64,000 nt of DNA, taken from positions 5,368,077 through 5,432,076 of the forward strand of contig CM046845.1 of the NCBI GenBank assembly GCA_025618425.1, given 5' to 3'. Within the stretch, counting starts at the first letter, position 1, and each line of letters starts with the position of its first letter. Source of the DNA: Heliocidaris tuberculata. Lineage: Eukaryota > Echinodermata > Echinoidea > Camarodonta > Echinometridae. Of this stretch, positions 1 through 64,000 are shown piece after piece. The position numbers and the translations under genes were made by a program. A model generated the notes under the pieces. It had not been told where the DNA came from. It saw only the letters and a program-made list of their open reading frames with translations, and ran no database searches.

Positions 1-965
1 AACTGACATTCCCGATAATAACTGACATTCCCAGTTATCCCGAAATAGACATGAGAAAACGCCGACATCCACTTGTCGACTATGTCCGGCGAACCTGTGA
101 AACAATGGAGATGTATTCTTTGGGTGGCCGGGCACAGTCGACGGATGGTATCACGCGCCAACTTGTGCACTGAACGGGGAATTGGTTCTTCACCCTGTCT
201 AGGGCCAGCGGAACCCCGCAGGTGGAGGACAAGGACCCTCCCAGTGGACAGTGCCAAAATCCGCTTAAAAAGTGTCATTTGGGCCATCCACTGAGAGTCA
301 TCCGTGGAATAATCTAACCCCACCTCTGAGATTCCGATGATCCTAGGATCTGCAAGGAGTGATTGCAGGATATTAAAATGGCGCTCTGGCAAATCGAAAG
401 CATGCTTGGGATGTATCCCCACTGCCACCCCATACCCAGCAGGCAAACTGTCAAACACTCTATCAAGGTAACCGGAGGCCGAATATCGTGACGTACTATC
501 CCTCAAATATTTTTCAACCCTATCTGGGTGAAAATGACTATCAAAAGCTGGGGGCAGTGGTTCATCATCATCATCATTATCCCGTGGGGGAGAGATTTCC
601 TGTGAGGACATTGTTTTCTGCGGGGGAGACACTGCGGCAAGTCCACAATAGGATGCGATCATCGCCGCGGTAATCCCCCGGCCCCGTCCAACAGAGGCCA
701 CCGCCACATAGGATGGCCTAGCAAGGCCGCGACCCCGGCCGACCCCATGGGCAGCTACCTCTGCGAAAGAGGGCTTATTAGGCAGCCCGGCAAACGGGCC
801 TGATCCGGCCAAAAGGCGCTCCCTTTTGCTCTTTTTGGCCCGCTTCTCGCGCTGTCTTCTTTTCTCATTGCGTCTCTTCCTCGCCGCTGCCTCTACTATA
901 GTGAGCTTACCTTCAGCGGCTATGTCAGTCATCTGGGTAACCCCAGGTGGAAGTGGTTGTTCCAT
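1..965 (-). CDS. TatD-family metal-dependent nuclease ORF of the retroelement, C-terminus beyond the window
   Basis: Reading leftward from the ATG at 963-965, 321 codons run to the window edge without a stop. Residues 29-50 are a Lys/Arg-rich block, a likely nuclear localisation signal, followed by two GRGRG clusters and an acidic run at 130-135. The TatD hydrolase domain starts near residue 140. FDSHFHPD supplies the metal-binding HxH (H144, H146), VGIHPKHA is the usual second loop, SEVGLDY supplies E214, VLHLRG supplies H248 and HLHCFTGS supplies H287. The last expected ligand, the Asp of the ETD-like motif, would lie off the left edge. TatD proteins are Mg-dependent DNases/exonucleases of the amidohydrolase fold; activity of this copy is inferred. 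The start has a strong context (A at -3, G at +4). It lies 89 bases downstream of the integrase stop and just after a 3' splice site, so it is probably made from a spliced mRNA. Confidence 0.85.
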   Translation of the reverse strand, partial: MEQPLPPGVTQMTDIAAEGKLTIVEAAARKRRNEKRRQREKRAKKSKRERLLAGSGPFAGLPNKPSFAEVAAHGVGRGRGLARPSYVAVASVGRGRGITAAMIASYCGLAAVSPPQKTMSSQEISPPRDNDDDDEPLPPAFDSHFHPDRVEKYLRDSTSRYSASGYLDRVFDSLPAGYGVAVGIHPKHAFDLPERHFNILQSLLADPRIIGISEVGLDYSTDDSQWMAQMTLFKRILALSTGRVLVLHLRGSAGPRQGEEPIPRSVHKLARDTIRRLCPATQRIHLHCFTGSPDIVDKWMSAFSHVYFGITGNVSYYRECQ

Positions 966-968
966 GAT

Positions 969-992
969 CTAAAAAGAAAACACACAAGAATA
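969..992 (-). promoter_or_regulatory. 3' splice site immediately upstream of the TatD ATG
   Basis: On the minus strand an uninterrupted pyrimidine-rich tract (TGTGTTTTCTTTTT) ends in AG three bases before the TatD start codon. It is the best acceptor-like sequence in the gap between integrase and TatD. It suggests TatD is translated from a spliced subgenomic RNA, as env is in retroviruses. The matching donor is not proven; the consensus donor at 8925-8932 is a candidate. Confidence 0.55.
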
Positions 993-1054
993 TCTATTAA
1001 TAAATAATTTTGAAGAGTTTTTCTCGTGACGAAGAAATGGTAACAAGACCTAAT

Positions 1055-3361
1055 TTACTTTCTTTTGCTACAGAGAGGACAAATCCACCTTACACTTTCT
1101 AACCCCTCTGACTCTGTTATGCCTACACATAAACCATGATACCAGTTATCACACTGGTCGCACTGGATCATTAGAGAGCCGTCATCAGGTTTCCGGCAGA
1201 GGCAATAAACCTTGCCAGGAGTACCTGCGACAACCTCACTTTGATCTGTGCATTTCTTTATTCGGTCATGGTTCAATGTGAAAATAGCCTTTCTGTAGGC
1301 TACTCGATACAGATACGGAGACAGTTTCTCCACGATGACTCCGGGCCCTTTCCAAGGGGGGCTCAGTTTCCGTGATCTCCCCTTGATCCGGGCCGTGTCC
1401 AGAATATAAACACGGTCATCCACTTCATATTCCCGAGTGTATTGCCTGACATCGTAATCTCGTTTCATCCGGCGCTGAGAAGATTTAAGTGCTGCTCGGG
1501 CCGATATATGAGCATTGCGCATAGCACAAGTCAAGTCCGCCACATATTCATCAACGGTCCTGTCCTGTACTGACAAAGGAACAGAGAATACGAGGTCAGC
1601 TGGAAGATTCACCTCCCGACCCAGCATAAGCTTGTTAGGGGTAAATCCAGTACTTCGATTCACTGTGGCACGGATAGCCCCAGCAATCTGTTGCAAGTGC
1701 TTATCCCAGTCTTTCTGAGATTTTGCCACATAACATCGCACTGCATCCATCAGGGTCCTATTCAGTCGTTCACATTGGCCGTTGGCAGAAGGCCTGTAAG
1801 CCGATGTCTTGGACTTATGGATCTGAAGGATGCGGCACATGTTCTTGAATAGATTGCTCTCAAAATTCCTACCTTGATCTGTGAATACCTGAAAGGGATA
1901 CCCAAATCGGCAGAAAAACTCGCTCACTGCAGCATGAGCTGTTGTTTCCGCCGTTTGGGAAGGCAGGGGTACACACTCTATCCACTTGGTGAATTGATCC
2001 ACCATAACTAATATATGCTTATTGCCTTGCTGGGTCTTCGGTAATGGACCCATGAAATCAAGATGCACACGCTCCATGGGTACCCCAGCATGGTAATTCT
2101 TCATGGGATGCCTCCCATAGCGCGTGGCTTTCTTGTTTTGATTGCAAGTAGCGCATCTAGCTATATAATTTCGGATATCCTCAGACATGCCAAACCAATA
2201 GTACTTAGTCTTTAGCTTAGACCGAGTACGACTAACTCCAGCATGCCCTGCTGAAGGTGGATCATGATTCAGACGGATTATGTCATGCCTCAGCGATTTG
2301 GGAACCACTAAGACATCACAATCATCCCTCTTCCTCCAGATCACTCCTTCTCTCAGGAAAAAGAGTTCCCTGTTTATCCACAGAAACTTACCTTCTGGTG
2401 AGAGAAGAAACAGGGTACCTTCATCTATCTTTTCCTTGTCTAATAACCACTTACGTAAGGGCTCGAATAGTTGGTCCTTTTCCTGCTCCTTTTGCATTAA
2501 TGTAGGAGAAAGTAAGTCCTCATCTGCCCCTACTGAGTTATCGACAAATGTATTTCTTACCTCAATCTCCATGTGGGTCACGGGGAAACATTCTTCGACG
2601 GCCACGCTTGATACCTGCGGGCCATGTCCTAGTGGCACCACATCATCCACCGAGTCGATGAAACGTGCCCATTCTTTGTGCCTCTTAGTGCAATACGAAC
2701 ATCCGCCGCAAGGCAAGTCATGTAGTTCCACGCCGAATCGATAACTTTCACACACCGGTCCAGTTTCCGGAATACGAGAAAGAGAATCGGCATTCGAGTG
2801 GTGTCTGCCCGGCCGATGTTCGATCTGCATATCATACTGCCCTAACTCCTCAAGCCAGCGGGCCAGTTGGCCTTGCGGCTCTTTGAAGTTTAGCAGCCAC
2901 ATCAAACTGCCATGATCCGTTCTCACAGTAAATGGCCTACCAAGGAGGTAATGCCTATACTGCCTGGTAAACAACACAACTGCTAAAAGTTCACGGCGAG
3001 TGACACAATAGTTTTTCTGCTGCGGAGAAAGAGATAAACTACCATAGGCAATAACCTTCTCCTCGCCATTTTGTACCTGTAGCAGCTCTGCACCGACTGC
3101 ATTACTTGATGCATCGGTATCCAGAATGAACGGATCTGATGAATTTGGAAGTGCAAGCACAGGGGCGGAAGTTAACAGAGCCTTAATCTGCTCGAATGCA
3201 GACTGATGAACATATGTCCAGCAAAATGCATTCTTACCGGTAAGCTCATACAACGGTCCAGCCACATGTGCATAGTCTTTCATAAATACTCGGTGGTAGT
3301 TGGCAAGCCCAAGGAACTGTTCTACTTCCCTAGTGCAAGTAGGCGTAGGCCAGTCAATCAT
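1055..3361 (-). CDS. pol: Pol fragment: RNase H, integrase and C-terminal PHD finger
   Basis: The 768-residue frame begins in the RT connection region (WPTPTCTREVEQFLGLANYH, about residues 4-23). RNase H follows, with candidate catalytic D83, E124, D149 and D192. A CGGCSYC cluster sits at 218-224. The integrase zinc-binding H366/H373/C403/C406 comes next, then the catalytic core D435, D495 and E531 with exactly 35 residues between the last two. A GPY/F-like module (WKGPGVIVEKLSPYLYRV) covers about 670-687. The last 50 residues form a C4HC3 PHD finger: C720-x-C722, C734-x2-C737, H742-x2-C745, C761-x2-C764, with Trp759 before the final pair. Intact elements have some 300-400 more RT residues upstream. 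The first Met is simply the first ATG in the open frame; in an intact element this would be internal to Pol. Confidence 0.93.
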   Translation of the reverse strand: MIDWPTPTCTREVEQFLGLANYHRVFMKDYAHVAGPLYELTGKNAFCWTYVHQSAFEQIKALLTSAPVLALPNSSDPFILDTDASSNAVGAELLQVQNGEEKVIAYGSLSLSPQQKNYCVTRRELLAVVLFTRQYRHYLLGRPFTVRTDHGSLMWLLNFKEPQGQLARWLEELGQYDMQIEHRPGRHHSNADSLSRIPETGPVCESYRFGVELHDLPCGGCSYCTKRHKEWARFIDSVDDVVPLGHGPQVSSVAVEECFPVTHMEIEVRNTFVDNSVGADEDLLSPTLMQKEQEKDQLFEPLRKWLLDKEKIDEGTLFLLSPEGKFLWINRELFFLREGVIWRKRDDCDVLVVPKSLRHDIIRLNHDPPSAGHAGVSRTRSKLKTKYYWFGMSEDIRNYIARCATCNQNKKATRYGRHPMKNYHAGVPMERVHLDFMGPLPKTQQGNKHILVMVDQFTKWIECVPLPSQTAETTAHAAVSEFFCRFGYPFQVFTDQGRNFESNLFKNMCRILQIHKSKTSAYRPSANGQCERLNRTLMDAVRCYVAKSQKDWDKHLQQIAGAIRATVNRSTGFTPNKLMLGREVNLPADLVFSVPLSVQDRTVDEYVADLTCAMRNAHISARAALKSSQRRMKRDYDVRQYTREYEVDDRVYILDTARIKGRSRKLSPPWKGPGVIVEKLSPYLYRVAYRKAIFTLNHDRIKKCTDQSEVVAGTPGKVYCLCRKPDDGSLMIQCDQCDNWYHGLCVGITESEGLESVRWICPLCSKRK

Positions 3362-3378
3362 ACCTCGAGTCAGAGGTA
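3340..3378. other. junction where the reverse-transcriptase core is missing
   Basis: The protease frame stops at 3354-3356 and the RNase H frame begins its recognisable homology at about 3352, overlapping by a few bases. No sequence for RT motifs such as YxDD lies between them. The plus strand at 3361-3378 is a small inverted repeat (TACCTC, six-base loop, GAGGTA), which may mark the deletion junction. Protease to RNase H now needs a +1 frame change, probably a consequence of the deletion rather than a designed frameshift. Confidence 0.75.
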
Positions 3379-4496
3379 TCAGCCGTGCTAACAGTTCTCA
3401 CTGTAGCATCTTCTGAAAACTCTGTGTTACATTCTAATACTGAGACTTCACGTGCTTCTCCAATGATTTCACCTCTCTTAAGTTTACAGCTTGTGGAAGA
3501 GGGATTAATCATGTAAACGTCCGCCTCCTCATTTGCATCATGAAGACTACGGGGAACAAGCACAGACACTGGCAGAAAAAGCGACGGCTCCACCAAGAAT
3601 GGCCCGGAGTTTAAGGAGCAAGTGCACCTCACCCTCCGTACCGAACAAGGGGGAACAACCACTTCATTCTCCACACTCACCTGCGCCACATTCTCCGAAT
3701 CTTCACAGTGAATGATGGGCAATTGCTCACCATTAAGAGTCAAAATAGACTCTGGTATGTTTATCTTAGCTCTGTACTTTCGTAGCAGGTCAGCGCCAAA
3801 TAACATCTCATCAGCTATGGGAGCTACATATATATCTTCACTAAGTGTTTGAGTACCTAGTTTCAGATTTATCGGTCCCACGACTATGCTATCCATTATC
3901 ATATCTCGTCCAGCCCCTTTAAGTCTAACTTGCTTAAGGATAGGCGGTCGAGGTTGGATACGGCCAAATAGTTTATCGGATATAATCGTGACAGCGGCTG
4001 CTGTATCCAAAACCGCAGTAGTTGATTCAGAGCCGGCTGTCAGCTTGATATTTAATGTGGAAGTAGATACTATTCTACATACTATCACTTCCACTTTCAT
4101 ATTCATCCCTAACTCACCCTTTACATCTGGTGGCCAGGGTGGATTCTTCCAAGGGACTTCACAATTGGTGACAGTTGTGATTCCTGGCTTACCGGTATTT
4201 GCCTGTGTATCTGGTGGCCAGGGTGAGTCCTGGAAGGGTACCATCTTGGGAACCAAACGTGCTGCTGGAGCCTCAGAAACTTCAGAAATTCTCTGAGATT
4301 CCACACTGCCTGCCTGATTCCCATTGCCTACGGGCGCATTTACATTATCGGAGATAATGGAGCTGGAGCTGGAGCTGGGGATCCCTGATCGGATCGGGGA
4401 CCCCCCATCTCCTCCGATCCTTTTCCGTTTCCCCCCTCCTGAAAGGACACTGCTCTTACCTGCCCGCCAACTGAAGGTATCCCTCGTTGGGGGCAA
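3354..4496 (-). CDS. pro: retropepsin (protease) frame, reached by -1 frameshift from Gag
   Basis: This 380-codon frame lies in the -1 frame relative to Gag and overlaps its 3' end by 157 bases. The catalytic motif LDTAAAVTIIS has the active-site Asp at residue 164 and takes the DTA form of retroviral-type aspartic proteases. A later LFGADLLRKY (about 232-241) matches the conserved C-terminal ILG/LLG-D-LL motif. An N-terminal linker carries two PWPPD repeats (92-96 and 120-124). As a dimer it would cleave Gag and Gag-Pol. The ORF ATG at 4494-4496 is probably not used. Ribosomes would enter after the slippery site at 4427-4433, so about the first 23 codons are likely untranslated in this frame. 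The C-terminal 100 residues are the linker that normally leads into RT. Confidence 0.85.
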   Translation of the reverse strand: MPPTRDTFSWRAGKSSVLSGGGKRKRIGGDGGSPIRSGIPSSSSSSIISDNVNAPVGNGNQAGSVESQRISEVSEAPAARLVPKMVPFQDSPWPPDTQANTGKPGITTVTNCEVPWKNPPWPPDVKGELGMNMKVEVIVCRIVSTSTLNIKLTAGSESTTAVLDTAAAVTIISDKLFGRIQPRPPILKQVRLKGAGRDMIMDSIVVGPINLKLGTQTLSEDIYVAPIADEMLFGADLLRKYRAKINIPESILTLNGEQLPIIHCEDSENVAQVSVENEVVVPPCSVRRVRCTCSLNSGPFLVEPSLFLPVSVLVPRSLHDANEEADVYMINPSSTSCKLKRGEIIGEAREVSVLECNTEFSEDATVRTVSTADTSDSRYD

Positions 4497-6772
4497 ACTC
4501 TGCTAAAATGGCCTTGCTCCCCACAATTGAAACATCCAGAAAAACCCACCTTGGCAGGTGAGCGGTCAATTGTGGGTGGAGTCCGGCCAGTTATACGATG
4601 AGGAGTGCCAGGGGTGCGGCCAGATGTAAATCTAGGCCGGTCACCAGTCCCAGGCCTTGATCCTGAACGATCTGGTGTGGCCGGCATCCTGGATGATCTG
4701 CTGGTATTACACCGATTCACCAAATCGAGGGTATTCTTGGACAGATCCATGATGGCCTTCACCATGGAATCCATCTTGGATGCCCAGGATGCACTCTGTG
4801 ATTCAAGTGCGGCAACTCTAGCTTCAATGCTAGACTTGCCGGCAGCTATCTGTGGGGCGGTAACCTTTTGGATTTTAATGTCAGTTTCCGTCTCATCCAC
4901 CGACAGCTGTCTCACATCCTTCCTAGATCTTGTGTTATGCAAATGCATAGACTTTTGTGTGAACTGATACCACTTATATTGTTGTAGCGCCAGATCTAGT
5001 GTACTGGGCCTAGAAGTCAGGACATGGTGTCCTGCTTCTTTGTCTGATGCCCCTTGGCAGAATCGAGTCACTACTAGTTCCTGGACATAACTGTCCTGGA
5101 GCCCAATAAATGCTTGTCCCGCCAATGTCAAGACACGATCGGCCCATTTGAGGATGTCTTCGTCCACGCGTCGATGAGCAGACTGGAACTGCATCCTCAT
5201 CACTTCTGGCTCGTCATGGAGAGCAAACCGCTTTTGTAATTTCTGAACAAGTTCAGAGTAAGTCATCTGTTGGTTGCTCTCCCTGACAAGCGTCATGTAT
5301 TTGCCGGCTTCTCCTTCAAGAGCCAGGCACAAGTGATAAGTCTTGTCGTCCTCAGTCATGTTATGACGGTCGACAAACAATTGAAACTTGGCGTAGAATT
5401 CCGCCCAGCCGCTCTTGCCGTCATAAGATAGTGTTTTTGGCAGCAAGACAGGCTTAGCTAGGGGCATTCTATCAAAAGTTCCATGTCTCTCCGAGAAAAT
5501 TGGAGGAACAAGTGTATCTGGAGTTAGCCGAGATACATGAGGTGGTTGGGGATACATGGGTTGGTTGGAACTAACCAGCGGGGCTTTAGTAACTTGAGGG
5601 GGGTTCCCACACATCAAGTCACCTTGCCCTTGGGGTGGGGGCAAGTGATCTACGGGTGACTGATACCCATGCATCTGGCCGCCTTGTCCTTGCAGAGAAA
5701 GTTGAGGGGCTTGATGCATACGGGGTTGGCTTACTGGTGATGCGTACCCATACATCATTCCACCTCGTCCTTGTGGAGAAGGTTGAGGGACCTGATGCAT
5801 ATAGGGTTGATACCCGCACGTTTGTTGTGGCAATGGATTGGGTGTTTGTGTGCCAGCTCCTGGTGGATAAAATCCACCAAAGCCAGGAGCAAAATGTCCA
5901 TATGGAGGAGGGAATTGTCCAACCCCTCCAAAGGGCATTCCACTCATCATTTGCCACATCATTCTACACATATCAGCATAATTTGGGGGACCTGTCACAT
6001 TTGGGGGAACTGTCATACTTGGTTGTGCAATATTAGGGACAGATTGTGGGGAAGGACATGTATGTACAGCCGATTGTGGGTATGTCAAAGTTGTATCAAT
6101 GCGTGATTGAACATAGTGGGGTTGCGTTTGAGAGACCAAGTTGGGCTGTGCCCGCGGGGAATGCAGTGGAGATACTAGTTTCGGGGGTGGGGGTGCATCC
6201 CTAGGGGCACTAGAGATGTCATACCCTGGTAACACCCCATTACTCCACTTAGCAAATCCCAATTGCTCCCTTCTACTATCCCCTATTGGGAAATAGGTAT
6301 CCGAACCCCAAGAAGATTTCGCTTTAATTTGCGAGGGGTCCGAGGCCTGTGGGGGCATATTCCCCACCTGCCTGGTCCCATCTGAACTCCTTTGAATCTC
6401 CCCTGCAACGGCCTGTAATGGTTCGCCGACAGCGCCAAACAAATTAAAATCAGCTTGGCTAATCTGTGGTGTAACCATGGCCGGCTGCGAAGTGGGAGGT
6501 TGAGCGAGTTTACTTGTATTTAGTTCTTCAGCGGTAGAGCGCGAGTCCCCATCTTCAAGCGACCTACCATTTGTGGGTTCATAGTCAAAGGCATAAACCA
6601 ACAACTCAGCCCCCTTAATGTTAGGAATCGACATGAAGATATCGGGAGTGATATCAACGGCCTCTCTTGCTTCGATGATACGATCGGCCGTCACTTTACC
6701 AATGCCTGGAAGCTTCGTTAGCTCCTCGTGAGTACAAGAATTAATTTTAATTCTCGTCAACCCTGAAGCCAT
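4340..6772 (-). CDS. gag: Gag polyprotein with N-terminal helix-hairpin-helix domain and CCHC zinc knuckle
   Basis: This 810-residue protein is long for a Ty3/gypsy Gag. Residues 7-62 resemble a ComEA-like helix-hairpin-helix: IKINSCTHEELTKLPGIG, then a second helix with RIIEAREAV. This fold normally binds DNA backbone. Residues 170-440 are Pro/Gln/Gly-rich and include three copies of a ~25-residue repeat (MHQ-PQ-S-QG-GG-M-GY) at about 325-390. Residues 440-610 form the conserved capsid-type Gag region (SYDGKSGWAEFYAKF, YHLCLALEGEAG). Residues 645-690 look helical, possibly a coiled coil. A single CCHC knuckle follows (C747, C750, H755, C760). The frame ends just beyond the frameshift site. 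The start ATG at 6770-6772 lies 35 bases downstream of a 3' splice site and has G at +4. It acts in particle assembly and RNA packaging. Confidence 0.92.
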   Translation of the reverse strand: MASGLTRIKINSCTHEELTKLPGIGKVTADRIIEAREAVDITPDIFMSIPNIKGAELLVYAFDYEPTNGRSLEDGDSRSTAEELNTSKLAQPPTSQPAMVTPQISQADFNLFGAVGEPLQAVAGEIQRSSDGTRQVGNMPPQASDPSQIKAKSSWGSDTYFPIGDSRREQLGFAKWSNGVLPGYDISSAPRDAPPPPKLVSPLHSPRAQPNLVSQTQPHYVQSRIDTTLTYPQSAVHTCPSPQSVPNIAQPSMTVPPNVTGPPNYADMCRMMWQMMSGMPFGGVGQFPPPYGHFAPGFGGFYPPGAGTQTPNPLPQQTCGYQPYMHQVPQPSPQGRGGMMYGYASPVSQPRMHQAPQLSLQGQGGQMHGYQSPVDHLPPPQGQGDLMCGNPPQVTKAPLVSSNQPMYPQPPHVSRLTPDTLVPPIFSERHGTFDRMPLAKPVLLPKTLSYDGKSGWAEFYAKFQLFVDRHNMTEDDKTYHLCLALEGEAGKYMTLVRESNQQMTYSELVQKLQKRFALHDEPEVMRMQFQSAHRRVDEDILKWADRVLTLAGQAFIGLQDSYVQELVVTRFCQGASDKEAGHHVLTSRPSTLDLALQQYKWYQFTQKSMHLHNTRSRKDVRQLSVDETETDIKIQKVTAPQIAAGKSSIEARVAALESQSASWASKMDSMVKAIMDLSKNTLDLVNRCNTSRSSRMPATPDRSGSRPGTGDRPRFTSGRTPGTPHRITGRTPPTIDRSPAKVGFSGCFNCGEQGHFSRVCPQRGIPSVGGQVRAVSFQEGGNGKGSEEMGGPRSDQGSPAPAPAPLSPIM
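4391..4433 (-). promoter_or_regulatory. -1 programmed ribosomal frameshift site: G GGA AAC plus stem-loop
   Basis: On the minus strand the heptamer G-GGA-AAC occupies 4433-4427, and the Gag zero frame reads GGA AAC across it, exactly the X XXY YYZ register. After a six-base spacer, GGATCGG (4420-4414) can pair perfectly with CCGATCC (4397-4391), leaving a 16-base loop with a G6 run. That run could also pair with CCCC at 4380-4377 to make an H-type pseudoknot. A -1 slip here leads directly into the protease frame. G GGA AAC is a known frameshift heptamer of several retroviruses; its use here is inferred from position and register. Confidence 0.85.
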
Positions 6773-6807
6773 GTTGGGCGTGAAATGGGAAATATCAATA
6801 TCAAAAA

Positions 6808-6836
6808 CTAAAACAGCACAATAATTTTAATTGAAA
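6808..6836 (-). promoter_or_regulatory. 3' splice site upstream of gag
   Basis: On the minus strand a T-rich tract ending in GTGCTGTTTTAG stands 35 bases upstream of the gag ATG. Together with the AG|GTAAGT donor at 8925-8932 it would remove a long AT-rich, CAG-repeat-bearing leader of about 2.1 kb. The functional pairing is an inference. Confidence 0.45.
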
Positions 6837-8924
6837 GAGAAATAAATATGCTTCGGTGCCCTTCCGACAAAAATCAAAATAATTTCTATCTATTTTTGGA
6901 ATCCGCCCTTGACTCCAAAAAATGAAACAGAAAATGAATTGATCTACTCCAATTCTTATATATATATATATATTTTGTTTGAAATATGACAGCTTGTCTG
7001 TCACTAAAACAACAATAAATCTAGCCAATAAATATATATATATATATATCTGACTCAAAGACTTATTTGTAGTCAGTAAAAATAAACGAAATGCTACTAA
7101 TATTTTATTAGCAGTTCAAATCTAAACTACATTAATAATAGTCTATATCAATATATCAGCAGCAGCAGCAATATCTAACATTAAATTCAGCAGCTGCAAC
7201 CAGAAGACACCATATACAACAACAACAGCACAGCAATAGCAGCAGCAGCAGCAATTTACAATATCCGCAACCATAAAGTACAAGCTACAGTAATAATATC
7301 GTAACATCAACGGCAGCAGCAGCAAAAATTATCTCTAAACATTTCAAAATTCAGCAGCAGCAGCAGCAGTCCTCGGCAAAAATAACACTCAAAACAATCT
7401 TACCACATTCTCTCTCTTTTCTTTCTTTTTTTTTTTTTTTATTTATTTATTTCCTCCAGAGAGAGAGAGAATTACTCGTTCACAGAAACAACAATGCTCA
7501 AAAAATACAACCATATACACCACAGACCACGCACCCACAGCAAAAAATATTCAACAAATCACGACCAAAAACCACTCTCCGACAATCAACCAAATAAATC
7601 AACCAAATAAATCAACGCTATAAAGAGTACCTACTCTACTTCAAAGTCACCGCACGAAAATATGTAAATGAACAGACGATGCCAGTGCTTGCCGGACGTA
7701 AGTCGGCAAAAAACACGGCACAATCCAAAAAATATTCAAAGATTTTCCTCCAAAAACACTGCTGAAATTATCAAAATAAATTCTTTACATTCGAAAAATA
7801 ATTGCTAACCCCTTTTTGCAATCAAATCACATAAATTCAATCCGAAACAATAAATAAAATACTCTACAAAACGATCATACCGAAATCTCAAAATGGCGTC
7901 GCCGATTTGGGCGTGGTTTATTTTCCGGCGCTAATTCAAACACGCACACACTCGACGAAATACAACTCACACAACCCACACAATATCACTCAAAAACCAG
8001 TTTTCCTCGTCGCCATTTATAGTATTCGCACGCATATAAACAAACACATCACTTCACCAACACGTCACAGCATATACAATATTCATTAACCTGTATCAGT
8101 TATCACAATAATGCACAACAGAGCAGCAAGGACCAAGAAATACGCATGCAGAGAAGATCAAGAGTGTACAGATACACGGAGACGTTGCATGTACGATGTC
8201 TCAAACTGGAATGCAAGCTAGCTCTGAAATATGTTGTACGGATCGGTGTGTGCAATGAAGTGTGTCACTTGTGTGCGCGTGCAGTGATGTGTGTGCCTCG
8301 GCGATCAGCAGACAAATAATTCATAATACATTTATACTACAACATTGACAGTCTGACACATGCTTGGGCCTATGGCTAAGTATGAGTGATTGACGCATAT
8401 AATAATACTCCCAGACAAAATGATAGTTCAGCAACAAAATGGCTATTTCATCATCGAACTTTTCCATCTAAGATCACCCCTGACTGCAGGAGAGGCTGCA
8501 AAATCATGAAAATTGAAATACTGGCTTACTGCTAAGTAAGTCATGTAAGTGCTCATGGTGCTAGATCTAGACTATGCTAGGCCAAACATCCAAACAACTG
8601 TTTTTGAACCGACAATGAAATTAAATGACCGTTTTTTAGACCACAAGTAAATTGTATCTAAACTCAAATATTATCTCCTTTTAATTCCTTTTAATTTTCG
8701 CTCTTTCCATGAATTAAGGAAAACATTGGACCTCCCCAAGTTTCATATCGTCCACGCAGCCCGAACGCGACCTTCGGCCATTTGCCTGCCGTTGCACAGT
8801 GCAGTCACACAGCAAATTGTCAATATTTATTTAATGAAAAAATATCAACTCAAATATTCATAGCTTACTATTCCACAAATCATTTTTAAACATTAAATGC
8901 CGGGTCATAATATTTCATCGTCCA
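6837..8924 (-). other. AT-rich untranslated leader or intron of the retroelement; no gene seen
   Basis: No ORF of note and no repeated partner in the window. It holds TA microsatellites (6956-6974, 7031-7049), CAG/CAA clusters, a T15 run near 7426-7440, and A-rich sequence rich in CACA and AAATC. No convincing LTR or tRNA primer-binding site was found. Confidence 0.5.
7155..7372. repeat. interrupted CAG/CAA trinucleotide clusters
   Basis: Four or five short (CAG)3-6 and (CAA)n runs are spaced over about 220 bases. They read as CTG/TTG on the retroelement sense strand and lie in its leader. Confidence 0.8.
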
Positions 8925-8932
8925 ACTTACCT
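8925..8932 (-). promoter_or_regulatory. perfect 5' splice donor AG|GTAAGT
   Basis: Minus-strand AGGTAAGT matches the metazoan donor consensus completely. The sequence 5' of it (8933-9060) is CpG-rich with palindromic GGCCGG/CCGGGC and TAGC motifs and could be a first non-coding exon or promoter region. It is the only strong donor noticed upstream of gag. Confidence 0.4.
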
Positions 8933-9176
8933 CTTCAATCCGACGTCGAACTTCGGAGCTGTTTCGTCGACTGATGCACTTCGTTATTCTAGCTAGCCAG
9001 CGAAGCACTAGCGCTAGCTCAGCCCGGCCGGCCGGGCCCGTCCGGGCCGCTGGCCAGTGTCAAATGCATAAAGCTGCAGGCTCCACTAGTACATGCAGTG
9101 CAGTGGCGCGAATAATTATGAAAGTGCAGTGATGAAAGTCACTAGACTCGATGTACCAGTCGTTTCACAAGAGTTA
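8933..9176. other. CpG-rich segment, possible first exon/promoter of the leftward transcript
   Basis: The plus strand at 9000-9060 is very GC-rich (GGCCGGCCGGGCCC) in an otherwise AT-rich neighbourhood and carries repeated GCTAGC tetramers. A similar GC-rich, CTAGC-rich block lies inside 10,920-11,100 and near 61,400. No ORF. Confidence 0.35.
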
Positions 9177-9656
9177 AAGTACACATTCAAAGAAAATCAC
9201 AAATATGATAAATAATGTATCACTAGAAACTGGCAAGTTAACAGATAGCAATCGTATCAGTTTAAAGTCAACTACATATCAGGTAATTAAACAATAATAC
9301 AAATAAAACTACCTCCCAGCATCTGCGATATACAAGCGCTTCGCCAAAAAAATAATGTTTCAGTGACGTCAATAAAGGGAACAATCCTGTCCAAGCAGAC
9401 GACGTCCCATAAAGAATGAACATAAGTGCAGTGCAGTTATTTCTCAAATTATAAAGAATTTAGTGTATTCAAACGTGCCCATATTTCACACCATTCTAAA
9501 ATGGGAATGAAACAGATTCTGATTACTGAAATCTTTTGTTTGTAAATATATAGGATGAGGGTTAATGAACAATCAAAGAAACCACACTTTCAAATTGAAA
9601 AGCCCGCTGAATGATTGCAAGGACGGTATTTATCCCTCATTCAACGCCGAACGTCC
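9177..9656 (-). repeat. 480-bp dispersed repeat, copy 1 (inverted partner at 47,088-47,571)
   Basis: By eye this segment matches the reverse complement of 47,088-47,571 with about five substitutions and one 3-base indel, near 99% identity. Read on the minus strand it begins TGGACGTTCGGCG and ends GTGTACTTTAA; it includes a CRE-like TGACGTCA in a GTGACGTCAATAAAG context. A diverged opposite-strand fragment of its middle lies at about 9868-9930. It could be a solo LTR-like or non-autonomous element; no TG...CA ends or target duplication are evident. Confidence 0.85.
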
Positions 9657-10750
9657 AGCGGTGTATGCAGCTGTGAATGCAATGGCGTCTATTTTGTTTA
9701 CAAGCAACTGATTCCTTTATTCTTGTAACGCTTCATTTTCCATCCAAATAAACCCATGCACGGGGTTTAGAGTGAGGCAATATATGGATTAAACATAATA
9801 GACTAATGCTAGTGAAGTGAAATAACTGAAGAGAAGATGACAAAACAGGCACTGAAAATATGTGAGATGTTATGGGACATCGTCTGCTTGTGCAATTAAC
9901 GTCCTCCCTTTGACGTCACACATTTCAGCGGCTTTCGGAGAGCTGTTCAGGTGCTATGTCGGGGCTGTATTTTAGCAATTTGTAATTGATAATAATCATT
10001 ACTTCGAATGTTTGCAAGCGTCGAATTTTGACAAACTTGTCCGGTCTAAGCTTCACCTACGCAATAATGAAACTAAAGTCAGTTTTAAAAATCAATGAAT
10101 ATCTACTTTAAATAGATCACAATAGCGATCGATCGCAATGAATCAAACGCTAATAGCGTTGGATTGGAGGGAGGCTTTATTACGGATTTTAGCGATTGAT
10201 TGCTATTAGCGATTGATAGGAAAATAGCGATTAATCGCTAATCTCTCTTTATGTTACGGGGCCCTGATTTGTCAACTGCTACCGGTATATTTCATTGTTT
10301 TTTAAATAAAGGAGTTACATTTTCCCCTCTTTAAATATTTTCGACCAAATATTATTTTTGCCTTCTCAGCTTTGAATTTCCTTCATTGAAAAGTAGAGAT
10401 TTTGTTATTGAATTCAAATGTCTCTCTGACGATCAAAGCTTGGCCCATGATACATGTACAACTTCGCCTGATACGTCACATTATTAAGAAAATGGCAACG
10501 CCCATGTCATGCTAACAGTGATCTTACAACATACCAAGAATAGGCTATCTTCATTTATATATCTCTTGTACATTTTCGTATAAGGAATATTGTAGATCAA
10601 TAGGCAGGAAATAAATTCATCTTTCTTCACAACTACATTTAATTCTTGGGGTGAGGTTTCCTTTAACTCTATTTTGACATTCTTTATTGCCGACCCGTTT
10701 TATAAAACAAATAATGCACTGTTGAGAGTGTGTTAGGGCAGGATAGTGGC
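9657..10750. other. non-coding stretch with decayed repeats
   Basis: No ORF above background. It contains the diverged fragment of the 480-bp repeat near 9868-9930 and a cluster of AGCGATTGAT/ATCGCT motifs at 10,120-10,245 that looks like a decayed foldback element. Nothing else is recognisable. Confidence 0.4.
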
Positions 10751-11276
10751 CCCGGGGGGGGGGGGGGGCACTCGAATTATATTTTGACGGGGGTGTGCCT
10801 CACGAATCCCCGAAAAGGGGGTCTAAGGAACTGACTTCAAGGTGTAAAATACGGGGTCTTGGGAACTATATGATCTATTGGGCAGAGTGAAAAACAGGGT
10901 CTAGGGAACTATAAAACTAACCTCGCTTTATCGGCGGTACACCTTCGCTATCGCAGGATCTCGGGACGGGCCGCGCCGGGGGCCGCGCCCGCGCCGTGTA
11001 GCGCTAGTAGTAGTAGCTAGCTAGCTGGAACAGTTTTCAAGGCTCGCGCGACGAAAGGGCCTAGGGTGCGAGACCAGGTCGAGCGACCACTGCCTCCGCC
11101 ACGCTCCCGGCCGCATGCGAACGGATATGTTTCATAACGGGGGTCTTCAGAGCGGGGCTGAGCGGCTCCTGAGCGGAACTGAGTATCTAGAGAACGGAAA
11201 TCGGGGTCTGAAAAAGGGGGTCATCAAAGCGGCACGTCCCCGTACCACCAATATACGTGAGTGCCCCCCCCCCCGG
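10751..11276. mobile_element. ~525-bp element with poly-G/poly-C terminal inverted repeats
   Basis: The left end is CCCCGGGG followed by a long G run and CACTC. The right end is GAGTGC, a long C run and GGGG. Both ends are flanked by GGATAGTGGCC, an apparent ~10-bp target duplication. The interior is GC-rich and carries several GGGGTCTnnGGAACT-type sub-repeats. No ORF; non-autonomous. Confidence 0.7.
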
Positions 11277-11302
11277 GGATAGTGGCCGAAGTTTAGTCAG
11301 TC

Positions 11303-11331
11303 CCATAGAGTTATACTGTGTAACTCTATGG
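11303..11331. repeat. perfect short hairpin, 11-bp stem
   Basis: CCATAGAGTTA and TAACTCTATGG flank a seven-base loop; the flanking GTCAGTCC is also duplicated on both sides. Confidence 0.8.
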
Positions 11332-11816
11332 TCAGTCCACATAGTGATATGCACGCGCCCGTAGGCACGTACGTGCAGCGCGCTGACTTAATGCGGGCTG
11401 CCATTTTGTTTGCGTGCGCGTCGTTTAAATGCCCATTTTAATTTATTCACGTATAAATATTTTTTTCCCTAAACCCCTTATTGATACTTTGACCAATTAA
11501 AAACTGTGTATCTACATAAAAAATGAATATTCATAGATGAATAGACATACGTCTACGGTTCATTTTAATATAAAACTTAAATTTATTTGAAAAACCTAAC
11601 ATTGATTCTCGATTGTTTTCGATACCCTTAAAAATGCTTTTTAATCAAAAAAATGATGGGTAAAAATAAGGTTTTAGCTCAGTTGCCATAGCAACTTGGA
11701 AAGAGTTTTCTAACCTTAGCCAAAATATTCTTTGAGTGATTGAGGATATGCTAATTCGTGCAGTTTGTTTACTTTAGCCTTGTCATTTTTTCTGTCATCG
11801 TGAATGAGCTCTCAAA

Positions 11817-13190
11817 ATGTGGAATTTGAGGTAAGTTTTTACTTTTTTCGGCCTTTTCCTGACTGATGTAATTTGATGACGTAATTTTGGCTGAATTGTA
11901 CGAAAACAGTTTGAAATATCAGAAAATCTTGGTAAATGGGACTAGTCACTGTAGAAAAGGAGATAAATAGTATGCATTTGCGAAGGAAACTTTCCTAATC
12001 GACATAAGTTTTGGAAGTTTGGAGCCGCATAAATGACTTTTCAGCAGGGCGATGGTACAGTTTCCGCCGAGTGCGTAGGGGCGAAATCTGCCAGCATCCC
12101 GTATAGGCGTGAAGGGCGTATGTAGTCCCACGTACTGCGCTAGTAATCTATACCAAAATTGAGTAGATGCAGCGCAGTAAAATCTCTCTTATTGATGACA
12201 CGTTCATAATATTGACTTTGCACATTAATAGTTCATTAAAGAATATTAATTTGCATCTATTTCATAATAAATCAAAGCCCATTTATTGAATAAAACAAAA
12301 TAAACAAGTTTTCTGAGGAAGATATCCGAAGTTGTAAACTAGGCTTACTGTGACTGTGGCAGTGAGTGTACGTGTGAGGCCACTGAGGCTGAATGCAATA
12401 CCCACGGTAAATTGCTCATTTAAAAGTTTTTGCTTCTCACTTCTTGATGCTAAATGTAAGGGACCCAAATAATAGTAATAAACAATTTTTTTTTGGGGGG
12501 GGGAGGGGGCGAGGGATCCATTTATCTACCGATTGAAGTGCCCCTGAAGGGCCCCTACACTCTACCTTGGCTCATAAAACTGATGAGACAATTCACATTT
12601 TGTTTTAATTTCTGTTTATAATTACAGAAAGACTGACTTTGTCCTTGAAAATTGAAAATTGAAGAAATGGAACTGGTGGATCCTACTTACAACAACCAGT
12701 TTCATGGGCAGTAATTCACCCGTCAGAAATATTGTGTCATCATGCAGATGATATAAATATCAGACTCAATCAGGTAAGTCAATTTTTTTTTTTAATGTCT
12801 TCCTCCTGCTTTTTGTCTGAGCTGCAGAAGTAGGGTCTAGTAAATCCGTGGGCTTACTATTTTCCAAAATATTAAGGATGATTTTTTTTTTATTACCATA
12901 TAACAGATCATTTTAAGTAGAATCTTAAGATATTTGTTATAATGATTTACATTGGAAATATAGAAGAAACTTATTATTATCATTATTATTATTATTATTA
13001 TTATTATGCCAAAAAGTATAATGGTTTTTGTTTTTATTCCAGTACATGTTTAATAAATTTTTATTATTCTTTTTTGCCTATCATTCAGAGTCTGATGTTT
13101 TGCCCAGCTGACCTCAAAGAGACTGATACCTGTCAGAAGATTGTTGCGGTTGAAGTCGTGATGTCCTTCATCGCTGATGGGTACCTGTGA
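11817..13190 (+). CDS. candidate small three-exon gene (unknown product), low confidence
   Basis: A donor AG|GTAAGT ends a possible first exon at 11,830. A good acceptor (TTTCTGTTTATAATTACAG) opens exon 2 at 12,628, and a donor CAG|GTAAGT closes it at 12,773. An acceptor with a T-rich tract opens exon 3 at 13,089. With the strong exon-2 acceptor no long frame is kept. With a weaker AG at 12,664, an ATG at 11,817 reads through all junctions to TGA at 13,188-13,190, giving about 74 residues that include WAVIHPSEILCHHADD and KETDTCQKIVAVEVVM. A polyadenylation-type AATAAA follows near 13,460. It is either a short protein with a non-consensus acceptor or a non-coding spliced RNA. I do not recognise the product. 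Confidence 0.25.
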
Positions 13191-13199
13191 ATACATCTC

Positions 13200-15140
13200 A
13201 AAAGACGTGGGGGGGGGGGGGGGAGGATGTGAAGAAATTTATTCCTTTTGCAATACCACATTTTGTTATACTTGCCTTATACTCACATTATACTCGCAAT
13301 TATCGTACCATATTTATTTATTGTAAAAAAAAAAAAATATTAAAGCTTTATGACATGTGATAAAAAGGAATACCTGTGTCAGTATAGTTTTGCTCTACCA
13401 CCGAGATCATATATAGGGTGTACCAGTATTGTACTTATAATTGTTATTCATTTCTTCTAAATAAATTTGTATTAAAAAGATTCATATAAAGGAATGTTAT
13501 GCACTCTCGAATATATTTGTCTTTCATACTTCTTTTCTGTAAATGGTTTGTTTTTTTAACATCTTTAATCATGTCTGTCATACATGTATTGGCACTTTGC
13601 ATTTTTTAATGAAAGAATTCTTTGTATGTTTTGATGCATGTGTATCAGTGGCATATCTGAAATGTTTCTTCTGGGGTGGGGAAGTGGCAGTTTATATATT
13701 GGATAACCAAAGTCATAAACCTGAAAACTTGTATTTTAAAGATTGGGCATGAGAGTGTTGGAAAAAATCACTAGGGGGGGGGGCATGGCTGTGTTGGCAC
13801 CTTTTGAATATTCCCCCCCCCCCTCCCCCGAAGCAAGCAGTGACTGAGCGTGTGTTTTACTATGAATAAGTGTTCTGTTGATAATGTCCTGATTGATGTG
13901 TGTTTATGACCGAATGACGAAAGTAACCAAATTAGTAATGATATAAACATTATATGAAATATATTAAAACAACTGAACAAAAAATACAGAAAATATTAAA
14001 TAGGCCTATCAACAAAAAAATAAAAATGAATCAACACTTCTGACCATTTTTATGAGTAAAGAGCATAGAAAATATCAAATATGTAAAATACTCATCCAAA
14101 TATTTTCTGTTCAGTTCAAAGTTCTTTTTTTTTCAGCCACATGAATAATATATTATAATAACAATAAATAGGTCGACATATGTGAAACATAACAAATTTT
14201 ATAACCAGTGCAGTACTATTGCATGCAGAACATCAAGATGAAAATGAAGAAAAGGAAACAACAAAAGGAAGGGAAAATCAAACGAGACGATTTACATTTT
14301 TTTTTTTTGTTTGTGGGGATAAAAAAAAAAAAAAAAAAAAAAGAATTCACGATCTATGCATGGGGGGGGGGGGGGTGTTGAACGTTCGTATCACATCGGG
14401 TAGGCCTATTGTGCTGACGTCTGTTTATGATTAGGCAGGCCTATAGGATAAAAACCTATTTGTAAATATGTATTAAACAACAAAAAAGTAATAATGATAG
14501 TATACGAGGCACCATCCGGACATAATCATTCCAGTTCTAATACATAATGCACACAATAACGTATGTGGATCGTGCGTTATAACTGGTAAGCATTGAAAAG
14601 TGACCCCAGTTTGAGAGTAAATAACGATAGATAAAAAAATGACAGGGGTTAGAGAGAACTACTATACAATCGTCACACACCCAGTAAAACACAATTCATC
14701 GTCAGATTTTTAAGGAAAACTCCTAAAAAAAAAATATTCAATTTTAAGTGGAAAGTTTAGAAAACAATGATAAAAATGAGAATATTTCGTGGAAAACAAC
14801 ACACCCACGCTACGGAGGCATTCAACTTGCAGTCAGTTTGTATCATGCTCAAAGAACCTATTAGAATTAAGGGTAGGATTTTCTTCATAAACTGGTCGTA
14901 TTTTGGTCATTCCTACTCAAGTGACTTTTTATTTATTTGGCATTGATTATCATAGTAACAGCATAGCAACCGAAAAACTGAATTATTACGCGAAAACAAA
15001 GCGCGCCAACGCGCGTTGAAACAATGAAACTTTGCATCATGGCGCAGCGCATTAAGTTGACGTACGTCTATGGCGCGCGCACGTACCTGTAGGGCAAGTG
15101 TTTTTATATCGCTATTGCGCTGACTAAAGTGAGTGCACTT
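13200..15140. other. non-coding AT-rich interval
   Basis: Poly-G tracts at about 13,210 and 14,362, A/T homopolymers (14,322-14,342) and short decayed repeats. No convincing exon. The GCGCGC-rich block at 15,000-15,100 resembles the block at 11,345-11,420. Confidence 0.4.
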
Positions 15141-15149
15141 TCATGCCCT

Positions 15150-15570
15150 AACACACGAACAAATAGGCAATGTTTGCTTCAAAGTGACAGGTTTAGCGGT
15201 ACAACTCTTCATATGTTTTGTACACAAAATTTTATATTTTCCCCATTATCTCTCAATGTGCAGCTTGTCTCCTTCTTAGCTCAATTAGATATATCATGGG
15301 AAAATGTAGGCTATTTGACACAACTTGAGTTCACAAAAAGACAAGCAGCATCGATCTTTAGAGATAATGGAGAAAACTACTATTAAAACCTGCCATTTTG
15401 AAGCAACATTGCCAATTTGAAGATCGCCATAGAAAGTAAATTGAGACTTTTCTAACTTTCATAACGTTTTCATTTCGTAATCCGATTTTGATGGAACTTT
15501 TTTAAAATTGCTTCTCTCTATATATCCTCTCTTTATATCAAAATGGATATTTCCCCAGGGTTTCTTCTCC
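15150..15570 (-). repeat. foldback-type dispersed repeat (related copy at 46,450-46,790)
   Basis: It shares ATGTTTTGTACACAAAATTT and CAGCTTGTCTCCTTC-type blocks with 46,590-46,760. It also shares the arms AAATTGAGACTTTTCTAACTTTC and AAATCGGATTACGAAATGA. The two halves of each copy are partly inverted, and both end in GAAACCCTGGGGAAA-like sequence. Confidence 0.65.
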
Positions 15571-16011
15571 TTTAAGTTCGTATCGATATCGAGTATGTGT
15601 TCTCACGCCTCATGATATATAGGATCGTCTTTGCTTTGATTATTTAAGTGCTCAAAGAAATACAAAAATCAAAATACAGGTGTCCGAATGCGTGCACATC
15701 GTTTTGATATGATTGCAGTTCTAGTTTTTTAAATCAGTATTGACTATGTTGAATACACCACTGAAATAACTCTTACTTGATCGTTCTTTGAATGTGGAGA
15801 CTGGATGAAAGCTATAGCCTGTTGTACCACGGATATACTACCGACACGTGCATTGTACATTCATGCATTGTACCATGGACCTGAGATAGTTGAACCAAAG
15901 ACTTTTAATACAAGTCATGTAGTATCAAGACAGATTACTCTCACGTACTTCCGTAGTACATTCGGCAGGCATAAATTGCTGTGTTAAAAAAGACTCGGAA
16001 AAATACGTTCG
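15571..16011. other. no feature recognised
   Basis: AT-rich single-copy-looking sequence with no exon or repeat signal that I can support. Confidence 0.3.
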
Positions 16012-16873
16012 CCATAGGTATAACACGTGAAAAGATGTCTCATTTTTTCTTGATATTTCATATCTTACTCTATCTTTTTCAAGTCTGATTTTTGCACGAG
16101 AGAAAGAATGGATAGTTCAAAAAACATTTCTTGAACCTTTATCGTCAATAAATGCCACTATGAATCCCCGGAATCATGCCTGCTTTTTGACAGAGTCATC
16201 TTCCATAGGGTTAACACGTGAAAACATAGATTTTAAGAATGATTATAGTTCCTCTAGTATTTTCTTGAATTTAGTGTAAATGTGGCTTACATGTAATTTG
16301 AGACTCTGAAAAAGCTTAATGAAGGCTCAAAAGGTGGAAGGGACCCCTCATAAATCCCCGGGAATATGCATGCTTTTGGCCTTCCAGCTCCCATAGGTTA
16401 ACACGCAAAAACAGGGATTTTTGAATGATTATAATTAAAATTTTGACAAATGTGACTTAAATAAAATTTTAAGCTCTGATAATGTATATGAAGACTCAAC
16501 TAGTCAAATAGACCCGCATAAATCCCAGGGAATATGCATGCTTTTAACCAAAAATAAAGTCTCGACTGCGATAGGTTTACACGCGAAAACAAGGAATTTT
16601 AGGATGATTATAATTCCCATAGTTTTTATTTGAAAATATAAAAAATGTGATTTACATGTAATTTGAGGCTTTGAAAAAGCTTAGTGAAGGCTCAAAAATT
16701 GAAAAGACCTAACATGAATCCCCGGGAATATGCATGCTTTTGATCAAAAAAGTCTCGCCTGCCATAGGTTTACACGCGAAAACAAGGAATTTTAGGATGA
16801 TTATAATTCCCTTTGTTTTTTATTTGAAAATATAAAATATGCGATTTACATGAAATTTAAAGCTCTGAAAGGG
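16012..16873 (+). repeat. tandem array, ~188-bp unit, about 4.6 copies
   Basis: The anchor CCATAGGTTTACACGCGAAAAC recurs (with variants) at about 16,012, 16,204, 16,391, 16,569 and 16,762, giving periods of 192, 187, 178 and 193. Each unit also carries AATCCCCGGGAATATGCATGC and AATTTTAGGATGATTATAATTCC-like blocks. The last two units are the most similar. Confidence 0.9.
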
Positions 16874-17197
16874 TGGCAAGAATTTTTTTTTCTTCTCGTC
16901 AGCCCTCCAAAAGTCGCTTAGTAGGGGGGGGGTTATCAGATTTTATGGGGTCCAGTTTTCCTCCATGATTTTCTGACAAGCAAAAAATCAGATGCCTTCT
17001 ATTCTGAATTTTCGGACAAGCAAGGGAAAAAAAGGTTATCACATTTTTCATGTTTCTTCTGTGCTGGGGTGGGGGCACACATTTCCTTTCATTCAATGTG
17101 TAACTAAGATATGTCAGATTTGGTTTTGGCTGGCACTAGGGGCATGTGCATTCCTGGATACACCACCAATAAAAATAAGAAAATCTTAGATACGCCA
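16874..17197. other. non-coding interval with short inverted sequence
   Basis: Contains GACAAGCAA repeats around 16,975 and 17,015 and poly-G/poly-T tracts; transposon debris, no exon. Confidence 0.3.
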
Positions 17198-17205
17198 CTC
17201 TTAAT

Positions 17206-17533
17206 GGGGTCGGGCTAACTCAGCACTAGGGCGAACTCGGCACTGCGCCGTGACTATGTTTCAAGAGTTGAAGTCCCCGCCACGCACCCGACCGTTTTTT
17301 AGCCTTAAATTTCATGTTTTGGATAATTTTTCTTCTTGAAATTTTCAAAATTACTTCTTTGCTAATCATTTTACACACTGATATCAAATAATTTGAATTT
17401 AAGTGTTTTGAAATGTGTAATTAAATGCGAAATTCAACACAAGTGTTTGTGATCACTTTAACTCTCTGGGCTCACTCCGCGGCGATTTTCCGCCAAGGCC
17501 GAGTTCGCCCTAGTGCCGAGTTAGCCCGCATCC
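17206..17533. mobile_element. hAT-like MITE with perfect 8-bp target duplication
   Basis: Flanked by CTCTTAAT on both sides (17,198-17,205 and 17,534-17,541). Terminal inverted repeats of about 37 bases, containing GGGCTAACTC-GCACTAGGGCG on the left and its complement on the right. The 328-bp interior is non-coding. An 8-bp duplication is typical of hAT transposons. Confidence 0.85.
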
Positions 17534-17541
17534 CTCTTAAT

Positions 17542-19122
17542 TAATCTTTATATTTATATAAGTAATTGCTCGCACACAATCTCATTTTAATAAAGCCTTA
17601 TCTGTCTTGACTTTCAACAGAATAAGGCCAATAAATTTACATTATAGGTCTATAATTACTATAATTTGCATAAATCATGATATCAAATGAAATATTCTGA
17701 TTTAGGAAAATAAAGTTAGCATTTTATTATTTTTTTTAAAAAACTTTTCTCGACATCCCCGTCATCGCAGTGTTTGCTCATATAGAGCTTAATATCAGGG
17801 ACAATGTTTGGACCACCCCCCCCCCCCCAAATCACATAAATATTAATAGAAATTTCACAGCAAATAACTTTAACAAAAATACAAACGTCTCTCCTAGTTC
17901 CCCCTCCCAACTCTATCCCTCTCTTCCCTGGTGCAGTTAGAGTTGATTCCTATCTGTTTTGGGACTTAAGTTTGTATTTGAAGGGACAATATCAAGATTA
18001 TGCCCTTTACGGCTTTACCAAAAGCGATATACAGAAAAAGAAGAAAAAATAAAGAAAATAAAAAATAAAAACATCTTGATAAAGACTATAACCATTCCCT
18101 CTCGGCCGATCGACATGTACCACAATATATAGGCGTGCTTTATTTCGGGACTGAGCACTCTTCGTATTTATACTCTTTGGTTGAACCACAACTTCGTTAC
18201 CATAACAGCATGTACATCGTGTAAGAATTAATGGAGCTTACGTTATACATGCATCACTACAGTGCATGTACAGCCGGGTTGCCAGGCACGATCCGTACAG
18301 CTAATTTCAATAGCCATGTGACTGCACGTTCATTATGTAAGAACATTCAAGTGGGTTTCCTAACATGATTTGTATGGAATGTACAAAAGGGTATTGAACC
18401 GGGTATTGAAATTGCCCTTAATTCATTTTTCGGAAGTTTTTGCGGTCGTGTTGTAGGCTTATTTGAGCACAGGCTGTTTTTTTTTTTCTTCTTCTTCTTC
18501 TTTTGGTTAGGTTGATTTTTTTCGAAAGTCTTTGCGATCGTGTTTTACTGTCAACAGTGGCATGCTTAACCGTATACACAGGGCCAGGATCAAAGTCCAT
18601 CTGAGATCTTGTAGAATGTCTGTCATGTCGAAGCCAGTGTGACCAGCGTTAAAAATGGACTTATGCTAGGGAGCAGCGAAAAATTCTAACTCAAAAAAAA
18701 AAAAAAAAAAAGAAGGTTATCAGCATTTTTTGGGTGTATTTTTACTCAAAAATTCTCTGACAAGCAAAAAAAAAAAAAAAAAACACCACAATTATGATAA
18801 AATTCTGCTAAATTATGTCAAATTATAGCATTTATATGCTAACTGCTAAAGCGGTCAAAATTCTGCCAGGCCAGAAAGCAGAATTCTGCCAACTAAGGCA
18901 ACGTTGGTCGAAGCAAGGAGTTCACTCCTTGGGTGATTTTTTGAATGATTTGCATGTTGTTTCGCTTTGAAACAACCTTTCTGGATAAGTGCGCGTGAAT
19001 GAAGTCATCTATAGACAAATACTCTTTATCCATATGAGGGAATGAATTAAGCACTCCGTGTTTATTTACGTGATAAGGATTTTACAGACCGACGACGGTA
19101 GGACTACTATAAAACCAGAAAC
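17542..19122. other. non-coding interval
   Basis: Poly-C (17,815-17,828), A-rich runs (18,692-18,710, 18,768-18,783) and a few small repeats such as AATTCTGCCA. No exon with good splice sites was found, although the 5' untranslated exon of the downstream gene could be here. Confidence 0.3.
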
Positions 19123-19126
19123 TTAA

Positions 19127-19712
19127 AGGGCAATCCAACCTTGGTAATGAGATGATTTGTGTGAAAGCAGAAAAATAAGAAAAACTGGACAGTGAAAGTT
19201 TGAAAGAAATCGGACAAGGAATAAGAAAGTTATGGATGTTTGAAAAATGAGATCACTACATCTATGCGAATCTCAAATTGGCAATTTGGTGATTCAATTA
19301 TGACATGTTTGTGGACAACTCTCCCATTTGTCGTACACAAAAATATCATTAATTTGCGGTTTTCTTCGAGGCGCTTTTACCCTCGGGGCAGTACTCAAAA
19401 TATATTGGAGATAGCATATTGTTATAGGTCCTCATGAAAGAAAGAGATCCTACTGAGTAATACATTTCGAAAAAAGTGACATTTTAGTCATTTTGTGTGT
19501 TGGAGTGAATGTGAGAGTTGTCCACAGCTACATCACAGTGACATTACCTATTCGGCCAATTTGAAATTCCCATATGCATATAGTGATTACAACTTTTAAA
19601 AATTCACAACTTTCTTATTGCTTGTCAGATTTCGTTCAAACTTTCACCAATCTGCTTCTCTGATTTTCCCCCTTTCTTTCAAAGCAACTTGCTATTAAGG
19701 TTGGATTTCCCT
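19127..19712. mobile_element. TTAA-flanked foldback element, family 1, copy 1
   Basis: TTAA at 19,123-19,126 and 19,713-19,716; ends AGGGCAATCCAACCTT and its complement AAGGTTGGATTTCCCT. Subterminal GAAATCGGACAAGGAATAAG is mirrored on the right. Strongly similar to 52,816-53,399 in the opposite orientation. TTAA target use is typical of piggyBac and Kolobok families. Confidence 0.85.
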
Positions 19713-19785
19713 TTAATGTTCGCGAGTGGTTCAGATTCGCGAAACTTTCATGCCCGGCAATCATTGAATCAAGGGTTTATGCACG

Positions 19786-20146
19786 CTTGGGCTAAAACCA
19801 CTTGGTCTAATTTCCAGATGGTCTAATTACCACTTCGTCTACTTTATTTTGTCACTTGGTCTACTACCAGTTCGTCTAATGTCAGTTTGTCCAATTCCAA
19901 GTCAGTCTAAAACTAGTTGGTCTACAGGCATTTCGTCTAAAATCCACTTGGTCTAGTATCCATTTGGTCTACGTGGCATTTATATGGTCTAATGTGCAGT
20001 TGGTCTAACTTTCATTTAGTCCATTTTCCATTTAGTCTAATTGTCAGTTGGTCTAAATGCGAATTTGTCTAAACATCACTTTGTCTAATTATCACTAAGG
20101 CTAATTGCCTGTTGGGCTATTCCCTTTTGGTCTACTCACCTACCAA
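19786..20146. repeat. degenerate ~16-bp minisatellite, (nnCnTTTGGTCTAATT)n
   Basis: More than 20 units of a short motif whose core TTGGTCTAA or TTCGTCTAA is conserved while a 4-6 base linker varies. There are no flanking inverted repeats. Confidence 0.9.
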
Positions 20147-20562
20147 CAACACTATGTGTCATTTTGTTGGCCATTAGTAAGTGATATGCAAAGTAAATAT
20201 ATTAGAACGTGCATTACGACTCCCGGTTGTCTCTGACCCCCCCCCCCCCCCCCATCCTACCCCACCCGCCACTCTCCACACGAACTTTGATAGGTAATGT
20301 TTGCGTGATAGGATGCTATGTTTGCACTAAACCAGATAACTTTAGGTTTTATTGTTGGGTGACAATGGATTTATTATGACCAAATAGAGTCATTGATCAA
20401 GGATCATGAAAAAATGAGCATTAAATAAACTTCAATTTCTAAATTTCGAAGTATTAGAAACTAACGAACGGCACACGGCCTAATTTTAGCGAGCAGTCTA
20501 TCAACATTCATGACGATGTAATGTTGATAAATTGTTTATAGACTTGGACTATTCTGTTTTAG

Positions 20563-20608
20563 GAAATCGACATGAACTCCAACTTAAAATCACCACAACT
20601 GAAGAAAG
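20563..20608 (+). CDS. exon 1 (start exon) of the docking-protein gene
   Basis: Acceptor TATTCTGTTTTAG before 20,563 and donor AAAG|GTAAGT after 20,608. The ATG at 20,572 starts [12 protein letters not shown] and ends in phase 1. The acceptor implies a further upstream untranslated exon, not found. Confidence 0.65.
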
Positions 20609-21339
20609 GTAAGTACAAATCTGAGAATTCTTACTCATTCTAAGATTTTAATGACGTTTCATGAATAAAACAACAACAATTTCAAGAATAAATTAAAAAC
20701 ATTAAAAGCGTTGAAAAAGAACAATTTTCAAAAATTTGTTCGCTTCAGACACACTCCCTAGAAAGTTCAAGTTGATAGTGGGGCAAAATACGACATCCCC
20801 CTTTCGGTTATTATATGCCCACAAATATGTAGATATATATATATATATATATATATGTAATAATTGTAACAGAATCCTCCGTCATGGACAATGGTAAATA
20901 AGTTTGAAAGAATCGGGGAAAAAATTCGAAGATAGCAAAATTCAGTATTACCGGTTTCTTTATTCTTCAGATAGTGAAATCAAATCAACAGGTGCAATAA
21001 ACTATATATAAATAATATACAAAAATTGCGTACTGGCGCTTTGCGCTCAGTTGACGCGTTGCATAGCAACGTAATTATTATTTCATATTATTGTTCCGTC
21101 ATAATCAAAATCATTTCAGATCTGTCTTTACCTCTTTTTGTACATCTTAATAATGTATTTTACAACAACAGAAAAGAATTAAAAACATTATTACTGTATT
21201 GTGTTATATATTAGACGTATATATTAACGTCATCATTCTAAGGTCTGTTCAGTTCCGGCTGAAATAAGTCATTGAAATGTTTTCTTTTCTTTTAGAATGA
21301 TGAGGTTAATATATACGTCTAATATATAACACAAGACAC

Positions 21340-21397
<58 letters not shown>

Positions 21398-22409
21398 TGC
21401 GTCCCAGAAAAAACGAAACCCTAAAATAAGGGGTTATTGTGACCACATTATGTGCTCTGTGACAATAATTTTTATTTTCCATAAACTAGAAGTATTATGC
21501 TTCTAAATGATACCTTGATGGCATCGATCCGTACATGCTTTACCGAGCAGCAGCATTTTGAAAATGACATGCAAAAACTCAGTTGTGCCGAATTTGGGTA
21601 AAACCGTGAAGACATTAGTATCACATGTATGCAAAATGACTAAATAGAAATACCCGCTTTAAGAGATATGGTACGTGAAATTCCCTCATGTGATGGCATG
21701 CATTCAGTCAGAAATTCATACAACAATACTAATTTCCAGTGGTGGCAGGAGCATACGCCCCCAAAATTTCCAAATTCAATAAATATCCCTCAAAAGACGA
21801 CAAAATGCCCTTCGTGTGATGGAAAAGGTCCCCCATCATGAGGTGGGAAATTGTCATAATCTTGATATATTTTCTGTCTTTTGTGCCCTCTCTACCTTGT
21901 ATTTCCATCTGGCAATTGAAAGTGCCACTTACCTTACTTTTATGAAAAATATCACCTTTCTTTCCGCTTTTTTCAGTTCAGAAAATGCAAAAAATTTACT
22001 TCGATTGCAGTTACAATTTCAATACAAAACATGTCCTTTCTTTACCCCCAACATTAACAAAACATTGACCATCCTTTATTTTATGATGAGGGTGTTATCC
22101 TTACCGTAATTGTTGAAAGAAACAGATAAAAACAGTCTTCTAATAAGGTTTTAAAAGGCATGTTACATGTCATGTTCGCCTGTGATCCTCACGTTTTCAA
22201 TGTTTTACCCAAATCCGGCACAACTGAGTTTTTACATGTCATTTTCAAAATGCTGCTGCTCTGTAAAGCATGTAGATCCCTATGCCATCAAGATATCATT
22301 TAAAAGCAGAATATTTATAGTTTATGGAAAAAAGATAATTATTGTCACAGAGGGCATAGTGTGGTCACAATAGCCTTTTGTTTTAGGGTTTCGTTTTTTC
22401 TGGGACGCA

Positions 22410-22486
<77 letters not shown>

Positions 22487-23354
22487 CCCATGTCTAGATA
22501 ATAATCAAGATCAGTCGCAAGTTGAAATGCATTCCAATCATAACTAAGTCTTAAGGCAAGTATCCTGATTGGTTAATGAATCTGTGATTGCTTGCAAGTT
22601 GCATGACATCATCAAAATCATACATTAGTCATGGTCACAGCTAATGAGAAGATGGCATTCAATTACACAACTATTCTCTATTACCATACTGTACACAGAG
22701 ACTGAGCAGTTCCTCAACTTAGCGATCAAGAGAGTTAGGGGGTCTAAAATCTGACACTCTCTAATAGTGAATAGTGACATCCATTGTTAATGCTTGTAAA
22801 GCCTTTTAATGTATTTTAATACATTAAAAGGCTTTATGTGCATTAACTCTTTGCCCTGTGCATTATGAAACTCATGGCTGCTGGATTATTTCAAAGGCTA
22901 TATCTTTTGTACGTGATTTCTGTCGACACAAGCGAGAACCCGGAAGTGACAGTGGTCGACAATAGCGGGCTATGAGTTAACAGTAGAATTTTTCTATCCT
23001 ATCTTGATACTTAAAAATATCAAGATAGGAAAGAAAAAATTACGAAAACACCGTCTCACCGCCCGAATACGAGGTGAAGGTTGCAGAATATGGTAAATTC
23101 GAAATTATGGAGGCGGTGACTACAGTCCCATGACCCCCCCCCCCCTCCCCCCTCCTCCATCCCCTCCCAAGCCCCGCCGCCATTATGCTTATGGCGGCGT
23201 GAAACGCAGGTTTTCATGTTAAGTAAACAACTCACGCAATATCAAAGATTATGTTTCGGAATATCAGCATTTATTGTCCATATTTTTTTCACTGCCGTAC
23301 ATGTTTTTCCTCTAGCAGTTCCTTGTTCTATACCCAAATAGTTTTGTGATTGAG

Positions 23355-23405
<51 letters not shown>

Positions 23406-24530
23406 GCAATGTCAGTATGGGAGTTTTCCCCTTTTGGCCATGGGACAGGAATACTCGTCAAAGTAAACTTTGTGTTATCATTGACTGTGTTATTAAGTGT
23501 GATCTTCTTAGTCAATTTTGGTATGCCCCCAAATCAATTTTTTTTTTTTTTTTTATAATTTGAATTGATATCAAAATACTGATAATCATTCCCTGCTGTT
23601 CCAAATGAATTCATTAAATGAGGTAAAAAGGAGATAATAAACTGAAGAGATTACAAAATATACTATTTAAATTCAACGGTGATCCAATTCTTCCTTTCGC
23701 TTCCCATTTTTTTTTTTTTTCAAGTAAATGGCTTTTTAAAATGATAATGATAATTTAAACTTAGATTTGCGTCGCTCTTAAAATGAAAGTCCACCCTGAT
23801 ATCAAATTAGTTTTAAAAGAAGCAGAAAATTAAAGAAACAGATCAGTGAAGGTATGAGCAAAATCCGATAAGAAATAGGTTATGAATTTTTGAAGTTGTA
23901 ATCAATCAAACATAAATTGGCAACTCCCTGACGTATCTTGCAAGCTCCAGTCCCATTTGCCCTGTGCTCAAAAAGAATCATTTATTCCATTTTCTGGAAA
24001 GAAATGTTCAATTATACTTGCACTTTAGATATGATGACTGCTTATATTTTTTATACAAAACATGTATGAAACAAATCTATTCCTTCATCTAAAATTAAGA
24101 AAATGAAAATTTATGAGATTTTCTCTATTTTCTCTATTGACCAAATGGGAGAGGAGATTCTTTCTTCTTTCATTCAAATCAACTTAATACCAGGGTGGAA
24201 TTTCCCTTTAAAACATGCAATATGTCTCTAAGCGTTTTAGAGATTATCACACCAGTCATTGGATTAAGGCTTACCGGTACACAATGTATGCACATTCTCC
24301 ACTCCCTGAAGAGCATTCAAGCAAGTCGCTATTTTACAGGCTTGATGAGTGCTGACTACACCTTGCACCACATCGGTTACAAATTTAAAACCTGGGTGGA
24401 GAGAAGCAATGTAGATTAAATGCCTTCAATGAGAATATGCGTCTGCTGAACTTCGCATCTCCGGTGTTTAAACCACTCTACTTCAACAATTATGTAGTAC
24501 TTTCTTTATTGAATAAAACAATATAAACGC

Positions 24531-24579
<49 letters not shown>

Positions 24580-24581
24580 TT

Positions 24582-24667
<86 letters not shown>

Positions 24668-27600
24668 AATTTATATAGAGAGTTTTATATATATTAGAGA
24701 TTCCTTATGCATATATATATATATGCATAAGGAATCTCTAAAGCAAGTTTGAGGATTTTTGTACGTTTGTTCAAATGAAGAATGTTCTTATTTAAAAGGT
24801 AAAAGAACGAAGGTTATAACCTAAGTTTTCTTTCTCTGCATGTTAGGTCCAGTTTGGTATGTGAAGGTGGGCTCTGGACAAGATTCCATCGACCTCCACA
24901 GTGCACATGTGAGTATGTCTTCTGATAATAGTATGAGAGCCTGTCTCAAAATAGTCATCTCGTCAAGTCCATAAGGTTTAACCCCTTGAAGGTACCTGGT
25001 CCATCTTAGTCATTGACAAATAGTTTGTCAGCCTAACCGGAGCCGTCGGGTTTAGCCCGCTCGTCGGTGGCAAGTCCTGACACAAAAAAAATATCGCAGC
25101 CCGGCCCTAGAGCCTCCGAAACAGACCCCAAAGTCGCGTCGAGTCACCCCCATCTAGCTCATACACCCAAACATTTTTTCAGAAGAAAGTGTGAAGTGTG
25201 ACTGTACACTACCAAACATTTTTTTTTTAAAAGACAAAAATTTCCTTCGGGATGGGGTTATCAGAAGCCACCCCCCCCCAAAAAAAAAAGGGGGAAAGTT
25301 TTCAGCCTTACAGCCCACAGACAACATTTTGTCAGAAGAAGAAATAGGAGCACATCACAAAAATAAAAGAACAACATTTTCCATCGGGAAGGGGCTGTTA
25401 GACCCCCGTCCTCCGAAAAAAAATGCACCAAAGTGCCCTTTGATCAAGTTATGCCGCCTAAAAATGGATGCTAAGAACAAGCATTTTTCAAATCTTCCGA
25501 CCTCATTAATTTAAAAGTGTTTTATTCAAATCAGTTCAAATTTACATAATGTAAGTTTGAGTATTGTAATTTTCTCAAAGTGCAATTTGGTATCAAATGA
25601 TTTTTTTTCTTTAATCAGTTATTGAATTGTGAAACATGTATTGCTTTCTCAAAATTAAAAAAATAGCCCCCAAAATATGTTCAGATTATGTAAACACATC
25701 TTTTGACCACCTTCACCTGTTTGCTAAGTATCTAGGCCTTGTGACCGCCTTGCTGAAATTTACAATTCATATGTTAATGCACAAATACTAGGTGTATTTT
25801 TTTTTTAACTGACACTTTTGATCATTGATAATTCAAAAGCTATAACTCGTATCACACTGATGTTGAAGGATGTCAAATTTATTTGGAGTAAGTTTTTGTG
25901 ACATTCCTCTAGATACTTTTCTTTAAAAGATGCTTTAAATATTTAATTAGATTTTCACTTTTACAAAAATCATGACCAAAAAATCTTTGTTTATCAGCAA
26001 TTATTTCAAAACACATCAATGGCCACTGTGTATTGCAGCTGTAATTTCTGCCAATGTTTTTGGTGTTCAGTGTCATTAAAAGATTCATGACTGTGGGTTA
26101 AAAAGGTGTTCTGGAATTTTAGCTGCAATGCAGAATGGACTTTGTTGTGTTCTGAATTAATTACTGATAAACACAATTTTTTTTATAAATTAATTTATTC
26201 ATTCTCCACAAATGGGCTGGATCACCCAGAGGCTGTTCTTCTGAGGGTTCCAGACTGAGGTGTCCTCAGTGTGTGGCCTTGATTTTTCAAAAAATCTAAT
26301 TGATTATTCAGAACATTTTTTTTAAAGTAAAGTATTCAAAGAAATTTCATAAAACTTGTTCCCAATGGATGTGATATCCTTCAATTTTACAATGTGAAAA
26401 CATCAGTCTGATACGAGTTATAGGCTAACCTTTGAGTTGAACGATCAAATTTTTTTTTTTACACCTAGTACCTTGCATGCCTTCTTAGATCTCTTCCTCC
26501 TAAATAAAATTTTATAATCTTCCTTCTCAATCGTCTTTCTCTATTCATATTTAGTTTTTAAAAAAAATATGTTATTTCTTTTTTCTCGAACTTCAAGACA
26601 TTACCAAATGTCTATAGCGACTTTGGTCAAAGCGGAACAACTTTTCCAACCGATACGGATATCTATGCGATCCCACACAAACGATCTGATGATGTCTTCG
26701 AAGATCCCGTGGACGATTTCGATGACGATGATGGATCCGACTTCAGTGACCCAACGGATGACCAAATCTACGATGAGCCAGTCGAAGAAGAACCAGACAG
26801 AAAGGATACTGAAGAGACGGTGTATGAGATTCCAGTTTTAGGTGATGCGACCTCTCCAGGGGCCTCTTCTGGAGCGAGACAAACAGCTTGGCCCTTGTCA
26901 ACGTCACCAAAGCCCAAGATCATTTCTCGCACAGAGGTACTTCTTGATGGAGTGCCTTTCTGACCTTCTTCTTTCTTCTACAATTGGATGTTGAATTTCA
27001 CCATCTTTAGAGTAATGTATAAATGATTATTGATCTTGCGATAAAGTACAATAAGGGCTGGACCAGGCAGGTCACATTTTTCCGATAACGATAACGAAAT
27101 TTTCAATTAAAAGTACACCCTACTGAATGGCGTTTACGTGCGAGTATGCTCACACTGTTAATAAGACAGCTCTAGGGTGTACCTTTAATGAAAAATCTCG
27201 TTATCGTTGCCGGACAAAGTGACTAGCCCTTACCCCGGGACTTTGTGTCCTGGACAAATACAAGCGAATAGCTTCAACTGTTGCTATTACGCCCAATTAT
27301 AATACCACCCCCCCCCCCCCCCTCCCCCCGATAAGTACCCATATAGAATTAATATACTTTAAGACGACTACACCCTGTGACAAATATACACCCTAGGACA
27401 ACTACACCCTAGAAAAACTATGGCCTAGGACAATTACCCCCCCCCCCCCCCCGACAACTGCCCCGGAAGTAAATTCCCCGATGTAGTTGTCTAAGCCTCT
27501 AATGGGTAATTGTCCTAGGGGGTTTATGCGGGGTTGTCGTCTAAAGGGGATAGACGTCATATAGGCTTTATCAAGATTCGACATGCTTATCTTAAGATAA

Positions 27601-28702
27601 AATAAAATTTTCTGTAAATTCCGAAGTCACCTATAAGGAATATGCACATTTTTTAGCATGTCGGATGATTTGATCTGAACGTTTTTTTTTTTTTTTGTTT
27701 TTTTTTTTTGTTTTGTGTTTTTTTCCTTCTTCATTTTTTTGTCTTTTGTTTTTTATTTTGATATTCTTTGATATTTTAACATAATTTTGAAGGGTAAAGC
27801 CGGGCACGCTTACGAAAACGTGAAAAATAATCTTCCTGCCAGTCCTGGGCGTCTACCACCAGCGACAAAGAATAGCACAAACCTCACCAAAGAGACACCA
27901 AAGCAAAAGGTAGCACTTCATCCACCAAGAAAACAACACGTGCAAAGAACAGAGAACAATTTGTGTACCGAGGTAAATGATCAACTTCTTTATTTCTATT
28001 TTTTTATTTTTTGAGTATCCATAAAGTTGCAATGATGAAAAATGAGAAGGGATAGCAAAGTACTTGAATTTTGGCAAAGGTGAAGAACCACTAACATAGA
28101 AACATCCGTATTAAGCTCCTAATAAATGTATTGTATTATTATAATGATAACTGAAGGAATCATTTATAGCTGGATGGGTTAGGGTAACAAGTTTGGATTA
28201 TCGTGACACGGCGGACAAAAGCTCCCTTTTTGGTTTGAAGCTTCCTTAGAGCTTATCAAATGATTTCAGGCGAGGTGTCCTCTCGAAAAAATAATTATGT
28301 CCGTATGTAACAGGCTAATATTTCAGATGACTGCTATTTATGCTGGGCTTCGACCACCTATCCTATTTCATGACTCTTTATTACAAAATTACTTTCACCT
28401 TTTACATGAAATCAATTCATGTATATCCATATTGGTTACTGCATAAACCAAAGAAAAATACAGAAAATACAGAGTTGCCATGGCAATATTAGTTTTCATT
28501 TTCCCCTGTCTTAAGCTGGTTTTCGGCAAAGTAGTGCTGGTCTCTGGCCACATGTACAAACCCAGCTGTCCTATCACTGATATCGCAATACATACGAAGC
28601 TATCGCGTGCGTCTCTTTGACTGACTTTCGATGACTGCGACGTTTATGCTGAAATTATAAATTGTCATGGATTTGAATGCTTTGCTACCAGAATGAAACA
28701 CT

Positions 28703-28745
<43 letters not shown>

Positions 28746-31700
28746 GCCTATATATATATATATATATATATATAAGGCGGGGTAAGACAGGGTACGGGGC
28801 AGGGTGGGACTGATTGAGACCAACTAGTATTCATGATATCGACAACTCACGACGTACCTTTGTTATGCTACTTCTACATAACTACTATCAGGTTTGGTTC
28901 TTCGACAGTTTTCATGAATAATGGAAAGAAATTATAAAGTATGAATTTTAAGGGCAAGAAACGAGTGACAAAATTAATACAAAATTAAGGTCAGTCTACT
29001 GCATAGGCACACAGGCATATTTTCGAGAGGGGGATGACGCATCTTACCCGAATATCAACTTTCCAGTTTCGAAAGTAAGATACTTTATCATGTTTATAGA
29101 AGTAGAGATAGAGCTGTGTCCAGCCCAAGCCCCCCCCCCCCCCCATACGCCTGTGCTCTATGAGTGGTTTACAGAAGTGGCGTAGCGTGAATCCAGCCAT
29201 TGAGGGGGAACTGGCATAACTGGTGGGCACCGGTCTCACTTTGATAATTCAATGCGAATTTACAAGCCCACTGATTAGGGGGAGGGTGCGGGAAGGAGTC
29301 TTATCGTCTTCCTTTTTCCCTTCTCCCTTTCTTTTTCTCCCTTCTCCCTTTCTTTTTCTCCCTTTAACTCTTTTTCTTTCTTCTTTCAGCTATTCGATTG
29401 GGGGGGGCACGACCCATGTGCCCCCTGTGAGCTGTAGCTACGCCACTGCTTTACAGCAATCACACACGCGATATTATAGTAAATACAGTAAATTTAATGT
29501 AGTATTATAACTAATACATATCGATGTAATATTGATTTGAAAGTGTGCAGAAATTTACACATTAAATAATGATAGAGGGATGGACATTTCATTGAAAATT
29601 ACTCAATCGCAGTCCTAGGATTGAATTGAAATGGATTACAATAAGAATATACAAGTTGACAAAAAGTACCCAAAACTACGATGTGATAGTAACGACTGGA
29701 AATAACAAAGAGCGGTATCATTCAGAAATTTAAAAAAAATCTTTAGAGAACAAAAATCTGCATTATACTTCAAGTTCACCGTGACTCCTATTGAAAACTG
29801 TAATCACCGACTTTTATTACTGTTTGTAGATGATTGAATTATGTTGCTTTATGCAAAAACTAAAAAAAAAAATGTAAACTTCGTTATATTTGGTAATTCA
29901 TTGCACAGGGAAGGCCCACTAAGAGTTGCTATACCGGATTTTTGTTTTTTTCTCTCTCTCTTGAGACGTTTCCTACAATGTCTAGAGTTTATCACACCGG
30001 AAATAGAATGAGGCGACAATGTTATGTGATCCAAGAAATACTCAAAATATAAAATTCACAAGATCATAAATTGTTATCACTATCGTTCATATTCCCCGAT
30101 GCAATCGTATAAGGAGTTTGTGATCCTTTATTCCACGAATCCAAAGTTCTTGGGTTCTGAGGGGTATTTCCATTTCAAATATTATGTCATGTGTACGTTA
30201 ATCACAGTCATGTAAACCACCAAGTAATAATTATTTACTAGGAATAACCTTATTTTATGTACTCGCATTATGTTTGCTTAATAAGCAATCTCTTCTGTTC
30301 TCGATGGCAAATGAAAATCACTTATTAGACCAATCAAATCTGAATTAGTCTGAAATACAAAGTAAAACTACATCTCATACATCACTACGAAAACACCTAG
30401 GAATGGGTAGAGGGCCTTTGCGCGATTTTGTTGTGTCTTTCATTCTTGTCCTGGCTGAAATGCAGTTCCTTTTACAACGAGCTGCTACCCAAGCACACTT
30501 TTTGATAAAAGTGAGGGCGCCCTTTGTAGATATTATTTTAAAAATCATTTATCATGTTTATTGTCCCTATAAACCGGTTTTTTATTCTTTAATGTGAAAA
30601 GTAACTTTCTATGATCTCTATAATATCATTTGACAACAAATTTATGAATCCTATGAAATGATTTAATCCGAAAAGGTTCTGTTTATTATACTGAATGGTG
30701 GCCATTTTGGATTTTTGCGCTTTACACGAATACCTTTTAAAAATAGCGAGGGCTCCTCGCTCGACAAGTATTGATTAACAGGCCATAAGGAGTGTTCCTG
30801 CAGAATTTTGGTGCTTTTGTTCGCTCTAGCTGTCACGAAAATTTCCCTAACCTACCACACTATAACAAGAGAAAAGAAATTTGCCGAAAAGCACTAGAGC
30901 ACTATTTAAAGCACTTTGATCCCCCGGAAAACCCCAATCTAGCATATTGAAGTACATGTGTAATTACGCCCCTAAGCCAAGGGCGGACTGAGACTAAATT
31001 TCCCTTGGGGAATTTCGATACGACCGGCCCACACAATCTATACGATCATGTGTTCAATTTTTTTTTTTAATACATATTTTCATCATAATGATAATACAGC
31101 CAGCAATGCCATGCCATTAAGTACGAGTACATACTCACTCGTACACACAACATTGTCTTAATTGTAGGATGTACCTTGAACTGAAAATCTCGTTATCGTT
31201 ATTGGTCAAGTCTCATAGTCCCCTTATCCTATTCTAGTTTGTTTATTTTCTTTCCCCTCCTTCTCTTTCCACTACCCTATTCTTATTTGTCATTCAACGT
31301 GTCTCCTGTGACCGGGGCCCCGAGATACGCCACCACTTGATAACCAGATTTTTATTCACACCATACATTTTTTTTCCTATAGCAAACTACATCGAGGCCT
31401 AACAAAACCGGTGTTGGGCAATCCTCTGCCCATCAGCCCAGCCCAAGAAATATTAACCCAATCGTTACCGGTCCTGGTCAAGCCGTTACCGATCCTGGTC
31501 TAACCAACGAACTTGCGATGAAGTTCGCGAAAAGGGCCAAAGCCCTCACCCCATCCGATGGAAAAGGGTCGCAATTGAAATTCACGACACAAGGATCCGA
31601 CAAGGCCCATACGAAAAATTACCAAAGAGATATTTCATCCGTCAGTAATGATAGGCATATACCCGATGGATTGGGGCTTGCTAAAAAGGTAAGTTGACGT

Positions 31701-34700
31701 TAAAATTGTTTGAGTATTTTGTTTACCTCTTCGTTTTGTAATAACATCATGTACATCGCTCTGATGTCCTTTGGCAAGACATTTATCTACATTTGCCACT
31801 TTCCACCCAGGTGAAGTAAAATGGGTACCCGGTAGAAAGAAATTCCTTGCATGCAATGGCGGCTCGGCTATAGCAGGGGTAATAATATGATACTTTGTAT
31901 TAAGCGCAGTAGACTTTATTTTTATAGTCGCTCCGCTATAAAAATGGATATATTATGTAAAAGGCGTTGAACTTGATTAGCATTTCGTGTCATATTTCTT
32001 CTTTTGTTTTAACCTGTGAAAGTTTGATTCTGAAACTTCTTTATTTGATAAGAAGATTCAGAGTTTTCTAGTCAATTTCAAATTCATAGTCTTCAAGAGC
32101 TTTCCCTTAGTAAACATGGTCTTAAAATAACATAATTATTGAGTGTATATTGCGAGCTTAAATGTGTAGGCATAGCTTAACATGCAATCAATGGAAGAAA
32201 CATAAGGAGTGAATGATAATTGTAGACCTTCATTGTATGCTAAATAAAGTGGTGTTGAGCCAATTATTCCACCTAGCCAGGTTCTTTTTTTTTCAAACTA
32301 TTTTATTTTCATACAGAAAGCCTTGGTTCCCTCTCATCTGCTCCAGAAGGTTGACAGTTGTCAGCCGTCTGATAAACTAGCAACGTGCGGGGAGAACATG
32401 ACGAAAAGCTCAACAGGCCCAGCGCCAAAACTATCTCTAACATGTAATATTACTTCTTTTTTTTCATAAAAAGGGTTGATTACAGTAAAATAATCCTTTC
32501 AAGACAGTGGATCAGTTTAAAAATTAAAATAATTAAAATAGCAGATAGTAAGCCAGTTCAGCTATTTATGTGAGGAAGGCAATTAACCTCAGATTAAGCC
32601 CACTTGAAAAAAATTATAGGCTTAAGAAAGTGAATAATGAAAAAAAGGATTACGTTAATGTACCAATTCCAGAGAGAAAGGTGTATTCGCGGGGTCCACT
32701 CGCTATTCATAAGGACCGCTATTCGTAGAAAACCGCTATTCATTTAACACGCGTTATGAATAGCGGTCCTTATGAATAGTTATGAATAGTGGTCCTTATG
32801 AACGGAAGTCGAATAGCGAGGTGATTTGTCTATGGTTTGCTCGCTATGTAGAAGGACCGCTATTCATTTAGTCACGCGTTATGGATAGCGGTCCTTATGA
32901 ATAGCGGTCCTTATGAATAGCGAGGTTACCCCGTATTCGCGATGGTACGTCAATATTTTCCACCATGCATGTCTTCTTCAATGCTCCTTCTTCTTCTTCC
33001 TTTGAAAAACGTTACCCTGCCCCTGGAAGAAGCGTCAGTGACTGCAGCAAGTGATCCTTTTTCTCTTTTTTTTTATACAGCAGAATAGTATCCCGTCGTA
33101 AATACGCTTTTTAAAACATGTTTAACCCAGTTTGCGCTACTAAAAATGCACTTTCCATTAGCCCGCAATCGTCACTACTAAAAAAAAATTTACTAAAAGT
33201 GCACTGGACAAAGAATCAAAAGGGGAATTAACGAAAATATTTAAGGGCACAATCGCATGGTTTGAACTAGCTATAACATAGATTGAGTAGGTGAGTATAA
33301 TTATAGTGGTATACTTGTATAAATTCAATTCTGACTAAGAATTCAACTTTAAAAAAAAAATAGATCTTTGTGCTTTTTCGAAACCATATTTTCTTTTCAT
33401 ATCATGTTGTTCTCTTTACGGTTTAGACGAAAACAATGAAATCAGACCACCACTAGATGTCAAGCCGAAGCTTAAAAACACAAAACAGGGGTAAATACAT
33501 GACATACATTTGTTTAGTATTGATTTATTCTGGACAGGCAATAAGACAGCCCTAATTTCCTTCTTTTTTGAATACTTCTTAGATATTTTCAATAGTTTTA
33601 TTGATATTTTCAATAGTTTTATTGATATTTGGTGGCAATTTGTGCTGTTTGCGCTGTTATTTCCCTTGTTTTCGGTGGTGGTTATGGTGGTGAGTGGTGG
33701 TGGCGATGGGGTTGTGGCAATGGCAGTGGTGTTGGTGTTGTTGTTGGTGGTGGTGGTGGTGATGGCAGCGGTGGTGATGGTGGTGGCGATGGGGTTGTGG
33801 TATCAATGGCAGTGGTGTTGGTGGTGGTGGTGGTGATGGCAGCGGTGGTGTGGTGATGATGGTGGTAGAGGTGGTGTCTTCTTTTCTGCCTCGCTTCCCT
33901 CAATTTCCCCCGCTTCTGACATTGCTCTTATGATTTCTTTGAAATCATTATATCCTTTTTTTGGTTACAAAGTATAGATCTGGGCATATAATTATATACG
34001 ATGATATCAAAAAAGGTTATTAACTATGCAATATTTAAAAGTAATGTCTTCTTGTTAAGTTACACTGCCAAAACAAGGGTGTTAATTTAACACCACTTCG
34101 GGAATGTATATGCAGCACAGGGTAAAGGATAGAACACCAGTATCGAATTAAACTCGATTTAATTCCATTGTTTTTGTTTATATGTTGATGTTTCTTAAAC
34201 ACTTTTTTTAGAGTTATTGCCGATGGAATCATATTAGTTTAACTCGATACTGGTGTTGTTCTAACACTTACCTTGTGTTGCATATACATATATACCTTCA
34301 TGGTGTTAAATCAACACCCTTTTTTTTTCGTGTGTTAGTTGTAGCTAAAGGTGAATCAAATGAGCTTCATTAGGTAAGACTTGACTTGTGAAAAAAAAAA
34401 GACTTGCTGATGGTTTCTTGTAAATTAGCGGCTATATCATCAGTCAGGATGTACTGAACCTTGCATGCTTGTTAAAGGCGAAGTCCACGCTAATATCAAG
34501 TTGATTTGAATAAATAGAGTAAAATTAAACAAACATAACAGTGAAGATTTCACTGAAATCGGATGTAAAATAAGAAAGTTACGGCATTTTGAAGTTTTGC
34601 ATTATTTCTTAAAACAGTGATGTGCATAACATGGGCGGTATGCAAATTAGTGAACCGATGATGTCACACACTCACTTTTCCTTATGTATTTTATTATATG

Positions 34701-36741
34701 AAATATCATATATTTCAATTTTTTGCTTCAATATATAATGTAAAACATGGTTTGACTCCTTATATGGAACATGTAAAATCATCATTATTGTAACTTATTT
34801 TGAAACAAGGGAGAGATTCTTTATTATCACATCCATAAAAATTGCAATTTGAAATTTCATATAATAAAATACAAAAGGAAAAGTGAGTGTGTGACATCGG
34901 TTCACTCATTTGCCTACCGCCCATGTTATGCATATCATTGTTTCATGAAATAATGCAAAACTTCAAAATGCCGTAACTTTCTTATTTTACATCCGATTTC
35001 AATAAAATTTTCACTGTTATGCTTGTTTAATTTTACTCTATTTATTCAAATCAACTTGATATAAGTGTGGACTTGGCCTTTAAACAGAGAAAACATCATT
35101 ATATACCGTTTCTATTATATCATCACCCGTACTAGCAATACCCGTGGAGGCGTAGAACATGATGTACAGATACCGCGACAACGTATGCAGAATATGGCAG
35201 GAACAATAAACTTCACTGATAGTTCCGATGCTGTAATGTAAGCATAACTGCATCCAGATACAAACCAACTTCCAAATGAAATGTGATGAAGCCGATTTTC
35301 TGAGTTACCAGTATACAACGATTACTTACAATGGAAATGTGGGACAAAGTACAGTTTAAATAATTTGTTATCAAAGATTTAATTTCGGGGGATAAATCTA
35401 AAGATAAAAAAGAATTGATTCATCGCAAAATTCACAAAATTCACAAAATTGTACGAAAATTCATATTATTTTTTATACTTTGTGAATCTGAATGAGCCGA
35501 GAAAATGATAATAATGTAATTAATAAAAGACGAAATATATGTATTTTTGGTTTTGTTTTCTTTAATATTAATTTGTACCAGTATGCGTTTTCCATCTTGT
35601 GGGTTGTCATTGATTTCCAGTGCTGGTGACTTTTCTTAAGCGTCCTAATAGATTTCAACAGGGAAATTTGGATTATGAAAATATGTAGATTTCTTCTGTT
35701 TGCTGGTTTCATTTTTATTCTTTTTTAAAAATATATTTTCATATCCATTCTTGCAGGATCGATAGAACAAATCTACTGGAATATCTGCATGTAGGCGACC
35801 AAGTCTTACAGATAAGTGGCATAGATGTTCGAAACTCGTGTGCAACATTCGTCACAAAATGCTGGAAGAGGGTCAATGAAAACCCGGTAAGTGCTATCCC
35901 GTAATGTATTTTTAAAAAATAGATAAAATAAAAATGTATTGGTAAAAAGTTAAGATGATTTCAAAATGAATTTGCTTTATTTCTTGAGTACTCTTTGAGT
36001 AAAACTAAGATATGCCTTTGAATTAAATCGAGGTAATAAAAATGGAATATTGCAACTTTCATTTTCCTAAAAAAATCCAGGTCTTCACTTTCTTTTGATG
36101 CCAGATGATTACTAAATTGTAAGGTCTGAGGAGTATAATAGAGAGGGGATTTCAAAATTCTTGTCTGCAAATTTGCATTGTTCAAGCCTTGTTGGCAAAT
36201 CCGGAAATTTGGGCTAACTTGTGGACAAATGATCCGTCGAACCCCCCCCCCCCTCCCTATTTTAGTGGCAATGTGCCGACGAAAAAAAAAGATTTGTTAA
36301 AATATATTTAAATATATTTTTTTTAATGCGCATATTTAGTGCTATTGCAATTTTTTTCCAAAATTGGATCGCAGTCGATCGTATAGTGGGTGAATTCAAG
36401 TTCAGTGTTGAAAGCTGGTGTTGGTGTTGGGGCAGAACTAGCACCAGCCACAACACCGAACTTGAAATGAAGCTGGTGCTGGGATTGACTTCACTAGGTG
36501 TTGAGCTATCAATAATGTGATTGGTATTATTTTTATAAACCCGAATTCGGTGTTGGGGCTAGAATCAGCAGCCCAATGCACGCTCTCAACACTAGCACCA
36601 ACACCAACACCGGACTTGAAATCACCCAGTGTGCGATGTGCTTCAGTAATCATGGTAATTCAGAATTGAAATGTGTTTGGGCTGACAAGATTCTCTTTCT
36701 GATCACTGTTACAGGTCCGCATAAGGGTTTTACGTCGGTGA
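20572..36741 (+). CDS. nine-exon docking/adaptor-type protein with YxxP and YxN motifs and C-terminal PDZ-like half domain
   Basis: Exons 20,563-20,608 (ATG at 20,572), 24,847-24,908, 26,598-26,936, 27,793-27,972, 31,383-31,688, 32,317-32,443, 33,427-33,490, 35,757-35,886 and 36,715-36,741 each have AG/GT borders. Their phases (1,0,0,0,0,1,2,0) join into one frame of about 423 residues. The protein lacks a signal peptide. It carries three YxxP motifs (YAIP, YDEP, YEIP, CRK-type SH2 ligands), an NVYSDF site, two YxN motifs (YENV, YENN, GRB2-type), an acidic patch and Pro/Lys-rich linkers. It ends with [15 protein letters not shown]...VRIRVLRR, which resembles strands C-F of a PDZ domain. The usual GLGF half is not visible and may be missing or on an unseen exon. 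Role inferred: cytoplasmic tyrosine-phosphorylated scaffold. I cannot name an orthologue. Confidence 0.75.
21201..21332. repeat. 41-bp-stem hairpin in intron 1
   Basis: Arms 21,201-21,241 and 21,292-21,332 pair with a single mismatch around a 50-base spacer. Confidence 0.85.
21340..22478. repeat. TA microsatellites flanking the mariner-like MITE
   Basis: Long (TA)n tracts at about 21,342-21,394 and 22,413-22,478. Similar tracts occur at 20,828-20,856, 23,358-23,404, 24,535-24,660 and 28,750-28,774. Confidence 0.9.
21395..22412. mobile_element. 1,018-bp mariner/Tc1-like non-autonomous element with ~240-bp inverted ends
   Basis: Starts CAGTGCGTCCCAGAAAAAAC and ends with its complement, both abutting TA. 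Inverted similarity continues inward for roughly 240 bases (shared CTCAGTTGTGCCGAATTTGG-type block, inverted at 22,210). Interior has no transposase frame. Confidence 0.85.
22798..22835. repeat. perfect 18-bp-stem hairpin, 2-base loop
   Basis: AAAGCCTTTTAATGTATT and its exact complement separated by TT. Confidence 0.9.
22997..23030. repeat. perfect 13-bp-stem hairpin
   Basis: TCCTATCTTGATA and TATCAAGATAGGA around an eight-base loop. Confidence 0.9.
23782..24207. mobile_element. TTAA-flanked foldback element, family 2
   Basis: TTAA at 23,778-23,781 and 24,208-24,211. Ends carry AAAGTCCACCCTGATATCAA and, inverted, ACCAGGGTGGAATTTCCCT. The interior shares AAATCCGATAAGAAATAGG and TTATGAATTTTTGAAGTTG motifs with the other TTAA elements. 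Confidence 0.75.
24385..24425 (-). repeat. SINE fragment
   Basis: ACCTGGGTGGAGAG-AGCAATGTAGATTAA matches the complement of the middle of the SINEs at 49,111 and 50,656. Confidence 0.6.
24694..24741. repeat. 48-base perfect palindrome
   Basis: TTAGAGATTCCTTATGCATA is followed by (TA)n and its exact complement, with no unpaired loop. Confidence 0.9.
24847..24908 (+). CDS. exon 2 of the docking-protein gene
   Basis: Acceptor TTTCTTTCTCTGCATGTTAG, donor CAT|GTGAGT. The only frame joining exon 1 in phase reads [20 protein letters not shown], with no stop, and leaves in phase 0. Confidence 0.7.
24930..25700 (+). repeat. dispersed repeat family S, copy 1 (inverted partner 57,717-58,660)
   Basis: Shared in order with the complement of 58,660 down to 57,750: GAGCCTGTC, TCTTAGTCATTGACAAA, GTTTGTCAGCCTAACCG, GGTTTAGCCCGC, GACCCCAAAGTCGCGTC, AAAGTGCCCTTTGA and TATTGCTTTCTCAAAA blocks. 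Diverged; no ORF. Confidence 0.7.
25789..26470. mobile_element. ~680-bp foldback element with ~150-base arms
   Basis: ACTAGGTGTA plus T run at the left and A/T run plus TACACCTAGT at the right. The arms share TATAACTCGTATCA and CTGATGTT-AAGGATGTCA blocks in inverted order. It lies just 5' of exon 3 of the docking-protein gene. Confidence 0.75.
26598..26936 (+). CDS. exon 3: tyrosine-motif and acidic exon
   Basis: 113 codons, phase 0 at both ends (acceptor ...CTTCAAG, donor GAG|GTACTT). Contains NVYSDF, DIYAIP, QIYDEP and TVYEIP plus a [11 protein letters not shown] acidic stretch. GC and codon use differ clearly from the AT-rich flanks. Confidence 0.8.
27305..27580. repeat. decayed C-rich repeat with CACCCTAG/ACAACTAC motifs
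   Basis: Poly-C tracts at 27,307-27,328 and 27,437-27,452 flank repeated ACAACTACACCCTA and inverted AGTTGTCTAA motifs; transposon-like, no exon. Confidence 0.45.
27793..27972 (+). CDS. exon 4: YENV motif exon
   Basis: 60 codons in phase 0 between ATTTTGAAG and GAG|GTAAAT. Encodes AYENVK followed by Pro/Lys/Thr-rich sequence. Confidence 0.75.
28015..31382. other. intron 4 of the docking-protein gene
   Basis: No additional exon supported. Contains (CA)n 28,703-28,742, (TA)n 28,750-28,774, poly-C near 29,130, a CTCCCTTTCTTTTT tandem at 29,322-29,375, and a fragment at 30,970-31,060 related to 38,520-38,600. Confidence 0.4.
31383..31688 (+). CDS. exon 5: Pro/Gly/Lys-rich linker
   Basis: 102 codons in phase 0. 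Acceptor has a long T tract (TTTTTTTTCCTATAG) and the donor is AAG|GTAAGT. Includes two VTxPG repeats and a Lys-rich middle, with no recognised domain. Confidence 0.8.
31747..31930 (+). repeat. SINE fragment
   Basis: GATGTCCTTTGGCAAGACAT, ACATTTGCCACTTTCCACCC and GGGTACCCGGTAG match the body of the SINE at 49,111-49,466; the tRNA-like head is absent. Confidence 0.75.
32317..32443 (+). CDS. exon 6
   Basis: Acceptor TTTTATTTTCATACAG; donor ACAT|GTAATA. 42 codons plus one base (phase 1). The last base starts the tyrosine codon completed in exon 7. Confidence 0.7.
32683..32937. repeat. palindromic minisatellite of TATGAATAGCGGTCCT units in both orientations
   Basis: At least ten units of a ~16-base motif (AATAGCGGTCCTTATG and its complement) alternate direction across 250 bases, with two CACGCGTTATG(A/G)ATAGC centres. 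It lies in intron 6. Confidence 0.85.
33427..33490 (+). CDS. exon 7
   Basis: Acceptor CTCTTTACGGTTTAG, donor GGG|GTAAAT. With the base from exon 6 it begins Tyr-Glu-Asn-Asn, then a Pro/Lys-rich segment, leaving in phase 2. Confidence 0.65.
33670..33873. repeat. GGT/GGTGAT-rich microsatellite
   Basis: Imperfect (GGTGGT)n with a ~90-base higher-order duplication (GGTGGCGATGGGGTTGTGG occurs twice). Confidence 0.85.
34061..34345. mobile_element. short inverted-repeat MITE with GGTGTTAAxTxAACACC ends
   Basis: AAGGGTGTTAATTTAACACC at left and GGTGTTAAATCAACACCCTT at right, plus inner inverted ACACCAGTATCGA / TCGATACTGGTGT. Confidence 0.75.
34476..35079. mobile_element. TTAA-flanked foldback element, family 2, ~250-bp arms
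   Basis: TTAA at 34,472-34,475 and 35,080-35,083. The arms are near-perfect over about 250 bases and include AAGTCCACxCTxATATCAAG and GAAATCGGATGTAAAATAAG. Confidence 0.9.
35757..35886 (+). CDS. exon 8: PDZ-like core
   Basis: Acceptor TTTTCATATCCATTCTTGCAG; donor CCG|GTAAGT. Encodes [20 protein letters not shown] and an amphipathic helix, matching the L-x-V-GD-x-I-L-x-I-x-G-x-D core of PDZ domains. Confidence 0.8.
36385..36630. repeat. GGTGTTGG-rich inverted repeat
   Basis: AAGTTCAGTGTTGAAAGCTGG and GGTGTTGGTGTTGG on the left are mirrored by CAACACCGAACTTGAAAT (36,448) and CACCAACACCGGACTTGAAAT (36,602). Confidence 0.65.
36715..36741 (+). CDS. exon 9: last PDZ-like strand and stop
   Basis: Acceptor TTCTCTTTCTGATCACTGTTACAG followed by nine codons: VRIRVLRR and TGA. 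The strand-like VRIRVLR is what a PDZ domain needs after its second helix, which supports the exon 8-9 join. No AATAAA is seen before the LINE fragment at 37,190. Confidence 0.75.
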   Translation, partial: VRIRVLRR

Positions 36742-36787
36742 AAAGAATATGACTCCATTTAGCGTTGGCAGCAAAGGAGGTCTAGGG

Positions 36788-36925
36788 GGCGTTTCATCAA
36801 GTGTGTTGCGGTGATTTTTACCGACAAATTTGCTCTCAGCCAATCAGATGCAAGGAGTTCAGAAGCTTATAACGGTTATTGCAACTTGTCATTGATGACA
36901 AGTTTTATGAAACAGGACCCTGAAT
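36788..36925. mobile_element. small GGCGTTTCAT MITE
   Basis: GGCGTTTCATCAAG at left and CAAGTTTTATGAAAC at right enclose CTCAGCCAATCAGATGCAAG. The same family lies at 61,731-61,856. It overlaps the 3' untranslated region of the docking-protein gene. Confidence 0.7.
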
Positions 36926-37189
36926 GGTTATGCCTATTGCACAAGAGGCGTCAATTGTTGTCTGACGTAAGCCTGCGTCAGCTACTGGTATGGTCCTTTG
37001 CGCGTCATAAATGGGGGATATCGTTAATACAAATTGATTGCAAAATGAACAGGGCAAACAATACTTTTTGATAGCTGGCATATGGATTAATTGCCTTCAA
37101 AGGCTCGATTAGCGCAGGTTATGACGCATTCGAAATGACGTCTGGTGTGAGCCCGACTAAAGAGTGATATATCGTATCGTACAAATGAA

Positions 37190-38470
37190 GATATTGAATT
37201 GCATTGAATTGAATGATTTTATTCACCAACAATAACATCATGTGTACATGATTTGTCATACAGTAATATTGTTACAAGATAGAAACATATGATAATAGCT
37301 GGTAAATGGGACCAGAAAATAGCACAAGTGCTAGTCGAGCCTGGCCCCTCTACAAAGTTTACATAGTAGATGATATTAATGCCATTACAAACATAACAAT
37401 CATGACAATTACAACAACTTACATAGATAGCATGGTGTTACATGTACATGTACATGCACATGTACATATAGAACAAAACATAATACTTATTGACTTAAAA
37501 GATGTTCTTTTAACGATTTCCTTAAACTGCTTCTGGATGATTTTAATTCAATATCGGTTGGTATTTTATTCCATAAATCACTTCCTAAGAAAGAAAGAGC
37601 AAATTGTCCTTAGGTAGTCCTTAATTTTGGTGAATGTACCTGTCGACATGTTTTTTGTCTCGTTGAATAATTGTGCTGTATCGTATCACAATAATCTATT
37701 AAAGAGTGGGGTAAGTTATTATTACTCAAGTCATACATGAAGATTCCTACACATTAATATTGCATATCAAACACACTGAGGATCTTTAAATCTCGAAATA
37801 ATGGGCTCGCCAGTGGCTAAATGTGATGGCACGTATTGCCATTTTTTGACTGCTAAATAAACAATTTCAGCTCCTTTTGTATGTACTTCCCCATACCTCG
37901 ATTCCATAGGTTAGATGTGGGTCTATGAATGCTTTATACAATAAGACCAATGTATATTAGGGTACAACATGTCGTAGGCGGAATAAAATTCCAACTCTTT
38001 TCCGTATACATGAATTATCAGCTCGAATGTGATTGTGCCAAGTTAAATGTTTATTAATCGTTATCCCTACAAAAGTTGCTTCATCAACATCTCCACATTT
38101 TTCTAGTCTACCAGATAATGTGATTTTCCTCCTCCTGCTGCTAATTAACATAAATTTTGTCTTCAAAGAGTTGATGGTAAGCTTATTTGCAATGCACCAT
38201 TCTTGTATTTTCTTTACATTGCTATGTATTTCATTGCCATCAATTTCCTTTCGATTTGCTGGAAATGTGTGAAACAAGTTAGAATCGTCTGCAAATAGTC
38301 TGAAATTGAAAAAGTTAGAAACGGACGGTAAGTCATTGATATAAAGTAAAAATAGTGTTGGTCCTAAAACTGATCCCTGTGGAACACCGTGTCTGATTTT
38401 CATTTTGCTATAGACTATTTATCCACATTGAACATATTGGTACCTGCGTTCTAGATAAACTGAGCAGTTC
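37190..38470 (-). pseudogene. LINE (non-LTR) reverse-transcriptase C-terminal part and 3' UTR
   Basis: The minus strand from 38,403 reads HGVPQGSVLGPTLFLLYIND and FRLFADDSN, RT motifs B and C with the FADD active site, typical of the Jockey/CR1/L2 group. A stop interrupts the stretch just upstream, and frames shift after 37,957 before a recognisable W-N-K-I-P tail. The 3' end near 37,190 is an (AATTC)n-type tail. 5' truncated and inactive. Confidence 0.9.
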
Positions 38471-38514
38471 AAATATTGCTTTTATTTACTAGTGTATGGG
38501 CTATTCTACTACAC

Positions 38515-39006
38515 AGGCAGAGACGGACTGGGACTGAAATTCGGTTGGGGGAATTTCGATGTGACCGGACCATGCACTCAACCTACAAGATATGCATTCC
38601 TCAATTTCCCAATATTTACATCAAAATTATGATACGGTATCGTTACCATGCGAGACTGACGTCCCCGAGAGACCATAGGGGCACAATTTCACCTCTGGAC
38701 TGACGTTTCTTGCTCGAAAGTCGACTTTGAAGTTCAAATCTGAGAGCGAAATTTTGTACAATCTGTTTAGTGACAATGGTCATTTCATTATCAGAATATA
38801 CTGAACAATTTTAAATAATTCTACTCGTTGATCAACCGGACCTCATGCCGAAATATCGAGCGGCCCTTGGGGAAAACTCCCCATGACCAATCCGCCCCTG
38901 GGTCGTCCTCATCGAAATCCACCCCCTCCCATCCCCCCCCCCCCCCACACACACACACACACACACACTCACACGCACACATTTTAGTCCCAGTTCGCCC
39001 CTGCTC
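38515..39006. mobile_element. foldback element with GACGGACTGGGACT ends
   Basis: AGACGGACTGGGACTGAAAT at left is mirrored by TTTTAGTCCCAGTTCGCC at right; inner AATTTCGATGTGACCGG and ATATCGAGCGGCCC also correspond. Contains a C run and (CA)n. Confidence 0.65.
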
Positions 39007-39394
39007 ATTTGTGTTATCACTGACTGATTTTAAAGTTTCTGTAACTTGCTATCAATTGAAAGCTCTATATTATAAAGGTTGGCGAGCTTTACATCAGTCT
39101 ATCATTTCACCCATTTTGTTTTCTCGCTTCTCAATATCGTCGTTAAGTTTTTCACCTTCACGTTCAATTGCCATGGCAAAAGCCTTTTGTAAGATACCCC
39201 TGGATTTGTTTATTCAAGGAAGTAGTAGACGGTGGTGTATAGGTTTCGCTGAATGGGAACGATCCCTAATCTCATCTTCGATCTTTTTTTGTTAGAGTAT
39301 GATGGTAATGATTACGCAACAGATGAATGACGAGAAGCACTACATGTACAAAACCAGCATCTGGATGATCGAGAACGGTACCGATCGGGAATAA

Positions 39395-39580
39395 ACGTTG
39401 TAGTACGGCGGCATAGCTCCAAAATTTGGCTGAATTGTGCACTTTTGTCTGACAGCGCCAAAACTGGTACACTTGTTGAATGATACATACTGAGCAATAT
39501 CAGATATAGAAGCACTTCCAAAAATTAATGTATAGGGTAATTTTGAAGATATTTGTCATTGCAAAACCTACTCAAGTAAA
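39395..39580 (+). repeat. dispersed repeat shared with 48,455-48,620
   Basis: GTACGGCGGCATAGC, TTGTGCACTTTT, AGCGCCAAAACTGG and TGAGCAATATCAGATATAGA are repeated in the same direction at 48,480-48,570. Confidence 0.6.
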
Positions 39581-39734
39581 TATTAACTCGATCACCTAGA
39601 TATTCGGACACTACCTTAGAGCTCCGAATATCACTGTGTTAGCGCTAAGGTGGTACCAATTCATGTACAATCTTGATAGAAATAATATGCCATTCGTTTT
39701 TAAACAACTGTTTGCAAACAAATAGCACTTTACA

Positions 39735-40375
39735 CACTCAGGTATTACACCAGGCAAGCCAACGATTATCATTTACCCAAAACTCGAACGGCTTTTGCCA
39801 GTACAACTATATTTTTCAATGGTCCTAAATATTGGAACTCATTAGAACAGAATTTAAAACTTACCCCTAACTTAAGTAGGTTCAAATATGTTGTGAAGAA
39901 ACACTTGACTGATTTATACTGATGTAAATAATTCACTCTGCTTTTATTTATTTTTTTCATTCCATAATATTGTATTTTTTATATATCAGTTATATATACG
40001 TGTATATATAATATACTGATTTCCACTCGAACTCCCTTTTATTTCATTAACCTTACTTTGTAATGTTAGCTCAGCGGTATATGATGTACATAATGCTTTG
40101 TTTAGTATTTTTCTCCCTCTCAAAAAATTACTTTGATTAATTAAACGAAAATCTTTTTTTTAACCTATATTATTGTATCATTATTCGATTAGGGGGTCTA
40201 CATCACACAAGCTAAGCTTTTTAGTAGATCCCTCCACATATCCTTTTGTCACCTTTCTATGTCTATTCTCTGTTTTTGCAGTGTTTGTAATTTGTACATA
40301 TTGTTGTAATTTCATTGTAAATGTGGAATCTGAATAAAAGCAAATCAATTAAAATCAAATCAAATCAAACCTTCA
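39735..40375 (+). pseudogene. LINE 3' fragment (extreme C-terminus and 3' UTR)
   Basis: A short frame reads FFNGPKYWNSLEQNL and FKYVVKKHLTDLY then stop at 39,918-39,920, the usual C-terminal end of CR1/L2-like LINE ORF2. A 3' UTR follows and ends in GAATAAAAGC and an (AAATC)n tail. Confidence 0.8.
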
Positions 40376-40876
40376 ACAATAAGACTTACTAGAGCGTGTC
40401 TCCTTTGGTACACAGGGTATGTGCGGTACTAAGTCTGCATGGGTACAGAAAGAAAGGCTAAATATCCAAAATTCCTCTAAACGCCCCACAAGTGGGTTAT
40501 TTTTTCACGAAAGAATAATCAGCCTTTTCACAGAGGCTCCCACATGGTGTTACCGAAAGCCTTCAATTGTGAATACTCACCATGGAAACCTACAGAGAAC
40601 ATCTAGAAACGGATTATTTTAACAGACAGGGAAAAGAAAAACCATCATGACTTCATGGAAAAAATGAGTACAGAATGAGACTAGAACTGCAATCGTATCG
40701 GAACGATGTGCATGCAATGTCGTCTGTATCTTTTATTTTTTTTGAAAAGTTGACATGTGAAATGTAAAGTTATGCATGTTGAAACATGATATCAGATAAG
40801 ATGGGAGAAAATAATGCATACTGTTAAACTAGGAGATGATAGAAAAATGAAAACAAGAAAAAAGAACAAAAAATCA

Positions 40877-41262
40877 AAGAATGATGATAATGGTGATGAC
40901 AATGAGGATGATGGTGATGATAAATGGTGTTGATGATGATGGTGTTGATGATTGTGATGATATAATAATGGTAATGATAAAGATCGATAATGATAAAATG
41001 ATGATGATGGTGATATTGATAATGGTGATGATGATGGTGATGATATGATGATGATGATATAATCATGGTGATGATGATAATGATGATAATGATGATAAAA
41101 TGATGATGATGGTGATGATAATGGTGATGATGATGGTGATGATGATATTGATGATATAATGATGATGAAAATGGTAATGACGATGATATAATGATGATTG
41201 TGATAAAGATAATGGTGATGATGATGGTGATGATGATGATGATGGTGATGACGATGATGGTG
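40877..41262. repeat. imperfect (TGA)n / (TGATGG)n microsatellite
   Basis: Nearly 400 bases of TGATGATGG-like repeats; it creates several low-complexity His/Ser/Ile frames that are not genes. Confidence 0.95.
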
Positions 41263-41537
41263 GCGCACGCCCTGACCCAAATGGCTTTCCACACGCTCCA
41301 GTCCACATGGCCTCAAAACAATGAAGCATAGTAAACTACGCACGGCACTTTGGGGTTGTGCGGTATTTAACATAAGGAAAGGAAGAAATCAAAGATCATA
41401 GAACAATGAGAGTAGGGTAAAACATAGAAAGACAAGATGACAAAGAATAACATAGGGAAAGGTAGAAGGATAAAATGCCTTTCCATAGCCTCTGGCCACG
41501 TGGCTTCCACACTATATGTGACGCAGAGTATACCAGG

Positions 41538-42851
41538 CCACATCGGCTTTGCGTAGAATTGTATTGAAGAAAATGTCGTTAAATGGCATGTACTGAAATG
41601 GCTTTATTTGCTAATAACTGGGCTCTTTTTTGTTCTTTATTTGCCGTATTTGGTATCATACGAAAGAGCATTTCATGGCCGTCATTTTGGGACCACTTCC
41701 ATATTTTTATGGCAATCCTCTCGAAGCGTGTGATGCATGATAATTTATAGAACAAAATGGCGTCTAAAATGTCACGCTTGACCGATTTTAAAAATCCGGC
41801 TTCGAGATTCTCTTCATTTTGCCTCAAAGAATATTCCTGCAAAATTTCAAGAAAAATAAAGATCGTTCAGGGGGCCAAAGTTGGGATCCCGATTTGCCCC
41901 ATAGACAATACGTGTAATGCATGGGCGGAAACTCTGCAGGATCCGTATTATGACCTGACTTAAATCGCGATTTACTGACAATTTTCTGCGAGACCATATA
42001 CCGTGTTTGGTATCCCCGAAAAGGGAATTTCATTGCAGTCATTTTGAGCCGACTGCCGTTAGGGCGCCATTTAAAATAAGCATATTATTAAATAATATGT
42101 TGTGCAGGGTAAATTGAGGTTTTTACCACGCCACATCGGCTTTGCGTAGAATTGTATTGAAGAAAATGTCGTTAAATGGCATGTACTGAAATGGCTTTAT
42201 TTGCTAATAACTGGGCTCTTTTTTGTTCTTTATTTGCCGTATTTGGTATCATACGAAAGAGCATTTCATGGCCGTCATTTTGGGACCACTTTCATATTTT
42301 TATGACAATCCTATCGAAGCGTGTGATGCATGATAATTTATAGAACAAAATGGCGTCTAAAATGTCACGCTTGACCGATTTTAAAAATCCGGCTTCGAGA
42401 TTCTCTTCATTTTGCCTCAAAGAATATGCCTGCAAAATATCAAGAAAAATAAAGATCGTTCAGGGGGCCAAAGTTGGGATCCCAATTTGCCCCATAGACA
42501 ATACGTGTAATGCACAAAATGGCATCTAAAATGTGACGCTTGACCGATTTTAAAAAATCCGGCTTCGAGATTTTCTTCATTTTGCCTCAAAGAATATGCC
42601 TGCAAAATTTCAAGAAAAATAAAGATCGTTCAGGGGGCCAAAGTTGGGATCCCGATTTGCCCCATAGACAATACGTGTAATGCAAGGGCGGAAACTCTGC
42701 AGGATCCGTATTATGACCTGACTTAAATCGCGATTTACTGAAAATTTTCTGTGAGACCCTATACCGTGTTTGGTATCTCTGAGAAGGGAATTTCATTGCG
42801 GTCATTTTGAGCTGAATGTCATTAGTGCGCCATTTAAAATAAGCATATTAC
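41538..42851 (+). repeat. tandem segmental duplication, 593-bp unit, two and a half copies
   Basis: CCACATCGGCTTTGCGTAG starts at 41,538 and again at 42,131. The second unit is cut short at about 42,514 and jumps back to CAAAATGGC-TCTAAAATGT, giving a third partial unit to about 42,851. The copies are nearly identical. Confidence 0.9.
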
Positions 42852-43741
42852 GCCATATTATGTAATGCATATTAATTTGAGATTTTTTGCGATAACTTCG
42901 TGATGACGTCATCAATTTTTACCAAATTGAGCTGACAGTTGTCAAATACATTGATACACACACCTACCAAGTTTCAAAGATGTAGGTTTAAATTTCGCAA
43001 TTTTAGAGCAAGTTGAAGTTATTTCGGCATTTCCGTAAATTTCATGATTTTGACGAGCAATTTTCACCAAGTTGGTCTGTGATAAGGTATATATTATTTC
43101 AGTTGGCTGAATAGAGTATATCTTGAAGCACCTAAATCCAAAAAAGGGTACGGTTTTAGCCAGGCATGATGGAGATACGGCCACAAGAAAATAGCCATTT
43201 TGGAAACTTTAGAGGGCGCTATTTTTATTATGTCGAATCATTGAAGCATGAAACTGATCGGGGATGTGTGCAATGACAAGATAAAGCCATAGTGAAAATT
43301 TGAGACAAAAATGACTTGATATGAGGAAGTTATGGCAATTTTTCAAATTCGGGAATGAATATTTTAAGAATTTTAATGTTTTTTAATGTTGCCGATTTCG
43401 GATTTGAATTTAGAGTATGAAGATGAAATTTTGAAGGTTAGGTAAAAAAAAAGAAAGTTGAAGAACAAGTCTTACTCTATATAGAGCACTTTGTTAGAAG
43501 TCTGTAGCATGTAGGATAGTGGAGATAGGCAAGAAGAAAGAAAGACATGAAAATGGCCCGAAAATGGACAAAATGGCGCCTGGATGTTCATGCATGAGTG
43601 ATTTCGGAAAATGAAGAGTCAGGTGCACAACTAGACATGGCAAGAAAGATGGCTATGAAATTTGAAATGAAATGGACGAGAGGAAGGGACCTAATTAGGA
43701 GGAACAAGCACTACGTGCAAAATGAATAGGAGTTTGAGGTA
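42852..43741. other. non-coding interval
   Basis: Unique-looking AT-rich sequence with AAAATGGC motifs; no exon or repeat partner found. Confidence 0.3.
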
Positions 43742-43794
43742 AGAAGATCAAGAAGAAGAAGAAGAAGAAGAAGAAGAAGAAGAATAGGAAAGTC
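43742..43794. repeat. (GAA)n microsatellite
   Basis: About 17 AGA/AAG trinucleotides in a run. Confidence 0.9.
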
Positions 43795-43849
43795 AGAACG
43801 CGAACGGAAACAGGTCAATGTCGTAGTACGACATTGCGAAAAGGGCCTC

Positions 43850-45190
43850 TTAAGAAGAGTACGAAGCTAAATAAACTGATAAATGACAAAAGCTCCTTTC
43901 AAGAAGTTATTCTTTAAAATTCCCCCTCCAATTATCCCGCCCAAGGACAGAATATAAAAGAAATTCTTTTGCATAAGGAGTCAGCTGGTTAATGTACTCC
44001 CTGGTAATGCTCAGACGTGCATATCCTTTTATAAGTTTTAAAAACTATGCAAAGCTTTAAATCTTCACTCAAAAGGAATTATATCATTACTATTCAAACA
44101 TGTTCGTTTCCTAATACCGTTAATGCACTCTCCATTTTTGTAATTTACCATGTTACCTAATTGTTATATATTTTGTATTTTCATGTAGAATGATTTGTTA
44201 AACTGCAGGGCGCCTTTGGAAAGCAGTTTTGCATAAATGAACAGGCCAACCCTGCAATATAAAATAAAGAAGACAAAATAAATGAATAGATATAAATTAC
44301 GTGAAAATCATCATTATGCAAACGAAATCATAATGTGTATTAACACACCTCCATACTAATCGGGGCCACTATAGCGTTTTCAATAGGGGCAAGTAGGGAA
44401 ATTTGTCCCCCCCCCCCCCCACACACACACACACACACCCTGACAGATTCTCCACATAAAAAAAGAAGATTCACTCACAATTCAGTCACTGTGAATCAAT
44501 CATTTTTATATGTAAATTGTATCCAAACTGCTTTTAAATCAAGGAACAATTTGTTAACAATATTGTGTAGATGCTGTTAAGCCAACCATCAAAAAGATAT
44601 AGCATTGCTAATATTGTGGCACACATGAAGCCAGACAATGGGGAATTTGAACGCCTCTGTAACTAATTCAAATATATTCTGCAATATCTTACAATATATA
44701 AGTAAGTACGGTTTTCACATGAATGAGAAAGAATCAAAACACTTTCAATCAAGATGGAATGAGGGCATTTTTTTCTCACTCGCTTCGTTCGTTTGCAATT
44801 AGCTAGTATCAATAAAATATTTATTGTGCCAATACTAACAGAACTACAATTGATCAAAAATAGAATTTATTTAGTTATTTATTTCAGTTTTGTTTGTTTC
44901 AACAGGGTAGTCTCATTTCAAGTCCATTTCTTGACCTGCTCTTCCAGAGAGCCCTGGAGGTTATTAAATGAAATGAGATTTTTAAATGAAATTTATTATT
45001 GTACTGTAAATTGTGGAAATATGAATTGAAGGAACAGCTGACGTTCTACCCTCCCATTACCCACGCAAATTAGGGCCTGGAAAGGCAATTTTTTTCTTGA
45101 TCACCATAGGCTCAGATATTTTGCCCCTCTTGAATGTCTAGATACGCCACTGATAGGGACAAACTGGACGGCAGGGGGAGGGGTGTCACA
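43850..45190 (+). mobile_element. LINE-derived dispersed repeat, copy A
   Basis: It begins with GCTCCTTTCAAGAAGTTATTC and contains GGGCGCCTTTGGAAAGCAGT, AACAGGCCAACCCTGCAATA, then GGAATTTGAACGCCTCTGTA and TTCGTTTGCAATTAGCTAGTA. The same blocks recur inverted at 48,940-50,290 and partly direct at 50,395-51,200. The first part looks like a CR1/L2-type LINE 3' UTR; no long ORF remains. Confidence 0.75.
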
Positions 45191-45208
45191 AGGGGGCATG
45201 ATTATCAA

Positions 45209-46289
45209 TCAAGGTTTCATCCATGAAAATGTTCTTCCCGTTAGAATTTCAAGCTCTTTGTCATACGGTTCGTAAAATTTGTACAAATTTGTAAGTGTAT
45301 CTCTATCTACATCAGGATGCTGTCGACCTTTACTGTCACCCATACATTGCTTAAAAGGCACTGCTAAACAGAAGAACCCTTTGGCTTCGTCCAAATATAT
45401 TGTGTTAGCGTCAAAGTATTTGGGCAGCCCTAAGAACGATTCGATGGCTTGAAGCTGAGGTAAGGGATCCTTACTAAACAAATCGCCATCCAGAATTAGT
45501 ATCTGCTCGCGAGGGAAAACCTTAAACCAATTTCGGAGGTGGCGAGCGTACAACCCTGTAAATATGATGGCGTTATCGATGTTCACCGTTCCGTCTTCGT
45601 TCAGCACGCTCTTTTCAAATGTTTTTTTTTATTACGTAAGATATGTTAGCTGGAGGATACGCTAGCTTCACGTCAGCTTCGAGACGAGGCGCCAGCGTCG
45701 AGACGTGTGTGTAGTCTGAAATGGCGCGTTTTACGGGGTCTCGCAACATGAGCAAAAATTTAAGATTGGGTGAGATATCCCTCGCTATCGCGGCAGGTTT
45801 GTCGTCTTCAACGAAATACTTTGGCGTTTTTTCCATGGTGATTTGATACTGTGAAGTCACTGGCATCAGATTTCGATATTCCTCGATACTCCGTGTCGGA
45901 TGCTTATCCCATTGGTGGGGTTCTGTAGGATGTACGGCTATAGCTGGATGGCTGCCGAGAAAAGACCTAAGCGCTGCAGATCCACATTTCTTTGCACCGA
46001 TACCGATCACGTCAGGCAAGCGTCTTCTGCAGTCCAGGTTTCTTTCTTTGATCTCTGTTTTGTTTTCGCAGCTCCATTCGCTTTGCGAGAGAGGGAAAAT
46101 GGATACTGAATTTTTCGGCGTTATATCTGTAATCTCCCGAAAAACTGGAACTCGGTAAGCTGAATTCATCGATGGAGTTGTTCCATGTCCATTGCCACTG
46201 TGATGGAAGATGAAGACCAAAATAAGTATGAAGGAGATGCATATGGCTACTGATATTCGCCTGAGGGATGAACACGGTGACGCCTTCAT
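45209..46289 (-). CDS. HS3ST-like: heparan sulfate glucosamine 3-O-sulfotransferase-like gene, frameshifted in an A9 run
   Basis: Transfers sulfate from PAPS to the 3-OH of glucosamine in heparan sulfate, in the Golgi. The start at 46,289 gives a type II anchor (residues 11-29). The 5'-PAPS loop is GIGAKKCGSAAL (96-107), the likely catalytic Glu is E123 in PTEPHQWD, then EKTPKYF (153-159), and the 3'-phosphate motif is RDPVKRAISDY (183-193). The second part (45,607-45,209) supplies PREQILILDGDLF, AKGFFCLAVP, a Cys pair, SKGRQHP and the C-terminal GRTFSWMKP. The two parts are out of frame by one base at a nine-A run (plus-strand T9 at 45,622-45,630); eight As would keep one ~358-residue frame, the family's usual length. 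No other lesion is seen. An upstream splice acceptor argues against a retrocopy. Assembly error, polymorphism or a young pseudogene are all possible. Confidence 0.9.
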
Positions 46290-46308
46290 AGTGGAATCGG
46301 AACGAATT

Positions 46309-46340
46309 CTGAAAGGTAATATAAAAGAGAGAAAGTAACT
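46309..46340 (-). promoter_or_regulatory. 3' splice site of the HS3ST-like coding exon
   Basis: On the minus strand TTTCTCTCTTTTATATTACCTTTCAG stands 19 bases before the start codon. A strong polypyrimidine acceptor implies a separate upstream 5' UTR exon. Confidence 0.7.
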
Positions 46341-46800
46341 TTAAGGGGTCAAATTTCATATGTAAAATGGGGTGACTATTTCGGGACAGGCTCCTGGCCT
46401 AGGAGGACTGTCATCAAGTCCAGGAGAATGAAACCCTGGGGGGAAATCATTTTTAATGAAAAGAGAGGATAGAGAGAAGCAATTTTAAAAAAGTTCCATC
46501 AAAATCGGTTAAGAAATGAGAAAGTTATGAAAGTTTGAAAAGTCTCAATTTACTTTCTATGGCGATCCTCAAATTGGCAATGTTGCTTCAAAATGACAGG
46601 TTTAGTAGGAAAACTCTCCATATGTTTTGTACACAAAATTTCATATTTTCTCCATTATCTCTCAAGGTGCAGCTTGTCTCCTTCATAGCTCAAGATATAT
46701 CATGGAGAAATGTATTTGACACAACATATGTTGAGTTCACAAAAAGACAATATTCACTGCTGTAACAGCGTAAAAGGTACACCAAAATCAATGTAAGGAG
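46341..46800 (+). repeat. fragments of dispersed repeats (partner 15,150-15,570 and 58,604-58,675)
   Basis: GGGTGACTATTTCGGGACAG and CTCCTGGCCTA match 58,634-58,670. 46,450-46,760 matches the foldback repeat at 15 kb. Confidence 0.7.
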
Positions 46801-47087
46801 GATATAATTTATCAACATTGGCCATTTTACCTGATTTCAGGACTATTTAAGTTTACCTCCGACAAACTTTGGGTTTCCAAGATGAAAATGAAGTTTTAAA
46901 AAAAAAATTAAAAAATTCTCCTTCCTTATATAAATGAAATATCAGGGAATAATCACCGCTAATACACACAGGAACAGCAATGCAGGGGCAGGGGTACGGG
47001 TACACTATCGTATTTTACATGTACAAAGTTGTAAATGTGTATCAAATAAGTTTACAAATGGGCTGTGCTAGACTCTGGTACATGGAC
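46801..47087. other. no feature recognised
   Basis: AT-rich, no ORF and no repeat partner seen. Confidence 0.3.
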
Positions 47088-47571
47088 GTTCGGCGTTGAA
47101 TGAGGGATAAATACCGTCCTTGCAATCATTCAGCGGGCTTTTCAATTTGAAAGTGTGGTTTCTTTGATTGTTCATTAACCCTCATCCTATATATTTACAA
47201 ACAAAAGATTTCAATAATCAGAATCTGTTTCATTCCCATTTTAGAATGGTGTGAAATATGGGCACGTTTGAATACACTAAATTCTTTATAATTTGAGAAA
47301 TAACTGCACTGCACTTATGTTCATTCTTTATGGGACATCGTCTGCTGGGACAGGATTGTTCCCTTTATTGACGTCATTGAAACATTGTTATTTTTTTGGC
47401 GAAGCGCTTGTATATCGCAGATGCTGGGAGGTAGTTTTATTTGTATTATTGTTTAATTACCTGATATGTAGTTGACTTTAAACTGATACGATTGCTATCT
47501 GTTAACTTGCCAGTTTCTAGTGATACATTATTTATCATATTTGTGATTTTCTTTGAATGTGTACTTTAAAG
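47088..47571 (+). repeat. 480-bp dispersed repeat, copy 2 (inverted relative to 9,177-9,656)
   Basis: Starts TGGACGTTCGGCG and ends GTGTACTTTAA, the same borders as copy 1; differs by about five substitutions and a 3-base insertion. Confidence 0.85.
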
Positions 47572-48454
47572 GTCGGTCCCAAGGTGTAAAATAAGATTGA
47601 TACACGTCTGTAAAGACCCAATTACAGACACACACACGCCCGCACGCAAACCACCTTCGGAGTTTGCTAAGTAATAAGGGGTTTCCTTCCAGGCTCTACT
47701 AAAATAGAATCGAATGAATAAAAAGGGGAAAAAAAACGTTACCATGATTACCTTGAACGTGTATTTCTTATATGCTATTTGCATGAGAAACGTTGATCTC
47801 ACTATCGTAGCCCAGCGCGTCTTGTAGGCAAGCTTTCATCCTAGCTATCCTGTGTTGACTTGCAAGCCAGGTGATTCTTCACACAGTTTCTTGCATGCTG
47901 TCTGCTGCCTAGTCTAGATTCTGGACTCTTTTTATGATATTTTTTTTTTATTCGCCGAAGCACCTGCTAAACGATACTGCATGTACGCGTCAGGTCGAGT
48001 GATTGCGCGATCCCAAGAACCTGTTGGCCCGGAAAAAACAAGAATCTGCCCCCCCCCCCAAAAAAAAAAAAAAAGAATCAAGAAAAACAAGGGGAAAAAA
48101 CAAGAATCTGCTGCCTCGAGAGATCACTGGAGCGAAGATTGGCGACAGTGAATAAGCCATGCAGAGTCTCTTTTCACTTAAGGATTCAATCGAGATGGAT
48201 TATTTTACCTTTCTTTGCCAGAAGCATGGGCAAGAAAATTCTTTTCATCAGGGGGACGTAACAATAGATCGTTCCCCCTGATGAATAGAATTGCGTAACA
48301 CATCTCCGCCACTGGCCAGAAGTTACCCTTTAATCAAGGAGCTTTGAAGAGCTCCTTGCTTTAATCAAGGCGGCATGCTAGCTCTTGCTTCATTTTTCCT
48401 TTGCTGCTCTAGCCACTGATCTCAACGGAAACAAATCCGTATAGATTGTAATTG
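47572..48454. other. non-coding interval with hairpin
   Basis: Contains a poly-C/poly-A tract at 48,051-48,074, a 13-bp perfect hairpin at 48,244-48,285, and GGAGCTTTGAAGAGCTCC near 48,340. No exon. Confidence 0.4.
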
Positions 48455-48694
48455 CAAAAACCTACTCAAGTATAATTTTAGTAGGGCGGCATAGCTTGAA
48501 AATTGTGCACTTTTCTCTAAAAGCACCAAATTTGGCACATGCGTTAAGGTTTACATTCTGAACAATATTTGATATGGAAGCCCTTTCAAAAACGCAGTTT
48601 TGAGGGAATTTCGAGCTAAATTGTAATGGAATTCCTGTACACTTCAACAAACAATAAATCGCCTGTAAAAATATTGGACCCTACCCGATAGGAG

Positions 48695-48935
48695 TCTGTA
48701 CCACGGCCCTGATCAATTCAATGAGAAATTCGGTACTTCCAGTTACAGCCGTGAGGTTCTAGTATTTTTAGGACGAATCCTTAATGGACGAGAAGTTTTA
48801 CAGAGATATAGACGTAATGCTCTTATTGACTTGCTGTTAGGCCTAGGTATTTAATTAGAGTTGACAGTCATTTCTAAAAATGTGATCCTGACGTTTCATT
48901 CGTCTAAAAATGCCTGGAATTTGGGTTAATAACAT
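48695..48935 (-). repeat. partial copy of the 54,985-55,570 repeat
   Basis: GGACGAATCCTTAATGGACGAGAAG, GAGGTTCTAGTA and ACGTTTCATTCGTCTAA are the complement of blocks at 55,330-55,560. Confidence 0.75.
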
Positions 48936-48939
48936 CTTT

Positions 48940-50290
48940 CTATTTTTGATCCATAGTAGTTTAATTAGTATTGGCACAATAAATTCATACTAGCTAATTG
49001 CAAACGAGCGAAGCGAGCGAGAACAAAATGACTTCATTCCATCTTGATTAAAAGTGTTTTGATTCTTTCTCATTCATTAAAAAACAATACTTGTATATTT
49101 TAAGATATTGAGGTGTCGTGGTCTAGTGGATACGTCACGGGACCGTGGATCACATGGTTCGCGGTTCGAGTCCCGCAGCGGCACTGTCCTTTGGCAAGGC
49201 ATTAATCTACATTTGCCACTCTCTACCCAGGTGTTAAGTGGGTACCCGGTAGGATGCGAATGTCATTGTGACTGGAATAGTATTTGTGCGCCTGTGAAAT
49301 GGCCGCCAGACTGGAATGCTCCCTAGTGGAGTGGAGAATGTGCACTATAAGTGCAGAATCGTAACTGGATCCAATGACCGGGGTAATAATACACTGTAAA
49401 GTGCTTTGATCAGTTACTAACTGGAAAGGCGCCGTATAAATGCAGGTATTATTATTATTATTATTAAATTAGTTACAGAGGCGTTCAAATTCCCCATTGT
49501 TTGGCATCATGTGTGCCACAATATTAGCAATTCTTATCTTTTTTATGGTTGGTTTAACAGCATCTACTCAGTATTGTTAATAAATTATTCCTTGATTTAA
49601 AAGCAGTTTGGATACAATTTACATAGAAATGATTTATGCACAGTGACAGAAATGTGAGTGAACCTTTTTTTATATAGTTGAGAATCTGTCAGGGGTGGGG
49701 GGGGGGCAAGTTGCCCCCTATCAAAAACGCTAAAATAGTGGCCCCGTTTATTATGGAGGTGTGTTAATATATATAATGATTTATACCCATCGTTTGCACA
49801 GTGGCTCTTCCACCTCCCTGGTTTGTATAATGATGATTTTTACGTAATTTATGTTTATTTATTTATTTTATCTTCTTTATTTTATGATGCAGGGTTGGCC
49901 TGTTCACTTATACAAAACTGCTTTCCAAAGGCGCCCTGCAGTTTAACAAATCATTATACATGAAAATACAAAATATATAACAATTAGGTAACATGGTTTT
50001 TAAAAAATGGAGAGTGAATTAATGGTGTTATATTTGAATAGTTATGATGTAATTCCACTTAGTGAAGATTTAAAGCTTTGATTAGTTTTACAAACAACCT
50101 GGCTCCTTATATGCAAAAGAGTTTCTTTTATATTCTGTTCTTGGGCCGTGTAGCTGGAGGGGCATTTCAAAGAATAACTTCTTGAAAGGAGCTAAATTTT
50201 CCCAGTAATTATTATCATTTATGAAGTCATGATGGTTCTTCTTTTCCCTTTCTGTTAAAATATTCCGTTTTTTGTTTCATAATTCATCTT
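48940..50290 (-). mobile_element. LINE-derived dispersed repeat, copy B, split by a SINE
   Basis: Complement of copy A blocks in inverse order: ACTAGCTAATTGCAAACGA, then the SINE, then TACAGAGGCGTTCAAATTCC, CAGGGTTGGCCTGTTCA, CTTTCCAAAGGCGCCCTGCA and AACTTCTTGAAAGGAGC. Confidence 0.8.
49111..49466 (+). mobile_element. full-length tRNA-derived SINE
   Basis: The head has pol III box A (TGGTCTAGTGG, 49,119-49,129) and box B (GGTTCGAGTCC, 49,163-49,173). The body has TTTGGCAAGGCATTAATCTA and GTGGGTACCCGGTAGG, and the 3' end GGCGCCGTATAAATGCAGG is followed by (ATT)n. It interrupts copy B of the LINE-derived repeat within TTAAGATATTG. Confidence 0.9.
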
Positions 50291-50394
50291 CATGTTCCCC
50301 TCTTCTTCCGTTTCTTCTCTTGCCTCATAATACTATCATGACTATAGGCCCCTATTTTATCTCAGGAACCACAGACAACTGCTTGTTTATTTGA

Positions 50395-51200
50395 ACACCT
50401 CTGTAACTAATTCAAATATATTCTGCAATATCTTAAAATATACAAGTAAGTATGGTTTTTGCATGAATGAGAAAGAATCAAACCATTTTCAATCAAGATG
50501 GAGTGAGGCCATTTTTTCGTCGCTCGCTTCGTTCGTTTGCAATTAGCTAGTATGAATTTATTGTGCCAATACTAATAAAACTACAACTGATCAAAAAATA
50601 GGAGGTTATCAAATGAAAATGATTGTACAAATTGTAGATATGATAATGATAATGATAATAATAATAAACCGTTCTTGTATAGCGCATATCACATTATGAT
50701 ATAACGTCCCTATGCGCTTCCAAAGGGTTTGGATATTATTACCCTGACTTTAGCTCCGGCAGCCGTAATCAGCGCACAGTGCATGTCAACAGTTCAAGGA
50801 AAAATCCTGCCAGGTACCCATTTAACAGCCGTCATCTAACAGCCGTAATAAGCGCACAGTGCATTTGAAGGAAAAATCCTGCCAGGTACCCATTTAACAC
50901 CTGGGTGGAGAGTGGCAAATGTAGATTAATGTCTTGCCAAAAAAACGCTAGTGCCGGGCTGAGATTCGAACCCTCAACCCTTGGATTGAGAGTCAAGTGA
51001 ATGAACCACTATATACCACGACACCTCCACAATATATGAATTGAAGGAACAGCTGACGTTCTACCCTCCCATTACCCACGCAAATTAGGGCCTGGAAAAG
51101 CAATTTTTTTCTTGATCACCATAGGCTCAGATATTTTTGCCCTCGTGAAGGTCTAGATACGCCACTGATAGGGGCAAACTGGACGGGAGGGGAGAGGAGT
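50395..51200 (+). mobile_element. LINE-derived dispersed repeat, copy C (3' half), split by a SINE
   Basis: AACACCTCTGTAACTAATTC, CGTTCGTTTGCAATTAGC and GAAGGAACAGCTGACGTTCT blocks match copy A in the same direction. The SINE at 50,656-51,028 separates them. Confidence 0.8.
50656..51028 (-). mobile_element. tRNA-derived SINE with internal tandem duplication
   Basis: On the minus strand box A lies near 51,018-51,006 and box B GGTTCGAATCT at 50,972-50,962. The body matches the 49,111 SINE (GGCAAGACATTAATCTACAT, CACCCAGGTGTTAAATGGGT). A ~79-base segment (GCCGTAATxAGCGCACAGTG ... GGTACCCATTTAAC) is present twice in tandem, 50,760-50,900. Confidence 0.85.
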
Positions 51201-51790
51201 CACAAGGGGGCATAATTATGCATCGCTATTTCCATGTATAGGTGTACCGCCTTATGGCGTAATGAGCCGAAAATTTTGAGGTGCCGTGGCTGAAGAATAT
51301 AAACATTTTCTATCAAGAGCGCCAGAACGCAATAATTATACTCGCATATAAATAATTTTAAATGGATGGGGGTATCCCCGCCCCTTCCATAAATAAGACA
51401 ATTCTGCACCATAAAACCGTCGCCCTTCTTGTCACCTCTTTATAAATGATATAGAAAAATCTTTGCGTTTCTAGTTTGACGCTTTCCATTTCATTTACAT
51501 GGGTAATTCAAAGTCTAAGCCTAAGAGTATAATTGCTACCTTTTCTCTCTTCTATTAAAACAGGCAGATGAAATCATCATCACTTCTGTCTATTATGACT
51601 TTCAACTTCGGGAGGACGATCAAGCGAGTTGATTTACCATTTTGAATTGTAAAATTTCCCTCCGACACTACAGACAGTTCTGCAGTTCCGTTAAATGATC
51701 CTATTTTGATGCTTTTTATTTGCTGTATAGAAACACTGGACTAGTCGACTTGACAGTTCATGAGCCTTGAAAAGTTCTTTCCGTTGAAGT

Positions 51791-51831
<41 letters not shown>
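51791..51831. repeat. poly-T tract (~41 bases)
   Basis: Uninterrupted T run immediately beside the 51,835-52,020 repeat; in the complement it follows GATCACAAATAAAT and may be that element's A-tail. Confidence 0.95.
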
Positions 51832-51833
<2 letters not shown>

Positions 51834-51834
51834 T

Positions 51835-52020
51835 TATTTGTGATCCCCTTTGGTCTCCGAACAATTTCAGCTTTGTTGCCGAAAAATCGACTTTGGGCAA
51901 TTTGCATAATTTGCATAAATCTAAATGGCTCCTTCTAGACAATATTTAGTATAGCGAAAGACAGCTTATGCAGAATGTGTCAACTGATCTATGTACTATT
52001 CTATATGCGCTATGATACGT
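51835..52020 (-). repeat. partial copy of the 54,985-55,570 repeat
   Basis: Its complement shares GCAAATTGCCCAAAGTxGAT, TTTTCGGCAxCAAAGCTGAA and ATTGTTCGGAG with 55,130-55,200. The LCKLPKVDFSATKLKLFG reading of this copy has a near-identical partner there. Confidence 0.8.
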
Positions 52021-52099
52021 GACTGCAATAGACATGTTCACAAATATATTCACATTTTATGTATACTTTTAAAACAAAGGTTGTTCTTGACAGCCCGAA

Positions 52100-52790
52100 A
52101 GCTTGTCAGGGGCTTGTCAGACATTCAAGATTCAAGATTCAAGATTCATTTATTTTTCGATACCAGTTCATAAATCATATAAAGTATTTACATTGTAGAA
52201 GAAACTCATCATTCAAACATATCGCATATGGACTTGGTTTTACATATTGTTTTCTAAAATAAATGTTATAACAGAGAGAGGTTTACACACATTTCAATTG
52301 TTTCTTGATAATAATTATCGAAAAGGTAACGAAAGGGAACTAGCAGAGAAGCGGAGCTTGTAAATAGCATGTTCCCAATTAAAAAACATTATAATTATGT
52401 ACATGACTCAGAAATCTCATCGTTGTTTTTTGTTTTGTTTTTAGTATTTGTTTTTTTTTTACACATAGTATACGTTAAGTGACTAACTTAAATAATAAAA
52501 ACACAAAGGCTCACCTAGATGAAGAAGCAGATGGGGAGGGACAGGTTGATAGAGGAAAAGAGATGAAATCAGGAAAGGGAGTAAGAAAAAGGGGAATAAA
52601 TCATAAAAAACAAAAAAATAAAATTAAAAAACATAAAACAAGCAAGGAGGGAGATCAGGATCAATCTTCCGCGTGTGGCTTGTATCCGGGATATTTTTGG
52701 AAGGTTGGCTTTTCCTTGTATGTTAGTAAGAGATGCTGTTTTAATTTTCTTTTAAACGTATAGCAACAAGTAATGTATTCAAACTGGATT
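52100..52790. other. non-coding interval, possible LINE 3' end
   Basis: GATTCAAGATTCAAGATTCA at 52,128-52,147 is a 7-base tandem of the kind found at LINE 3' tails (minus orientation). The rest is AT- and A-rich with no motif. Confidence 0.35.
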
Positions 52791-52815
52791 CCAAGTATTG
52801 TAGTTCATTCATTAA

Positions 52816-53399
52816 AGGAAAATCCAACCTTTATAGCAAGTTGCTTTGAAAGAAAGAGGAAAAATCAGAGAAGCAGATTGGTGAAAGTTTGAACGAAATC
52901 GGACAAGCAATAACAAAGTTATGAATTTTTGAAAGTTGTAATCACTATGCATATGGGAATTTCAAATTGGCCGAATAGGTAATGTCACTGTGATGTAGCT
53001 GTGGACAACTCCCCCATTCGCTCCAACACACAAAATGACTAAAATGTCACTTTTTTTCAAAATGCATTATTCAGTAGGATCTTTTCGTTCATGAGGACCT
53101 ATAACAATATGCTATATCCAATATATTTTGAGTACTGCCCTGAGGGTAAAAGCGCCTCGAAGAAAACCGCAAATTAATGATATTTTTGTGTACGACAAAT
53201 GGGAGAGTTGTCCACAAAAATGTCACAATTGACTTACCAAATTGCCGATTTGAGATTCGCATAGATGTAGTGATCTCATATTTCAAACATCCATAACTTT
53301 CTTAGTCCTTGTCCGATTTCTTTCAAACTTTCGCCATCCTGTTTTTCTTATTTTTCTGCTTTCACACAAATCATCTTATTATCAAGGTTGGATTGCCCT
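52816..53399. mobile_element. TTAA-flanked foldback element, family 1, copy 2
   Basis: TTAA at 52,812-52,815 and 53,400-53,403; ends AGGAAAATCCAACCTTTATA and its inverted form. Near-complement of 19,127-19,712 along its whole length. Confidence 0.85.
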
Positions 53400-53403
53400 T
53401 TAA

Positions 53404-53952
53404 TAACAGGTTAATGGAATACCTCGTTACTATAGATCCCCAGGAAAGAAACATCAATAAATTTGAATAACTTTGTGAACAGGTCTATTGTGTTGTTCAT
53501 CTTGTACATGTAGCCTGTGAGACATCGAAACGAGGTTAATGTTAATAATGTTTGATACCTCTATTAAGTTGTTTTGTGGGGCGTAGAATCCATTTCAATG
53601 TTGTTGGGTTTTTTTTTAATTAAATATCACGTAAATTCCATGTAAATACCAACTTAATTACACTTAAACAACTGAATGTATATTTCTTCAGTTAGAACCT
53701 GGACCTACAATTCCCTGGTTATATGAAAGTACGCCTATACTCCTAATGACTTTATATGAAATAGTGTAAGTAAAACATGTAAAAGGGTTTGGGAGTGTTC
53801 AAACATGACGTTGAATTAAACGAGAATTAACCCTTTCATAGAAAATGGACTTGAATCGCTGAATTACAGTTGGTTGGTTGGTTTGTTTATTTCACCTGAT
53901 TGTAGTTTGGATGAAGGCAGACAAATCATAGAGACATATTAATTTTATTCAG
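53404..53952. other. no feature recognised
   Basis: AT-rich sequence without ORF or repeat partner. Confidence 0.3.
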
Positions 53953-53964
53953 TGTAAGTTTGAG

Positions 53965-53995
53965 CAGGGAAATGTAACTTATTTACATTTCCCTG
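53965..53995. repeat. perfect 13-bp-stem hairpin
   Basis: CAGGGAAATGTAA and TTACATTTCCCTG around a five-base loop. Confidence 0.9.
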
Positions 53996-54054
53996 GTTTG
54001 AGATAAATCGGACTAAGAAAAATTAAGTTATACGAATTTTTGGAAGTTGAGATC

Positions 54055-54236
54055 AATAGTGACCAGCTTGGCTTTGTCGCCAATGTCTGTGCTATTGACT
54101 TTTGTAAAGCGTTCGACAAGATCAACCATACCATTGCCATCAAGAAAATGATAAATCTTAGTGTTGATAGGTCTATTCTGCCAACAATCTGCAGCTTTCT
54201 CACGCGGAGAACGCAGTCTGTGCGTTTCAAGCACTA
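54055..54236 (+). pseudogene. LINE RT fragment around motif A
   Basis: The frame reads DQLGFVANVCAIDFCKAFDK then INHTIAIKKMI and SFLTRRTQSVRFKH. The DFxKAFDxxNH block is RT motif A of non-LTR elements. About 60 codons survive, cut at both ends. Confidence 0.7.
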
Positions 54237-54984
54237 GCGTAGCTGAGGGGGGGGGGGGGGGGCAGGGGGGGCAGAGTGCACCCCTGACAATCTTTCCTCG
54301 AAATTTTTTTTAAATTTATTTATTTATTTTTATTTTTTTTTGCTTGTCAGAGAATTATGGAGGAAAATATTTGATAACTCCCCCCCCCCCCGAGCGACAT
54401 TTTTGAGGGCTGGCGAAAAATAAAACTGGCCAATGGCCAATTTCGATAAAAAAACAATGATTGTTAATCTCTCAATGTGTTGCCAATTTAATGATTTTAA
54501 AGCTTAATCTCCTTTTTAAAATTCCTGGCATAAAAAAAAACTTAACTTTCTATATTCCTTTTTTAGAGTTTTCTGAATATTTCACTATTCTTCCCTGATT
54601 TTCTGCTTCTTCTCAATACAAATTTCCGTAATTATAGTCATCCCATTTAACATCTTGTGGCTGAAACTGACAGGAAATTCAAAAAGAATACTAAAAAAAA
54701 AAAAAAGGAGGAAAAAGAAAAGATCGAAACATGAATATAGTCACTCTAAACACCTTCCGTTACATTAGTAGGCTTACTTTCACTGTTATTGTTTTAAAAA
54801 ATCACTTTCAGTTGTTCAAGTATAATTAAGTGTACGTGATATATGTAATTGCCAAAAAAATAACGTTAAAACTGGATTCTTCACCCAAAAAACCCCCAAA
54901 TAGAGGTATCATACATTATTATCGGACATTACTGTGTAACCTCCTTTCGATGTCTCACAGGTTGTATATGTACAATGACGAACA
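54237..54984. other. non-coding interval
   Basis: Poly-G (54,248-54,262) and poly-C tracts, A/T runs and decayed sequence. No exon. Confidence 0.3.
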
Positions 54985-55570
54985 ACACAATTGCAGTCAC
55001 GTATCATCGCGCAAATAGAATAGTATGACACAATCTGCGTAAGCTGTCTTTCGCTACTAAATAATGAGTTTTCGAATGTGTTGACACATTCGAAAACACC
55101 TTATTGCCTCAAAGCGGCCATTTAGATTTATGCGAATTATGCAAATTGCCCAAAGTAGATTTTTCGGCAGCAAAGCTGAAATTGTTCGGAGTCCACATGG
55201 GATCACAAATAAAGAAAAAAACTTTTCTAGGTTTAATACAAACTGAATATATAGGACTGTCAAATGGACTTGACAAAGATTTGCACAAAACTGTTTCATA
55301 TCCTAATTTTGTTCTTATTAGTTTTACATTTCCAACCCAAATTCAAGGCTTTATTAGACGAATCAAACGTCAGTATTACATTTTAGAAATAATTGTCCAC
55401 TCTAAATAACGTAAACCTAGCAGCAAGTCATTAAGCGAGTTTGGTCTATATCGCTGTATGACTTCTCGTCCATTAAGGATTCGTCCTAAAAAATACTAGA
55501 ACCTCACGGCCGTAACTGGGAGAACCGAATATTTCATTGAATTGATCGGGGCCGTGATACAAAATGGGGG
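54985..55570 (+). repeat. dispersed repeat with a conserved ~100-codon frame
   Basis: Partial inverted copies at 51,835-52,020 and 48,695-48,935. An open frame from 55,104 reads HLDLCELCKLPKVDFS, KLKLFG and later IRRIKRQYYILE; the first part is preserved in the 51.8-kb copy. I do not recognise the protein. A 13-bp perfect hairpin lies at 55,068-55,097. Confidence 0.65.
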
Positions 55571-55604
55571 GCAAAAGAAAATGTTGGGGGGCAAGGGCGG
55601 ACAA

Positions 55605-56235
55605 AAAAAAAATTGACACTTTTTGTAGTGAAAATGTACAGAATATTCGGCTATAAACCTACCCAGATATGAGGACATTTTGAGCATCTAGGTGAACTGC
55701 CCGATTATAAAGAGGTGTTAGTTATATACTGCGAGCGAGCGAAGCGAGCGAGCAAAAATTTTGACATTTTTCGTCGTAAAAATGTACAGAAATTACATAT
55801 TCGGCTACCCCAATATGCATGAGGACATTTGAGCATCTTGCTGCCCGATTATGAGGTGGTAGTTATTTATTGCGAACACTTTTTGTCGTGAAAATGTACA
55901 GAAATTATATTCGGCTATGAAACTACCCAGATATGAGGACATTTGAGCATCTTGCTGCCCGATAATAAGGGGGTAGTTATACATTGCGAACGGGCAAAAA
56001 TTTTGAAACTTTTTGTGGTGAAAATGTACAGAAATGATTATTTGGCTATAAAACTACCCCAATATGAGGACATTTGATCATCTCGCGGCCTGATTATGTG
56101 GTGGGAGTTATAGGCCTGTATTGCGAGCGAGCGAAGCGAGCGAGCAAAAATTTTGACACTATTATAGTGGAAATGTACAGAAATTATTCGGTTATAAAAC
56201 TACCCAAATAGGAGGATATTTACACGAGCTGAGCG
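55605..56235 (+). repeat. tandem array, ~110-150-bp unit, about five copies
   Basis: AAAATGTACAGAA recurs at about 55,632, 55,780, 55,889, 56,021 and 56,168, each followed by TTCGGCTATAAAACTACCCA and GAGGACATTTGAGCATCT. Some units are separated by GCGAGCGAGCGAAGCGAGCG. Confidence 0.85.
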
Positions 56236-57160
56236 AAAAAATTTGCCCCATGCCCCCCCCCCCCCCCACCTTGATGCCGCCACTGCTTTCCAAGTTTCCG
56301 TTTTCTTTCTTTTCCCTTCTTTTCTCCATTCTTTTTTCACTTTTTTCTTTCCTTTTCTTTTCTTTTTCATTTTCCACCCTTTTATTTTCTTTCACTCCGA
56401 AAATTATTGGGGGGCAACTGGGGAGGGGGGGCAAAGCTTCTGACTGGGGGGGGGGGCAAATGCCCCCCCCCCCCCTTGGTGCCGCCACTGCATCCATGGG
56501 TGTCGATCCCAACAAAATTTTGAGGTGGGGGGATGGCCTGTATTATCCTCCCCCCCAATATTTTTGGATAAAATAAATAAGAATTATGATACTTTAACTT
56601 AAAGGGAATCGGTGACTTTGTGGAGGCTTGATTTAATTGTTGAAATTTGATATCTGTCATGTATGATGATGTTAAGAAGGATGAATAAAAAGCCAGGCAA
56701 AAACGGTTTTAAAATGTAAGATATCTGTGACTGAATACTGCCATTGACGAAACCGTACAAGGGTAAAACAAAAAATAATAATAAAATAATTACGTGTGTA
56801 TAATGATAATTTAAACAAGCGGATGATCATTGACCTAACATATACAATGAAAAGGAGAGGCATGCTATAAAGGAAGCAAAGCTTGATAGGATGTCGACCT
56901 CATGAGTCATGGAATATTCTCGCCACACCATCGACACAGGAATGTGAGCCATTGGGAATGGGAAGCTTCCCTGCCGTTACCATTACCTACACTCGTGATA
57001 CATTTTCATATATTAGAATTTGAAAGACGTGGGTCGAATATAGAAATGCCTATTTTGACCAAAGGAGTCCTGTATACCCTTAGCCAAATCTCATTTTCTG
57101 GCACGATGAATACCCTCGGAAAGCAAATATCTTCCCCTCCTTTCACAAAAAATTGCTTTT
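56236..57160. other. non-coding interval
   Basis: Paired GCCGCCACTGC sequences near 56,276 and 56,482 beside C runs, TTTTCTTTTC tracts and poly-G runs. Nothing coding is supported. Confidence 0.35.
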
Positions 57161-57183
57161 ATGAAATAAAGAGTATGAATGAT

Positions 57184-57720
57184 GAGAAAAATATGAAGAT
57201 AGCGAAGGTTGTCCCCATATATAAGAAAGGCGACCAAACAAAATTAGGTAATTATAAAAGTAGGCCGATATCACTCCTGACCTCTTTTTCAAAAGTTTTC
57301 GAAAAAATCGTGTATTCTCGAACCATAAGATTTGTCCGCAATAATAATATCTTTTCTGATAATCAATTTGGTTTCCGTGAGAAGCGTAGTACAATACACG
57401 CAACTCTGACGTTTATTCATAAAGTAGCAACTGCAATAGACAACCACTTCCATACAATTGGTATTTTCTTAGACTTCTCCAAGGCCTTTGATACAATTGA
57501 CCATAAAATATTATCAAAAAAATTATCTCACTATGGGATTAGAGGTAAGGCCTTGGAGTGGTTTCAAGACTACCTTTTAGATAGAAAACAATTTGTTATT
57601 TTGAATGGCGAAAGGTCATCAATGCAAAGTCTTAACTGTGGAGTTCCACAAGGCAGTTTACTAGGACCTTTGCTTTTCTTAATTTATATCAATGACATTC
57701 AGCATTGCTCTCACTGCGAT
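57184..57720 (+). pseudogene. LINE reverse-transcriptase fragment (fingers and palm motifs A-B)
   Basis: An open frame reads AKVVPIYKKGDQTKLGNYKS, RPISLLTSFSKVFEKIVYSR, FSDNQFGFREKRST, FLDFSKAFDTIDH (motif A) and CGVPQGSLLGPLLFLIYIND (motif B), typical of the CR1/Jockey/L2 group. It stops short of the FADD motif at 57,720, where repeat family S begins. The frame upstream of 57,180 is unrelated. Truncated at both ends. Confidence 0.9.
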
Positions 57721-58660
57721 TTGGTGTTAATTGGTATTTTGGTTAATAAGTTATTAAATTGTGAAAAATGTATTGCAATCCCTAAAACTAGCCAAAAGAT
57801 ATTGTCAGGATTATGTAAACACAGCCATTGACCATCTGACAAGGCATAATAGAGAAGCTTGCTTGGTATCTGTGCAATTAACACATGAATGGTACATTTC
57901 AGCCTGGCAGTCACATACCACAGATACCTGAAAAGCTCTTCTATTATGCTTTGTCAAACAGGTGAAGATGGACAATGGGTGTGTTTACATAATCCCGACA
58001 ATATTCTTTGGCTACTTTTGAGAAAGCAATACATTTTTAACAATTTAATAACTTCACCAGAAGACCAATTAACACCAAATCGCACCTGAAGAAGATTATT
58101 ATACTCAAAATTATTGTTATGAAAATTTAAGGTGAATTGAATGAAATGCTTTTGAATGATCATAGTCAGAAGGTAAGAAAATGGTTTTTCTTTCCAAACA
58201 GAGCATTTTGGGGGCCAAAGCGTTGTCAAAGGGCACTTTGGGGTTTTCCTTTCAGGGGATCTGACACCCCCTTCCCGATGGACAATTTTGTCAGTTTTTA
58301 TATTTTTAGAATGTACATCCATAGCTCTTCCTTCTGACAAAATTTGGTCTCTGGGCTTTAAGGGAAAAAATTTACCCCAATTTTTAGGGGCTGTCTGACA
58401 CCCCATCCCGTCGGAAATTTTTGTCAGTTTTGTGTGTTTTGTAATGTCCAGTTATACTACTTCCTACTGACAAAGTTTGGTGCATGGGTGAGATGGGGTG
58501 AAATCGACGCGACTTTGGGGTCCCTTTTGGGGGCTCTGGGGGCTTAACCCGGCGGCTACGGTCAGGCTGACAACCTTTTTGTCAATGACTTAGATGGTCT
58601 AAGTAACTTTGCGGGGTCAAATCTTATGGGTAAAATGGGGTGACTATTTCGGGACAGGCT
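57717..58660 (-). repeat. dispersed repeat family S, copy 2, with ~125-base inverted arms
   Basis: GCGATTTGGTGTTAATTGGT at 57,717 is mirrored at about 58,065-58,084, and the arms share ATTATGTAAACACA and AATGTATTGC blocks. The remainder to 58,660 is the complement of 24,930-25,500. Confidence 0.7.
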
Positions 58661-60296
58661 CCTGGCCTAAAAGGGGAGTTTCCCCTTCCCGCGCGAAGCG
58701 CGAAAACTTTGCCGTTTTAGATAATATTGAGAGAAAGATAACGACTCGCAGCAACTTTAAAGGTTTTTTTTCTTTCACATCCCCCCGCTTTTTCGCTCTC
58801 GCTTTTTTTTTTTTTTTTTTTTTGCGATTTTGGGGGGCGACCGCCCCCATCAACCCCCCCCCCCCCCCCCGCTACGCGCCTGACACGAATCAACTTGCAT
58901 TTGGGTTGCAGGGGACCTTTAAATTAAAAGAAATCTCTTTTAGGTAATTCTCAAGCGTTCTTCAATTTAAGTCACTCAATGATATACTCGATCATGTTCC
59001 CATTCATTTTATACCGCATCCGTATTCCGATCGGTCCATGTTTTGGTGTGTGTTGTGTGTGTGTATCATCAAGTTGACTTGACAAGATCCAGTATCTCAT
59101 CTTCTCGTCTTCTCGTCTCGTCTTTTTGTCTTCTTTACTCGTTTCCATGTCTTCTCGTCTCGTCTTCTTAGGGCACTTTTAATTAAAGCTCATGTACAGT
59201 ATTCGTAGCAAAAAGGAAATTGGAAAGAAACATGTTAAATATAGTCTCATGTTGTTCTCCTTGAATCAAAAGATGTCTGTAAGAAATCATTTAGTATTCC
59301 ATCTATGATTTCTTGTGAATTTCAGTGTAAATATCTGTAAGGAATGCTTGATCACTGCCATTATGCTAGGACCCTTCCACCCCGACGGCTCCCCGCACAG
59401 CAATCTTGGGGCTTCGCATAGAGACAACGTGTGTGCACTGTGTGTAGCTACTCATCATTGGTTTTACACGTGTGTTTACAGTGTATAGCACATGCTGTCT
59501 TTGTTGGGATTTTACGTGCCTGTCCCGGCACATAAATTAGTTTTTGCCTCTTATTTGTTTAATATTAAACTTTAGGAGGTGAAATCTTCACAGTGTCTTA
59601 GTATTGCTAGTATCTTGCTATTTATCAACAAAAATTGAAGAAATCTGACGAACAGTTTTTGCGGGCTTACCAAAACTTTACATGACCTTTAAGCTTTCGT
59701 ACATACCACAACATGAGGTTGAGGATTTAACAATATTCCTTAGGATGGGACGGCAAATAATGTTGATGACCCTCTCTAAAAGGAAAAAAAAATGTACTGA
59801 CTCACAAGTGGTATTCCCCCTCTAACAGATTGATCTCATGATGATCGTTTTTTCTAACCCCTATAATTATGCCATATCTGTTAAAACAAATGCACGAATG
59901 AGGAAACTAAGAGCCGAAAATAAAATTGAATGCCGCATATAGAAGCTCATCAAGCCTACCAGTTGCGCCCATGTTAACTAGAATGCGGGGATTTAAAAAA
60001 CAAAACGTGCACATTTTGGTTGTCTATAGTTGAATTTGAATGCTCGTATTCGGAATTTGGATGAAGGAATTAGCCCGAGGGCTACATTTGCGTTAATTTT
60101 AATGCACTTAAATGAATTTGTGTGACAAAATTTTGAAATTAGCCGAGAAAACCCATTTTTATTATTATCATCATTATCATTATTAGCATTATTAGCATTA
60201 TAATTATTAATATTATTGTTGTTGTTCATTTTGACTTACATTAATTGGTGGACCCCCCCCCCCCCAAAAAAAAAAAAAATAAATAAATAAATATAA
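58661..60296. other. non-coding interval
   Basis: GCGCGAAGCGCG hairpin near 58,690, T run 58,806-58,823, C run 58,854-58,870, TCTCGTCTTC tandem at 59,100-59,170, ATT/ATC-rich tract 60,160-60,225. No exon supported. Confidence 0.35.
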
Positions 60297-61290
60297 CAGT
60301 AAGACCCAAACAGAAAGTGTCGGCACGTGACATATATGAGAGTAAAGAGCAACTATTCAGCTTTAATGTCATATAGGTCATTATTTCGTTGAAATGTCAT
60401 ACGATAGTTTTAAAAGCATTCAGACTTTAAAAAGGAATTCTGTCCGTTTTCGTATGCAATGGGGGATAAGACCTCCGGTATGCCGGTTTAAGCCCTGAAT
60501 TCAATTTAAAACAGTAAGACCCAGACAAAAATTTCGGCATGTGACATATATGAGAGTAAAGAGAAACTATTCATCTTTTACCTCATATAGATCATTATTT
60601 AGTTAAAATGTCAGACGATACTTTTAAAGGTATTTAAAAAATTAAAAAAACAAAAAACGAATTCTGTCCATTTCCGTGTGCAATGTGTGGATAAGACCTC
60701 CCGTAAGCCGGTTTTATTTGAATTCAATTTAAAATAGTAAGACCAGACAAAAAGTTTCGGCATGTGACATATATGAGAGTAAGAGCAAATATGCAGCTTA
60801 AATGTCATATAGGTTCGTATTTAGTTAAAATTTCATACGATAAGTTTAAAAACAGTTCAAAGTTAAAAACGATTTCTGTCCATTTCCGTGTGCAATGTGC
60901 GGATGAGACCTCCGGTATGCCGTTTCAAGCCCTGACTTCAATTCAAAACAGTAAGACTTAGACAAAAAGTTCCGGTATGTGATGAGAGTAAAGAACAACT
61001 ATTCAGCTTTAATATCATATAGGTCTTTATTTAGTTAAAATCTCATAAAATAGTTTTTAAAGCATTCAAGGTTAAAAACGATATTCTGTCCATTTCCGTG
61101 TGCAATGTGCGGCTAAGACCTCCGGTATCCCGCGCCGTTTTCAGCTCTGAATTCAATTTAAAACAGTAAGACCCAGAAAAAAAGTTTCGGCATGTGACAT
61201 ATATGAGAGTAAAGAGCAACTATTTCAGCTTTAAGCTCATATAGGTCTTTATTTACTTAAAGTGTCATACGATAATTTTAAAAGTAAGCA
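60297..61290 (+). repeat. tandem array, ~216-bp unit, about 4.6 copies
   Basis: The anchor CAGTAAGACCCAGACAAAAA recurs near 60,297, 60,512, 60,735, 60,949 and 61,163 (periods 215, 223, 214, 214). Each unit contains GACATATATGAGAGTAAAGA, GTGCAATGTGCGGATAAGAC and CCTGAATTCAATTTAAAAC blocks. Confidence 0.92.
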
Positions 61291-61441
61291 AATGTAGTCC
61301 TCATTCCCACTGACGTTATCGACAACCGAGATCCGGAAATTGTCTTTTTCCTTTAAGATTGGAGATTTTGACGACACTATAATCTCCCTTCGATCGCGAA
61401 CCGAGCTAGCTAGCTATACGCTAGCGCAGCTCGAGCTAGCT

Positions 61442-62197
61442 CCAGGGTTGCCATTTGGCCTTTTTTCCGGCCAGATTCCAGAAATCTGGCCGTATAAAAT
61501 TTAGTTTGGCCGTGAAAAAAAATTATTTCACGGCCAAATTAATTTGGCCGTATTCTGGCCGTAAAACAGAAATCTTGGCCGTGAATCTTTATTTCTGGCC
61601 TTTTTCATAATCAGATAGGAAATGTAACCATAAAATCACTTGAAATATGTAAAAATGCAATAGGATGTGCATGCGCGCGTCTGCTACGGCGTGTGTTATG
61701 CATGAATTAAGCCCTGGGGAGCGTTTCATGAAAGGACTTGTCGGATTTTTTATCCGATAACTGTTATAAGCTACTGATATCCTTGCATCTGATTGGCTGA
61801 GAGCAAACTTGTCGGATAAAATATCCGGCAAGTCCTTTCATGAAACACTCCCTTAGCCTAGTCTACACACTAGTCTGTGCTGCAGGCCGGGGGCACGGTC
61901 GATTATAAGCATGCGTATACATACTAGTATTCGCATGACCACATCTTATTAGACTCAAATACAGAAACTTGCACGTTGTCGCTCAATATCATGTCAAACT
62001 ATTTAAGCAGGCTTTATTGTAAACCTAGGGGAGTCATGAGACAGTTAATTAGTGTATAGGGGTATACCTAATTTCATTTCTAAATAGATATAATTTGGCC
62101 GTGAAATTTGGCCGTGAAAAAAAATAGTTTGGCCGAATTTGGCCGTAAAATATGTTGAGTTTGGCCGTGAAGACTAGCCACGATCTGGCAACCCTGG
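61442..62197. mobile_element. ~756-bp TIR element (CCAGGGTTGCCA) rich in TTTGGCCGTGAA motifs, with a MITE inside
   Basis: CCAGGGTTGCCA at the left and TGGCAACCCTGG at the right; CTAGC-rich sequence flanks both ends. TTTGGCCGTGAAA recurs at least eight times at both ends in both orientations. A separate inverted-repeat MITE (TTTCATGAAAGGACTTGTCG) sits at 61,731-61,856. No transposase. Confidence 0.75.
61731..61856. mobile_element. small GAGCGTTTCATGAAAG MITE, nested
   Basis: GAGCGTTTCATGAAAGGACT at left and its near-complement at right; inner ATCTGATTGGCTGAGAGCAAA matches the 36,788-36,925 element inverted. Confidence 0.8.
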
Positions 62198-62520
62198 CTA
62201 GCACTAGCTACTCGACTCGACGGCGGCGGTACGTACCGTATGGTGGTTGATCCAGTGTCCGAACACTTTTCAGAAAATCAACGATAGCAAATAAAATATG
62301 AAACAAATATCTGTCAAACTATACATATTGAATGCTCAAAGACCTACAAAAAAAGAAGTTGATGGAATTTTAAAAAGACAACGTAGATTTAATACGATAT
62401 TCCCTTCCGAGTGAACCCCTTCCCAACGACGTGGCGTTTTGGTCCCTTGAAAAAGGTACCGTAATTCCGAACGTGTGAAACCTATGGGAAAAAGACACAA
62501 CCTTGGTATCAATAGTGTGG

Positions 62521-62552
62521 TTTTCATACGCGTAATCCCACGCGTATGAAAA
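62521..62552. repeat. perfect 13-bp-stem hairpin
   Basis: TTTTCATACGCGT and ACGCGTATGAAAA around a six-base loop. Confidence 0.9.
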
Positions 62553-62570
62553 CCCATTTTAGGCGCTTAA

Positions 62571-63068
62571 AGGAAAAGTTCACCCTGAAGTTTACTCGAG
62601 TTTAAAAAATGCAGAAAAAATAAAGAAAAATATTGGCGAAGGTTTGATAAAAATCGGTCAAATAATAAAAGAGTTATGCGTACTTAAAGTTTTGGATTTG
62701 TGACGTCACATGCGAGCAGCTGCCCATTGGTAATGTAATAAATATTCCATATATTCGCATTTTTTTTTACGTTCCAAGATAAATTAATATTGTTTCTTTT
62801 CAGAATCCAGTATTGAATAACATTTCTGACAATACATCAAATGCACAGACGAAAATATTCTAAATTTTCTGAGAAAATTATATTTTATGGAATATTTATC
62901 ATATTACATAATGGAGGAGCTGCTCGCATGTGACGTCACAAAATAAAAACTTCAAAAGTCCATAACTCCATTATTCTTTAACGGATTTTGTCCAAACTTG
63001 CGCCAATATTTTTCTTTATTTTTTCTGCATTTTTTAAACCCAAGTAATCTTCGGGGTGAACTTTCCCT
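62571..63068. mobile_element. TTAA-flanked foldback element, family 3
   Basis: TTAA at 62,567-62,570 and 63,069-63,072; ends AGGAAAAGTTCACCCTGAAG and its inverted form. Arms carry GACGTCACATGCGAGCAGCT in both orientations, making a long near-palindrome of about 500 bases. Confidence 0.9.
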
Positions 63069-63072
63069 TTAA

Positions 63073-63569
63073 CTTTACACGTTCGGTAATACAATCTGTT
63101 CGGAATTACAATACTTGACTATACCATACCGGAGTGTCGAGCGATGCGCGAGCGCCGCGCCCCCATATATCCGAGGAGACCAACTTGCGAAATGCGGAGG
63201 TTGTTGACTGCTATTACTATACAGAGTATAGCTAAAATTAACCGTAATCATACCTGAAAAGTGAAAATAGTCTCGATAGTCTCATCAAGCTACAGGAGAA
63301 TACAACAACGTTGTTGAAAAATTGATGACTTCCATGCTCGTATTCGCAAATCGCAGGTCGATTAAACTTGTTAGAGTGTTCGGAGATTGAGGAGTGAAGC
63401 ACCGGAAACTACGGCCGGCGGTAAGTTTGAAATGTCACTGACGTTGGATAGATCTAACGTCAGATATAAAGTTAAAGACAAAGTTAAAGTTCTAACTGTT
63501 AGCTTTTAATAGTTCGGAGCCCTATGTCTGCGCTGACTGCGCAGCTAAGATTTGACCTCATAATATGGG
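63073..63569. other. no feature recognised
   Basis: Mixed composition with a short AAGTTAAAG tandem at 63,470-63,490. No exon supported. Confidence 0.3.
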
Positions 63570-63905
63570 GAACCGACATTTGCTCCGGCGACAATTGCTC
63601 CTGCGACAAATGCTCCTAAAAATACGACAGATGCTCCGCGACAATTGCTCCGCGACAATTGCTCCTGCGATAATTGCTCCGACGACATTTGCTCTCGCGA
63701 TAATTGCTCCGACGACAATTGCTCTGTCGACATTTGCTTCGATTGAGCGACAATTGCTCCGCGACAACTGCTCCGCAGATCAAAATGAATATTATGCGAC
63801 AATAATGCTCCTGCGACAATGTCTCCGCCGACATTTGCTCCAAAAATCGATTATTGTTCCGTCCATAGAAATGAATATGCGACATTTGCTCCTCGACAAT
63901 TTTGA
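63570..63905. repeat. degenerate ~15-bp minisatellite, (GCGACAATTGCTCC)n
   Basis: More than 20 units of GACA(A/T)TTGCTCC with 1-5 variable linker bases; several units merge or expand near 63,780-63,880. Creates Gln/Ser/Arg-repeat frames that are not genes. Confidence 0.92.
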
Positions 63906-64000
63906 GATTCATGATGAATCTTACCTGCTTTTTAATTCTTTGTAGCCAAACTATAAACTTTTGATATGATTAATTGATTTTTTCAGGGTTTCATAGACTC

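What the first reader, a model, noticed from the sequence alone, without database searches (positions are those of the whole stretch)
1..6772. Retroelement that combines HhH-Gag, integrase-PHD and a TatD nuclease
Seen: one co-linear minus-strand set of frames gives Gag with a ComEA-like helix-hairpin-helix, retropepsin, RNase H, DD35E integrase ending in a complete C4HC3 PHD finger, and then a TatD-type hydrolase with its HxH, Glu and two His motifs. Known: Ty3/gypsy elements sometimes carry chromodomains or env genes. I know of no standard class with this set, but I could not search. Inference: HhH and TatD would handle DNA, and PHD would read chromatin, so the element may have its own targeting and cDNA- or host-DNA-processing system. 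This is my best candidate for an undescribed system in the window.
Basis: partly seen in the sequence, partly recalled or inferred. Interest (0 to 1): 0.92.

Follow-up and report, generated by a model that had tools for sequence, protein, structure and literature searches.

The report
Retrotransposons carrying a TatD nuclease gene
A family of jumping genes in a sea-urchin-like genome carries, between its terminal repeats, a histone-reading finger on its integrase and its own TatD-type nuclease, a combination that seems undescribed and that could tell us how such elements choose targets and process their copies.

Summary
The window copy is a damaged member of a young Ty3/Gypsy-type LTR retrotransposon lineage: Gag (HhH, CCHC), Pol (PR-RT-RH-IN-PHD) and a third frame, ORF3, a class II TatD nuclease. 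LTRs with 4-bp target duplications enclose ORF3 in 6 of 7 copies examined, in four families. Among scored integrase matches in this genome, 38 of 47 rows of the PHD clade have TatD within 6 kb downstream, against 0 of 69 other Gypsy rows. Catalytic residues are invariant in 18 aligned ORF3 proteins; dN/dS is 0.12-0.17 across the one deep usable split. A starfish gene model and four database contigs suggest the same linkage elsewhere. The PHD finger is closest to H3K4me3 readers and keeps their cage. The window copy lacks about 0.83 kb of RT and 72 bp of ORF3. Substrate and targeting are inferred. Ten searches of an open-access library, with capped listings, showed no TatD retroelement. A new variant of a known kind.

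The parts
8018..8341 (-). 5' LTR (TGTAGT...CTATA); TSD ATGT at 8342-8345
   Evidence: BLAST match 8017-8345 to C14:5366692-5367019, 99.1%; ends read by eye against a second copy
4343..6772 (-). Gag reading frame
   Evidence: ORF 4340-6826; CCHC PF00098 1.2e-5
6659..6754 (-). helix-hairpin-helix at the Gag N-terminus
   Evidence: PF12836 1e-6; also in families B and D, diverged in C
4487..4537 (-). CCHC zinc knuckle
   Evidence: PF00098 1.2e-5
3759..4061 (-). retropepsin-like protease, Pol frame -1 relative to Gag
   Evidence: PF00077 0.0011, below the curated cut-off; frame offset worked out by hand, same offset in A-D
3354..3397 (-). junction where about 0.83 kb of the RT region is missing in this copy
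   Evidence: BLAST against L014 and L011; no RVT_1 match in the window frames
2834..3220 (-). RNase H
   Evidence: PF17917 1.6e-31, PF17919 5.4e-31
2129..2305 (-). integrase H2C2 zinc domain
   Evidence: PF17921 1.5e-20
1790..2080 (-). integrase catalytic core, DD35E
   Evidence: PF00665 2.5e-14; D15, D75, E111 of P0158 invariant in 12 sequences
1070..1204 (-). PHD finger at the integrase C-terminus
   Evidence: PF00628 5.1e-11; nearest solved structures PPS and BPTF, 4.6e-15 to 6.9e-15
969..992 (-). splice-acceptor-like pyrimidine tract ending in TAG, 3 nt before the ORF3 ATG
3..965 (-). ORF3, TatD nuclease (ATG at 965), damaged in this copy and running off the window
   Evidence: PF01026 6.8e-20; rest at C14:5367853-5368089 in another frame; 72 bp missing at 493/494

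Best explanation
The window holds a broken copy of a Ty3/Gypsy-type LTR retrotransposon lineage that has taken on two unusual modules as heritable parts: a PHD finger at the C-terminus of its integrase, and a third gene, ORF3, coding for a class II (HxH) TatD metallonuclease. SHOWN: LTR/TSD-bounded units in four families, co-linear order, clade-specific linkage, conserved catalytic residues, purifying selection on TatD. INFERRED, likely: the PHD finger docks the intasome on H3K4me3 nucleosomes and so directs insertion to active promoters; ORF3 is made from a spliced RNA, like a retroviral env, as a separate, probably nuclear protein (in family A with a basic N-terminal helix). INFERRED, weaker: ORF3 acts on the element's own replication intermediates, as a 3' exonuclease, AP-endonuclease or RNA:DNA-hybrid nuclease that trims or clears RNA-DNA and damaged 3' ends before or at integration. 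Gag's HhH adds a nucleic-acid-binding surface to the particle.
For: LTR pairs 99.1-100% identical with 4-bp TSDs around Gag-Pol-TatD in 6 of 7 copies; families A-D with the same order and with RVT_1, RNase H, rve and PHD by Pfam; linkage 38 of 47 rows vs 0 of 69 rows; 19 invariant columns including the DxHxH, E, H, HxH and D positions in 18 ORF3 proteins; AF2 model with a TatD core mostly above pLDDT 90 matching S. aureus TatD 6l25 E 3.9e-17 and human TATDN3 1.4e-14; dN/dS 0.12-0.17 in three pairs that cross one deep split; other sources: Acanthaster gene model with IN+PHD+TatD and P0163 with PHD+TatD, four contig coincidences; PHD cage Met and Trp in 110 of 110 proteins where the pattern was found (of 120), Y/F in 107; acceptor-like tract in families A and B; ING2 PHD fused to the LEDGF IBD moved HIV integration to TSSs (PMC8149907, passages); human TATDN2 is reported as an RNA 3' exo/endonuclease resolving R-loops (PMC12709183, passages).
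Against: No enzyme, binding, RNA or insertion-site data. 9 of 47 PHD-clade rows have no TatD within 6 kb, and the stretches downstream of two of these show no sizeable ORF3, so ORF3 is dispensable for at least some members. Selection on TatD shows function, not which function, and its strong values rest on one split. Shallow pairs are less constrained (0.22-0.46). Promoter targeting could not be tested, as the genome has no annotation here. Integrase and TatD trees agree at 3 of 6 splits only, with weak support elsewhere. No splice donor was pinned down. The acceptor-like tract was checked in A and B only.
Confidence: 0.55

Rival explanations
1. ORF3 TatD is an offensive or protective factor aimed at the host or at rival elements (for example clearing R-loops, host RNAs or competing extrachromosomal DNA, or repairing host damage after integration), not a processing enzyme for the element's own cDNA.
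For: ORF3 is a separate frame with its own start and, in A and B, an acceptor-like tract, not part of Gag-Pol; a basic N-terminal helix was modelled in family A; Tatdn2 loss raises R-loops in medaka germ cells (PMC12709183, passages); some PHD-clade copies do without ORF3.
Against: Nothing here tells the substrate; linkage to one pol clade fits either reading.
Confidence: 0.28
2. ORF3 is kept mainly for binding (a nucleic-acid chaperone or nuclear-import protein); the TatD fold is a scaffold and catalysis is incidental.
For: N-terminal regions differ widely between families (basic helix in A; C2H2-like finger plus an 'NSPA' helical domain in C, D, the starfish model and mollusc-type proteins).
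Against: All catalytic ligands are invariant in 18 aligned proteins from echinoderms, molluscs and unnamed sources, which a pure scaffold would not need.
Confidence: 0.1
3. Chance neighbours: a Gypsy copy inserted beside a host TatD gene, or a single transduction.
For: 33 of 74 TatD pieces have no scored integrase upstream; some of these may be host genes.
Against: LTR/TSD enclosure in 6 of 7 copies, four families, dispersed copies, linkage by clade, similar linkage in other sources.
Confidence: 0.01

Closest known systems
Bdelloid LTR retrotransposons Juno and Vesta with ORF3 (Rodriguez et al. 2017, PMC5408684; abstract and passages seen)
   Same: LTR elements with an extra enzymatic gene after pol, including a nuclease (DEDDy 3'-5' exonuclease) or a GDSL esterase
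   Different: DEDDy is an RNase D-like exonuclease; here it is a TatD metallonuclease, with a PHD integrase and HhH Gag; that paper reports no significant departure from neutrality in intragenomic evolution, while here dN/dS is 0.12-0.17 across one subfamily split
Chromoviruses (Ty3/Gypsy with integrase chromodomain; PMC2774666, passages)
   Same: chromatin-reader domain at the integrase C-terminus
   Different: PHD resembling H3K4me3 readers instead of a chromodomain
Ginger1 DNA transposons (PMC2836005, passages)
   Same: Gypsy-like integrase with C-terminal extras; a PHD domain was aligned there alongside Ulp1
   Different: cut-and-paste DNA transposons with terminal inverted repeats; TatD has 0 occurrences in that text
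CR1-like LINEs with esterase and PHD (Kapitonov and Jurka 2003; seen only as a reference-list entry)
   Same: PHD finger in a retroelement
   Different: non-LTR element; recalled to lie in ORF1, not on an integrase
Cellular class II TatD proteins TATDN2/TATDN3 (PMC10085689 and PMC12709183, passages)
   Same: HxH active site, TatD fold
   Different: host genes; here an element-borne ORF3 with its own N-terminal regions

Membership tests
Ty3/Gypsy (Metaviridae) LTR retrotransposon | LTRs flanked by short target-site duplications | tested here: met
   6 of 7 copies have LTR pairs; 4-bp TSD in all six, read by eye
Ty3/Gypsy (Metaviridae) LTR retrotransposon | Pol order PR-RT-RH-IN with Gag CCHC | tested here: met
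   window copy lacks RT; Pfam on one copy each of A, B, C and D gives RVT_1, RNase H, H2C2, rve, PHD in order, protease in B, C and D (weak in A); in the D copy one in-frame stop lies between RNase H and integrase
Ty3/Gypsy (Metaviridae) LTR retrotransposon | RT phylogeny inside Ty3/Gypsy | not tested
Ty3/Gypsy (Metaviridae) LTR retrotransposon | GPY/F module in integrase | tested here: inconclusive
   WKGPG...SPYLYRV seen by eye only; motif rules recalled
Chromovirus | chromodomain on integrase | tested here: not met
   Pfam lists PHD and no chromodomain in P0002 or in one copy each of A-D
TatD nuclease, class II | TatD fold and HxH, Glu, His, HxH, Asp ligands | tested here: met
   class II = HxH per PMC10085689 passages
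TATDN2 orthologue | clusters with TATDN2 rather than TATDN1/3 | not tested
   no TATDN2 reference sequence was fetched; 'TATDN2-like' names are database labels
H3K4me3-reading PHD finger | C4HC3 zinc ligands plus aromatic/Met/Trp cage | tested here: met
   nearest structures PPS, BPTF, DIDO1, CXXC1, TAF3, PHF2/8, SPP1; pattern found in 110 of 120 listed proteins, with Met and Trp in 110 of 110; that these are H3K4me3 readers is recalled except ING2 and NURF/BPTF
H3K4me3-reading PHD finger | binds H3K4me3 peptide | not testable with these tools
   needs a binding assay
Bdelloid DEDDy-ORF3 elements | DEDDy exonuclease in ORF3 | tested here: not met
   PF01026 is the only Pfam family in the four ORF3 proteins of A-D

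The most novel reading that the evidence does not exclude
A widespread animal retrotransposon lineage carries its own promoter-targeting integrase (an H3K4me3-reading PHD fused to IN) and its own RNA:DNA-hybrid or 3'-end nuclease. The lineage trades RNA/DNA-processing enzymes: TatD in about 35 of 43 scored copies here, a Tpt1/KptA RNA 2'-phosphotransferase inside one integrase elsewhere (P0096). Many 'TATDN2-like' genes annotated in molluscs and echinoderms would then be element ORF3s rather than host genes, and host TATDN2 genes may have exchanged with them.
Probability: 0.25. Interest if true: 0.85.

Novelty: new variant of a known kind. Interest (0 to 1): 0.66.

Why it matters
It adds a new enzyme class to LTR retrotransposons. 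Natural PHD-integrase fusions with a conserved Met/Trp cage make histone-guided integration directly testable; the case I saw in print is engineered (ING2 PHD on LEDGF, PMC8149907 passages). It also warns that genes named TATDN2, YabD-like or 'TatD family hydrolase' in marine invertebrate genomes and symbiont MAGs may be mobile-element genes.

Tried and rejected
Chance neighbourhood: rejected by LTR/TSD enclosure and linkage.

Contexts outside this genome: genome contigs gave one distant locus (L058, 32% identity), viral contigs none; neither helped. One Foldseek search of viral models with the P0016 model gave one match at E <= 0.001, an uncharacterized Yasminevirus protein (6.7e-11).

Whole-genome count of the Gag HhH was never obtained: that request was answered 'busy' every time (listed below). 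HhH is shown only in fetched copies of A, B and D and in P0072. Family C matches my four-sequence HhH profile (1.1e-9), but the match reads without the G-x-G hairpin, and Pfam lists no HhH there (a shorter stretch).

Copy L014 (family A): no LTR pair found in the stretches fetched and its Gag frame lacks the HhH; kept in the count as the one miss of seven.

Splice donor: scanned leaders of A and B for GTRAGT; one site in the A stretch and two in the B stretches, not comparable between families, so no claim.

Rows and limits: one search counts match rows, not copies. By hand the 47 PHD-clade rows are about 43 copies (35 with TatD, 8 without). The cut at 54% identity was set after seeing the table. 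One search scored 116 of 1259 candidates, so the counts are of the best-scored part. The 74 TatD pieces are the 67 rows plus 7 of the 73 rows; the others overlap or adjoin these, except C12:34963015, which I missed and which has no integrase row near it. One search used 119 of 120 and 62 of 64 listed proteins (two without a contig length, and P0126 itself, left out); two Pol proteins (P0066, P0123) share the length 9450, so that pairing is ambiguous; pattern not found in 10 of 120; seven of these lack the PHD label, the rest I did not examine. In one search two of eleven pairs were saturated and gave no ratio; one codon with a stop was dropped in the B60 pairs. An earlier count said eleven 469-aa frames; the recount is ten (nine of 469, one of 468).
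Full report
What is in the window. On the minus strand of window 1-8345 lies one LTR retrotransposon copy. Stop-to-stop frames and Pfam give Gag with an N-terminal helix-hairpin-helix (PF12836, 1e-6) and a CCHC knuckle; a weak retropepsin; RNase H; integrase with H2C2 and rve core; a complete PHD finger (5.1e-11); and, after the Pol stop, a TatD frame (PF01026, 6.8e-20) that runs off the window. The window is C14:5368077-5432076 of an 897-Mb genome held without a name. The nearest named proteins are from Lytechinus sea urchins, so an echinoid is likely; the species was not determined.

Ends. A 329-bp stretch at window 8017-8345 recurs 99.1% identical at C14:5366692-5367019, left of the window. 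Reading the ends against another copy gives LTRs TGTAGT...CTATA and a 4-bp duplication ATGT. Of seven copies examined, six have an LTR pair: the window copy, A on C18 (100%), B on C17 (100%), B on C7 (99.5%), C on C2 (99.5%) and D on C2 (99.6%); the seventh (L014) shows none in the stretches fetched. All six have 4-bp duplications, read by eye: ATGT, GTGA, ACAC, GTAC, TCAT, GTGG. Distances between LTR starts are 10.2-11.8 kb in the five other copies. Distances K between LTRs are 0-0.009: young insertions.

State of this copy. Against two relatives the window copy lacks about 0.83 kb at ~3364 and 72 bp of ORF3 at 493/494. No RVT_1 match is left in its frames. ORF3's remainder is in another frame. 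Uninterrupted natural frames are present elsewhere.

Not one locus but a lineage. PF01026 finds 67 matches in the genome, among them dispersed groups with the same frame lengths (ten of 468-469 aa, six of 418 aa, two of 876 aa). Fetched copies show four divergent families, A (window), B, C and D, each with Gag, then Pol in the -1 frame relative to Gag, then ORF3 on the same strand. Pfam on one copy of each finds RVT_1, RNase H, H2C2, rve and PHD in order; the D copy has one in-frame stop between RNase H and integrase. The HhH is present in A, B and D (B and D match A at 8.9e-15 and 2.8e-6). Family C matches a profile of A, B, D and one database HhH at 1.1e-9, but its sequence lacks the G-x-G hairpin: a diverged form.

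Linkage. An integrase-PHD query gave 116 scored rows out of 1259 candidates. Combined with the TatD places: of 47 rows at 54% identity or more, 38 have TatD within 6 kb downstream on the same strand (90-4830 bp); of 69 rows at 34-45%, whose matches end at query residue 298 or before, short of the PHD, none do. The rows are about 43 copies, counted by hand. The cut was set after seeing the table, but no row lies between 45% and 54%. I did not check directly whether the 69 lack a PHD. 33 of 74 TatD pieces have no scored integrase upstream; they may be host genes, fragments or elements beyond the scored set, and I did not sort them. Nine PHD-clade rows lack TatD; the 4.5 kb fetched downstream of two of them holds no same-strand frame above 104 aa.

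TatD frame. An alignment of 18 ORF3-type proteins has 19 invariant columns, including D143, H145, H147, E239, H273, H310, H312 and D367 of P0034, the class II pattern (class definition: PMC10085689, passages). In a list of 91 database proteins, simple motif patterns are found in 87, 89, 79 and 79. The AlphaFold2 model (18 sequences, mean pLDDT 79.9, TatD core mostly above 90) has a basic helix at 24-54 before a low-confidence linker. Its best PDB matches are S. aureus TatD (3.9e-17), other TatD proteins, TATDN3 (1.4e-14) and TATDN1 (6.1e-13); by sequence, S. aureus TatD at 7.2e-21. Nei-Gojobori ratios: B/B59 0.15, B/B60 0.12, B59/B65 0.17 at dS 0.49-0.61, which all cross the same split between B and a B-like subfamily; six shallow pairs 0.22-0.46; two saturated. 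So the frame has been under purifying selection across that split, with looser values between recent copies.

ORF3 expression. In families A and B a pyrimidine-rich tract ending in TAG or CAG stands 3 and 5 nt before the ORF3 ATG. Tracts this good would be expected 0.0037 and 0.0063 times per slot. I infer a spliced message, as for retroviral env; no donor was pinned down, C and D were not tested, and no RNA was seen.

PHD finger. The closest solved chains are fly PPS (4.6e-15), BPTF (6.9e-15), DIDO1, CXXC1, TAF3, PHF2, PHF8 and SPP1. Among the 120 listed proteins, a PHD pattern is found in 110; in these the cage Met and Trp are kept in all 110 and the residue before the first Cys is Y or F in 107. 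That such PHDs read H3K4me3 is recalled, except ING2 and BPTF (passages of PMC8149907), where an ING2 PHD fused to the LEDGF integrase-binding domain moved HIV insertion to TSSs. This makes H3K4me3-guided insertion the likely mode, untested here.

Other sources. The integrase-PHD query finds 592 proteins; of the 120 listed, 113 carry PF00628 by the precomputed labels, counted by eye (the query includes the PHD, which favours this). Named sources include Lytechinus, Ostrea, Pinctada, Gigantopelta, Haliotis, Nucella and Acanthaster. P0126 (Acanthaster, a partial gene model) holds integrase, PHD, a C2H2-like finger and TatD in one protein; P0163 holds PHD and TatD; P0072 joins HhH Gag to Pol with PHD. 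A search with the ORF3 part of P0126 gives 64 proteins, by source names from S. purpuratus, Lytechinus, Ptychodera, Lingula and seven bivalve genera among others; apart from P0126 their linkage to a Pol was not seen. Four of the 64 share source and exact contig length with a Pol protein (11370, 16046, 9881, 9450); 20,000 jittered trials gave at most two. I could not open those contigs, so this is strong but indirect. Trees of integrase and TatD for nine elements share 3 of 6 splits, reached in 106 of 20,000 label shuffles; the disagreeing nodes are mostly weakly supported, and four of the nine pairs rest on contig length.

Mechanism. Shown: element anatomy, linkage, conservation, selection. 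Likely: chromatin-guided insertion by PHD; ORF3 as a separate nuclear protein. Weaker: ORF3 acting on the element's own RNA-DNA intermediates or damaged 3' ends. TatD proteins show 3' exonuclease and AP endonuclease activity (PMC10085689, passages), and human TATDN2 is reported to cut RNA and resolve R-loops (PMC12709183, passages citing its reference 36); the primary paper is not held. The main rival is action on host or rival nucleic acids.

Known kinds. Bdelloid Juno and Vesta carry a DEDDy exonuclease or GDSL esterase as ORF3 (PMC5408684, abstract and passages): the closest precedent. Chromoviruses read chromatin with a chromodomain (PMC2774666, passages); Ginger1 transposons can combine a Gypsy-like integrase with a PHD (PMC2836005, passages). 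Papers looked at by term (PMC6338049, PMC8220671, PMC12440569, PMC2774666) have no TatD and no PHD hit. Ten library searches listed no paper on a TatD-bearing retroelement. The one paper holding TatD, retrotransposon and gypsy is a wheat genome. Listings were capped, most listed papers were not opened (PMC5408686, on retrocopies, has one TatD hit and was not opened), the library is open-access PMC only, and Repbase was not searched. Verdict: a new variant of a known kind, well supported in anatomy, open in mechanism.

Noticed in passing
protein P0096 (JGI contig of 6471 bp), residues 1065-1234: A PHD-clade Pol carries a Tpt1/KptA RNA 2'-phosphotransferase (PF01885, 4.2e-43) between integrase and PHD: a second RNA-processing enzyme in the same retroelement clade.
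   Followed up: partly
giant squid Hox region, PMC6962438 (passage): A 'TATDN2' gene listed there among ZMYM1, POGK and similar frames may be a mobile-element ORF3 rather than host TATDN2.
   Followed up: no
records named Sedimenticola or Thiodiazotropha MAG: 'TatD family hydrolase' and 'DDE-type integrase' proteins in symbiont MAGs look like host retroelement contamination.
   Followed up: no
G000 C20:27680973-27690842: Two Pol frames about 6.6 kb apart followed by a duplicated ORF3 piece: a tandem or rearranged pair of family A copies.
   Followed up: no
G000 C11:6964841, C11:7870428, C13:2700429, C11:8305453: PHD-bearing Pol copies without TatD within 6 kb; could be the state before capture or a loss.
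   Followed up: partly
protein P0016 residues 10-158 and relatives: ORF3 of families C and D, the starfish model and mollusc-type proteins starts with a C2H2-like finger and a helical domain with a P-x-NSPA motif, mostly confidently folded in P0016 and without a Pfam match there.
   Followed up: partly
G000 C1:57004881-57006821: A 1645-aa open frame holds the TatD profile in three separated pieces; not understood.
   Followed up: no
window 37960-38418 (-): Fragment that reads like a LINE-type reverse transcriptase (by eye).
   Followed up: no
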